From NCBI GenBank assembly GCA_963969395.1, contig OZ017799.1, positions 15,564,501 to 15,628,500 on the forward strand: 64,000 nt of DNA, written 5' to 3'. Below are positions 1 through 64,000 of the stretch, piece by piece. The position numbers were made by a program, and so were the translations under genes. The stretch's first letter is position 1; the number at the start of each line of letters is the position of its first letter. Under the pieces are notes generated by a model, which saw only the letters and a list, made by a program, of their open reading frames with translations, had not been told where the DNA came from and did not search any database. Origin of the DNA: Pseudoscleropodium purum. Its lineage: Eukaryota > Streptophyta > Bryopsida > Hypnales > Brachytheciaceae.

Positions 1-647
1 AATCTTACACGATCATAAGAAAGAAATTTCTTGAAAACTATGGGGCCAATACACTACTGTTGCTTTTCAACACATGTTTCACTTTCATTTGCCTACATCA
101 CTTTCGATTATTACTTTTCTTGAAACACATGGACAAATTCCATTGAAAACTTTTGAACTTTTGAACCATTTCACGTGGGTACAGATAATAAAACTAAAAT
201 CGGTGTGAACGCAACGTGTTGTCCAACCGGGGGCACTCCAGGCTCCCCCGTTCCCACGCGACGTTCGCAGCAGCACGTGCTCCGAACAAGACCCTGACTG
301 TGAGCTGCTGCTTCCTCGGCGGTTGCCCAGGTCTCTACAGTTGTCTGTGAATGACTTACTGAGCTTCTTCCGTCTGTCTGTGCGCGCCTTTGCAAATGCC
401 TTTTATTAATACCACCAATTCCAACTCTTCCCAGTCGTGGACTCCAAGGCAAATCATTCCAGCAATCCAACTCCCCGACTAAGTGACTACCGATTCCGCC
501 ATCACTGAATATTCCCACGCATATTATCATCCTCCAAGTCCACTCAAAGTACGAATCCGTGCCACTTGGTGCCCATGCTGGCGGAGAAGCAGATTTTTGG
601 CACAGACAATTGCTTCACAGACAAGCTAGCATCGTATGCCAATCTCG
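1..647. other. Left-edge non-coding stretch
   Basis: I see no protein I can recognise here on either strand. Short open frames lack family motifs. It most likely belongs to the distal promoter of the downstream kinase gene or to the intergenic space. Confidence 0.5.
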
Positions 648-658
648 TATAGTATAAG
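648..658 (+). promoter_or_regulatory. Candidate TATA box for the kinase gene
   Basis: TATAGTATAAG is followed within 30-60 bp by a pyrimidine-rich CTCTCTCAG-type tract typical of plant transcription starts. If it is used, the 5' leader to the ATG at 1920 would be over 1.2 kb and probably contains introns and upstream ORFs. This is inference from motif and position. Confidence 0.35.
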
Positions 659-1919
659 TACTGCGCTCCTTCTCTGCTCCCACTTCTCTCAGTCTCTCAG
701 AGCTTGCATGTACGGCTGCGTCTTTAGTTCTCCAAGAGCTTGAATTGGAGGTCTTGGGAGTGGGTTTCCAGGGAGCTGACTTTGTTGCTGGCACGTTAGG
801 TGACGGTTTTGAATTAGGATTTGACTGATTTTGGGTTCCATGGGACTTCAGTGGCGGTAGTTATGTTTTGGATCTGTTGTTGCCCGGGTTTGTGGTGGTC
901 AATGGTAGCATTGATGTGAGTCGTTGACAACGACGACGACGGTGGAACGAAACCTGGTACGGACGAACCGACGGAGGTTTGGCTGGTCGGCATGACGACT
1001 GCGAGACTGAGAGGGGATTGCTGGTCCAAGATCTGTGCCCCGCCGTGTAAGTTTGCCGTATTCAGTCTCTACTTGGAATCTGATGTTTGGTCTTGTCTGT
1101 AGAGACAAAAAATGCTCGATCTTCAGAACCAGGAATGAAGCTGATGGCATTTCAGATGAGAGCACTTTTGAATGATGAGAATTGCCCGAGTATGGCGGTT
1201 ACGTTGGTACTAGATGTCGCGAAAAAAAGTCAGGAGATTGTAGAACTCATTATTGTAGTGCCTGGAGGAGCTTACAGTATATTCGCCATGTCTATTTTGA
1301 TTTGGTACCGAGGTCAAACGTACCTGGGATTTTGTACTAGGTGACTCAAATCTAGAGCCTGGTTGTGGATGTATGGTACATTCTTGTTCACTCAAAGTGA
1401 CGTAGGATGACACTTTTCCCACAACTGTGCTCTCTACTGAATTTCCGAGCTCAAACAGGATTCTGGGTGGTTCACTAGTGATTGTTCAAAAACAGATAAT
1501 TTTGGGAAACTTTGAGAACAGAACTCGAAATAGGGGCACTCGTAACGTGAAAGTGGAGCCCTGTTATGATAAGTATCTGCATCCGAGTGAGGAGAGTGTT
1601 ATTTCCATGACGAGTTTGTACTTTCATGTTCCTGGACATCCATTTAATGGTTCAATCTTGTTCAATCACAGACTCAAAGGTCACAGTAACACTAAAGAAA
1701 AGCAAGTTTAGTGAGACGTAACTGTACATAACTATGCTTAATTGACACCTCTACAGAAATGGGCTCCATTGAGGTTATGCTAACGAATCATCTGTCGCCC
1801 CTGTCGCCTTTACCAGGGACGCAGGTTGCAGTATGATCGACGATTGCAGCATCCACGACCAAGCACTAACCTACAAACCACACCCAATCACATAGTAAAT
1901 TCTCCACCGCCATTCTCCA

Positions 1920-4240
1920 ATGAAGCTCTCAAGAGACATAGTCTCAAGATACCTCCTCTCGGCGTCAGGCCAGCAACACCATTCCGCCCGCTGTTACGAC
2001 CACAACATCCTCCATCTCTTACATACAACGGCAAGCAAGCTCCTGGAGTCGGACTCAGAATCCCTAGACGTGACCCCTCTCCACGTGAACCCCCACCAGT
2101 GCCACCTCTTAGCCTCGAAGCTCGTCTGCACTCTCAACTTGATGAAGCGCACCGACATCTGTGACCACGAGCGTCTCTTCCATGAGCTTCAAGCCATCGC
2201 TGCTCCCCTAATCGACCTCTGCGAATCCCTACACCACTTGCAACAACAACCCTACAAACTCATCCTGCTTTCCCAAAGCCAAGAGGCTTTCGCAGGCATT
2301 CTGTCGAAGCTCACTTGGTACGTGACTGCGTTTCTTCTCCGAAGGGATTTTCTGGGTATTCTTAGTCAGATATTGCCGGACATTTGGCACCTGGAGTTGC
2401 GAGAAGCCGCAAGGGAGGATTGCAAAGCACATGCAGCGGAGCTGAGGAAAGGTGGTGTGGTGAGAATTGAGAGTGAGGATATTAAAGTGGATTATAGGAG
2501 GCAGATTGGACAAGGGGCGTTTGGGAGGGTTTACAAGGCGAAGTGGCTTGGGGAATGGAAGTGCGCGGTGAAAGAGTTTAACGATGGGACGAATGAGAAC
2601 GAAGCCAATGTGTTGGCGAGTTTGCATCATCCGAATATTGTGCAATTTTATGGGACGTTGGAGAATAGCGCGTTGGTGATGGAGCTCATGGATTTCGATT
2701 TGACCTATCTATTTCGAGGAGAATTAGGGTTGGATTTGATTGTGTCGGTGGATATCATGTTGCAAGCGGCGGAGGGGATGCGGTACTTGCACGAAGCGGA
2801 CATCGTGCATAGGGATCTCAAAGCGGCGAACATCTTGATCAAGGAGTGCGCGGGAGGAAGCTATTTAGTGAAGTTGACGGATTTCGGACTCGCGAGAACG
2901 GAGGTCAAGTTCGTGGAAACGCAGTGGAGTTACAAGGTACAGCAATTTCAGTGCACTTCGTAAGTATCTTTAAACCCTTTATCCTAGACTATCGCCGAAG
3001 CTGAGATGCACAATCAGCGTTTCTCTATTATCATCGACAGGTTGATAGATCTTAAATGCTTATTTCAATCATACAAAGTCTGCAAGTTCGTGGAAACCCT
3101 GTGGAGTTACAAGGTAAGTCACTTTCAGTGGACTTCGCAAGTGTCCCTAAACCCTAAATCCATCGCCAACTCTGAACTGCACAAGCAGTGTTCCTTTAAC
3201 AATATCAACAGGGTGATAGATCTAAGTTTGCTACAACCGTACAGATGTTTGCAATTCAAACTAAATTTGCGAATTCAATGGAAATTTTCTTAGGTGGGGA
3301 CGCTGAAGTGGAGAGCGCCGGAGCTTCTGGAGTGGATCTGCGAAGATCGGGTGAGCACTGACCCCATCTTCTTCCCCAAACAGGCGGATGTTTACAGTTT
3401 CGGCATCACCTGCTCGGAGATTCTGACGTGCAAATCCCCTTATACGGAGCTGGAGAATACACCCACAGGTACTCTGAATTCCTTAAAACTGCACAATCTG
3501 TGTGCACCGTTTCTATTCTATGATCCCATTTCGCGTTTATGGTATGCTAAAATGCGACTCCTAAAGACTTGGATTTGGATCAAAGAGCGACACTAAACCC
3601 TAAGTATTGATGACACAAGATGTAACAAGCAGAACATGAGAGCCTTTTGGGTTCACCTACAAACAATCGATTTTGAACTTTCATGACTTATTCTTAGGCT
3701 GTTTAAATAATGTATGCTAAAGTGCGCAGGAATACTCTTTCACTTGCCAATAAGATCCAATAAGAATAATCTATGTGTTACATTAGCAAGTAGGCTCAGT
3801 TGCTGTTAGTCTCAATTATGGGTGCACTTACCCTACAACCGTTTGGTTTCTGTAATCAACTGAGTACCGCCATTATTCCCAACAGCGTTGATGATCGTTT
3901 TTGCAAAACCACTTGATAAGAATTTCTGCTGAATGCTTCCATTTCAACAGTTCTAATGAAGTTTGACATGCAGTGCTTCCGCGCGGGCTGCTTCGGGAAA
4001 AGATTTTGGAAGGGCAACGGCCCTTGTTGCCTTCTCATGGAGTGCCTGCGCAATTGGTGGCGCTCATTAAGCGCTGCTGGGACCGCAACCCTGATCGGCG
4101 ACCGAGCTTCAAGGCTATCTGTTCGAAGCTCAAGCAAATCAAGGCGTCTCTCTTGACAGGTAGAAACCCTAATTCTTCTTCTGCATTCATTCTTTTCCTG
4201 TCTGATCTCAGATGGACTACGTAACGTGAAAGCAGAGTAA
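1920..4240 (+). CDS. TKL-type serine/threonine(-tyrosine) protein kinase with helical N-terminal domain, four exons
   Basis: The model is exons 1920-2936, 3294-3468, 3974-4159 and 4212-4240. All introns are GT-AG and phases match, giving 468 aa. Residues 1-190 form a Leu/His/Cys-rich, probably helical region that I do not recognise. The kinase domain (about 191-460) is complete: glycine loop GQGAFGRVY from G197, AVK lysine K218, HRDLKAAN with D299, DFG from D321, then GTLKWRAPE, DVYSFGI and RCWDRNPDRRP after the first intron. The GTLKWRAPE and RCW motifs place it in the plant tyrosine-kinase-like (TKL/Raf-like) group, so it should be catalytically active and cytosolic; no signal peptide or membrane segment is seen. 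Short exon 4 is the least certain part: without that splice, translation stops at 4224. Substrate is unknown. Confidence 0.85.
2906..3260 (+). repeat. Imperfect tandem duplication (period about 177 bp) across the exon 1 donor site
   Basis: The exon 1 end (encoding KFVETQWSYK plus its GT donor) and the following intron sequence recur about 177 bp downstream, encoding KFVETLWSYK followed by a stronger GTAAGT donor. Both copies share later blocks such as TCGCCAA/TCGCCGA and GATAGATCT. The second copy lies inside intron 1 in the same reading phase. Confidence 0.8.
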
Positions 4241-7200
4241 GTAGTCTGCCGAACCAAGGGAGTGGTGAGGATGTTATTTTCATATTGCTAGTAATTGTGA
4301 CATTCTGGACAATAGAAACTAGGGCGTGAGTAGATCGGGGGTTTCAGGCAGGTGCTTGCAAGTTACCAATCTCTTGAACTTTTTTCATTTTCATGAATTT
4401 GAGGTTTTAAGAGCGTTATAATTCATAATTCTTCTCCTCAACGTAAGCCCTTTGATCAACGCATCTGAACTACTTCAATCAAATAGAATGACTTGACTTT
4501 GTGTCCTATATTGCTCTTGAGCCTCTTGACTCTTCTAGTGTTACCCAAATTGAACCAAACTACATAAATGGACTGCATTAAGGATATGAATTCGTTCCTC
4601 TCCTTCTGCAAATTTGTGTGAAAATAGAAGTCTTCCAATTGATGTGCAACTGACTGTGTTCCGCAGAACAACATTTCGCTCTTCGGAGTGGCTGTAAGTG
4701 CACGAGCTCATTTCATGATACGGATCAGGTGCAGGAACCGCAGCTGATCTACCGAACAGTCAGTTACAGTGCTTTGAGGTTGTGACGGAGCTTACCAGCT
4801 TCCAGTTTACTAGAGTGTGAAATTTGCAGGATACTCTGTTTTGTATGCAATCTTTTTTAGTTGCAGAGAGTGCTTTACAGTAGTGAAATTGGATTTTCAT
4901 GAGGTTGAAGCAGCATTGTGAGTTTTGTATCGGTTGGTGAGTTCTGTTACAATTGGGAAAAGCCTCTTACTTGGCATTTGTAGAAGAAAGAGGACATCGT
5001 CTTCTTTAGACTTAAGAATGCAGGGTAAGTTGGAGGAAGCTCATTTTGTATCTATCTAAGCCTATAGGTCTGCGTTTTGGAACATGTATACATTGTACTT
5101 TTGATATATAGAATGTCAATAATTGCATTCACCCTGCATTTGTACTCTACTTCTGGATGTTTTGAATCAAAGTTTGGAGGTCTTAAATATGTGGAACATG
5201 TACAGTAAGGTCTACTTTGATTACAAATTTTTCAATTAGGTTTTTGTAGAAAGTTCAGTAACTTCAGTAAGCTTTAGAATACTCAAAAATGAACCAATTT
5301 TGAAACCGCAAATTGCGTTGGAATTGCAATGAAGTGCACTTCAACTTTGTAACAAGTGAAAAATGATTAATTTAAAATTACACAAAAATTTGAATTTCTT
5401 TTATACACTATCTACCATTTCATAGAAAAGCTTTGGAAGATAAAGATTTTTTGCATTGGGGTTGAGAACTAGCAAGAAATCATACAAGTAATTTGAGTGG
5501 TATGTGATCAAGTATCTTTAAAGCAATTGTGAAGGTTCATTTCTTATATGTACCATTAAATATAAATTGTAATTTTTTCAAATGGTGGCAACACCAGATA
5601 GTAGATAGTGTAAAGAGAACATCAAACTCTTTGTATGATTTTTAATTACATATTTGTGTGTGTAATGATGGTGAAGTAGACTTTAGTATGATTCCAACAC
5701 AATTCAAAATTCAAAATTTTGTTCATTTTTGAGCACACAAGGACCTCCCAAAGTTTTCGTAATCTTAGCAAGATCCAAAAATTCGTAAATGAAGTAGATC
5801 TTACTGTATAGTACAATATGTTAGAATTTAGACGTTAGAATCCTTCAAGGACAAAGTATATTCACCCAAATGGTGATGTATTTTATATATTTCATTCATA
5901 TCATTATAAAAAGCTAGTTTTTTTTTACGTCGAGCTAGTCTCTATAGAAATCATTTGTTTTGATATTGTGTGCATTTTTGGATTAAAAAAAATGAGAAAG
6001 TGCTCATTAGAAGTCAAGCCATTGTAGAAGACCTTCCCTTTTCCAAAAAATTTGGAAGATAAATATTTGCACTTCTATCCTACACAACAAGATTTTTTGT
6101 CATTCATCATTTAGAAAAATGGATAAGGCATTGTTTAATATGGGTAAAAGTATGAAAAATTAATTTTAAAAAAAAACATTTACCCTAAAAATTCGGAGTA
6201 ACATCTATCTATGAAAATAATCCTTTTGAATACTATGTGAATCATTTCTTTAAAAAATGCAAGAGCACTTATTGAAGGTCAAACTACTATGTTGCAAGAC
6301 CTCCTCTTTTATTAAAAAATTCCAGGGATGAACATCCACATAGAAATAAGTAAGTGATTGAAGGAAAAACTTGAAATTGTTAATAGCTCTAAGATGGAAC
6401 TAAAAACATACTAATTTCAATAGTGAGATTGTTCTCACAAATATACTAAACTTGTGGAACTTAGCTTTTTTGAAAATCTTGAAAATGGAATTAAAAATGG
6501 AATCCATTTCTTTATTTTCTCATTGAGATGTTATGATTGCATACAAAACAAGAAGCTCTATAACTTTCACATCACTAATCCAAATGGATTGAATCAAGGC
6601 CTTCCAAGTAGATATAAATAATATGTACTAAAGAAAAAAAGTCAAGTTCTAGTAAAAATTTTGTTGCCTAGTAATTAGGTTCCATTTTGTGCTTTAGGAT
6701 GGTATAATTTTTACTCCTAGCATTGACTAAAAGATAAATAATATTTCTAAAAGGCTAACATGTTTTTCTATGAAGAAAAAGTTTCAAAAAATCAAGAACA
6801 AAATTAAGACTTTAGGAGCTTACCTAAAATATAAAAAAAGTTTATAAATAAATAGTTTATCACACTTGCAATTGACTGCATCTAATTGTGATGTGTTTCA
6901 AAAACCAACTACTCCAAATTCTTACCTGATATATTCAATGTCCGTTTATGAGAGCCTAAAGTCAATCCTAAATACACAACATTCAAAATTTTCAAGACTT
7001 TCAAATTCTTGAATTATTCCTATAATTTATAAAAAATGATATCCTAAGAGAATCTAAAATCCCCTCTTGACTAACAACAAGCCCAAACAAAAACTTTTAA
7101 AATCTATTAATAACAATAGGAAATATAGTCAAATCTTTTTGGGATGATTTTAATTATAAGTTAGGTGAAGTTACATTGGTGGTAAGTGTCAAAGAGAAGT

Positions 7201-7830
7201 CAATTATTAATTGGTGACAAGTCCAAGAAAAGATTATCATGTCACACATTCCCCAACCCCCAAACACAAATTGAACAAGATTCTCCATCTTCGGAACATC
7301 AATTGCAAGTGTGATGTACTCCGTACTTCCCATTCCATTCGCGCCAAAAAATTCCACCTCCTCTTCAATCCGCGGCATTCCCGCTCATTTCCAAGTCCAC
7401 CTCGGTTGTGTCTGTGCCGGGGCCTCTGTCATGCTTTCGCGCTTTAATTGCTTGTGAAGTTGTGTCGGGGCCTCGGGGGGGTCGTCACCTCTTCTGTACT
7501 TTCCTTAGGGATTTGGATTCTTTCACACATCATCGGACACTGTCTTCTCTCTCTATTCTGTCGTTGATGTTTTCTTGAATTTTCTTTGCTGCGCAGCATC
7601 ACAGCTACGTCAAATCTGCAACACAGCTCATCGCTCCAACTATTTTTTGAAGTAATTCGGGCGTTTTTTGGTGCTGTGTGACTTTTTTTCTCCTTTTTTT
7701 GGCACCAATCATGGAGCTTCGAGCGTCGGGGATAATGTAGAGTTTGATTTCGCGGTCTGTTTGGCTATCATTGTTTTCATATTTTGGTGTTTTTGTTTTC
7801 TTTGGTGATTTTAGGGGTTTCCGAGTTTTT
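4241..7830. other. AT-rich intergenic DNA, no gene seen
   Basis: Low-complexity A/T-rich sequence with only short frames and no conserved motif. The first few hundred bases are presumably kinase 3' UTR. The last 500 bp, richer in G+C and pyrimidine tracts, are probably the WDR5 promoter and 5' UTR. Confidence 0.6.
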
Positions 7831-7846
7831 TAGGGTTTTAGGGTTT
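7831..7846 (+). promoter_or_regulatory. Telo-box motifs in the WDR5 leader
   Basis: Two overlapping TAGGGTTT units lie about 50-60 bp before the WDR5 ATG, with a near-match (TTAGGGGTTT) about 20 bp earlier. Telo-boxes near plant transcription starts are typical of housekeeping and translation-related genes. Confidence 0.55.
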
Positions 7847-7893
7847 CGCCTTGTATGTGGATTTTGGGTTTGGGTGGAGGCTTGTGCGAGTAG

Positions 7894-9670
<1,777 letters not shown>

Positions 9671-10727
9671 GAGAGAGAGAGTTCGTGGTCGGCTTTGTTG
9701 TATCATATCTGTCTCCTGGCTCAAGCCTGCCGCCTTATCTCAATACAAGCATTATCAACGATAAGTTGCACAGGAGCCAGTGAGTTTAGAAACATTGAAT
9801 TTGTGAGACGATGTCTTCTGTACAATTTAGTTTTTGATCGATCAAAAGGTGATATCGGCTGAAGTTGGAGATGCTTCTTCCTCATTGAATTTTTGTAAAG
9901 AAGCTCTTTTCAACACTTCACTGTCCGGCAATTGCGTGTCCGGCAATTGCGTATCCGTCAACTGTGATTCAGAATCAGGTCGACACTATTACTTTCTGTT
10001 CTATCTATTAATTCCTTGGTCATTCAGGTCTCTGGAATTAACAGAACTTGGGCGTTTTGTGTATGGCTATTCCTTGCAGCATCGCTTTTGTTTCATTTTA
10101 GTTTAAGTCTCTTGTTTGGATGCATCGATCGTTTTCACTCGTTAACCGTTCTTCGTGTGAAGAACAGTACATTCTGACTTCAGGACAGTGTAGATTACAG
10201 GAAGTATTGTAGGGATTCTGTCTTCCACAGCCCAACACACTACCTTGAAAAATGACAGGTCTTGGTATGTTGATCCCACTATTTGATTGAGAGGTAAAAG
10301 AAAAAGAAATGAGGTAAAGACATTTCTACGCATGTCTATGCACTTTCAAAGGTGAAATCATAGGGAACTTAATGCTGTCACTAATAGGATAAATCACTAA
10401 TAGGTATGTGTTACCCGTGAAATATTTGCATGACACAAGGAAATGCTTTGACCTAATTTTTTGCAGTTCCGTTGGCGTAGGCAGGAGAACGTTTTCCTTC
10501 ACGAGGTCAAGTTGAATCACCATCCTCTGGTGTCACTATGCAAACAATAGAAACGTCTGTTGCATGAAATGGTTGCTTGAACACTCACAGTAAATTAGCG
10601 TTTGATGTGTTATTATCATCAAATTTTAGAGTGCTACTGCTCCGTGGTGATCACAATTATGCATGAAGAGGTGAGAGTCCCATAGAATATCGGTAGCCTG
10701 TTGAGCCAGGAAAGGGAAAACGATCAA

Positions 10728-12574
10728 ATGGCGGAGGCACCTCCAACGGAAGGCGAGGAGAAGAAATTGCCTCCACCGCTGGTGAAACGGAGTGATTCGG
10801 TCATCGCACGAGACAAGCAAAGGAATTTCTCCCGTGTATCTGCTTCTCATAATTACCCTTTCTTCATTATTTCCATGAAAGTATTGATGTTTATTTTTTT
10901 CATTCGTGGAGTTCATTTTCTATTTTGTTCCTAACTGGTGCATATGAACATACAAAGAGGTGTTGGAGTGTCGGTAGCTTAAAGCATCAAGTACTGATCA
11001 TTTTTAGAGTGACTTCCAAAACTGAGTCAATTTTGCAAAACATTTTTCATAAACAACAGGGCATTTTGTGCTGATTTTTTTCTTCCAAACTATGCAACGG
11101 GTTAATACTTCTGTGTTTCCGTATTCAGTATGGCTCTCTCAACGAAAATGATTTTGCCAGTGACTTAGTTCTGCTTGTCGCTGTATGTACGTTGATCTCA
11201 GCTTTTTCTTTCTTGGTATGTATTGTGATTCTTGGGCTGTAGAAGTTCATGGAAGGGGTGTGTAATGGCAGGGCGAGGTGGAGGATGCCATTAAACGGAT
11301 ATCATCGCATCGAGGTATAAACCCTAATCTACTGACACATGGCGAAGCCAATTTGGTTGGGTGGTTTCTTTTTGCAATTGTATGGAGACGTTATTGGATT
11401 TGAATGAACACGAGGCGCTTGTGGGGCTTCCAGGAATCGTTGGGACAGTGATTGTTGACAAGCATTGTGTGCCTCTGAGAAGCTCTATGGACATAGCCAG
11501 TACGCAACAGGTAAGGCATTGAATTGGCATCGCAACTGATCAACCAAAGGGTTCATTGAAGTAGAACAATGTTTAATATACTCGTTTAATGGTAAGATTG
11601 CAAACCGACATACAAACTTTAGCTAAACAGATTTGGATTTGGATTCTGGGATTGCCGCAGTGGACATGCAAAGAATGTTGTGGCAGTTCTTGATACATCC
11701 TTAGTATTTATAATAAAGGACCATCTTAAGTGCATGCACTGTGAGTGTAATTCCAGACTTGTAAATCACCTAATTCTTTAGAAAGTGCTTGTGGAACAGT
11801 ATGCGGCCTTCATCACACCGTTGGTGCATCGAGCTCAAATGATATGTCTTAACCACGATCCAATGGTACTGCCTTTGCTTAACAAATTCTCTGACTGACT
11901 TATTAGTTTAAAAATCTGGTTTCGAGTTGTAAAGAAAATAGGTCTTGTGTTTGCAAATTCTAGTTGAATTTTTACCATTCTCATGGCTTGTAGCTACGAA
12001 CATTTTGAGTGGTTTCCATTAGTTGAAAAGGATATTATTTTGGGTGTCGGGGCCTATGCTCCATTTTTGTCATGAGTTGTCAGCAATTGAAGGAGTAGGG
12101 ATCCCATTCATGAGCCTAGATTAACCTTGGACCATGAGTATTGCATCTACGGTGTATCTCGTGGAAGCGTCTATGGTTGTGATAAAACTTGGAAGTCGAT
12201 CTTGTCCTTCACAACTTATGTGCTTGAATTACAAAGGAGATATTTCTCAACTCATCTGAAATGAACCCCATAAGTTGAGAAATATAGTAAGGGTACCACT
12301 TGAATGTTAACTAGATCCATTGATTGAGTTTCTGTTTGAACTACTCTCAGCATGCTCTAATTCACGATGATCTTAAGGGCAATGTTTCCTCTTCTTCTGT
12401 CGTCTGGATTATTTAGTTGTTGTTTCATGGCTCTTACAGTTATCGACGGCTGTGCAGAATCCAATGACAATGTTTCGGATCCGAACAAACACAACAGAGG
12501 TCATTGTAACGCCTGACGAAGAACATTATCTCATAGCGGTCCAAAAGGTTTCCCACGCTGCTGATGCTATTTGA
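10728..12574 (+). CDS. Roadblock/LC7-family dynein light chain, five exons
   Basis: Exons 10728-10835, 11272-11314, 11434-11510, 11800-11865 and 12458-12574 splice in compatible phases to 136 aa. From residue 37 the product aligns from memory with roadblock/LC7 proteins: GEVEDAIKRISSHRG, then IVGTVIVDKHCVPLRSSMD, STQQYAAFITPLVHRA, and MFRIRTNTTEVIVTPDEEHY. Roadblock proteins are homodimeric subunits at the dynein intermediate chain; related folds regulate GTPases. Residues 1-36 are a charged, Pro/Glu-rich extension beyond the usual roughly 100-aa protein, encoded by exon 1, and are the least certain part. The C-terminus reads through a weak GT site to a TGA at 12572-12574; a further exon is possible. 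This family is expected in plants with flagellate sperm. Confidence 0.82.
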
Positions 12575-14040
12575 TGCTCTCATACTAACTACAGTAGTAA
12601 GGGTTGTCACAGTTGGCCAGTGACATAAGACGGAGATTTCAAAGTTGCAATTCAAAACTCTGCAAGTTGGTTACCACATTGAGGAAAGAAGAACTGGGTT
12701 GTGCTGATTTCGGTAACAAATTTACTAATCACTGAGGAAGAATTGCAAGATCTGACACCCCTACTAAAAGCATAACTTTGTCCTTCACTCCTGGCCATGA
12801 TAGAACATTATTACAGCTTCGCACCTCGCCGTTGATGGACCGTCAACGCAATTCGATCGGTAATGTTCATATTACCTTAAGAAAGTAGGCTCGAATTTGT
12901 TTCCGCATGGCATTGTTAGTAGAACTGCCCCAGCAACTATTCATTCAAGCTTATCTTTAGATTAGAGTCATTCTTCTTCTGCTGGTGGGTACATCAGAAT
13001 GTTACATAATTCTTTGATAAATGCTGGAGCCTGTTGAAAACTTGCACTGCTGACTGATACCGTATGACTTAGAATCATCAAAATCCTGTAACTTGTGTGC
13101 TTGAACAGAATTGTTTTGTCAAATTTTAATGTGTTGGACGGAGTTCTTCTGATTTATCTTTGGCTAACTAAATCGGGATTTGACATTCAATAGACCTTAT
13201 TAGGGTTATCAAGAACTTGACATGCTAATTGCTAAATGGCCAGAGTTCACCAGCCATTAGGGTAAAAGACTCCTGCTTCGGGCTTGGCTGAAAGGTACAC
13301 CCAGAATCTTCACTTGAAATGAATGCTTTTTTGTATATCCTAGTGGCGGTACTCATATTACTACCGTACCCGGCTATTAGGGTCAGCAGAAAATAATTCG
13401 AAAAGTAGATGCCGGAATGTTAGGGATGTTATGTTTTCAAAAGAAAAAAGAATTGTACGGAGAAAACACGAAATTTGAGGAAATATTCCTATTTTTAGCA
13501 CCTGCTGGATTTCTTTTGCCAACTTCAATTAAATTTTCGCATGAAGTGCTGATCTTGATAGCCAGGTACAGTAATACAGGTTGCAGGATATTGTAGCACA
13601 CTCACTCATCAGATTTGCAACCTTCGTTGGTTTTTCTGCAGGGTTATGTCACAAAATTCTTAGAGGGTTTTGGTGCCAAACTAGAGGCATTTGAATCGCC
13701 CTCAAAGTCCGCACTACAGTCCCCGCAAGCTTCACATACAGAGGCATGCAACATCTAGATTTCATGGGCAATTGCACGAAATTAGAGAATCTGTTGTTTA
13801 TTATTCTGACACGCAAAAGACGCTCATGTACAAGCAGAATCAACAGGCTCCTCCTCGATTACAACTCGCTACGCACTGTTGCTGTATCCGATGCTACGTA
13901 GTAATGACTTCCGCCTGTCAAGATTAGGGGTTAACTGAAAGAAGAAGAGAAACTGCTACATCAAGAGTGACCGCGGAGCCAGAAATTTGAGATTAGATTT
14001 TCAATTGCAAGCTTAGAAAACCCGCAAATCCAGACAACAG
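12575..14040. other. 3' region of the roadblock gene and intergenic DNA
   Basis: No convincing coding frame. It may hold a 3' UTR or an alternative last exon of the roadblock gene (a CTGCAG acceptor-like site lies near 13640). Nothing else is recognised. Confidence 0.4.
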
Positions 14041-14063
14041 ATCTCAGCGCGTGACTTCACCGA

Positions 14064-14576
14064 TCACTTGGCAGGTCCCTGCGAGGGTTTGGTCTCAATG
14101 TCCCCCTGCAGGCCATCGTGGCCACCGATCTCAATGCTGCGCGCCTTTCTGGCCTTCTTCTCCTCTTTGGGCACCACCACCGTGAGCACTCCATTCTCCA
14201 CCTTGGCTGTGATGTGATCCAGATTTGCATTCTCCGGGAGCCTGAACTTGCGCATGAATTGGCCGCTGCTCCGTTCCACGCAATGCCATGTATCCGTCTT
14301 CTGCACCTCCTCCTTCTTGCGCTGCCCAATGATGCTCAGCGTCCTCCCGTCCTCCAGCTGCACTTGCACTTCCTCCTTCTTCACCCCTGGCAGGTCGACC
14401 TTGAACACGTGCTCTGTGCGCGTCTCCTTCCAGTCCACATTCGTGCTCGCCACCGCGTGCGAGTCGCGAGCAAACGAGCCGGCCGGCGTGTTGTCGAACG
14501 CGGACACCACCACATCAAATACGTCAGGGCCGCCCCAGATGTTGTTCCGGCGACCGGGAAACGACGAGAATGCCAT
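14064..14576 (-). CDS. Class I cytosolic small heat-shock protein (HSP20/alpha-crystallin)
   Basis: Intronless, 170 aa from the ATG at 14576. An upstream in-frame ATG at 14624 would add 16 residues, but MAFSSFPGRRNNIWGG is the family-like start. The N-terminal arm holds the F-PGRR-N motif. The alpha-crystallin domain runs from about residue 45 to 145, including VDWKET, HVFKVDLPGVKKEEVQV, SGQFMRKFRLPENA and the GVLTVVVPK consensus. The C-terminal IXI motif is IEI. Class I sHSPs assemble into cytosolic oligomers that hold unfolding proteins soluble under heat. The coding frame is intact. No obvious clustered nGAAnnTTCn heat-shock element remains between the gene and the LTR upstream. Confidence 0.95.
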   Translation of the reverse strand: MAFSSFPGRRNNIWGGPDVFDVVVSAFDNTPAGSFARDSHAVASTNVDWKETRTEHVFKVDLPGVKKEEVQVQLEDGRTLSIIGQRKKEEVQKTDTWHCVERSSGQFMRKFRLPENANLDHITAKVENGVLTVVVPKEEKKARKARSIEIGGHDGLQGDIETKPSQGPAK

Positions 14577-14730
14577 TCTCAATTTACTGAAACGGATCGG
14601 ATCGAATGCACACGGAGAGCCCAATTATGCTCGCGCAACACTACAAGCGACTGCTAAGATCACGAACTGTGCGTACAAGTAATGAGAACTCTGCGACTGT
14701 ACAGCGATGGAATTGAAGCCCATGTCGTTC

Positions 14731-14739
14731 TTTATATCG
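14731..14739 (-). promoter_or_regulatory. TATA box of the sHSP gene
   Basis: On the minus strand CGATATAAA lies about 155 bp before the ATG, giving a predicted start near 14705. The copia LTR begins only about 15 bp further upstream. Confidence 0.6.
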
Positions 14740-14753
14740 GATGGACACCATGC

Positions 14754-14988
14754 TGTTGGAGGATAACGCACACTCTTAGATCAGTTACTGTTCATGACCA
14801 CGTCATCTACTTTTCATGTAGTGTACTGTTACTTATTCATGTAGTCTTCATTCAGTAGTCATGCTTAATTAAGCATACGAGTTGTACATTTAAACCTCCA
14901 TCTGGGAACTTGTAAATCAGTTTTGTAATACAATCTCTCAAGCAGAGTACTATTCTCAAAGAGATCTGCACTTTGTCTGTTTCAACAT
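14754..14988 (+). repeat. 5' LTR of the degraded Ty1/copia element
   Basis: Begins TGTTGGA and ends TTCAACA, the short inverted ends expected of an LTR, and is followed immediately by a tRNA-Met primer-binding site. About 235 bp. It contains an ACGT core (CCACGTCA) near 14798. No matching 3' copy is seen, so the left boundary is inferred from the terminal motif. Confidence 0.7.
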
Positions 14989-15000
14989 GGTATCAGAGCA
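14989..15000 (+). other. Primer-binding site, initiator tRNA-Met 3' end
   Basis: TGGTATCAGAGC is the classic plant copia primer-binding site, complementary to the 3' end of initiator tRNA-Met. It abuts the LTR end. Confidence 0.9.
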
Positions 15001-15122
15001 GTGGACGATCTAAAGACGAATAGCTAGTACGAGTGTGTTTTCTTAGTTACTTTGTCAGGATAGAACTTCTACTAACAGAAAGTGAGAAGAGAGAGAAGCA
15101 GAAGTGAGAACTTTAGAACGAG

Positions 15123-18100
15123 ATGGCAGAAAACAAGAACGTGTCTAGAGGTGATGCTAATAAGCTCCTCGGACTGGGGAATAACTACGTACGTATGGAG
15201 CCTCAAGATGAGGGCAATCCTTAAACGTGAGAATCAGTGGTGGCTTATTACCGAGCAAAGAGTCCAGCCATATTGGTGGTAGACAGTACACTGCCTCTCA
15301 ATTACAGTCAATGAAAGCCAATGCTTTGTCAGCCATTATACTATCGGTTAATGATGATATTGTCGATACTGTTGTTGTTCACTCAGACCTAGCACTTGCT
15401 TGGGAAGCATTGAGAATAGCCTACCACTCCGGGGATCAGTCCCAAATACTAACACTGACAAGTCAGTTACAGTCTTTGAAATTGGCAGAAGGAGGATCCC
15501 TTGAAGAGTATCTGAAAAGGCGAGGGAGTTGTAGAACAAGCTTGCGAGCATGGGACAACCCACACCAGACAGAACCTTGATTCAAATGGATTGCCACGAA
15601 GTTATGACTCCACCAATCAGATGTTGACACATTTGAACATGAATATGACATTTGAGCAGGTATAGTCAAGCCTGCTTATTGAAGTGCATCGAAGGGAACA
15701 TCAAGTAGCCAAATTGGGTGACAACAAGGCACTTGCAACTATTTTCGATTAGAAAGCCTCTCTTCGGAACAGCCAGTACCAACAATGTGGAAGAGGGCGT
15801 GGAGTTTATTGAGGAAAAGGGGGATTTTACGGACGTGATTACTATCCATTTCCAAGACCTTTTCCAACAACATTTCCAGACCACCGCAGATCTGCTATAA
15901 CTGCGGTAAGCCAGGCCATACAGCTAGAGATTGCAAATTACCGAAGCAACGAAATTTCTTTCCATCTAGTCAGGGTCCATCTTATGCAAACTCCGCAGAA
16001 TTCTTTGATGCTGCACTCATAGATTACTGGGGAAATTACAATCCATGGTACATGGATAGTGGTGCCACTGGGCATATAGCTGCAGATTCTCAAAATTTAG
16101 ATCAATCTCAGCCAAGTTCATCCACTGTGAGAATCCAAGAGGTTAGAACAGGAGGTGGAGAACCTCACGCAGTGAGAGGCACTGGAACTTCAACTGTGAA
16201 AACATCTGCAGGAGAAATAGAATTGACCAACGTTTAGTATGTCTCGAGCATGAAAAAAAATTTGATATCAGATGGATCAATAACCAAAAGTGGACACATT
16301 GTTGTATTCTCTGATTTATACTACTGGATCTTCCACAAAGGAAATTATTATGATATTATTGCAGTAGGATATCGAGATCCTTCGAATGGATTATATTGTT
16401 TTGGTAATGATTACAAGGCAAATAGTGGTAATCTTGCAGCTACCGCAACTACTCTAATCAATAAAGTTGCAGACCTATGGCATAGACGATACGGTCATTT
16501 GAGTTACCATGGTCTCTCTCATCTTGTGAATCATAACAGGGTACACGGTCTTCCAAATACAAATTTTATTCACACCACCTGTGAAAACTACCTTGCTGGA
16601 CAACAGAGCAGGAAAAACTTTCCCAATTCCTCAAACAACAGAGCTTCAAGGTCCATCGAAACAATTCATTCCGATTTAATTGGTCCAATGCCATCTCAAA
16701 CTCTTCCAAGGTCATGCTACATCTTAGTTTTCACGGATGATTTTTCAAGAAAAAGTTGGACTTATTTTCTCCAAATGCAAGGATTAAACTTTTGAGTACT
16801 TTAAGATTTTTAAAGCTCGAGTTGAAAATGAAATACGGAATCGAATTACTACCCTTTGCATAGATAGAGGGGGAGAATAAATGTCACTGGAGTTTCAAAA
16901 CTTTTGCAAAACTCATGGCATCAAACACGAATTGACTCCACAATAGAATGGCATGGCAGAGCGGCGCAATAGAACTATTTTAGAAAGAGCCTGAAGTCTC
17001 GCAGCAGAATGCAACTTGCCAATTTATTTATGGAGTGAAGCTATCTCTACAATAAATTATCTAATAAATAGAAGCCCAACACGAGCAAATGAGGGCATGA
17101 CACTAGAGGAGAAATATTATAGTAAGAAACCATCTATCAAACATCTCAGAATTTTTGAATACCTTTTTTTTTGCCATATTCCAAAAGAGAGTAGAAAGAA
17201 ATTTGATAGTAAAACCCCCAAATGCATTTTACTAGGATATGATGACGCAAGCAGAGTATATCATTTGTACGATCCATAGCAAAAGAAAATATTGCTCAAT
17301 CGTGATGTCGTTTTTGGTGAGAGTTGAATAGGATTACAATACATAGAAAACAACCTACCAACTTATGAGAACCCTTTCCTAGTAGAAGAACAAACCATTG
17401 GTGAAGATGACTCCCTACCTTCCGAAGCTACCAGGGAAGAAACTAAAGCAGTTAGGCAATAGACTGAAACCGCCCCAAAACTTGATCTTATTGTACCCAC
17501 CAACCTTACTAGACCTATTCTCAAAATAGAGCCCAAAACTTAGGACATAGAGCATCCAATTGTAGAAAGTCCAAATAACCTCATGCATCCAAACCAATTA
17601 GATCATCTTGACTAGTCAAATGAACATCCAAGCAAACGTTATCCTCTTCGAAATCGAGCACCGTCAAGCAGACTTCGTGACTTTTATACATTGATGATCA
17701 AAATTCTAGAGGAGCCACTTCATTACTTAGAGGCGTGCAAGCATGACAATTGGAAAGCTACAATGGAAAAAGGGATCCAATCTATAAATAAAAATGAAAC
17801 ATGGGAGATAATTGATTTACAACTTAGTATGAATCCTATTACGGCAAAGTAGATATATAAAGTTTAAAAGGACCCGTCAAGAAAACGAACATGATTCAAT
17901 GCTAGGATAGTTGCTAGAGACTTCCAACAAAAGGCAGGAATAGATTACGAAGATATTTTCGCCCCAGTTTTGTTATGGCCAGTCTAGAGCAAGCTCATTT
18001 TCAAGCAACAAAAACAATCCTTTGATATCTCAATGGTACACTTCATGTTGGACTTCATTTTTCTATTGAAAACCAAAGACATCTTCAAACATTTACTGAT

Positions 18101-18530
18101 GCTAACTAGGGAAGAGATATAGACACAAAAAGATCTACTTTCGGTATCCTTCATAAATTTCGCAACTCTAGTATTTTTTGGACAAGCAAATTGTAGCCAA
18201 TAGCATCCCTATCTACAATTGAAGTTGATATAGAGTTTTGACTAAAGTTGCTAAAGACATCACATATCTTAGAGGATTATTGCACAAATTGGGAGAATCA
18301 TCAAACAAAGCCACACCAATTGCAAGTGACAATCAATCCTGCATTTGTCTGGTAAACAATCTTATACTCCACTCTAAAACCAAACATATAGAAATTCAAC
18401 ATCATTTCATTAGAAAAAAGGCAAAGGATAATACAATTCGTATAAACTATATTCCAATACAAAAATAGGAAGTCAATTTTTTAATTAAATCCTTACCCTA
18501 TTCAGTCTTTGCTATCAACAAGCTTAGATT
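15123..18530 (+). pseudogene. Decayed Ty1/copia gag-pol, reverse transcriptase largely deleted
   Basis: Recognisable in order are: gag (UBN2-like, about 15200-15570), a CCHC zinc knuckle CYNCGKPGHTARDC at 15892-15933, protease DSGATGHIAAD near 16055, GAG-pre-integrase (WHRRYGHLS) and integrase core (IHSDLIGPM; later MAERRNRTI) to about 17280. The N-terminal edge of reverse transcriptase (ARIVAR, near 17910) is followed abruptly by the RNase H segment (STFGI, then KTKHIEIQHHFIRKK, about 18100-18420). The central RT with its YVDD box is missing. Many stops and several frameshifts are present, so the element is dead. No 3' LTR can be found, so the 3' end is truncated or diverged. Confidence 0.88.
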
Positions 18531-21500
18531 AGGAATTAATCCACTCCCTAGCTCCCTTGTATAAAACTTGAAGTACTAGTATATGTTTCAAAATTGCAAC
18601 ATCAAAATGAGACTTCATCCAATTAGGCGTATAGTATCCGTTAATCTAGAAAGCTTTTCTAGTTTTCTTGTACTTAAAATCCAATGCCTTCAAATTCCTT
18701 TTTGACCTTCTATTATCCTACCACTAAGAAGGATCAACAAAATACTTGTTCTAGTATGATTCATCGGATTGCAAATTGAATCCACACTAAATACTTTCTT
18801 CACCGGATTTCTCTTTGTTTCTTGGTTCTTTGTAAATTTTGACTTCAATGAATCCATTAACGTCTTGATGATCTGATGACATCAAAGCCAAACAGAAAGA
18901 TAGCACCTCTAGCAACCACATGCTGATCTTGTTTATCAAAAGCGCAACAAGCCAAAGGACCAAGACTATCAATTTCACTTGCATTACATTCAAAACCCCA
19001 ACCTCTTAACCTCTACTTCTACAACCAAGAGATTCATCAAGAAAAATGAAGAAACTCAACCAACATCAAAATATACCACGGTGAATGCTTCCGCCTATTC
19101 ATGAAACAAAGTTAACATCTGCCCAAGTTATTTCTTTTTTCGATTTCATATATGTTTTGAGTGTAGTTTTAGGTGTTAAAAGACCTAAAGAGAGTATTAG
19201 ACCAGAATCAGTATTGTACATGCCAATATGGCCCCTAGTCACATTATACCTAGTTTTTCCAAAATATACCTGAATCCCGCATATAAATAAAGTAGAAACC
19301 CACATACTACAAATAGTAAGTGTATGAATAAAAATTGCCCAATTGTCTACATCTATTTGTACAATGAGACACAAATTGATTAAATTGATTCAAGAAAATC
19401 TTGTGAGAACTATAAGGTAGATTTCTTAGGAGAGGTTTTAGTTTCTCCATTCTATCGACAAAATAGTGAAAATTTCAATTGTTAGCCTATAGGTGAAGAC
19501 CAAAGTCTCAGTTTTTTCTAATCATCCCAAATTTTTTTCATAACATTCCAATAACGAGAGGTACCAAAATTGGCAACATCTTCCAAAACCAACGAAATTA
19601 AAGATCAAATGTAGAATTGATGAGTGTATCGGGAGCACATGATGTCAAAATAAAACAAACTTAGGGTCTTTTCTTACTCCCTTAAACCTACCTAAAAGTT
19701 TAGGCTAGTTACTTTTGACTAAAAGTGTAAATTCCAAAACTTGAAGTTTTACCCCGTTTTGAGCCTTTAGTCGTTGCTAGAATTTTTTGGGTTTTTGAGG
19801 TTGGAAAAAGGGGTAACAAGTTTCCTAGACAACAAAGAGCCTTTTGAAGCTATTGGTGCAATCCGTTTGTAATTTGAAGCATTTTTCCAAAAGTTAGAAA
19901 ATAGGACTACCCTAAAAAGTCAAAAATCTTAAGATTAGAATGAAAATTTTAAGATTAGAATGAAAATCTTAAGATTAGGATGAAAATTTTAGGATTAGGA
20001 TGAAAATCTTAGATGATAAGATTACCTTGTAAGAAATGGGAGGGGGGGGGGGAATGAGGTCCTTGAAAAAATATATAAGGGCTCTCATTTCTCTTCCCAA
20101 ACATCATTTTGGTTCATTTTGAACTTCTTTGTACGATTTGAATCCATTTAGATGGATTTTTAGCCATTGCGAGCCAATGTTGCCAAATTGGTGTTTTTGA
20201 GCATTTTAAAGCTTCGTTGTTGCTACTTTTTGAGCTCATTTCGAAAAACATTGGGGTCCCCTCAAAGTTTGTGTTGTTTGTATGTGGTTTTGAAGTTCTT
20301 TGTATATTTTGTTGAGTTTTCGGGTCCTTGTTCTAATTCTAGAGCTTATCCCTCACTGTACTTTGGCAATGCCGCTTTGGAGGGACTCTAATGCGTAATT
20401 TGCAAGTTGTAGAAGTCCTTTGAGTTATCAAGTTGGTTATTGTAAGAAAATTAGCACATGGTGCAATGAAGTGAAGCTATGGCGTTTTGTATTCAAATTT
20501 GGAAAGGATAAAAAACCTGTATTTTTCCACAAATACAGCATAGTTTTGGCTTTGTTGGTTTCAATAGCTTTATAGAATTTGGTTGTTTTTCCAAAACAAC
20601 AACAAAACTTAGACTTTGGAAACTTAGAGAATTGGTTAACATGTCAAAATCATGGAGAAGCTTTAACTTCCCTTATAATTTGGACTTTCCTACTAAAAGT
20701 TATGCATGGATGAAGTTTTAGTCTCTAAAGAGCAAATTCAAACCTCTAGAGAGCAATGATAAAAAAAATTTGAGTTTAAAATCTAAAAGTAGAGGCTTAG
20801 AGATTTACAAAAACATAAGACACATAGGAATTGGAGTTGAAATGAAGAAGTTATGAGCAGATGAAGTTTTAAAATACTAATTAGTGATTAAACTTCATTC
20901 ATGCATAAGTTTTACTAAGAAAGTCCAAATTACAAATGTCTTATAGTTTCAGAAAGCTAGTAAAAGGCTCTATCTATAAAAGAAAATTACAAACTTCTAA
21001 AAATAGTAATCTATCAAAAGTTAGATCATGAGCTAATGCATATAGAAGTAGAAATTAGAGAAGAAAAAAGAAGCAATAGAAATTAGAAACTAAGGAGAAG
21101 AAAGTAGCATTTAGAATTGCAATTAGAAGACAAAGAAATAGAATTAGTAATTAAGGTGTGGTATTTAGTCCCCACTAAATTCACTACTCTTTCACTTATT
21201 AGTGTACCAATTTCAAAACAAGTTCACAAATTCAAATAGGATAGTAGTTGTGTTTTGAATGCAAAAAATTTAGATGATTTATAGTTGGAAGAAGGAGAAG
21301 AAAAAAAAGAAGAAAAAATCTTAAGGAAATCTATCCAACCAACGAGAGTCTAGATAGAATAAGATAGATCAAGCAAACCTAGTCATTTTCATATATTTTT
21401 TTGATCTACAAGAAATAATTGTTTAAAAGATAGAAAAGAAAGGAAGCTCAAATAATTGAAAGAATAGGATATAGGAAGGATTGAAGAGATCCTTGACGAA

Positions 21501-22400
21501 CAAATAAGAATTTTGACAATAAGTGAGGATGAATAGTGTTTTAGTAGAAAAAAAGAATAGTGAAGGGAGGGAAAGAAAGTTAAAGAAACAACTTGTACGT
21601 GATATCAAAACCAACTCTTTAAGTTCTGAGAAAAAATAATAAAAGATTTTAAACACAGCCAATAAAGAGGAGTTTGAGGGAGTTTTCAATCATCTCCTAG
21701 ATGAAACAAAGTATGAGGTAAGCTACTAAGTAGGTTAATTTCCATTCCATTTCTTCTCTTCGTCACTTGTACACCTAGCCGAATCACAAGTACCATTTAA
21801 GATCTAAAGGTTATATTTTTTTAAGATACAATATAAAAATCTTATAGGTCTTACTTAGAGGAATCCACAAATATATTACACTTAAGATTTGAAGCTAAAA
21901 TGAGCAAGATATGAATGGATGAAGTTTAGAGATTGTAGCAAATGAAAGTTAATAAAAATCATTCAATACGGTTGATATTAAAACCTTAAATAGTAATAAA
22001 AATATCAGAGTTAGAAGTGAAATCCAAAGATAAAATTCAATTGTAGATTGGCAGAAAAGTACAGATGAAGTTTTAGAAACCTCTTTTAGGCAAAACTTCA
22101 TCCGTCTATAACTTTCACTAAGAGAATCGTATAAAGGTAAATTTTATATTTTTTTAAATGGCATAAATTCTTCTTTTATTTCAAGAGTATAAATTTAGAT
22201 TATCTCTACTTTTACTTCAAAACCACTATGGCTTAATTAAGTGTAAAGATTAAAAGTAATTAGTGAAGGTTGTGGTTAAGTTCTTAATTATATTGCAAAG
22301 TATACATATTTAGGAATTAGGGAAAGATCCATTGTTTGAAAGGCACAATGGACCGACATTAGAATACCCATAGAAATCAAAAACCCCAAAACCTGGTTGT
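18531..22400. other. AT-rich intergenic DNA
   Basis: No supported gene. A TATA-like motif (ATATATAAGG near 20080) followed by a pyrimidine-rich tract could be a fragment of another LTR, but no second copy or coding domain supports this. An 11-bp G run lies at 20042-20052. Confidence 0.5.
19923..20011. repeat. 20-bp minisatellite, about 4.4 copies
   Basis: Tandem units of the form AAAATCTTAAGATTAGAATG, with alternating C/T at one position and A/G at others. Confidence 0.9.
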
Positions 22401-22440
22401 GCTTGTTTATTTACCAAGGGTGGATAAAAAAGTGCTCACA

Positions 22441-22690
22441 CTTGGTCAAGGCGTGGTTTGCGCTCGCCATGTTCATGCCACTAGTGGTGGCAGAGACAAC
22501 ATGCGTCATGTTGGACTTGCGCTCGCCCTACTCCTTGATTGCCTTCAACGCGGCTTTGGCCACGAGCTTGAATACCTACACTACTACAATGTCGTGGTAC
22601 GCATTCAACGAGGACTCCATATATGTGCAGATGCCTGGATTGACCTCTTCCATAAGAAACAAGTGACGATTCCATATCCTTGACTTATTA
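22441..22690 (-). pseudogene. Chalcone synthase-like (type III polyketide synthase) exon 2 fragment
   Basis: Read on the minus strand from 22690, the translation runs NKSRIWNRHLF, MEEVNPGICTYM, SLNAYHDIVVV, AALKAIKE, then G.RKSNMTHVVSATTSGMN and HALTK. This follows chalcone synthase from just after its conserved intron to the segment before the catalytic cysteine (family motifs EENP-CAYMAPSLDARQ, KAIKEWGQPKSKITH and CTTSGVDMPGAD). The fragment starts right after an AG, in the phase expected for the conserved intron that splits a Cys codon. Two in-frame TAG codons (after IVVV and after AIKE) and loss of similarity after LTK show it is not functional; the catalytic Cys-His-Asn set is absent. 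Chalcone synthase makes naringenin chalcone in flavonoid synthesis. Identification is from remembered family motifs. Confidence 0.82.
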
Positions 22691-23049
22691 CTTGCAACGT
22701 CATATTTGTAAACCCTGTCAATTTGTAGAAGCTATTTACTACATAATTGCAATAGCTTTCTCTATATATGCCATTCTTTTCCTCAAATTGATCACTCCAC
22801 CACATTTAGCTCAACAACCATCTGCAAATACTCAAGATGGAATGCAAAATGCATGTAATATATATCCAAGTGATCCACTTTAGGGTCTAGTCACTTACAA
22901 ATGCACTTGAACTTGGCCTTGAGTGCCTTCTTTTTGTTGCAATTGGTGATGTTGAAGAAGAAATTCGGATATTCCAATTGTAGAAACTCAATGGGTGGCA
23001 CAATAGTGTCGACGCCCAATAGACATGTAGGGCCGTCAACCCTCGATTT

Positions 23050-23057
23050 TCCCTTGA
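23050..23057 (+). repeat. Left 8-bp target-site duplication of the large hAT element
   Basis: TCCCTTGA directly precedes the CAGGGTTGAC end and is repeated exactly after the opposite end, at 36076-36083. Eight bases is the diagnostic hAT duplication length. Confidence 0.93.
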
Positions 23058-26000
23058 CAGGGTTGACGAATCTCTACGTCCGCCTCAAAATAGCGTCCGT
23101 TTTCCGGACGTCCGGACACACAGACGCTAGGGGACGCAGCGTCCCTCTCGCCGTCGAAAGGCGGACGCGTGGGGCTTTTTGTTTTGATTGTTTTCACCAA
23201 TGAGAGATTGAGAGTGAAGTCATTTTGATTTTGATTTTTCTTATATTGCAATTGCGATTCAATAGAGTTGTATATCACTATTTATGTAAAAGCTAAAATA
23301 TGAAATATATTTTTAATTTTTTTTGTTGAATTTCATTTTGATTTAGAAACAAAATCACTTTAAAATCCAGCGAGATGTATATCATCAATAAACAAACAAT
23401 TTTATAATAAAATGATTGAAGAAACCATTGTCATTTGTCAACATGAGCTCCATATATGATAAGTAACTAAACAATCAAACATCTAAATTCACATCTCCAC
23501 AATTCCTATGGACGCCAATTCACATCTCCTCTAACCTCAGCCCCACTACTCTCTCCTGCAGCTCTCCGTTCAAAATCTTCATTATCGGAGTCATCTTCAT
23601 TGTCGGAGTCATCTTCATTGTTGGAATCAAGTATCGTTGTCTCCTTCAAGTCTTCTCTCGAAGTAGGTTTACTCCATTCTTTCGAATTTAATTTTTCTTT
23701 TTTTACTTTGACAGAACGATTAAAGGCTTTTTGAATAGGAACCTTTCTTTTCTTTCTATTTGACAAAGTAGCAACATTTTCATCAAGAGGGGTCCTATTC
23801 TTCATTGGAGAGATAGCAAAAGGTTGCATTTCTCTTTTCGCTTTCACGTTACTCGATTCTTGAATCATCAATCTCGATGTAGGGTCGACATGTCCATGAA
23901 CGGTTATCTCTACTTTGGCTTTCTTTTGAAGTAATAGAGTGTCCTTTGTTGATTTGATGGGTTCTTGCGCCATTCCTTTTCCTAAAATGCGAGCACACAA
24001 AGATGCCAATGGCATCCGATCACTATCCATATCACTTAAGCTTGTAGGTGATGACGCTACTTTCCGTAGATTACCGCCTGTAGAAATTTCTTTGGAAATG
24101 TTCATTAGGCGTTTTCCATATTCAAAGCTTTGAGAATCATTCAATCGTGTGCTAACAGACTTCAACGGTATTGGTGAAAGAGCACTAGATCTCGGTACTT
24201 CAAAAATTGACTTTATTGGCTCCTATCCTTTATTACTCTTCACAATTGCCGAATTTGTAACTGCCATCCCAAGTGAATCATTATTTTTCTGTACCGCAAT
24301 ATTTGGTTCCCCCTCATCACCACTATTGTTGCCCACATCTTTTGAAATGTCCACCTCCATGACCGCATCTTCTTTTTTATTGTTTCTTTGTACTACATTT
24401 AATGCCACAGATGGAGATTGAGAAATTAAAACTTCTTCATTTCTCCCATCATCACCAATAGCATTCTCATTGATTTTCACCTATTTGGCAATAGCATTTG
24501 CCTTTTCCGATAGAATGTTTTCGCTATTCAAGAATCCCATTCTATTGTAATATGTAGTTAAAGAAGGTAGATTCGCTTGTACTCCTACATTGTCCTCATC
24601 TTCACAAAAGGTATATGCATCGTTTGCATTGTTGGGAACGACATCCTTGCGGTTTAGATGATAATCATGTGTATCATTCACCAAATTGGGAAAGCCTTCC
24701 ACAACATCTTCATCTCCCCATGCTGTAGCACGATTGAAGTCATCTCCGCCATCTACAGCTGAAAGGGCCCTTTCCAAATCCTCGTCATCATCGTCATCAT
24801 CGTCTTCTAACGTCGGTCTATTTGAATCCTCTGATTCCATCGGATCCACATTATCATTATACCATTTTTTTTCATCTTTTTCCTTCGATGCGTTTAATAC
24901 TTTGGAATTGGTATACACGTACACCAAATCCGCTACTCTCTCCGGCTTCAATTTATTTCGAGATTTGTTGTGAACAAAAGAATAGTTGCTCCAATTCCGT
25001 TCACATGAAGATAATGACATCGGTTGAGCCAATATCCTCTTCGCTAATGGAGCTATAAACTTGCCACATGCACCTTCAAAATCCCACCAAGCATGTGCAG
25101 ACAACATTTGATCTCCCGGATTCAACATATTGTAGAATGGAGGTTCCTTGTGTCGAAAAGCCACAAATTCCTTCACCACTGCTACACATTCATCCGGTTT
25201 ACATATTCTCTCCAAAACTTTTTTACATCTTGACATTGCATCTGCGTCATCCGCTAGCTCTTTGTCATGAAAAAGGTATGGATTCAAAAGAGCTGCGGCT
25301 GATTGGAGATTATTGTCCACCATTCTTCTTCGGGCATAAAAAGACTGTACCAATGGAATTGCAAGTTCTTCTAGCAAACAAAATGGTGGACTTTGTAATC
25401 CGTTCAAGTGCTTCTCTAACTTCCTCATGATATGCAACACCTTCCCCATGCATGGTGATTTTGAATCCAAATCGCGGAGTGCACATATGATTGGTTCAAC
25501 CATCTCCACATAATTGATGGACCGATTCCAAAAATGGTCATCAAGAACAATTTTCTTCACTGCTAAGGCCAAGTCTTTTGGTTGGACTTTGGCTCCACGT
25601 TTCTTCTTGAGAGTATGTACATACTTAACCCATTGCGGATCTACCACCGTTTGTTCCAATACTCCTCTCAATTTTGTCAAACGCTCCATCATGATAAATT
25701 TAGAGGCGAACCTTGTATCCCCAGGCATCAAGAGACCAAGATTTGGCGAATACTTTCGCAATAGAGCTAGCGGCATATGTCTCTTCCTGATAAATTTAGC
25801 TACAAGAACTCCTTTATCCAATTTGGAAGCAATCCATTTCTATGTAGCCCAATCCTTCAACAACAAATTCAATGCATGTACCACGCACCCTTGGTAAAAA
25901 ATATGAGGATATTTTGCAGATATTACATCCCATACGGACGGATTCACGGGAGCATTATCCGTACTTATTAACACGACGTTCTTGGACCCCACTTGTTCAA

Positions 26001-26315
26001 TGAACTTTTCCAACATAGCTGCCAAGTACTCCGCATTTTTTTCACAACCACTTGTATCCACAGATCCAAGAAATTCTTTACTTGCGGATGATACAAGCAT
26101 GGCATTGATGAGAGGTCAATTAGTCACGGAGCTCCATCCATCAATGGAAAATGTTGCTCCAAATTTTCGAATGCTATCTTCAATCCGTGCATTCAACTGT
26201 ATCTGAATGTTGGTCTTCACCTCATTCAACAATTTGTACCGAAGGTCGTGGTATGAGGGAGGAATGTATGGCCTACCAAACGCAGCCGTTTTCTTCACTG
26301 CTTCTTGTCGCAGCA

Positions 26316-29300
26316 CAGGGCAGGTCAATTCCCCATTATACTCACAAAAATCGCTCTAGAGTATAACTAAGTGACTCTAAAGATCGAACCCACGAGATCC
26401 TGTGAAGTATCTAGCTCTATTAAGCAGTTAAGCTAAGTCAGTATCCCAATCTTACTTTCCGGTCCTAGATCTAGGACCAGAAATACCACCCCACCGGATA
26501 ACTATAGACCGGATTTCCCCTTCTTCCGGTCCTACTAACTATCCGGTCCATACAAATACCCAAATCCCAGGATCTCACAACTTCCGATCCTGGAAATCCG
26601 TCCTGACCAATCCGGTCCGGATGGTCATCATGTATCCGTAATCCTATCCGGTTTAGTTTTGCCTCTGTTTCACCATCAGAGGGGTCGCCGCTTACATTTG
26701 AGAGTGGTAGGCCCACCACTCCTTCCGTGACTAATAGTAGCTGAAGACCCACTGTCCTACTTCCTAAACTCCTAAGCTAATCCGGATCCGGTTTGGTTCT
26801 TCACAACAATCCAGATAGCAATCCGGGTTGTAGGTCACACAAAGACCCCACACTCGACCCTCTCGTACTACAACGACCTTGATGCTACTTCCGATCCGTG
26901 CGAAGACAGGTGGTTACAAGTGCACCCGTCCGTTCCAACATCAACTAAAGTTCTTTCGTTACCCATACGGGTGGTGAGACCTCACAGGAGATCGGACACT
27001 CGACCGGATTTCCCACCCGGGAGTTCTAGCGCAGCTAAGGAATCCCTCCCTACCCGCCTAGCCTAACAACGGCTTTCTCACCCGGAATCTCAAACTCTAG
27101 ACGTGCTGAGGAACTAAGTTCACTCCCAACTCTTTGATACCTACTCACATGCACCTAGGATCGGAAATAAAACACCAAGGGGAGAAATCACTCGCAAACC
27201 GGCTCGTACTATCCTAACTCCACATCATACAATCCTGTCGCGTTGGAGAGAGACACACAATGAGGAGAAGAGAAAGGTATAAGAAGTTTGCAAAATGAAA
27301 AACTCCCAGTTCCCCTCTTAGGAACCGATTTATATACAAAGGGTAAAAACCCTAAAAGTACAAAAAAGAGCGGAAAACCCGTGGGGGTCCGTCGCCATCC
27401 TAATCTAACTTCCAGCTAACCTAATACTGTTGAGCCGGATCCGGATCCGGATCCGCTCCTACTCCTAACTGGAATCAAAATCCTATCTACTCTACAACCC
27501 TAGATCCTATTGTCGGGCTTCCGACCTCCGGAACCAGCTCCTCGAAGACTTCACTCAAGTTCCGGATCCGTTCCCCCTCCGCAGGGTTAGATCCGGGTGA
27601 AGACTCCAGGTCGATTGTGATATCCGGTCTCCTACCCAGAGTCTCAGCTCGGGTAGACTTCTTGGACTCGGGAGTCCAATCCTTCCTATCCTTCTGAATG
27701 GTCGCGTCCGGAAAGATATCCGGTAGCGAGATGTCCGAAAGATGTATGCCCTTGGAGCACGTTGCTCCAGTCAGCTTCCGGCTGCTTTCCTCAATCCGGT
27801 CCGCAGCATTCCGCCCCTCCACCATTGCCGTCTCCACTTGCTCAGCGAAGTCGGCGAGAATCCGGACCATCTGGGAACCGGATAGTTTCTTCTCTTCGTG
27901 GATCTTCTCGTCGAAGAGCTTCGCTTTGGCGGCGGCCGTTCCGGTTTCTCCCAGGGTCGCCTTGATTCGCTCGGCTATCTTCCGAGTTTCCTCCGCCATC
28001 TCCTGAGTGGCCGTCACGTCTTCTTGATAGGCAAAAAGAGTTGCCTTCAGGTTATCCACTTCCTCCTGCAACCGGCGGATCTCTGCTTCCTATTTCCGGG
28101 TCTCTTCCGGATTGGTGATGCACTCCGCCACCTGTTCTGCCAACTTGCTGTCCGGTGGCGCATCTACCAACTTTCCGATCGCCGCAAGCGTCTTGTGCTT
28201 GACATCCCAATCCGCCCTGATGTTGCAGAGGACGTTGATAAGACCGTTGAACGGATCTTGCATTTCCGGGTCTCCCCCGGAAACGGTCTTCTCGGCTTCC
28301 GGTTTCTCTTCCGAGGCCGGTCTGTCTTGACTGGGAGGCGTCCCGCGCTTGTGTGGAGGCGTCAACTTCTGTCGCTTGATCGGCGGCATCGGCTCCTCCT
28401 CTTCCTCGCTCGACTCCCGTTCTGATCCGGAATCGGATTCGGCCTCATCATCCGTTTCCGACTCCCCATACTTCAGGAGGACTTCCTGAGTCTTCCACAC
28501 CTTCTCCTCTGTGTCGGTGAGGACTTGGTGTTCTCGATAGAGGTGGAAGAGGTAAGGGCACACTGGAGTGGCCCTTTTCTTCCCAACCCTACTAACGAGC
28601 TGGGCCACGAGATCGGAAATGATCCGTGCCCAGTCCACTTTCCGGGTACCACTGAGGGCACCGAAAATGGTGTTGCCGAGGGTGATCGTTACCCTGGTCG
28701 GCTTTTCCGGGTGAAGAACCGGAACCAGGAATTGCAGGAGCCGACGGTGTCGGTCATCTACGCAATCCTCGACTGCGTATCCGTCCTTCGGGTTGACGGC
28801 TCTCTGGAACTTCCCTCGGACAAACTCATCCTTCCGGTTTGCCATCCCTAAACCTCCTGCCCGGAAACCGTAAACACCTCTCCACATTCCCTCGTTCCAG
28901 CGGACGGGAGTTCCTCTCACGGTGTTGTCAAACTGGTTGGATAGCTTTCCGAGGAGCTCTTTGACCATTCTCTCCTCCCTAAAACCCCAGGGTTTCTCTG
29001 CAAACCCTAGGCAACCCATGGATTTGAGATCCTCCATGAGTTGAGACTTTTCCGGCTCTATGGAGGGAATAACCGGAATGACTTTCCGGAGTTTCACCTC
29101 GCCTCCAGAGGGACTCGCTGGTCTCGACCTACGTAGCGGCGGCATTCTCACTTCAATCTATCTCACTCTCTCCTAGCCGCATGTCCCGTTCCTCACGTTC
29201 TCTCTCCGATCTCAACCGGAATCAAAACAAACAGAACACAAACGCACAAACGCCAAAAACTCAACCGCGCACGCTCAAGGTCGAGTTTCTAAAAGGGGGT

Positions 29301-29592
29301 GCAACAGTGAAAGCTCCTCCTTTTATAGTCCCTGGACCCTTTCCGGTTTGTCATCATGAATCCGGTTTACCATCATAATCCGGTTCATCATCATAATCCG
29401 GTTCTAGACCTAATCCGTGTTGCATTCCGTTTCCGTCGTTAGTTACTCTTGACCGGATTAGATCCAAGAGGCCCACTACTTCACATTCCGTGCTAATTTT
29501 GAGTTTTCCTTCTCCACCTTATCGGATCCGGTTCCCTAATGACTAGTTTTCGTTCCTATTTTGGTGTATACTAAGAAAATCAAAATTTTAAG
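26316..29592 (-). mobile_element. About 3.3-kb insertion nested in the hAT transposase gene, unknown family
   Basis: It separates two halves of one transposase domain and differs in base composition, being dense in TCCGG/ATCCGG motifs. On the minus strand it has a TATA-like ACTATAAAAGG near 29320 ahead of a long ORF, and a second TATATAAATCGG near 27330. The two flanks share an ordered set of short motifs (GTCATCATG, AGGCCCAC, TTCCGTG), which could be very diverged terminal repeats, but no clean LTR pair or target duplication is visible. Short sequences TGTCGCAG and TGCGACA lie in inverted orientation at the two borders. Exact ends are uncertain by tens of bases. Confidence 0.65.
27487..29151 (-). 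pseudogene. Unrecognised 554-codon frame with one internal stop, gag-like in layout
   Basis: Two open stretches (29151-28090 and 28071-27487) are in one frame, separated by a TAG at 28090-28092. The product starts with a basic, Pro-rich leader and a globular middle (GTRKVDWARIISDLVAQLV, CPYLFHLYREHQVL). An acidic Ser/Glu linker and a basic stretch follow, then a C-terminal helical coiled-coil-like region (EAEIRRLQEEVDNLK, ATQEMAEETRKIAERIK). No zinc knuckle, protease or polymerase is seen. I do not recognise the family. The layout would suit a capsid-like protein of a retroelement or a plant mobile-domain protein, but this is only inference. Confidence 0.55.
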
Positions 29593-30439
29593 TTGCGACA
29601 CTTTTTTAAAAGCTGGATTTCGAGCCACGGAAAATGGTATATTCGCCGAATAAAAAAAATTTGTCCACACTGAATGTAATTTGCGTCTATGACCTTCTTC
29701 AAACCCATTCACTAAGTTGCCTTGCCTCTGAGGCCTAGAACTTGATGCCCTCGGGGTTTCACGTTCACCAGAAGCTTCCGTACTCAAAGTCATTTCAGTT
29801 GTGGCACATACCATTGATACCAATTCTTTGGATGCTGGACAAGAGTCTTCGTGGTCAGAATGCGACACAACCTTTCCGGCCGAAAACTCTTGGACATCTG
29901 AAGGGCTAGGGTTGCCATCCACATTGTCCATTACAACACGTTTTGGAAAAACTCCGCAATGTCGAAATAAATCTCGAACTGCCATTGATAATCGTAGACA
30001 AAGGCTCACCCCTTTATCACGTACACCTCCAGGCCCAGAATAGCCTAAGTGGCTGAACATACGGCTTAGCTTCCTTGACATGCTCGCTTTGCAAAGCCTA
30101 CATTTTACTTTACCACCTTCTTGTACACTAAACCAAGGAGAAAAATCCCTCGTCGATTTGGCCACCATACTGACAAGTGTATGTTTTACCTCAATTTCAA
30201 AAGAAACCAATAAAATGTTTTAAATTTGAAATTCACAATGTGACAATATATACAATATCAATGAAATTAGTCACACAAAGCTTTGAAAATCAAAGTCCCT
30301 CCGTCCACCGAACTATGCATTACCAAGCAAGAGACACAATAAATTGAAGCTCATAGCCCTTGGAAATCTTAGCGTTCGGTTTTTCGAGAGTGAATACCAA
30401 AGCTTCTCTTCTAACATTTATAGTCCCATCCAGAAAATT

Positions 30440-30720
30440 AAAGGTTCATTTTTAGGGTTTCCGTTCAAAAACAAGCAACGGCCCGGACGGGGCTGAAGCG
30501 GACGGGTCGACGGGCGGACAGGCCAAATGGGGGCAGGCAGGTGGACAGGCCAGACAGGTCGGACGCGGCGGACGTTGCGGTCTGACAGGATTGTCCGCAC
30601 TGTCCGCCTTCCGACACCGTCCGCGCTTTGGACACACCAACTGCCCCACTTAAACACTGACCGCCAACGGCGTCCGCCCAGTTGTCCATTGGAGCATCCT
30701 ATAAGGCCGATATTACTCAA
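30440..30720. repeat. GC-rich GTCCGCC/GGCGGAC array upstream of the hAT transposase
   Basis: A sharp GC island in AT-rich DNA, built of irregular GGCGGAC, GGACAGG and GTCCGCC units. It lies about 230 bp before the transposase start on the minus strand, in promoter position. It shares its motif with the element termini and with the second internal array. Confidence 0.8.
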
Positions 30721-30812
30721 AAAGAGCGGTAACATTTCAAAAAAAAAACAGCCTAATAATCACTGCTAAATGAGGATCAATGTAATTGATTTATCATTTT
30801 AAAAAAAAAATG

Positions 30813-30848
30813 TAAACCCTAAACCCTATACCCTAATTACCCTAAACC
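30813..30848. repeat. Short interstitial telomere-like repeat
   Basis: Degenerate (CCCTAAA) units: AAACCCTAAACCCTATACCC, then further CCCTAA copies. Confidence 0.75.
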
Positions 30849-33479
30849 TTTTCTTTTCTCCCCTAAATTGTTTTACGAATGAGGGGAATGTGGTTAAGTT
30901 GAATATGTTTGGATTATTTACTCATATTATCCTTCTAAATAGGTTTTGAGAAGATCTGAAGATGGTGGAGATTTTTTTAAAGTTCATTAGGAAATCAAAT
31001 GTTTTGCAGAAATAATCAATTCTTTTTTCATCGTAAGCAAATGAAATTTAAAAAAAAGGCCCCAATACATAATTAGAATAACAGTTTAATGGATTTCAAC
31101 CTCATGATATTTAATGAAAGGTTGTGTTTTCTAATTAGAAGTGCATCACAATCTTCAAATGAACATCGAGTCTTTCATATTTTTTAATGAAATTTTGATT
31201 AGATTTGAAAACAAAGAAAAAGAATCAATGTTTTAACTTTCAAATCATGTATGGCTATATTTTTCCTTAAAAACATACAAAAATTCGTTACTTCAGTTGG
31301 TTGAGAAGAATACATTATACACTTATACATGTGCTATATTTATTTTAAAGGGTAATTCCAATATTCTTATTTCAGATGTTTTTAAATATTAATTTTTAAA
31401 AAGAGGGTTCATTGTTTAAAGATCTAAAAAATTGACAAACATAATTTCTATTATAAATAGGAATTGAATTTGGAATTCGAATTTGGAAATGATTCAAATG
31501 AACAAGATATTGATTATAAAATATTTCTTCGTTTGAGTTTTCAAAATGAATTCACGAAACAATTGCAAACTTTTGAACTTAGGTATATGATATTGTTTTC
31601 GGTTTGTACTTTGTAGAGTATAATACTTCAATTTTAATCCTAAATAAATGAAAAAATTCCACATGAATGAAATGTTTCTATGTATTGCACAAAGATTTCT
31701 ACCAATTACTATGATAATTAAATACATTGTTACATTTCATAAAATATTCTACATAGAAAGAAAAAATCATTTCAGTTTTCAATCATGATAAAGGATGTCT
31801 TCTACTCTTTCTGTTATATGTTCGTTTTGTATAACGTGTACATTGTACAATCTTTGAGAGTAGGGGAGTTCATTTTTGACTCTCATTAAAATAGAAAATA
31901 TATTTGTGGTTGGATTTTGAAATCATTATCACATTATGTATTCTACGGTCTTGCAAGAATGCATCTTGCTCCTCCCTTTGAATCCTTTTGATATATATAT
32001 ATATATTTTTTTTTCTTTCTTGTAGGGCTCTTGTTCTCTTGTTCTCTTCATTTGACCAGCCTATTTGGCTTGGCTCTTAGTTTTTTGTTTTTTTAATACA
32101 ATGGTTTATGCATATGTTATAAAAAATATATATTATTTATTTAAAATTAATATATTGATGAACAAACGCATAAAGGCATTGAATGCTTTCACATTTAAAG
32201 TTATAAATCTATCATAAATCACTCTTGCAAATTTGAATGATTGAATCGAAAATTTGAAAATGTAATTACAAGAGCTTTCAATTCAATCAATTGCATAAAT
32301 CATAAATGTTGAAATGCAACTCGTATGAGTTTAGCATCTATGAAGATTAATTCATGCCATCCACATGCAATTTTCCAATTTAATAAAATGCAATTGAGTA
32401 CTTCAATTTCTTTCCCTTCAATTCTCCAAGTAACATTTACTTCATATCTTTCTCTATTTGTTTATCTATTTTTTGGGAACAAATGGAGAAACCATCTTTG
32501 TCTATATTTGAACATGCACTCTTATTTGATTGATGAAGAATAGATCTATGAAATATATAATCATTGATTTGTTCATGTTGATTTATCTAATATATTTTAT
32601 GTATGTATATATATATATATATATATATATCAATCATTAAAAGAGTATGAAAGACAAGATTGACAGATTGTGTTCGAATGTTGTTGATTTTGAAATGATT
32701 TAGTACTATATCATTTATAAGAATATGATAATAGTGTTATGTTATAATATTCCTAAAACAATTGCAACAAATATTAAAATACATGCTAAGTTAGGTTTGT
32801 TAGCCTACCAATTGTTCATTAATAGACATAATTGAGTAACCCCCTTAAATGAAACACTCAATATCTAATATCTTACAATCCAAATGGTGGATTTGTCTAA
32901 AATTTTTTCTACATCTTTTCCAACTAATTTACTACAAGATCCTACGGTTACATATGCCCAAAAGTATTTTTCTTCCAAGACTTGGTATTTGCACTACTAA
33001 TGGTAGTTTTGAAGTGTTTTTAGTGAAAAGAACTTTAGGGGCTAAACATCTATACCGTTAGATTTTGAAAGAAGAACAATTTGCTTCATTGGGGATAACT
33101 ATAAGTCCATGCTCTTTTTCGATAGCCAAAACACACTTGCAAGGACTTGAACATTTAGCGATTTACTAAGTGATTAGACGTCAACTAATTCAATTTAATA
33201 GTAGAATTTTTATTCAACTACCTTCTTACAATTGCTTTATACACAATGCAACGTGAATATTTGGGTACATATATTAAACGTCGCAATCCTTTCGTGAATT
33301 TTTGCACATTTTAGCTCATATCTTTGTACAAAAATATCATTTACTAAGAATTCATAAATTTGGTCATAAAGGAAGGCTACCTTTTTTAATCTCAAATTTT
33401 ACATTGAATGAATGAAAAGTTAGTTGAACTATACAGTGCCATGAAGACCTCTGTTTATCGTGCAAAATATGGGTTTAGG
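30849..33479. other. AT-rich spacer inside the hAT element
   Basis: No coding region recognised between the two divergent genes. It contains a (TA)n microsatellite at about 32601-32630 and a dispersed repeat near 32933-33048 that recurs outside the element. Confidence 0.6.
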
Positions 33480-33890
33480 GTCGCTTTAGGGTCAAACCGC
33501 CCCGTCCGCCCTCGTACCCGTCTTCCCCATCCGCCCAGACCCCCGTCCGCCCCGATTCCTGTCCGCCGTCCGCCCCGTCCGCCCTGTCCGCCCCTTCCGC
33601 CCTGTCCGCCCCATCCGCCCCAATACCCGTCCGCCCTGTCCGTCGGATTCGGCGTCCGCCCTGACTGCCCCGTCCGCCTTGATACCCGTCCGCCCCGTTA
33701 CGGTGATGCGTCCGCCCCCCCCTCCCGGACCGTCCGATCCGATGGACGCCAGATTTGTCCGCCCGTGGCCATCCGATCGGGCGGACGGGGCTCTAGGGTT
33801 TCGGGGAGGCGGACGGCCGATCCATCCGCCACCCCCGGCCCGTCCGATCGGGCGGATGGTTTAGGGCCGTCCGCATTGTCACTTTTGCTT
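33480..33890. repeat. GC-rich GTCCGCCC array upstream of the kinase-like cargo gene
   Basis: About 400 bp of irregular 8-12 bp units based on GTCCGCC(C/T), ending about 180 bp before the cargo ATG. Apparent Pro/Arg-rich open frames across it are composition artefacts. Confidence 0.85.
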
Positions 33891-34069
33891 TGCCCCTTGT
33901 GAATGCAAGGTGGAGCGGAGAGCTTGGTGGTTCATCTTCCATTGGCTCCTTTCCAAGGCAAGGCAAGAGTGGTTTATTGGAGCCTCCTTGTTGCCAATTT
34001 TTTGGACACTTGCGCGTGAATTCAATTTCAAATTAAAAAATTTGATTTATATCAATTTCATTTGTCACG

Positions 34070-35562
34070 ATGACGAAGGGGAAGAAAAAGGTTGCTAAGC
34101 TTAAACATGGAGAAGGACCATCAAACTTGGAAGTAGCTCGCCAAAGTCCTTCGGAAGAATGCAAGAAATTCATGATTGAGCGCATCGTTCAATTTTATGA
34201 ATCGGAAACAACATTGCCTTTAGACAATAAGTACATCAGATATCAAGAGGAGTGCGTGTCTAAATTCAAGGTAGACATGACACAGATGTTGTTGGATGCA
34301 TTGAATGTGGCAAAGTGGCATGACGAAATGCATAAAACGTACTTCACCAAATGTTTGGAGAACAAGGTTCATGACGCTTTGTGGAATTCCAAAGTCATTT
34401 TGGTTAAATATGGCAAGGAATATCGACCCAATGACGCCCAGTTTGAAAAAATGATTCTGAAAGCGAACTTATTTAGGGGGCGATGTGCTCCATTTGCCAA
34501 AACGCACAATCGAGTTGGTTCAATTGGTTGGTGGAAAAGCAATGATAGAGTTGCTGAAGCGGAAAGGACCAAACGGCACTTGATAGCACTTCCAAATACA
34601 GCACGCATGATTGCTGTTGATGATAAAACGATGAGAGGTGGATATGCAACGATTCGAAAGGTTCGTATTGAAGGATGCCCAGGAATACTTCCTTATTGGG
34701 AGTTTGCGGCGAAGAAATTCATTCACCACCAAACTCAACCCGATCTTGCACAGCTAGAACATCAAAACGAATCAATGGCTGTTCGAATTCCACACGTGGG
34801 TGTGATACGATTTGCTGCAGTGCACGGAACGACGTGTGAAGGTTATGTGTATTGGTGGAATGGTGGAACTCTTCGACAAATGTTGAATATGGATAAGGAC
34901 TATCCAGACAACATTCAAATCCGTTTCATGTATACGAATCCAACCGAAGAGGAGGTTGTAAAAGCTCACCATTTAGGACGATATCGGAAGAAGCGCATGG
35001 AGTTGACATGGACGTTTATGCATATAATGTATGTAGTGCATCTTGCTGGACATTTGCACAATGATCTTTCTCCGGACAACATCTTATTGCATTTTCCAGA
35101 GGATGAGTCACGTGTGTACATTGGAGTTTGCGATTGGGGCATACCACCTTAGCTTCTTAGCCAATGAAGTCTTTGTACACATTTACATCAGCAAATGAGA
35201 TGAAACAGACTTTGCAGAGGAGATGGTGGGTGGATCCACGTATTGCATATTTGCATAAAGCAGGTGCAGATGTGGAAGTCATTCCGATGTATTCATGTAA
35301 GTCGGAAGAGTATGCCATTCGAAAAATTGCTCGGCGGATGAATGGAAACAACATGTCAGAGGCGTATTTCAACGTGCTACTTAAAACACCTAGTGCGACA
35401 CAATTTGCCTTTCATGACTTTGCAAAAGTATTTTATGCTTACTTGAAGGGCATTTCTTCGAAGACTGACGATGAAAATACTAGTTTGGCCCATGTGATTA
35501 CGCGATTTTCTAATACATATCGTTGGCTGATGCCAGATGAACATTTCCGCCATTTATATTAA
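34070..35562 (+). pseudogene. Kinase-like cargo gene of the hAT element, with frameshift and stop
   Basis: The first frame (34070-35152) encodes 360 aa. A basic start and a helical region of about 180 residues of unknown family precede a protein-kinase-like fold: RGGYATIRKV as a reduced glycine loop (G190), AAKKF with K215 in the VAIK position, HNDLSPDNILL with D332 and N337 in the catalytic loop, and CDWG with D355 replacing DFG. A one-base shift plus a TAG just after CDWG breaks the frame. The homologous frame resumes at 35164 with SLYTFTSANEMKQTLQRRWWVDP, where WVDP occupies the APE position, and ends at 35562. Lys, the HxD Asp, Asn and the DxG Asp remain, so the ancestor may have been active, although HRD has become HND. 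Substrate is unknown. Confidence 0.75.
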
Positions 35563-35894
35563 ATTGGTAGTGCAGAAGTAGTAGTTGAATAGGTTATATA
35601 GGCATTAAAAATTAGTTTAGAAATATAGAGTTGGAATGAAAAAAATTATATGTGCAATTAGCCAAATGTGCACAATGTATGGTATTCTATATTAAATTCA
35701 ATATATTTTACCCATATTGATTATGTTTGTATTTGTGTTGATCTCGATTTTTTAAATAGTATATATATATATTTGAAGTCACAAACTTTTTTAATTTGCC
35801 TTCTGAAAATGAATTGGAATTTTTTCATAGTTTCAAGACTATCATGGACTTATGGTCAAACTTTATAATCTTTTAAATTGTTTAAAGATTAAGG

Positions 35895-36075
35895 GAGTGA
35901 CCGCGGGGCAGTTTGGGTAGGGCGGTCGAGGAAAATAGGGCCGTCAAAGCGGACGGGGCGGACGGGCAAGGCGGACAGACGGAGCAGTCCCGGCGGACGA
36001 TGCGTCCGCGAGGACTGCGAATGTCAGCGAACGCTGCGGACACAGCGTCCGCGTCCGGACGTCGTGTCAACCCTG
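35895..36075. repeat. GC-rich right subterminal region and terminal inverted repeat of the hAT element
   Basis: Contains repeated CGGACGGGGCGG, GCGTCCGCG and CCGGACGTC units and ends GTGTCAACCCTG. Reverse-complemented, it matches the left end of the 288-bp element (CCGGACG, GACGCGGACG, TGTGTCCGCAGCGT). Confidence 0.88.
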
Positions 36076-36083
36076 TCCCTTGA
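36076..36083 (+). repeat. Right 8-bp target-site duplication of the large hAT element
   Basis: TCCCTTGA, identical to the copy before the left end. Confidence 0.93.
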
Positions 36084-38150
36084 GAAGTGTAGCATTTATT
36101 AGGCTTATAGTAGTTGTCTAGAAAGTCATAGCAACTACTAATAACTGAAGTGGCTTGCATTCTAAATCCTACTTGTGGAATCAATCAATCAATCGACTTG
36201 TTTGTGATTCAACAAATCTAAACAAGCTAGAGCTTTGTTCCTTGGAACTAATTAATCAAAGGTCTCACTCAAGTTCATCGAAGAGAATTATGCTCTTGCT
36301 CGATTGAGTGTGATCGTATGGAATGTAGAGGGAGGCGTTTGTTATTGTGTATGAGCTGGGATTGGATATAATCCAAGTTCTTTATAAGGGAAGTTTATTG
36401 ATTGTATGGAGAGAAAAAGGCGGAGAATACGTCTATAGCATCTAAGTGCAGAAAGAATGTTGAATGTGGCAAAGTCGTGGTTATGAGTTTTGAGGAAAAG
36501 TCTCCAATGACTTGCCACATGGATGTTAGCATTGCGATTCATTTCACTTGTGTCACAGCAAATTTGCTTGCGAATTTGTTATTAGTTTAGTAGAATGTGT
36601 TTGCTAATTTACAACAATTTTTGTCAACTTCTACTTCGCCTATTTTTCTTAGCTCCTTGTTATTGATAAATAATTGGAATTTCTCGATGCTTTGCTATTC
36701 TCTTCAAAATTTGACAATACCGTTGTTTATTTTCATCAATCTCTTGTCTTTTTGTCCAACGAGCCTAGCCCGCTATAGTTGTGCAACTTCATTGCTGTAT
36801 ACATTACATTCAATAGCATTCCGTCATGCCCATTGCCTTTCCTTTATGCACCCTGCTCATCACATTGAGCCTTCAAGTGTTCATTGAAGTACTTCTAAAG
36901 TGCACTTAGGTGTGGAATATTTCACATCATCTATTGTCAGTAGAACCAAGGTAGCGACAATGCATGCTACTAAATGTCATATAGTTTCTACTTCTTAACC
37001 CCTTTAGGATATTTGGTGCACCTCATGAAGCTTGTTTTTAGGTGCATTAGCATGAAGATTTCATGTATTGTATGCAACATTGTTTGACTTCCTTCCTGAG
37101 GTTTTCTTGCAATGCAGTAAGATTCTTACATTTGAACGTAGCAACACAAGTTTTTCACCATTTTTTTGAGTGACTCTTAGGTCGTGGAACATTCTTGGTA
37201 TATTGTGCACTTTAGGAATTCAAGTGTATTATTTGTTTGTATTTCAACATTTAGTGGGGCTTATAAGTTGCATTTTTAAATTTTAAATTTTTTTCTTTAA
37301 ATACTATCTTTGGAAGGGCTTAGCATAGTTGAATTTGACATAAGCTAATTCATGAAGTATCAACCATAATTCTTCAAGACTAGAAATATGTGACACCTTC
37401 AAAAAAATATGGATTTAAAAAGAAGCATTGGCATTATACTTCACAACTAACATTGCCTCAATTGTTGGGCTAGTGAATGTACATACCAACCCATATGTTT
37501 ACAAAACTCCCCTTTAGGGATTAACTAGCTTAGATGACAATGCCTATAGTTAGGTAGTACAAATTAAAAATCCTCTACTCGAGATCCTTCATTTGGGCAC
37601 TATTTATTAGTGTATTTTTTTAAAGACCCAAGAAGATATCATTTGTCTACTATATCACTATATGTCATAATTTTTTTAATTCTTTTATAGAAATTTCAAA
37701 TTTCAATGAATTTTTGAAGAAAAGATGAAGAATATACAAGTTTCACAAGGTTTATACTTCAAAATCCAAAATTTTCAAAATGAAAGTACATTGTAATATA
37801 AAATAATATATTGTAAAAAATGTTCTTTGTTCTTTCTTCATTAAGAAATGTGGTTATAAATCCTCCACTTCAAACTTCAATGATATGTTTATTTTCAAAA
37901 TACTTCAAAATGTTCAATTGGAGTAGGAACAACTTTACAAAAGCTTCCTTTTGTTTGGAAGTATTTAGAATGTCAAATCAAGTTTTAAAGGAAAAAAATT
38001 CAAAATATTGAAATGCACTTCTCGTAATATATAGGTGTACAAGTATTATATAGGTGTTTTTTGGATAGATTTTATTGTATTAAATAAGAATATAAACTAA
38101 TATGACTTGAATATGACTCAATGATGTGAATGTAGCATTAACAAAGTTGC
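36084..38150. other. AT-rich intergenic DNA between two transposons
   Basis: I see no gene or repeat I can name. Short open frames lack conserved motifs. Confidence 0.55.
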
Positions 38151-38407
38151 TGTTGAAGAACATGTACATATTAGTGTAGATTATGTACATTCAGCCCTAG
38201 GAGTAGTATTAGCCTCTTAGTTAGGCTTAGAGTCTAATGGGTATTGCTTGTAGTCAAAGGCAGCCCATGGTGTTTAGTTATCCCACATGGTTTGTGGATA
38301 ACTAGGGAAAGGCTTCTCCCTTATGTTCAGCCAATGCATGGGCCATCATATCATCCTACCATCTAAGTAAAGCCTTTCATCCTTCTCATAATATTGTAAT
38401 CTCAATA
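38151..38407 (+). repeat. 5' LTR of the young copia element
   Basis: Begins TGTTGAAGAA and ends TCTCAATA (TG...TA rather than the usual TG...CA). Matches the 3' copy except for one C/T and three G/A sites. Confidence 0.95.
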
Positions 38408-38421
38408 GGTTATGGGCCCAC
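38408..38421 (+). other. Unusual primer-binding site matching the initiator tRNA-Met anticodon arm
   Basis: GGTTATGGGCCCAC follows the LTR directly. It is complementary to the anticodon stem-loop of plant initiator tRNA-Met (GTGGGCCCATAACC, recalled from knowledge of that tRNA), not to its 3' end. This implies priming by a half-tRNA, as known for Drosophila copia. Confidence 0.75.
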
Positions 38422-39420
38422 GCACTTGGAGTTGCGTTTGAGGGAGGAATTCAAAGCATTTGGACGAGGTCTTGGAGCTTGGAGGAGTAATCAGTCCTTT
38501 GTCACTTGTCACCTACAAACCATATAGTGTGAGTCATTTTTCCAAAATAAAAACTTTGGAGTGCATTTTTTTTAAAAAGGGGAAATTTTTTTGGAACTTT
38601 TGTTGGCTGGTTTGTGACGTTTGGAGTACATTTTAGGTGGGACATTGCTTATGGTAGTAATCAGACCTAGAGTAGGCTGGTTGCATGCTCCTAGTTTGAG
38701 TTTGTACTTAGAAAAGTACATTGGGAGCCCATTGTGGCTGATTTTGCACTTAGGTGCATTGTGGATTGTAATGGTGCCAATTGCCATCTATTGAGAGTCT
38801 TTGTGAGCCTTGGAAGCATATTTGAGTTGCTTGAGGTTTTTGCCATGCATGGGGGGCTGATTAGTGCCCTTGTGAGTGTGTGAGGCAATTCATGGACTTT
38901 GTGAACCCAAGAGGGCTGATTTGTGGCCATGTGAGCCATTGAGGGCCAATTAGGGTGTTTTAGTGGATTGGTGATCCATTGAGGGCTGATTGGAAGGCTT
39001 GAGTGCCTTGGAGTGTGGAGTACCCTATTTGTGAGGAGCATTGTGAGTTGGCTTGCTGAATTGAAGTAGCACTAGCCCATCATGTCCATGTGGTGGATTT
39101 GAGCTCCATTAGGGTCTGAATTCGTGTTGAGAGGAGGTGATGCACTTGTGAGGAGTGTTTTGTCCTTCATAAGGTTGTGAGGATCTTGGAAGGTCCTTGG
39201 AAGGGCTGATTGTTGCCATTTCAACCCAATTGGCTTCCAAGGGAGTGTTTGGAGGCTAAATTGACTTGGAGACACTTCGGGTGCTGCCAACAAGTGGGAG
39301 GTGTCCTTGGAAGGGCTGATTATTGCTGTTTTAGCCCAATTGGCTTCCAAGGGAGTGTTTGGAGGCTGAATTGACTTGGAGACACTTCGGGTGCTGCGAA
39401 CAAGTGGGAGGTGCTTCATC
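38422..39420 (+). other. Untranslated leader of the young copia element
   Basis: About 1 kb between primer site and gag ATG with no open frame of note on the plus strand. It is rich in recurring GAGGGCTGATT-type segments and ends with a 110-bp tandem duplication. Confidence 0.7.
39193..39412 (+). repeat. 110-bp tandem duplication just before gag
   Basis: Two copies starting GTCCTTGGAAGGGCTGATT and ending near AACAAGTGGGAGGT, with only a few mismatches. The second copy ends 8 bp before the gag ATG. Confidence 0.92.
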
Positions 39421-42400
39421 ATGTCATCAAGTGGAGGAGAGGGCGTGCGCATCATTGACAAGTTCAATGGGGAGAACTTTGGCATGTGGAAGTTCAAGAT
39501 GGAGATGATCCTTGCGGAGAAGGACTTGTGGGACGTGGTGGATGGGAGTGAGGAGCCTCCAAGTGAAGATGCTAATCCAAAGACCAAGAAGGGGTTTGAG
39601 AGGAAGGAGAAGAAGGCCTTTGCTCTCATTGCCATCAATCTTGCGGACCGGCAAATTGCACACATCCGCCATTGCAAGGGACCAGCCCAAGCATGGACCA
39701 CCCTTTGCAACATCCATGAGACCAAGAGCCTCTCCAACATCCTCTTTCTTCGCCGCAAGTTCTTCACTAGCAAGATGCAAGAGGAGGACGACATGTTGGA
39801 TCATGTCAACAAGATCAAGGCTCTTGCGAATGAGTTGGCTTGTTTGGAGGCACCCGTGACGGAGGGAGATGTGGTGATGACCTTGTTGGAGAGCTTGCCA
39901 CCATCTTATAAGTACCTCATCACCGCATTGGAGACAAGGCCCACCAAGGAGCTGACCTTGGAGTTTGTGACGGCTCGCTTGATGCATGAGGTGCCCAAGC
40001 GCAAGGAGAATGAGCCCCAAGGGGAGGGATCAGCCCTAGTCTCAAGACATGGCAAGGGAGGCAATACCAAGGCTTCCAAGGAGACAAGGACGTGCTTCAA
40101 GTGTGGCAAACCAGGCCACATTGCTAGGCATTGCAAGATCAGCCAAGACAAAGACAAGGAGAGTGCACACCAAGCTTCCAAAGAGGAGGAAGAGGAGGAG
40201 TTTGCCTTTGCCACACATGGAGGAGGGGAGAAGGCTAACATGTTTATTTGGATTGTGGACTCGGGAGCCACTCAACATATGACCAACCATCGTGATGCCT
40301 TCCACACCTATCAACCCATTTCGGGAAAGAAGATTTACTTGGGAGACAATGGTATGGTGGAGGCCCTTGGCATGGGGGAGATCCTTGTGGAGGTGATGGT
40401 GAAGGGTCAGCCCAAAAGGATCCAAATCCATGAGGTCCTCCATGTCCCCAAGTTGCATGCCAACTTGCTTTCGGTAAGCAAATTGTCTTTGGGAGGTTTG
40501 AAAGTGCATTTCAACATGGTGGTGTGTGTTGTGAGGACACCAAGTGGAGTCTTAATTGCATCAGCCCCTCGTGAGGGCAACTTGTACCTCCTCCATTTCA
40601 CCAAGGTGAATGGCACTTCCTTAGCGTGCGTGGCCCAAGTATCAGCCCATGAAGACCTTGTGGAGCTTTGGCATAGGAGGCTTGGGCACTTGAATGTGAA
40701 GAGCATGAAGAGCCTCCAACACATTGTGAAGGGGCTGAACCTCTCTTCTTGCAAGCATGATTGGAGTTCTATGGTGTGCAAGGGGTGCATTGAAGGCAAG
40801 CAAGCAAGGCAACCCTTCCCCAAAGATGGGGCCACAAGGGCGAGCAAACTATTGGAGCTTGTGCATTCCGATGTGTGCGGGCCAATGAAGACCACATCCA
40901 TTGGCGGAACAAGGTATTTCGTGACCTTCATTGATGATTTCTCTCATAAGATTTGGGTGTATATGCTGAAGTGCAAGAGTGAGGTGTTTGGGCGTTTTGA
41001 GACTTGGAAGGCCCTTGTGGAGGCCCAATCCGAGTGCAAGGTGAAGGTACTGCGATCGGATAATGGAGGGGAGTATGTGTCCAAGGCCTTTGAGGGGTAC
41101 TTGGAGGCCCATGGCATTGAGCACCACACTTCAGCCCCTTATACTCCTCAACAAAATGACGTAGCGGAGCGTGCCAATCGCACCATTGTGGAGATGGCAA
41201 GGGCCATGATTCATGGCCAAGGGCTAAAGTATGAGCTTTGGGGGGAGGCCGTGTCCAATGCGGTTTATACAAGGAATCAGTGCCCTACGCAAGCATTGAC
41301 AAGCAAGACACCCCAAGAAGCTTGGAGTGGGATCAGACCTCATGTGTCTCACATGTGCATCTTTGGGTGCATTGCCTATGCATTGGTTCCAAGTGCCAAG
41401 AGGACCAAGTTGGATGCCAAGGGCATCAAGTGTCTTTTCCTTGGCTATTGTGAGGGAACCAAGGCTTATAGGCTGATGTGTGTGGAGAGCAAGGCCATCA
41501 TCAAGAATAGAGATGTGACCTTCTTGGAGGATGGAGGTGCTGATCCTAAGCTCTTGGAGGTGAGCCCAAGTGGGAGTAGTGGAGGACCAACCCAAAAGAT
41601 GGGCACAACTCCAAGAGTGCACATGGAAGATGAAGGAGATGAAGATGAAGAAGATGAAGAGTTGGCGGAGCCCAAGAAGAAGGTGGCCACACCCCAAGGG
41701 AAGAGGCCATCAGCCCCTTCTCTAAGATCTTTACCAAGGGGGCAAGAGCGTGATCAACCCTTGGAAGAGCAAGATCAGCCTTTGGAGGAGCAAGACCAGC
41801 CCTTGGAGGAGCAAAAGGAGCCACGTTATCCAACAAGGACCCGCAAGCCCCTTGGAGATTGGTGGCTGAATCACATTCTTCCCCAACAACAAGAAGAACA
41901 AGCCAATGTGGCTTTCCTTGGAGATCCATCCACGCTTGGAGAGGTGTTGCGTTGCGAAGATACAAGCAAGTGGAAGGTGGCCATGCAAGAGGAGTACAAG
42001 GCCCTCATTGACAAAGGGACATGGGAACTTACAGCCCTCCCTCCCAAGAGATCAAGTGTGAGTTGTAAGTGGGTTTTCTCCACCAAAAGGGATGCTTTGG
42101 GTCATGTTGTGAGGTACAAGGCAAGGCTGGTTGCTAGGGGGTTCTCCCAAGTGGAGGGTGTGGATTTTAATGAGACTTTTGCTCCCGTTGCCAAGTTTAG
42201 CACCATCCGTTGTGTTGTGACTCTTGGGATAGCCATGGACTTGGAGATGCACCAAATGGATGTGAAGACGGCTTTTCTCAACCCCAAGCTCAAGGAGGTC
42301 ATCTACATGGATCAGCCCCAAGGTTTTGTACAAGAAGGCCAAGAGCATCTCAAGTGCAAGTTGAGGAAAGCCCTTCCCGGATTGAAGCAATCGGGGAGGG

Positions 42401-43569
42401 CATGGTACCAAGATATTGATGCCATGTTTGTGAGGAAGGGCTTCCTAAGAAGCCATGCTGATCACTCTTTGTACACCATGCAAAGTGGTGAGTTTTTGGT
42501 GATTGTGATCTTATATGTGGATGATCTGATCCTCCTTGCAAGTAGCATGACCAAGATGCTTGAGGTAAAGGCTATGCTCAAGGAGGAGTATAAGATGACG
42601 GATCTTGGAGAGCTAAGCTATTGCCTTGGAGTGGAGTTCAAGAGGGATAGGGTTGCCCGCACCATCACCATAAGCCAACGCAAGTACCTTGAAGAAATCC
42701 TCAAGCGCTTCAACATGGAGGAGTGCAAAGCCATAGGTACACCCCTTGACACTCATGTGAAGTTGCCCAAGCTCACGGATGCTGAATTTGGAGAGGTGAG
42801 GGCTGAAATGCAAGGTGTGCCTTACAAGGCAGCGGTTGGGTGCTTGATGTATGCCATGGTAGCCACAAGGCCTGATTTGGCCTTTCCGGTGAGTGTTGTG
42901 AGTCAACACATGTCCAAGTATGGCCCAATGCATTGGGCAGCGGTGAAGAGGGTAATGAGGTACCTTCAAGGCACACTTGGCATGGAGTTGCAACTTAGAG
43001 GTGCCCATGTGACTTTGCATGGGTATTGTGATGCGGATTGGGCGGGTGATGAGGGGGATAGGAGATCCACCACCGGCTACGTGTTTAAGCTTGGATTGGG
43101 TGCCATTACTTGGAATTCCAAGAGGCAGCCCACCATAGCTCTCTCTACAACGGAGGCTGAATACATGGCTATGAGCCAATGCACCAAAGAGGCCATTTGG
43201 TTGAGGCAACTCTTAGCTGATGTTGGTCTTGTCCAAGAGGGGAGCACACCAATTTGGTGTGACAACCAAGGGGCCATTGCTTTGGCCAAAAATCCCACCC
43301 ACCACTCTCATACGAAGCACATTGATGTGCAACACCATTTCATTCGTGAATGAGTGGAGGCTAAGGTGATTGAACTCAAGTATGTGCCTATCCAAGCTAT
43401 GGTTGTTGATGTGCTGACCAAGGCCCTTGGGAAGCCACAACACCACAACTTGATAGGGAAGATGGGCCTAGGAGCCTTTGACCACTCTCAAAGTGGGAGT
43501 GTTGAAGAATATGTACATATTAGTGTAGATTATGTACATTCAGCCCTAGGAGTAGTATTAGCCTCTTAG
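39421..43569 (+). pseudogene. Ty1/copia gag-pol polyprotein with a single in-frame TGA
   Basis: 1310 codons are open from the ATG, then a TGA at 43351-43353, then the same frame continues 71 codons and ends inside the 3' LTR. Domains in order: UBN2-type gag (about 1-200), zinc knuckle CFKCGKPGHIARHC (225-238), protease DSGAT (D280), GAG-pre-integrase (HLNVKSM), and integrase with D484, D547 and E583 (spacing 35 between the last two). A linker with a threefold DQPLEEQ repeat, RT with YVDD from Y1032, and RNase H with DADWAGD from D1204 follow. Only the last residues of RNase H (ELKYVPIQAMVVDVLTKAL) lie after the stop, so most activities may survive; loss of the C-terminus could still disable it. 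It is expressed, if at all, from the 5' LTR. Confidence 0.93.
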
Positions 43570-43756
43570 TTAGGCTTAGAGTCTAATGGGTATTGCTTGT
43601 AGTCAAAGACAACCCATGGTGTTTGGTTATCCCACATGGTTTGTGGATAACTAGGGAAAGGCTTCTCCCTTATGTTCAGCCAATGCATGGGCCATCATAT
43701 CATCCTACCATCTAAGTAAAGCCTTTCATCCTTCTCATAATATTGTAATCTCAATA
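43500..43756 (+). repeat. 3' LTR of the young copia element
   Basis: A purine-rich AAAGTGGGAG tract immediately precedes it, as expected for the polypurine tract. It is followed by the second GTTGC. Confidence 0.95.
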
Positions 43757-43931
43757 GTTGCATACAAAAAGCTAGATAAAAATTCTTTGTTCTTCAATAT
43801 GAAAATGATAGTGTGACCATCATTAGAGAAATTCTCAATCCTCTAGGGGATTTCTCTAGAGTAGCTAAAAGGACCCCATGCTTACATTTAACTTTGCTTA
43901 ATGACATATTTTTCCTCTATAGTCACTCACT

Positions 43932-44219
43932 CAGGGTTGTCAAGACATCCGGACGTCCGGGACGTTTGGACGCGGACGTTGTGTCCGCAGCGTCCACCTG
44001 TCCCCCATCCGCCCCGTCCGCCCGTCCGCCCGATTACGGCCGTCCGATCAACGCGCGGACTGATCTGGTCCGCACGATCTGGGCATCCGCCCCGTCCGTC
44101 TGCCCCGCCCGTCCGCTTTCCGACGGCGGTCGGGACGCTGCGTCCACTAGCGTCCGTGTGTCCGGACGTCCGGAAAACGGACGCTATTTTGGGGCGGACG
44201 TTAACATTCGTCAACCCTG
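43932..44219. mobile_element. 288-bp non-autonomous hAT element, same family as the 13-kb one
   Basis: Begins CAGGGTTGTCAAGACATCC and ends CGTCAACCCTG, with perfect CACTCACT duplications at 43924-43931 and 44220-44227. Its left part matches the right end of the large element and its right part matches the left end (shared AAAATAGCGTCCGTTTTCCG on the opposite strand). It has no coding capacity and is GC-rich throughout. Confidence 0.95.
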
Positions 44220-45740
44220 CACTCACTTGAAGTTGTGATGTTCTATGACTGCTAGTGGCTCAAAACCTAAATACAATTAGGTAAATAATTAGAGTTCAAG
44301 TATTGTAATGCACATTAACCATGATTATTTCATAACTTGTTTTCTAATCAAGTTCTAAAAAAAAGCAAATGTCAAAAATAGTTCAATGACATCTACCATC
44401 AAGAGTTCTTTTAATGGCATTATAATAGACTTAATTCATTGACAATTGGTGAGAATGAAGTGTGAAGAGGATATTTTTATAGAAAAATTAAATGTCTATG
44501 GTGAATCTTCAAAGGGTATGGAATATTTAGAAGATAGATCTCTCATTGTCAAATGCAAGAATTGTGTTCAAAGTCAAATTTCAGTCCCCATTTAGGCATA
44601 GTAGAATGATTTTTTCAAAAACTTTGAATAAACAAAATAGAAAATTAAGTTATTTTTCATCTCCAAAAATTTGCTTCTTTTCACATCTTCAAATACGTTA
44701 AATTAAGTGGCTTTTGTAACTAGTTGGAAGACATAAGAGTTTTCTAATTTTTTTGGTAGCTTGAAAATCCACTTCATTTTGCTTAATTTCATTGAATTTG
44801 CTTAATTTTCCAATTAAACACCATACATGTTTATCTGGTTGATTATTAAACAAATTTCTATTTCACCCTCATTACTAGAGTCCTAAAGTCTTTTACAAAA
44901 TTCACATATTCTGACAATGTAATGCACCTAGATGCCCCTACTAATTCTCAAGAGATTAATAGATTGGTTTGGTCACTCTAAAACAGGCTTCTAAATGGTT
45001 GAGAATTTTTCTAACGCCAAAGGATTCTTTTTGTCTACACCCTCCTTCCAAGGGTTTATTTAACCTCAAAATGAACCATTGGTCTTGACTTTGCAAAATG
45101 GAAAATTAAATTGTAGATTCTTACAAAGTAGTTTTGGAATGGATATTTTGAAATTTTGATGCATTCCAATTGTAAACTTATATTCACTATATTTAAATAT
45201 GATTGATAATTTTTTATTAGGAATATGCACCAACTTACTCTATTAATCCCTAAAGTCCCATTGTCCCCTTAAGAAACGAAATGAATTTTGATCAAGATTT
45301 TAAATAAGCTCCAATATTCTCAATATTTGTCTTAATTTTCTAAAACTTTTTCTAAAGATATGAAAACAAATATCTATTAGGGAATAAAATATTTATATCA
45401 ATTGGTCCCTAGGAGAAAAATTTATAGCACAATAAACCTAAATTTTTGTTTAGTGGGGGGGGGGGGGAAAAGATCAAAAGAATCCCACAAAAACTTAAAA
45501 TAAATTTTTTTAAGAACTCTTTTCTTATAATCTACAAGATGCAAGTATCCAAAACAATTTTAAAACATTCCCTTAATTGTCAAATAATATTTCATACAAT
45601 CGTTTTTTTGCATTCCTTATGATTCTATATATTTCATTTTTGCAATTTAGACTAATTATAAGATGATACATGACACTTGAATATTGAAATAGAATAGTGA
45701 TTTTAAAGTAAGAGGTTCTAAAAGTGCACAAGTTCTAAAA

Positions 45741-45833
45741 GCATCCACCTCCTCAAATGTACATTGTATGTACATGTTTTTTTTGGTAGCCTTCAACCAT
45801 GTACAAACAATGTACATTTTAGGAGGTGGATGC
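45741..45833. repeat. 93-bp fold-back repeat (MITE-like)
   Basis: Arms of 26 bp (GCATCCACCTCCTCAAATG... and its complement) with one mismatch, extended by a further ATGTACATG/CATGTACA pairing around a short T-rich loop. A diverged relative lies near 56550-56630. Confidence 0.8.
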
Positions 45834-46000
45834 AATTAGAGCCATATACCACTTCAACTTCAAACTTTCATAACTAATTCTTCAAAGCTCCAAAAAATAT
45901 GAAACAACTTGAATTAGATGCCAATTCTATTGTCTTGTCTTTACAGAAAAAGTTTACTAAAAAATATTTTAAGAAGTTTCACCTCCCCAAAAGTCAATTC
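45830..46000 (+). repeat. Dispersed repeat, copy A
   Basis: Sequence after the fold-back (CTTCAACTTCAAACTTTCATA, then CAAAAAATATGAAACAA, then ATGCCAATTC) recurs in the same order at about 56680-56820. Confidence 0.65.
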
Positions 46001-47384
46001 CAACTCTTAAATGTTTGGTTTGTGGATCTCCTATCTTATGCCCAATCTCTGACCCTTGCATAGGGTGGGAAGAGAAATTATGGCAAATTTTGTTGAAATG
46101 GTAGTCATTCCACAACTTTGCAACTTTTGCAATTTAGACCATACACTCTAAAATCTATACCTATCCTAGATGGTTTAGATTGCATAGTCGTAAAATGGTG
46201 TAAGGAATATTACCATTTTAATGAAATTTGCCATAATTGGGCTAATCTTTAGATCATCAACAAGGAATTTGTCAAATTAGCTAGGAACAAGATCAGCACG
46301 TCAAGCACTTGAGCTCGTAAGAGCTTGTTTCCTACTTTCCTTAAACAACTAAAACTAAAGGCCCTTCCACGTTGACCATGGGTAGAGAAGAGGAAAAAAT
46401 CTAGGATCTTGGTGTTGTGTATACCTCTGAAAGCAAGCTCTGGAGAAGGGTTCAGAAGATCCAAGATTGTATTTGACTTTAGAAGAGCTGAAAGATAGAG
46501 GTTGGAGTCCATGGAAATGGGCTTCCAAAGGAAATCACCCATTTCCAATCAACATCCCATTTTTGTAGCATAAGTTGGTTTGTTTTTGATTGGAAATGGT
46601 GCTCTATTTCCAAGCAAGTGAAGTAGAGAAACTAATGGCTTTTGAGGCAATTGGTGCTAAGTTGTCAAATTTGGATTGCAACTTGTACTACTCTATTTCA
46701 ATAATAAAGTGCTAATGGATTTCAAGCATGCGTTGGTTGCATGGGGAGATTGGGAAAGTTTTACCCCCACAATACAAAATTAGGGGTTGGAACTTGCCCC
46801 CCCCTCCCCCCCCCAAATTTCTTAAAACAGAAAGTTTGAAGAGGTCGAGCTACAATCCCAAAGCTTAACCCGGGAAGTAACCATTCCCTGTTTTTCCTGT
46901 GTTGAAAATAGCATGTCCTACATCATAGTATGAGGACAAATATAGTCCTTTCCTCTTAAAATTTATAAAATTTTTGTTTTTTATAATTCCCATGTCCAAA
47001 AATACAAAATCCTTATCAAATGTATTTTTGGACATGGAAAAATTTATCGGCCTTGATTTTCCCCCATAACATTTAGTAGCAGAATCATTGGTTGCCTTCC
47101 CTCTAACAGAATGGTGACGAATATTCAGCACCATATCAATAGCTAAAAAATTCATGTCAATTTTTGTCAAAGTTCTGATCAGATACTTCTAACTTGGAGT
47201 ATTTACATAAATAATGTAGAAAATCTACAGACTCACTCAGGGTAAATGTAAATTCAAATAGTACAAAACATAAAAGGTTTTAACAAAATGGCTACAAAAT
47301 TATCAAAAGAAATCAATTTCAGAATTCAATTTTCTTCAAAACTCAATTTTAGCCACTTGTATTGTGTGATGCTTGGTGAGAAGA

Positions 47385-47975
47385 CAATTATTTATATACC
47401 TACGGGGTACTAGTTGGTAGAACAAACAATGTGGGATATATAATTTACAATTTGTAATTTCTCATCCACTCATAGTTTAGTCAAATTAAAGCAAAGAATT
47501 GTGATTGAAGTAGAATTTCAAACCTCATTTAGGCATAATATAAAAACTTTTTTTTAAACTTTGAACTGAAAAAAGTTGATAAATGAAGTTAAGTTTTTTC
47601 TCTAAAAATCCTTTTGAAATTTAGATCCTCCAATCAAAAGTGATGGACAAATTTTAGAGAAGGGTTGGAAGAAAATTTCTTTTTGACATATGCAAACATC
47701 CTCTTTGAAATTTGTTCATAACTTTTGATTAGAGGATTTAAATTTTAAACGGATTTTTGAAGATGAAACTAATCTCAATTTAGCAACTTTTCATAGCTAA
47801 AGTTTGTTTGAAAAAATTTATTAGACTATACCTAAATGAGGTACAAAATTTTACTTCAATCACAATTTCTACTTTTGATTTTAATTATGAGTGTTTAAGA
47901 AACTAAAAATCCTAATTTATAAATCCCACATGGATTGTTCAACCTCCTACCACCCCATAGGTATATAAAGAGATT
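47385..47975. repeat. Long diverged inverted repeat, about 290-bp arms
   Basis: The left arm begins TTATATACCTACGGGG and includes ACAATGTGGGAT, AATTGTGATTGAAGTA and CCTCATTTAGGCATA. The right arm, reverse-complemented, gives TTATATACCTATGGGG, CATGTGGGAT, AATTGTGATTGAAGTA and CCTCATTTAGGTATA in the same order. This is a fold-back transposon-like structure of unknown superfamily; long terminal arms would suit a non-autonomous Mutator-like element. A related segment occurs near 44560-44690. Confidence 0.75.
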
Positions 47976-48973
47976 CTCTCCATGTCAAAAATTTCAAACT
48001 AAGTTATTGCAATGGCTAGAAAGTAAATTGCTATCGTATACTATTCAAAGGATTCTAGCTTGAGATTTTAGGCAAACTATTTTTCTTAACAAATCATGTT
48101 CATTTGTATATTCTGTCCAAGAGTTAGCAAAAGGAAATGGAGCATGCCAAAAATTTACTGCCACTATTCCAGTACTACCAACTTAGATTATCACTGTGTG
48201 GATGAATTTTGTGAATGACACCTCCAGGGAAGGAAAGGCAGCCTCCCTGAAGGCTACTGAATGTTATGCCGATGCTGTACAAGGTCCGATTTGCTTAAGT
48301 GATCGCAAATGGGTGATCATCCTGATAATAACTCTTGCAACTCAGATCACCGAAGCCGGAATGCCGGGCCCTGCACACGGTGTCTACCACCACCAGGCTT
48401 TCAACGCAAAATGTCAAAGAGAATCCCTTAATTTCTTTTTGTCTTTTCCTTTTTCAACAGTCTCCTTAACATTTAACATTCCCGCCTACATTGGCAGAAA
48501 AACGCACTGCTAGCGAACCCCATCTCCCAGCCAAGAGACCCAATGCAATGATCCAATTCCCGCACCACTGGATTCCACTCTCATCCGCATACAAATACTG
48601 ATCTCCGCATTCCCAAGTCTTCATCTCAGATCGACTGGTCGAACTCTCTTCTTCGCAAATCGAGCATCGAGTTCAATTCGATCCATCAAACAATTAAATG
48701 AAGAGTCTGCAACTACAACTGCAAATTAACCACAATCAGCTGATCGATAGAATTCCATCTCCAGCAGTCTTCAAGCCGAAGTTTTGAGTTTGTTGAAATT
48801 GCAGCCAAGGACGTTCTCTGATCTTGTAGGCTGGAAGCTAGGAGTAGTTACGAAGCATTAATTACGAAGCTTGATTAATTGTGTGTAGAGCTGAATTCCT
48901 TTGGACCCGCCTTTGGTGAGCAGACTGAGCATCTGATCTAGCTAGTGCTGATCGCAGTTGGAAGGTTCCAAAT
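47976..48973 (+). promoter_or_regulatory. PAL upstream region and leader
   Basis: Composition shifts from AT-rich to balanced near 48200. CATACAAATAC near 48590 is a weak TATA candidate, followed by a CTCTCTTCTTC-like tract near 48650. I do not see a clear AC element (ACCWAMC) of the kind that drives phenylpropanoid genes. Confidence 0.35.
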
Positions 48974-51116
48974 ATGGCCGCTGTGGAAGACATCATGGCG
49001 TCGTCCCTCTACATGAATTACGCGGGATCAGAAAACATGCAGGAAGCGGCGACACCCTTCTGCAATACTGGCTCCGGGGCGGTACTCTCCCGAGACCCTC
49101 TCAACTGGGCGAAGACGGCCGCCAAGTTGCAAGGGAACCATCTGGATGAGATGAAGCAGATGGTGGCGACGTACTTCGAGTCCACAGAGGTGGCGATCGA
49201 GGGCGTGAATCTGAGCGTGGTTCAGGTGACGGCCATCGCTCGCCGACCCCAAGTGACGGTGGTGCTCGACGCGGCCAATGCGAAGGCGCGGGTGGACGAG
49301 TCCTCCAACTGGGTGCTGAACAAGATCATGAGCGGGGGGGACATCTACGGAGTGACCATAGGCTTCGGCGCCACCTCGCACCGACGCACGCAGCAACGCG
49401 TGGAGCTGCAGCGTGAGCTCATCCACTTCCTCAACGCGGGCGTGCTGGTGAAGGGGCACTCATTGCCTGCGGAGACCACGCGCGCGGCCATGCTGGTGCG
49501 CACCAACACGTTGATGCAGGGCTACTCCGGGATCCGATGGGAGATTCTGGAAGCCATGGAGAAGCTACTGAATGCCACCATCACGCCCAAGCCGCCGCTG
49601 CAGGGGACAGTGACGGCTTCCGGAGACTTGGTGCCGCTGTCGTACATTGCGGGGATGCTCACGGGGCGAGCGAATTCCGTCGCAGTCACCGAAGATGGGC
49701 GAGAGGTTTCTGCTTTGGGAGGCTTGCAGATGGCGGGCGTGGAGAAGCCGTTCGAGCTGCAGCCCAAGGAAGGTTTAGCGTTCGTGAACGGGACAGCCGT
49801 GGGGTCGGCGCTAGCGTCCACCGTGTGCTTTGACGCCAACGTGTTGGCACTTCTTGCCGAGGTGTTATCAACTCTGTTTTGTGAAGTGATGCAAGGGAAG
49901 CCAGAATTCGCAGACCCCTTAACGCACAAGCTTAAGCATCACCCTGGGCAGATGGAGGCGGCGGCCGTGATGGAGTGGGTGTTGACCGGGAGCGACTTCA
50001 TGAAAGCTGCGGAGAAGCTGAACGAAACCGATCCCTTAAAGAAGCCGAAGCAGGATAGTTACGCACTGCGCACTTCTCCCCAATGGTTGGGTCCCCAAAT
50101 CGAGGTGGTCCGCACCGCCACGCACGCCATCGAGCGCGAGATCAACTCCGTCAACGACAACCCCATCATCGACGCCAAGCGAGGGATTGCACTACACGGG
50201 GCAACTTCCAGGGCACCCCCATCGGTGTCTCTATGGACAATATACGTCTGGCTGTGGCAGCCATCGGCAAGCTCATGTTTGCACAATTCTCCGAGCTCGT
50301 GAACGACTACTACAACAACGGCTTGCCCTCGAACTTGAGCGGAGGACCGAACCCCAGTCTGGACTACGGCATGAAGGGTGCCGAGATCGCCATGGCTTCG
50401 TACCTCTCGGAGCTCAACTACCTCGACAATCCCGTCACTACTCATGTCCAAAGCGCGGAGCAGCACAACCAGGACGTGAACTCACTTGGCTTGGTGTCTG
50501 CGCGCAAAACAGAGGAGGCCGTGGAGATTCTGAAGCTCATGAACTCCACGTTCCTGGTGGGGCTGTGCCAAGCCATTGACCTCCGCCACGTGGAAGAGAC
50601 CATGCAATCCGCCGTGAAGCAAGTGGTGTTGCAAGCAGCGAAGAATACGCTCTTCATGGGCCAAGACAGCGCCATCCTTCCCTCGCGCTTCTGCGAGAAG
50701 GACCTTCTCCTCGTCGTGGAGCGCCAGCCCGGACTCTCATACATCGACGACGCGTCCTCGGAGTTCTCGTCAGCCACGCCCTCAAAGACGCCTCCGGCTC
50801 CGTGTTCGAGCAGATCCCCGTCTTCGAGGCCCAAGTGCAAGAAAGGTTACGTACTGTGGTGCCCTTGGTGCGGGAAGCGTATGATAACATGGGTCTGTCG
50901 ACGGTGCCCAACAGGATTGAATCCTGTAGGACGTACCTGTTGTACCAATTTGTGAGGTTGGAGCTTGGCACACAATTGTTGTCTGGATTGAGGACTGTGT
51001 CGCCCGGGACTGAAATCCAGAAAGTGTTTGAGGCGATGTCGGAGGGGAAGCTCATTCAACCTCTTGTGCGGTGCGTGCAAGGATGGACTGGCGCTCCGGG
51101 TCCATTCCCCTCGTAA
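48974..51116 (+). CDS. PAL: Phenylalanine ammonia-lyase, full length but with two single-base frameshifts
   Basis: PAL deaminates L-phenylalanine to trans-cinnamate, the entry step of phenylpropanoid synthesis, as a cytosolic tetramer. The gene is intronless; allowing for both shifts it spans about 714 codons, normal for plant PAL. The first frame holds [14 protein letters not shown], the MIO-forming Ala-Ser-Gly in [16 protein letters not shown], and NDNPIID. Near 50198-50201 a G run is one short, so [15 protein letters not shown] continues in the next frame. That frame carries [28 protein letters not shown]. Near 50766 one C is missing, and the C-terminus ([17 protein letters not shown] to GAPGPFPS) lies in the third frame. 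Both lesions are single-base losses, one in a homopolymer, so either consensus error or recent inactivation is possible. Confidence 0.95.
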
Positions 51117-53775
51117 ACTGAAGCAATAGTTTCATCAATTCCATTAGCAAAATTTTGTTCTTATCATGAACAGATTCTTTCACTCCTATTCAATTCAAAG
51201 TCACGCAATTTTTGAGTTTCAAGCTCTGACTCGTGTACATTTTGATGAGCACTTGGTCCACATTCGGCCGTGCTTGAACATTTTTAACATTCTTTGGACA
51301 TCAATGGACGTCTACATTTTCAATCGAGAGGTTTCTTCGAGTGTGCCATCATGCGTGCTTGGAATTGGAATTCAAATATTGTACCATCTCATTACACCGA
51401 CCGAATAGTTCTTAGGAGGTTGTATTAAGACCAGCTCTGTCGTAATGGCATTCCCTTCCCAGGATGAAACACAAGAGAAGTTGCTTCTTCAAATAGACTG
51501 ACAGAAAAGAGGAGTATGCCAGAATATATAAAGCCGAACTCAGGGTCTGAAGGACTGAAAATAGAATGAATTGGCATCTCGTTTCCTGCACACATATTTC
51601 AGTTTTGCGGTCACAATTCTGAATCTCAACCAACGTCTAAGAGCAGAATCGACATAGGATTTTCCCTACACAATTGATCAGGAGTAGTTGACGCTAAGTT
51701 GACTACCTTCAAGTTCATATCTAGCTTCAAACGAACTAGAAACAGAGGTATCCTGCACAACTCCACAATTGGGACAGTCAATAGCTTCAATTTGAAAATG
51801 CTCAACGTACAAAGCTCTCAAAACCAGGACAGAACTGGTATAAACTCACGTTTCAAGATGTCCACCAAAGTTGGAATTTACTACGACTATGACTCCAAAA
51901 CAGTATGTTGATCATTCCTGGAAGGATTCCAGCGAACAGAATGTTTTTTGGGTTCCAGTGTGAAATGTTTCTATTGCCGAGAATGCATGCGCACGAGCAT
52001 ATGCTGGCATGTCAATGCTGTATGGTTGTGTACTGCATCAGATTCAGTTTTGCTGCATTCTGGAGGTTTCGTTGTTGTGTATTATCATGTGCTCGATCAT
52101 GTTGCAAATTGCAGATGCACTTGACGTAAGGTTGAGGATCAAACTCAGATTCAATGCGTTCAGATGGTTTCACTTCAGCTAGCTGTGTAATACGTACGTT
52201 TAAGTTCCAGTTAAGATACATAAACACGTACCTGATCAAATTGATCGAATGACACAGAGCGTGTAATAGATCCAGGCACACATTAACGAATTTATAAGCA
52301 CCACTCTGGCTACGGGACTTCCCAGAGAACGTCAACTAGTAATCGTAGTCCGGTGTCTGCTCTGTAGCCGTGGCCTTCAAAAGTGACGAAACAACCGTTC
52401 CAACGTGGACTACACTCGAATAACGCCAGCAAGACATGAACGCTTTACTCTGAACCTCCGCTGAAACCGATGAATTCACCACAACTCAGTGGGCCTCCCT
52501 TCGTGATTTCAATTCACGGGATTCCAAATCACGAAGCCCCCGCGTACAGACACGTTGCAGCCACGCACTATGACACCCCTAGTGACAGCCGAAGCATATG
52601 AACAGTTGCATACTGACAAATGCACCATGGCACCATTTCCAAATATTGCCAACACATTTTCTCTGAAAGATTATTTGCATCTAATTTAGTAAAACCAAAA
52701 GGGAGTCAAAAAACCAGCATACCGGCAACAAAGTTACGTTACACAGGACATGATCGCTCGAATATGATTCCCCAATTCTCCTTCAACACTTTGGCAATCA
52801 TCTCAATCAAATCACAGAATACTGTCCCCCTCCACATTCCAGTAACAGCTCACACCACTTTAGACTCAGAATGCTTAAATCACTGCAAGCATTCACTTGC
52901 AAACAAAGGTATCCACACATATGCAGACCCTAATGTGAATGCAAATATCACTACATTCACATGCAAACCATTCTTATCACAGTCAGAGCAATGCAGCAAT
53001 AACAGTCCCAGTCATAATATTAGTATCTAAAAAATGACACATGTAAATTGAGAAGGGGACGTCGTCGAACGTTCATGGCTTGGTAGTAAGGAATCAATGA
53101 CACTGAGTTTCATGCAGTCCTTTCTGCAAGAAGATGCGAAGTCAGTCCAACACTCCACCAAGAATAGTCCAAATTATGACAGTAGCACCACAAAAAGTAA
53201 AATAAAAGATTGAGGAAGATTAGACCGCCATAGACCATTGACTATTAATGGACTTGCTAATCAGAAATTGATGTCACTAAGCTTCATGCATTGGCAAACG
53301 GACCTGTTTGCAACAGAGAGTGCAAAAGGCACAAAGCTTTGAAGACAGGTAATCGAGGCCAGCCAAGGAACGGAGAACTAATTAATCTTCAATTCGTATA
53401 AATTATGAATTGCATAACTTATTGTCAAGGTTCTCTGCTATTCAATACCGGCAAATTCAAGAACAATAAGAATACCACCGAACAGTCCAGTCAGAGGCAA
53501 AGGATTCACCATTGCCTTTCCATTGAGGAATCAATAAATATTCAGAAACCAACAAGCCCAAAGCATAAATCGACATATTAATCTAAGCCAGCCGCGGCAA
53601 TGGCGATGGTGATCTAATTAATTTTCTTTTCGTATGAATTACGAGTCTCATAAATTTTTGTCACGGTTGTCTGTCGGGCTATGGCGATCAATACACCAAG
53701 AACAACACTAAATAGCAGAATCCGGCATGCGATACTCGCGAGCCCATTGAATTGAAGAAATCACTAGGAATTGAA
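51117..53775. other. Intergenic DNA between PAL and the DUF538 gene
   Basis: No family recognised on either strand. It contains PAL 3' UTR at the left and, from about 53360, a diverged tandem duplication that probably lies in or near the 3' UTR of the DUF538 gene. Confidence 0.5.
53357..53700. repeat. Diverged tandem duplication (period about 230 bp)
   Basis: GCCAGCC followed by CTAATTAAT, TTCGTAT.AATTA, TTGTCA.GGTT and CAAGAACAA occurs twice in the same order. Confidence 0.65.
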
Positions 53776-54198
53776 TCAACCTTCTCTCGAGAATGCGGCA
53801 ACAGGAAAGTACTTCCCAATGCCGGCGAAGCTTTTGAAGAAGAGCTTCCCATGATCGGACTGGTCCACGGCGATGTCGACGATCGACACCCACAGAAGCT
53901 CCTTGGCCTTGACGCCCGTAAGCTTGCGCAGGCGTCCCTTCTCCAGGTACGCAGTGATCTTGTCGCTGTAGCTCACCTGCTTGGCGATTTGCTTGAATGT
54001 GTGCACGATGGGCTTCTTCTGTGTGAGCCAGATGTACCCCGTCGCCTTGTTGTACCCAAGCTCCACGACCTCCTGCATCGGCAGCAAGCCATCGGGGAGG
54101 CCGTGCTCGGTGAGCAGACCGATTGCGCGGCTCAATGTTTCTTCGCCTGTCACGATCTCCAACTGCTCCTCCTTCGCGGAGTTCGTTTCCGTCGCCAT
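53776..54198 (-). CDS. DUF538 family protein
   Basis: Intronless, 140 aa. The core is typical of the plant DUF538 family: LLTEHGLPDGLLPM, then LGYNKATGYIWLTQKK, VSYSDKITAYLEKGRLRKLTGVKAKEL, WVSIVDIAVD and KSFAGIGKYFPVAAF near the C-terminus. The start MATETNSAKEEQ is hydrophilic, so unlike many family members it lacks a signal peptide and is probably cytosolic. Biochemical role is unsettled for the family; members respond to stress and have been linked structurally to lipid-binding BPI-like folds. The frame is intact. The upstream region holds a tandem repeat. Confidence 0.92.
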   Translation of the reverse strand: MATETNSAKEEQLEIVTGEETLSRAIGLLTEHGLPDGLLPMQEVVELGYNKATGYIWLTQKKPIVHTFKQIAKQVSYSDKITAYLEKGRLRKLTGVKAKELLWVSIVDIAVDQSDHGKLFFKSFAGIGKYFPVAAFSREG

Positions 54199-54251
54199 CT
54201 CTCCTTATCAACAACAAAAATCCTCAACAAACTCCCCAAAATTTTGGGAAA

Positions 54252-54485
54252 ATCTCAAAAAATTGCAAAGATTGCACGTAATCTCAAGAAAATTCCATGA
54301 ATTGCAACCAAGATTCCTCGAAAAATAGACACTACGGTCTCGTGAACAGAAATCCCCTTTTAAAAAAAAACTCAAATATTGCAAAGATTGCACGAAATCT
54401 CAAGAAACTTCAATGAATTGCTCACAAGATTCCTCGAAAAATAGGCACTACGATCTCTAGAACAGAAATCCCCTTTCAAAAAAAA
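54252..54485 (-). repeat. 116-bp tandem duplication in the DUF538 leader/promoter
   Basis: Two copies containing ATTGCAAAGATTGCACG, AATCTCAAGAAA, AAGATTCCTCGAAAAATAG and AACAGAAATCCCCTTT, ending 54 bp from the ATG on the minus strand. Confidence 0.9.
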
Positions 54486-56679
54486 TTAAATTCGTTGCAG
54501 CTCGAGCGAGCGAGCTCGAGCTCTGTTCTTTGCAATACGTGACGAGCATGAGAGGGAGACGATGAAGCGGCGGCTGTCACTAGTAAGTTACTATAGTCAT
54601 CACGATTCGTAAGTTACTATTCACGGGGCCGGCAGGTGGCCTATGGTGCATGGAGTGATTGGTTGATCGGGTATGGGGGTCGGTGCCTATAACCGTTGGT
54701 GTTCTGTTCACACCTTTCCACGGGGGGCTAATTGGTTGCCCCTGTTCACACTTTAACTGGTCAGAGGAGAATTTGCCAAGTGACTTCAAAGGTAGTACGC
54801 CTATTTCAATAAGGCGAATTCACTGCCTAATATCATCTGTGCATGGTTTCAATAAATAAATTGTCTAAATTTTTTTGGGGGGGAGAAGTCAAAATTGGAT
54901 TTTAGATTCTCTTAGAATGTGATTTCTTTAATGCCAAATGAATAAATTGTGAACTATGAAAGTCACCCAACCCTAAAACCAAAAAAAATCCTCAAATATG
55001 ATGACTAAAGACTTGCATTTAAATAGATAAGAATGAAGAAGGATTCAATGCATAAAAGAATGTATTACTTGAATAACATATGTAAGACATTTGAAAATGA
55101 ACTCACTATTTTTAGTACACAAATAATGCAAATGACTTTTGCTTTGGAGATGAGGGCCATCTAAAAGCTTCTAAATAGGAAGCAAGTTCTTGAGATGAAT
55201 TTTCTACCAATGACACAGACTAAACTGAAAATTCCATTGAGAGTTAAGCCTTTATAACCATAGGTACAATTGTATAGTTCAACTTTAGACTTCTTAGCAA
55301 CAAAATGTTCTTTTAGAGGCTTCTAGCTTAATCCATAAACATATTGGAATCTAAAAGTAGCTCAAGGTTAAATTATCATTCATACTTTTTGGTATTTATT
55401 GAGTCTTTTTGAAGTGTGCTATTCATCATGGTCAAAAAGTATCCAAACTACCCCTAAACCAACAAAAAGTATATTCATAATGGTCATCCTAGTCACTTGA
55501 AGTAGTCACAATATTTTCTAACATGACCACAATATGAAGACTTAAAAGAGTCACTTCCTACAATGAATTTACACTTTAAAGGTGGAAGTTCCTATAGTAG
55601 TCACTAATCATTCCATTACTCATTTAAGACATTGATTGTGGGTCAAATCTCATGTATTGAAAAAAGTTCTAATGGGTCATTTTCTAGGTGCCTAGGACAA
55701 ATTTTTTTCATCTAAAATGGGTTGTATTACATTATCTTTAAAAGCCATGTAGTGATTGATTTGTAGAGAGAAGATAAGTACTGTGATATAGACAAAAGTG
55801 AGGAGGTAGGAGATACAACAATCCATGCAAAATATGTAAATCAATGAAGACATAAAAGAGCTTCTCATAGTTGAATCAAAATAATGCAATAATTGTTCTC
55901 ACAACTAAACTCCAAACCTCCATAACTTTCTATAAGACCCCAAATCACAAACAATTTCTTGGAGGTGAAATTCCACTTAATTTTCCACATTTTTTTAGTT
56001 AATTTTTTTTTAAATGTTGATTTACAATGCTTTAATGAGGTCTAAAGTTCAAGTGTAAGCACAATTACTTTGTTTTTTCTTTGAGTTCCCACCTTGCTTT
56101 AAATATCTCGAAACCTTTGAGGGTATGTAAAAAACAATGAATTTCCTCATAAGAAGGATCTCTTCACCCCTCCTACTCACAACATATCATTGAAGTTAGC
56201 CCTCTATATTACCTAATAAAACTATCTTGATATTTGATGGTGCTTGTGATACTTCAATAAAAATTAAAACTATTAAATTTTTGACTTCACGTGAGTTAAA
56301 TTTCACCATGTGGCCCATTTTTTTAATATTTAGGCATTATTTTATAGCATGAATTTTATTTTATTTCCAACTCCCCCATGAATAATTTCCAAAAAAAATC
56401 AGCTCTCAATTTTTTATTCAATCAATGTCAACCCAAATAATTAGCCAAGTATAGGTACTTCAAAAACTAGGGTGCCAACCTTTCCTTATTTACCATGACA
56501 TGTACCAAGATTTAAGGTAGGGTATTCTCAAACCACCTTTGCTCTAAAGCCACCTTCTAACACAAAGGTACATTTTTCTTTCTTCAATGTGCCAATAGTC
56601 AGTACATTTCAGGAGGTGGTTGCTTATTGTGACCATTAAGTTTCAACCTTTTTTCTTTTAAAATTTTTTTTTTGGACAT

Positions 56680-56820
56680 TAAGTTTCAACTTCAAAAATT
56701 TATAACTAATTCCACAAAGATCCAAAAAATATGAAACAAGTTGGGTACCATGCCAATTCCATTTTCCTTCCAACAAAAATTTACTGGAAATTGTTTCAAA
56801 GAGTTTCGCTTTCCCCCAAA
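56680..56820 (+). repeat. Dispersed repeat, copy B
   Basis: Shares TTTCAACTTCAAA, ATAACTAATTC, CAAAAAATATGAAACAA and TGCCAATTCCAT in order with the segment after the fold-back near 45840. Confidence 0.65.
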
Positions 56821-59800
56821 TGCAATCAAGGTTGCTACAAGAGCACAGTACCTTTCTTATGATTTGAAAAGTGGTTGCCAAGTCCCAATCCAGAGGGTAT
56901 GTTATGTTAAGTACTGTACTACTGTATCATCAGAAATCTTGAGCAATCATGTGAGAATGAAGTCACACTTTCTTGCCAATTCCTGTGAGAATGAATGCCA
57001 CACTTCTCCAAAATCCCAGTGACCCAAGAGAGATGATGATGACAAGGCATGACAGTCATGGATGGCGTACTCATGTACCTGAAATGTCTCCCATAACTTA
57101 ATTCATCTTGCTCTGAGAAGGAAGTTGTTGGGACCAAGCATGAGAAGCTTGTGGTGGGTAGGTGGCAGGATTTTTTTATACTCATTGGGGTGACAAAGTT
57201 ATTTATATTTTTAGACATGGATGGAACATGAAAAATATGGGTGTGTACATTCATCCAAAGAGAGTGATTTGTCTAAATTTTTTTTTAAATTTTTTTTAGC
57301 AATTTAGTGATTTCGTCCGTTGAGTACAAGGGAGTATATCATTGTGTATTCTTTTAAATTTCCTTGTATCACTTTATTGGAAAAAATCAATCCTACAAAA
57401 TTCGAGCAAGTGGCACTCACTCTAAAATAAGAATCAAGGGAATATTAGAACATTCAAAAGCACCCTCATCAAAAACCATATGATAAGGGAAAAGAGGAGG
57501 AAGGGAAGTTGTCTAGAGTTCGGTGGTGGGAAGAATTTTTTTCTCTCCATTGGATAGGGGAGAGTTGTAGAAAAATTCATCCCCTATTTTTGAGTTGTCA
57601 ATTTTGTCTTTTGTAAAATTTCTTCCATAATACAATCCTAGACATCCTTGCTTGAATTGCATCATGCCATGTAAGTGAGTAAAATGAAAGGAATTGATGG
57701 AAACATTATTAAAATTGAACTCATCTCCTATTTTTAACCATAATATGGTAGTAATAATACACCACCACTAGGATGTACAAAAAACATCCATTTCAATTCC
57801 TAAAGTTCTATTGTTTGCTTAGGGGACAAGATTGATTTCAAGTAGATTCTTATAATTTCAATTTTTTTCATGATTTTTTAAACTTTTTTTTGAAGATTGT
57901 GAGCACCATATGGGCTCAAAATTTAGTTTAGTTTAATGAATTTAATGTTTAGTAGTTCAACAATTAGCAAAGACAAGAAGAAATTAGTGGATTTGGTACA
58001 AAAAAGTAGTGGAAAAACTTGGAGCAATTGTGTGGAATTCATTGAATTCATTTTTATGTCATGAAAAATTTGGAGTTTCTAGAGGTAGAATTAGAATTTA
58101 GTAAGTTTAGAGAGTTAAATACGAAATGGAGGAAGGAAAAAAAAACAAAAAAAACAATGGAATTAGTTGGAATTAGAATGAGAGCACTCAAATTAGAATT
58201 GGAAAGAAAAAGAAAAAAATCCAATGACAAATTATGCAAAATTTAAGAACAAGTAATCAATGACAAACTATGCAACAATTTTGAAGCAAATAGTCAAATA
58301 ATAGATTAGCATTAGGATAGTGAGAATGACACTATAATAGTGAAAATTGCACTAGAACAGAGTTGAATAAACTAAAATAGAGTAGGGATGAAAAAGAGCC
58401 ATTGGATGGAAGAAGCCTATAGAGGACCCCCCAAGTGGTTCATTCAAATTTTTCAGGGTAAGTTTTAGGGGAGACTCAATCTCTTGTGTACTTTGAATTC
58501 AAGCTTGGAATACACACAATAGAAAAAGAAAATGGATAAAAGATTTAGTAGAAAAGCTAGAAATGGGTAGGAAATTTTTTGAGTAGGTTTAACACAATTT
58601 CCTCTATTGACTTGGAGGAGGTTGGTTGAAGTTAGAGTTAGGAGATGGAACAACAATTTTGAGGGATAAGATTGGGAAGGCCATGAAGACTTTGGAATTC
58701 ATACTCAGTCTAATAAGCATTTAAGTTGGCTTTCCAACAAGCCTAATGTCACCTCATTCAGAGAAGGGATGAGGTAGTGGTGACTAGCTAGTTAATGACA
58801 GAAGGTCTATTGCCACCTAGAAGTTAAAAGTAGCAATTTTAGAGGAAGAGATTGAGTAGACCACGAAGAGTTTAGAGTTCATATTTGGTGTAACTTGAAG
58901 ATGACTTTCTAACAAGCCTAGACTCACATCTTTTGAAGAAAGTATTAGACAATAGTGGCCATTTTAGGGGTAGAAGCTCTACTGCTCTTAGGTTGAAGGA
59001 ACGACTTTGAGATTATATGGTATAGGCATTTGTATTTGAGTTAATTGCAATATTCACTACACTTTATTATTAAAATGGTTGAGTTTGGCTACATGAGTTA
59101 GGTTGGTTTAATTGTGACACTTCAGAATTGTCATAGAGTTGTTATTTTGCCGAGATTGTGGATGTTTGTTGTATTTCTAGTGTTGACCTTATTAATGAAG
59201 GTGTCTTTTGATTTCTTCACACTACTAGGAAAACTATGACCAATACAACAACAACTCAAATTTGTGTTGTTGTTCTAGGTACAATTTGATTTAATTAACA
59301 AATTGTTGTAAGGACACCACCTACTTTTTGTTGTTATGGGCACTATAATTCTTTTTGAATCAAATCAATAGAAATTTAGTAAGTTTTATAAATAAAAATT
59401 TGTACATTCCATGTATACATGCAAATTTAATTGTGGTATGTTGGATGAAGAAAGTGGTTTGGAAGAACAAGATCATGGGTTCAAATTCTAGTGTCAACAA
59501 ATATATTACATGTCAATTTGACCATGTTGTTGTAGTAGTTGATCTTGTTGATGTGGTAGTTTGTCAAAATCATTTAAGTGTAATTTTAGCCAAAACAACG
59601 CAACCAAATTAATAGGTGCAAACAACAATTTTTGGTTGATCAATGATGTGGGGCTAATGATGTATGGCTAATGATGTGGGTCTATTCTTGTGATTTGTGG
59701 TGTATGTATTTTGGAATTTAGAATGGTAACATTGATCATTGCTTATGATGTATATGGAAAGGACCTTTTGTTTACATTTTGAAGTTTTTGAATTCTATAG

Positions 59801-62659
59801 TCTCAGCAATGTAAATTATGAATGAATTTGCATATTTTTTTTCACATCTTTGTACTAGAATTCTTATGTTCTTAATGCATACTTTCTAGAATCTCTAGAA
59901 TTGTTGAGGTCTAGATTAGGACATTTATTTTTGGCAAAATTTCCCGAGATTGTCAAAAATTTGACTTCTCTGGCTTCATTCCTCCCAAACTAGTCTTTAG
60001 AGTGAGGGCAACAAGGGTGACACTAGTAAAAAAAAGCCTTGGTCCAAATACCCAACTTCATAAGAAATTGGGCTTATGATCAACTTTACTAAGCTACAAA
60101 TGAATGAATGAGGTTACAAAAATTGCAACACATTAATGAACCTACCTAAAAGACATAATGTCAAAAGCTAGCTTATCTAATTTCCTTTGTATAGCAATAT
60201 CCAATTTATTTTTTTGGAGAAATTACTAACCTAATAATACATAAATTAAAAGATTGCCTAATTCATAGAAATTCAACTTGCTTCACACAATCTTACATCT
60301 CTTCTTTAACAACTATAAACATACATTGCAAAGTTTTTTGCCTCACCATTTGACTGTTCTAAAGTACGATCTCTCACAAATAAAATATATTTCCCAACAA
60401 CAAACCTTGATGCTTAACAAAACCTTGATATATAAAATAGAGAGCTTAGGATTGGAGGTCAAGACAAGCATTTAGGTAAATGCAGTTGCCTCAGATGAAA
60501 GTAGCAACAAACAGTTAAAAATTGTAGGAACAATTGGATGAATGCCTAACTTATTTAAATTACATTTTTAAATTGAGCAATTTTAATACATAGTTTTTTG
60601 GAATGCCTAACTATTTTTTGCACTGGAATTATTTATCAGGCAAAAAGTTGCCCAATTTCTAGGAAGCTACGATAGAATGGCAATACAAAAACACCCAGAA
60701 GGATTCAAGAATTTGCAAAATTTCATTGAGAAGCTATAAAGATGTCATTAGGTTTTAAGAAAATGAATGGACGAAAAAAATATATAGATGAAAATAAAAA
60801 CAAAAATTGTGATGATTGAAATTGTCATGTACTTTGTTTTTGAAAATATAGATGTAAAGCTATTTAACCTTAAAGCACTCCAAAGTTCATATTTTGGATG
60901 ATCAATACAGTATTTTGACCAATCTTTTGTCTTTTGTCTAAGTAATGTCTCATTCATCTAAAGCAACATGGGAATCCTTTAAAAGATAATCTTTTAAAAA
61001 AAGTTCGATCTATAGAAATGGGTAAATAATATATTCATATAAAGATATTAAAAAATATATATATTGATATTTTTAAGTGAATGTATGTCTAAAAGTTAAG
61101 TATTGACACACTAAAGTTCTACTCTTCTTAACATTGCTTATGATCATTGATTGAAGACTTCTGAATTTGAAGATGTTTTCATTTCAATACTATTGGTGTG
61201 AACAATAATTTTTGGAATCAAAGTTGGAAAATGGAAGTTGACAATACACCAAATTATAAAAGTAATGTAACTTTATACACCTAAAAAATAGATTCTATAT
61301 AAACAAATAGATAGTGAAAAATCCTTATCACTAGTAATTACTTTATTTTTGACAAATGCCAAACCAAATTCAAATGATTGCCAACTTCAATCATTGCGAA
61401 TGAAAGCAACTTATTGTATTCAAATAATTAGAAATTGAATGTAACACATCTTGAATGAAAAAAACAAATAAAAATGCCAATTCATATTAGTGGTGGGACT
61501 TCAAAGCTACTGGGTTGTACTTGGACTAGATAAATAACATATTGTGTATTAAATAGATAAAACAATTTTAGTTTCAAAGTTATATAGCTTCACTCAACTA
61601 TCTAAATGATTACTAGAAAAATCTGTCAACTTAGATATGAGAAAATCCAAAAAAACATAGGCTCCTTCTAGTGGATAAAAGGTCAATCAAACAACAAGTG
61701 ATAGATAAAACAATTATCACTTTACTATTTTGTAGCTTCACTTGCCTTGCATCCAAATGTCAAGCATGTCAAAAATAAAATAAAATTTTATCTACAAAAT
61801 TTGATTAAAGAATCTTATATAAGACAAAATATAACCCACTTCAATCTAAAGATTATCATTAACCCCTAAAGGATTGGACCTCATTTTTTGGCTGTATAGA
61901 AAATTTGGGTAGGCCATTGTGACCAAAAATTTGCATATTTTAGGCTGAATTTTTAATTGAAGGTGTGGATGAGGAATATCTTTCATATGCAACAAATTTC
62001 ATGACATTTGGAAATAGGAGTCGAAAGTTATAGCCTAATATGTTATTTTTTTTTCATAACTGGGCAGTTTGGGCAGATTAAAAAACATCACTTTTTTCAA
62101 AAACCAAAATTTGAAATTGGTTTTCTAGACTTATATATACAAGAAAAGCTTTGAATCATTCCATTTTGATCAATGAGTCAAAAGTTATGAGGATTTTTTG
62201 TTTGTGAGCAATTACGGATTCCTTACTCGAAAATAAACTTTGAAATCCTTTATCTTACCCAATTTTCAATATTTTTGAAAAGAAATAAAATCCTAGGATG
62301 TAAATTGTTTATTACAACATTTTAACCATTGGGATTGACATTTTTCAATTCCATAATTAAATTCTTAATAATTTTGTATTTGAATCATTCTCTTCTACTA
62401 CCAACTTACTATTTTTTTCCTATATGTTGTACTATTCCAAATGATCTGAAAATTTTCAAGAATTTGGCCAACTTGTCTAGGAAAAATAATCCAAAGAAGC
62501 ACCACCATTTTGGTCATTTTTTTTTATAGAAAAGTGAGCTTGTGAAGTGCATCTGTCCAATTGTTCACATAGTTGAAAAAATGGTTTTGGTGAACTTGAA
62601 TGTTTATATCTTAAGATCCACAATTCTGAAATTTTTACCACATGTTTTCAAGTCATCAT

Positions 62660-62790
62660 ACTACAAGATCCTACGGTTACATTTGTCAAAAATTATTTTT
62701 TCCAAAAAATTTAGTAGTTGTATTAGAAATGGTAGTTTTGGAGTGTTTTTGGTGAATACGTAGTCATGGAATTTTAGGGGTTAAAATGAT
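62660..62790 (+). repeat. Dispersed repeat related to 32933-33048
   Basis: Both hold ACTACAAGATCCTACGGTTA, then AATGGTAGTTTTG, then GTGTTTTT.GTGAA and TTTAGGGG in the same order. Confidence 0.75.
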
Positions 62791-63414
62791 AATACAAAGA
62801 GAGATTAATTTTAATTTTTTAGTAGGTAGTTGCAAGAAACACATGCCATTTTTGTCTCAAAACGGCCTATTTTAGTGACTTTTTGAAATAAAAATAAAAA
62901 TAAATAAATAGATAATTTTTAAAATATTAAAAATAATATATTTCTAAGAAAATTCGACAAACTAGATTATTAATTTCTCCAAAAATTTAGGCACTCTTTG
63001 AATTGTTTGTTTTCTGATCAATTTGCTAGGAAGCCGCTACGGTAATACGGAGTAGCTAATTCCTTGCTATTCATCCATTCTCGTGGCTCCAGTTACCGAT
63101 GAATAACACGGATGAAGACTATGATTCGTGGATGAAAAAACGAGGTCCCGCTTGGAGGGAGGAGGAGGACGACGACGGGGGTTCGAGGAGGGGGGGATGT
63201 TTCGGTGGGCGTGAAGAACTTGCTCTGCAGTTCAAAGTTTGTGCGCATTCCCGTTCAACTGAACCTCAGTGGCCGCAGTGATTTCCCCTCGCATCGTACT
63301 TTCAGCTGACTCTTTGGTTTCGCACGAATTGACGTCTTCGACCAAGTAAGCGTCTTGCATTTCTTGCTCTTCAGCTCTCCCGCTTCTGCACTTATCCCCG
63401 TTCACGCGACTCCG

Positions 63415-63600
63415 TCGAAATTAGGGTTTTGTGAGTGTGGTTTAGGGTTAAATCTGTCGTTTTTCCTTGTTCAAGCCAGCTGATTGGAGTCTTTCTTTCG
63501 CTAACCACGTAGTCGAGGCTCTCTAAGACCTAAACTTGTGCTTTAACGTAGGTTTTGGTGTGCAGAGTGGAGTCTTGTGTTCCTAGGGTTTAGAAGCGAG
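63415..63600 (+). promoter_or_regulatory. Leader with telo-box motifs before the right-edge gene
   Basis: TTAGGGTTT occurs near 63420, with similar GTTTAGGGTT near 63440 and CTAGGGTTTAG near 63583, in a pyrimidine-rich, more GC-rich region. The pattern resembles the WDR5 leader and suggests a constitutively expressed gene. A 61-codon frame at 63099 could be an upstream ORF. Confidence 0.45.
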
Positions 63601-63607
63601 CCCGGGA

Positions 63608-64000
63608 ATGGCATTCTGTGAGTATTAGTCTTGACGAATTTCATGCGCTTGTATCCCTAATTTATGTGGTCTTTCATTGCAGGTATGGCGGAAATGGAGG
63701 TCACCGAAGTGACGGAGGTGACGCAAGTGACAGAGGTTGTCTTAGTGGTAGAGACTCCGGCTCCTCCGTCGGAAGAGGAGCCACAGCCTCCTCCCGAGGT
63801 CGAGATTGTCCCCCGCGTGGAGGATCAGGAGCCCACACTGCCTGAATATGAGGTTCCGCCTCCACCGGAACCTCAAGATGTGCCACCTTCGGAACCGTCT
63901 GAAACGCCAGAGCCAGTGGTAGAAGCCGCCTTGCAGCCTCCTCTAGTAGGAGAGGACCTCAAGGCAGACACTGCAGCGTTTGATGCCACAACTAAAGGTC
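63608..64000 (+). CDS. Acidic, proline-rich protein, N-terminus only (runs off the window)
   Basis: A frame from ATG 63685 stays open to the window end (105 codons), giving MAEMEVTEVTEVTQVTEVV followed by a Glu/Pro-rich segment and ending ADTAAFDATTKG. An ATG at 63608 joins in frame if an intron is removed (donor CT|GTGAGT at 63618, acceptor TTGCAG at 63682), adding four residues; otherwise the exon is 5' UTR. The segment is low-complexity and acidic with no recognisable domain, signal peptide or membrane span, so I give no function. VTEV-type repetition suggests a flexible N-terminal tail before a domain outside the window. Confidence 0.65.

Follow-up and report, generated by a model that had tools for sequence, protein, structure and literature searches.

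The Locus and Its Features

The window analysed here is a 64,000-nucleotide stretch of the moss Pseudoscleropodium purum genome (contig OZ017799.1, positions 15,564,501 to 15,628,500). Judged by its sequence, the segment 23058-36075 of the window is a damaged member of a hAT DNA transposon family with a high copy number. The features are as follows, in window coordinates; no strand is given where none applies.

23050..23057, left 8-bp target site duplication TCCCTTGA
23058..36075, whole hAT element, 13018 bp as found here; once the nested unit is subtracted, the native length is about 9.7 kb
23058..23067, plus strand, left terminal inverted repeat CAGGGTTGAC, 10 bp
23077..23167, block of 5 CGTCCG/CGGACG hexamers at the left end
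23506..30168, minus strand, hAT transposase gene, interrupted by the nested unit and by two or more additional frame breaks
26301..26305, CTTCT, 5-bp duplication to the left of the nested unit
26306..29600, minus strand, nested mobile element of 3295 bp with tips TGTCGCAGC / TGTCGCAAC, distinct from the hAT element
29601..29605, CTTTT (4/5), 5-bp duplication to the right of the nested unit
30484..30676, block of 6 CGTCCG/CGGACG hexamers upstream of the transposase
33503..33873, block of 14 CGTCCG/CGGACG hexamers upstream of the kinase
34067..35562, plus strand, gene for a protein kinase, whose frame is disrupted near 35150 in the window copy
35950..36061, block of 7 CGTCCG/CGGACG hexamers at the right end
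36066..36075, minus strand, right terminal inverted repeat CAGGGTTGAC; the top strand reads GTCAACCCTG
36076..36083, right 8-bp target site duplication TCCCTTGA
43932..44219, MITE-like short relative of 288 bp, flanked by a duplication of its own, CACTCACT, at 43924-43931 and 44220-44227

Ends and Target Site Duplications

An earlier note on this DNA had reported inverted CAGGGTTGAC ends with identical flanking 8-bp sequences. Both were confirmed at these positions, with TCCCTTGA on each side and a perfect match (8/8) between the left and right flanks. The 10-mer CAGGGTTGAC occurs exactly three times in the window, at both ends of the large element and at one end of the short copy. When one mismatch was allowed, 7 matches were found in the window as compared to 3.2 expected by chance, and 7 matches were reached in 6 of 100 shuffles. 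The 10-mer by itself is therefore weak evidence. In some copies the tip has one or two changes. The case for the window element is carried by the 8-bp duplication and by the other copies rather than by the 10-mer. The same note had used the short copy as an independent check of both ends. The short copy has its own duplication, one mismatch in its left tip, and matches to both ends of the large element (to the left end over 118 bp at 89%, to the right end in shorter pieces).

Other Copies in the Genome

We searched the genome with the DNA of the window element and scored the best 7 of 8334 candidates. Five other full copies of 9589-9728 bp were found elsewhere in the genome, and they align with the window element end to end except for the nested unit. 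The six full copies, the window copy being compared without its nested unit, are 95.3-97.2% identical in pairs. Four of the five others have exact duplications (GATATCTC, CTTTTATT, GGTACCTT and AGTCCTTA) and the fifth has a 7/8 duplication (AAGATTAT/AAGATTGT). All five differ in their duplications from one another and from the window. Conserved ends with different 8-bp duplications, the pattern that the earlier note had expected of a mobile element, were also seen in 11 further copies whose duplications match at 7/8 or better.

The 313-Mb genome contains 3361 + 3359 occurrences of CAGGGTTGAC, compared to 146 + 118 for the reversed control. Among 100 listed places of the 10-mer, 54 make up 27 pairs that face inward, with 214-374 bp between the tip starts; short relatives are thus common. 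These short relatives with the same tips were probably moved by the same transposase. We also tallied the 13 exact duplications of 12 large copies and the short copy: T stands at position 2 in 6 of them, A at position 7 in 4, and TA at positions 4-5 in none. The duplication consensus of the Ac subgroup of hAT elements has T at position 2 and A at position 7, and that of the Buster subgroup has TA at positions 4-5.

A Nested Insertion Within the Element

The earlier note considered the 13-kb length of the element unusual. This length is not native, because 26306-29600 is a separate, later insertion of 3295 bp which explains the excess; the native element is 9.6-9.7 kb long. The nested unit is missing from all five other full hAT copies, and its site is uninterrupted there, which rules out a native size of 13 kb.

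The nested unit also occurs on its own in the genome, with at least 41 full-length matches including that of the window (the best 40 of 1131 candidates were scored). Among the 11 cases in which its 5-bp duplications were read, 9 are exact (L014, the outer pair of L015, L073 to L076, and three further places) and two, L077 and the window, are 4/5. Its open reading frame, 29157-27487, has one in-frame stop. This frame has 396 relatives, and no Pfam domain was found among the 120 of them listed. The earlier note was right that the window element holds a transposase and a second gene. The reading frames at 27487-29157, however, are not hAT cargo, since they lie inside a 3295-bp element with its own copies and its own 5-bp duplications; the second gene of the hAT element is instead the kinase at 34067-35562.

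The TG...CA tips and the 5-bp duplication of the nested unit would be compatible with an origin as a solo LTR. We considered whether it could be part of an LTR pair, as two units are neighbours at C40:21.96-21.98 Mb. Each of these has its own duplication, and they are therefore separate insertions. At L015, two nested units share one outer duplication.

The Transposase

Both genes, the transposase and the kinase, are broken in the window copy. The hAT dimerisation domain can be recognised in the window at 24481-25839 (E = 9.7e-9). In copy L010 the transposase is a single open frame of 1155 codons, with Pfam matches to DUF659 (8.1e-33) and to the hAT dimerisation region PF05699 (1.2e-8; 35.1 bits against a cut-off of 21.4). 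An N-terminal BED zinc finger, PF02892, scores 15.0-16.4 bits, below the cut-off of 20.6. We aligned L010 with 11 of the 13 relatives found, which are 36-52% identical. D237 (in DGW), D298 (in TDNAS) and E615 (in ERNWS), which we take to be the catalytic D, D and E positions of a hAT transposase, are invariant in all 12 sequences.

CGTCCG Arrays

The four CGTCCG/CGGACG blocks stand at fixed places in all six copies, at the two ends and upstream of the two genes. In the rest of the window there are 4 such sites in 50.7 kb. One additional single site is present in four of the six copies, and the nested unit, which was left out of the window copy for this comparison, has three. Ac transposase binds subterminal repeats, and by analogy with these repeats we propose that the transposase would bind all four CGTCCG blocks.

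The Second Gene Encodes a Putative Protein Kinase

In other copies the kinase frame is open over 496-498 codons. A frame of more than 480 codons is present in 14 of the 34 kinase copies read and is lacking in the other 20. The genome search with the kinase scored the best 113 of 1423 first-look candidates, all of them at least 90% identical. The databases gave 79 relatives, from which we aligned 20 that are 27-80% identical to the first sequence aligned. K217, E236, D334, N339 and D357 are invariant in all 20; these are presumably the ATP-binding Lys, the helix-C Glu, the catalytic Asp, the Asn and the Asp of the DFG motif, respectively. The motifs themselves deviate, with HND in place of HRD and DWG in place of DFG.

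Profile and structure searches recognise this sequence to different degrees. The window kinase matches Pfam Pkinase with E = 0.015, below the cut-off. Five of the six relatives scanned are below the cut-off of the Pfam kinase models, and P0024 alone reaches one (PK_Tyr_Ser-Thr, 23.2 against 23.1). A sequence search with a kinase relative found no solved structure at E < 0.001, the best being 0.16. The predicted model of relative P0001 (pLDDT 83.4, pTM 0.65) gave 1546 matches in the PDB at E ≤ 0.001. The 50 of these 1546 that were listed are all kinase domains, the best at 2.1e-8, and their superposition is loose, with TM scores of 0.29-0.39 by query length. By its conserved positions, the predicted product of 34067-35562 is a divergent protein kinase keeping the catalytic residues.

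The named relatives listed are two from Ceratodon purpureus (51% and 43%) and one from a MAG labelled Bacilli bacterium. The latter is 76% identical, lies on a 2919-base contig, and is taken to be contamination. No kinase relative was confirmed among 22 pattern stretches in genome_contigs or among 31 in viral_contigs.

Linkage of the Kinase to the hAT Element

The samples used for linkage are the best-scoring places and not random ones: 40 of 1414 first-look candidates for the transposase and 113 of 1423 for the kinase. The transposase sample was chosen independently of the kinase. The best 30 kinase loci, including the window and L012, all reach the element's right end or stop no more than 120 bp short of it: 22 reach the last base, 2 end one base short, 4 end within 12 bp and 2 within 120 bp. 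We looked for the left end in 20 of these loci. It was found inside the predicted 610 bp in 14 and was not seen there in 6. Thirteen loci have a readable tip, with duplications that are exact in 7, 7/8 in 4, 5/8 in 1 and unmatched in 1. At L024, the fourteenth locus with a left end, the tip lies outside the predicted 610 bp.

Starting from the transposase, the kinase accompanies 35 of the 40 best-scoring genes. For fifteen of the 40, a kinase from the list of 113 lies no more than 12 kb away, whereas 0.35 would be expected by arithmetic; in all 15 pairs the two genes are on opposite strands and in the same order. Three more are the full copies L009, L010 and L013, which have the kinase. The remaining 22 were probed at the predicted place, and kinase sequence was found in 17. 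It was not seen there with the other 5 (one place gave sequence of the nested unit, one the element's middle, and three no match). In the native element the transposase (minus strand) and the kinase (plus strand) diverge. On these positions and strands, the kinase is a standing component of the hAT family.

Age and Selection

The kinase relative P0022 (54%) and the transposase relative P0205 (52%) each list a single ENA contig of 27639 bp. If this is the same contig, as it probably is, another organism would have the same gene pair.

We counted kinase variants in 34 copies, 30 of them chosen by kinase similarity. Variants seen at least 6 times are 20 synonymous to 9 nonsynonymous, as compared to 77:187 for singletons (p = 3.8e-5). 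Variants seen 3-5 times (26:54) do not differ from singletons (p = 0.58). Given this choice of copies, the part of the gene outside the query, 138 codons, is the fairer one; the ratios there are 3:2 and 15:60, and the difference is not significant (p = 0.07). These counts suggest selection on the kinase, with a signal that is partly an artefact of how the copies were chosen. Transposase singletons in the six full copies are 92 synonymous to 213 nonsynonymous.

A Possible Role for the Kinase

The whole arrangement very probably represents a hAT family in which the kinase is a standing component. Because of its ends, its duplications and its transposase, the element would be expected to move by the cut-and-paste route of hAT elements. 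The transposase would bind near the ends, cut at the CAGGGTTGAC tips and insert the element with 8-bp duplications. By binding the CGTCCG blocks, it might regulate its own gene and the kinase besides recognising the ends. The kinase, in turn, might phosphorylate the transposase, or else a host factor restraining transposition, and thereby tune movement, a role which we put forward tentatively.

A more far-reaching reading is that of a two-gene moss hAT lineage. The kinase would be an old, selected partner of the transposase, both genes would stand, like the ends, under arrays bound by the transposase, and the kinase would regulate transposition through phosphorylation of the transposase or of a host silencing factor. 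We give this reading a probability of roughly 0.3, and we favour a role in the element's own cycle over the kinase being a passenger or a cargo that serves the host.

The passenger explanation is doubtful, though it deserves a serious hearing. The ancestral element would have caught a host gene once, in the fashion of Pack-type elements, and the gene would then have been multiplied without a role for element or host. Most kinase copies read are broken, with no frame above 480 codons in 20 of 34. The kinase singletons look neutral, like those of the transposase, and selection is not significant outside the part of the gene by which copies were chosen. A mere passenger, however, sits poorly with a kinase that is present with 35 of 40 transposases and whose catalytic positions are invariant in 20 aligned relatives with identities of 27-80% to the first of them. 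The relatives of both genes, at about 53% identity, are probably on one contig, and the common variants are mostly synonymous compared to singletons, although this comparison is partly biased by the choice of copies.

It is improbable that the kinase works for the host, such as in signalling during stress or defence, with the element spreading partly because of it. The nearly complete kinase frames in 14 of 34 copies and the multicopy kinase relatives in Ceratodon would fit such a cargo. There is, however, no sign of fixed host copies, as all 30 loci read lie at an element's right end, and the high copy number and the decay of most copies suit a gene of the element better.

We think it very improbable that the kinase family is an independent repeat which lies beside hAT copies by chance or travels with elements of several kinds. 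The genome also has a second, divergent kinase family in multiple copies, and no CAGGGTTGAC tips were found within 1.5 kb of the kinase in the four loci read of that family. For the window kinase family, in contrast, all 30 loci read end at the same transposon end, and in 15 of 15 pairs the kinase keeps the same order and strand with respect to the transposase. Lastly, the mosaic that the earlier note had raised against itself, in which the ends of two different elements were joined by chance across 13 kb, is excluded for practical purposes: the tips are very common in the genome and an unrelated element does sit inside the window element, but a perfect duplication surrounds both ends and five other copies align end to end except for the nested unit.

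Comparison with Known Systems

The moss element shares with the hAT superfamily (Ac/hobo/Tam3 type) the 8-bp duplications, the short inverted tips starting with CAGGG, a transposase with DUF659 and the hAT dimerisation region, and short non-autonomous relatives. Autonomous hAT elements usually carry one gene. Unlike the usual hAT element, the moss element is about 9.7 kb long and has a second gene, for a protein kinase, on the other strand; its CGTCCG arrays are also found upstream of both genes. The usual hAT values given in one study are 8-bp duplications and tips of 5-27 bp (PMC12506042).

The same study describes ToxhAT/ToxTA of fungi, a 14-kb class II element which also has a non-transposase gene (PMC12506042). 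ToxhAT/ToxTA differs from the moss element in being present as a single copy per genome, with 2-bp TA duplications and 74-bp tips. The study reassigns it to a Tc1/Mariner type (PMC12506042), and it is therefore no hAT precedent.

Among the titles and abstracts listed from an incomplete set of open-licence papers, none dealt with a kinase-bearing hAT element. Pack-type elements such as Pack-MULEs are DNA transposons that carry host-like gene sequence, usually as gene fragments and without a transposase. The moss family, in contrast, has a full-length kinase frame beside a transposase and is present in high copy.

If the regulatory reading is true, this would be a DNA transposon with its own signalling enzyme. 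The regular company of kinase and transposase makes it possible to ask if phosphorylation can serve a eukaryotic DNA transposon in controlling its own movement. In addition, transposon copies may inflate the number of kinase genes counted in moss genomes. Two Ceratodon purpureus proteins belong to the same kinase family. P0024 (M758_3G001500) is 51% identical over 91% of the query. P0040 (KC19_VG055000) is 43% identical over 90% of the query and stands for a cluster of 126 member sequences, for which a link to a transposon is only a possibility. The source names of both proteins are hypothetical or protein kinase domain-containing.

Nested 3295-bp element

The hAT copy in the window harbors a separate mobile element, which has further copies at six numbered loci (L072-L077) and at L014 and L015 elsewhere in the same genome.

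26306-29600, minus strand: 3295-bp mobile element

The element has 9-bp inverted tips, TGTCGCAGC, and its copies are flanked by 5-bp duplications. It contains a single ORF of about 556 codons, which has one stop in the window copy and for which 396 relatives were found. At least 41 full-length matches, including that of the window itself, were found in the genome, with 40 of 1131 candidates scored. No long terminal repeats were found in the element; its TG...CA tips and 5-bp duplications also fit a solo LTR. At L015, a 354-bp piece of the element sits between two full units of it, and this arrangement has a common outer 5-bp duplication, GTCAT (one pair).

Second kinase family

A second, divergent kinase family is also multicopy in the genome (L066-L071, at C44:12.30 Mb and other places). 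It is 38% identical to the database relative P0066, and the repeats bearing it are about 98% identical over 4-4.5 kb. The kinase is adjoined by a related ORF pair, one member of which has 760 codons and a weak RING-finger match under the cut-off. The CAGGGTTGAC tips were absent within 1.5 kb of the kinase at all four loci read. Moss repeats of more than one kind may carry kinases. A copy of this family (C48:8306556-8308124, beside L018/L047) occupies the predicted left-end place of the further hAT copy L018, where it is perhaps a nested repeat.

Neighboring sequences in the window

Two other features were noted near the hAT copies.

23035-23044, minus strand: near-tip GAGGGTTGAC, one mismatch, 13 bp beyond the left end of the hAT element
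39370-43353: uninterrupted retrotransposon polyprotein frame of 1327 codons, adjoining the short hAT copy

The near-tip may be due to chance or may be the remnant of another tip. Judged by its sequence, the polyprotein is Copia-like.
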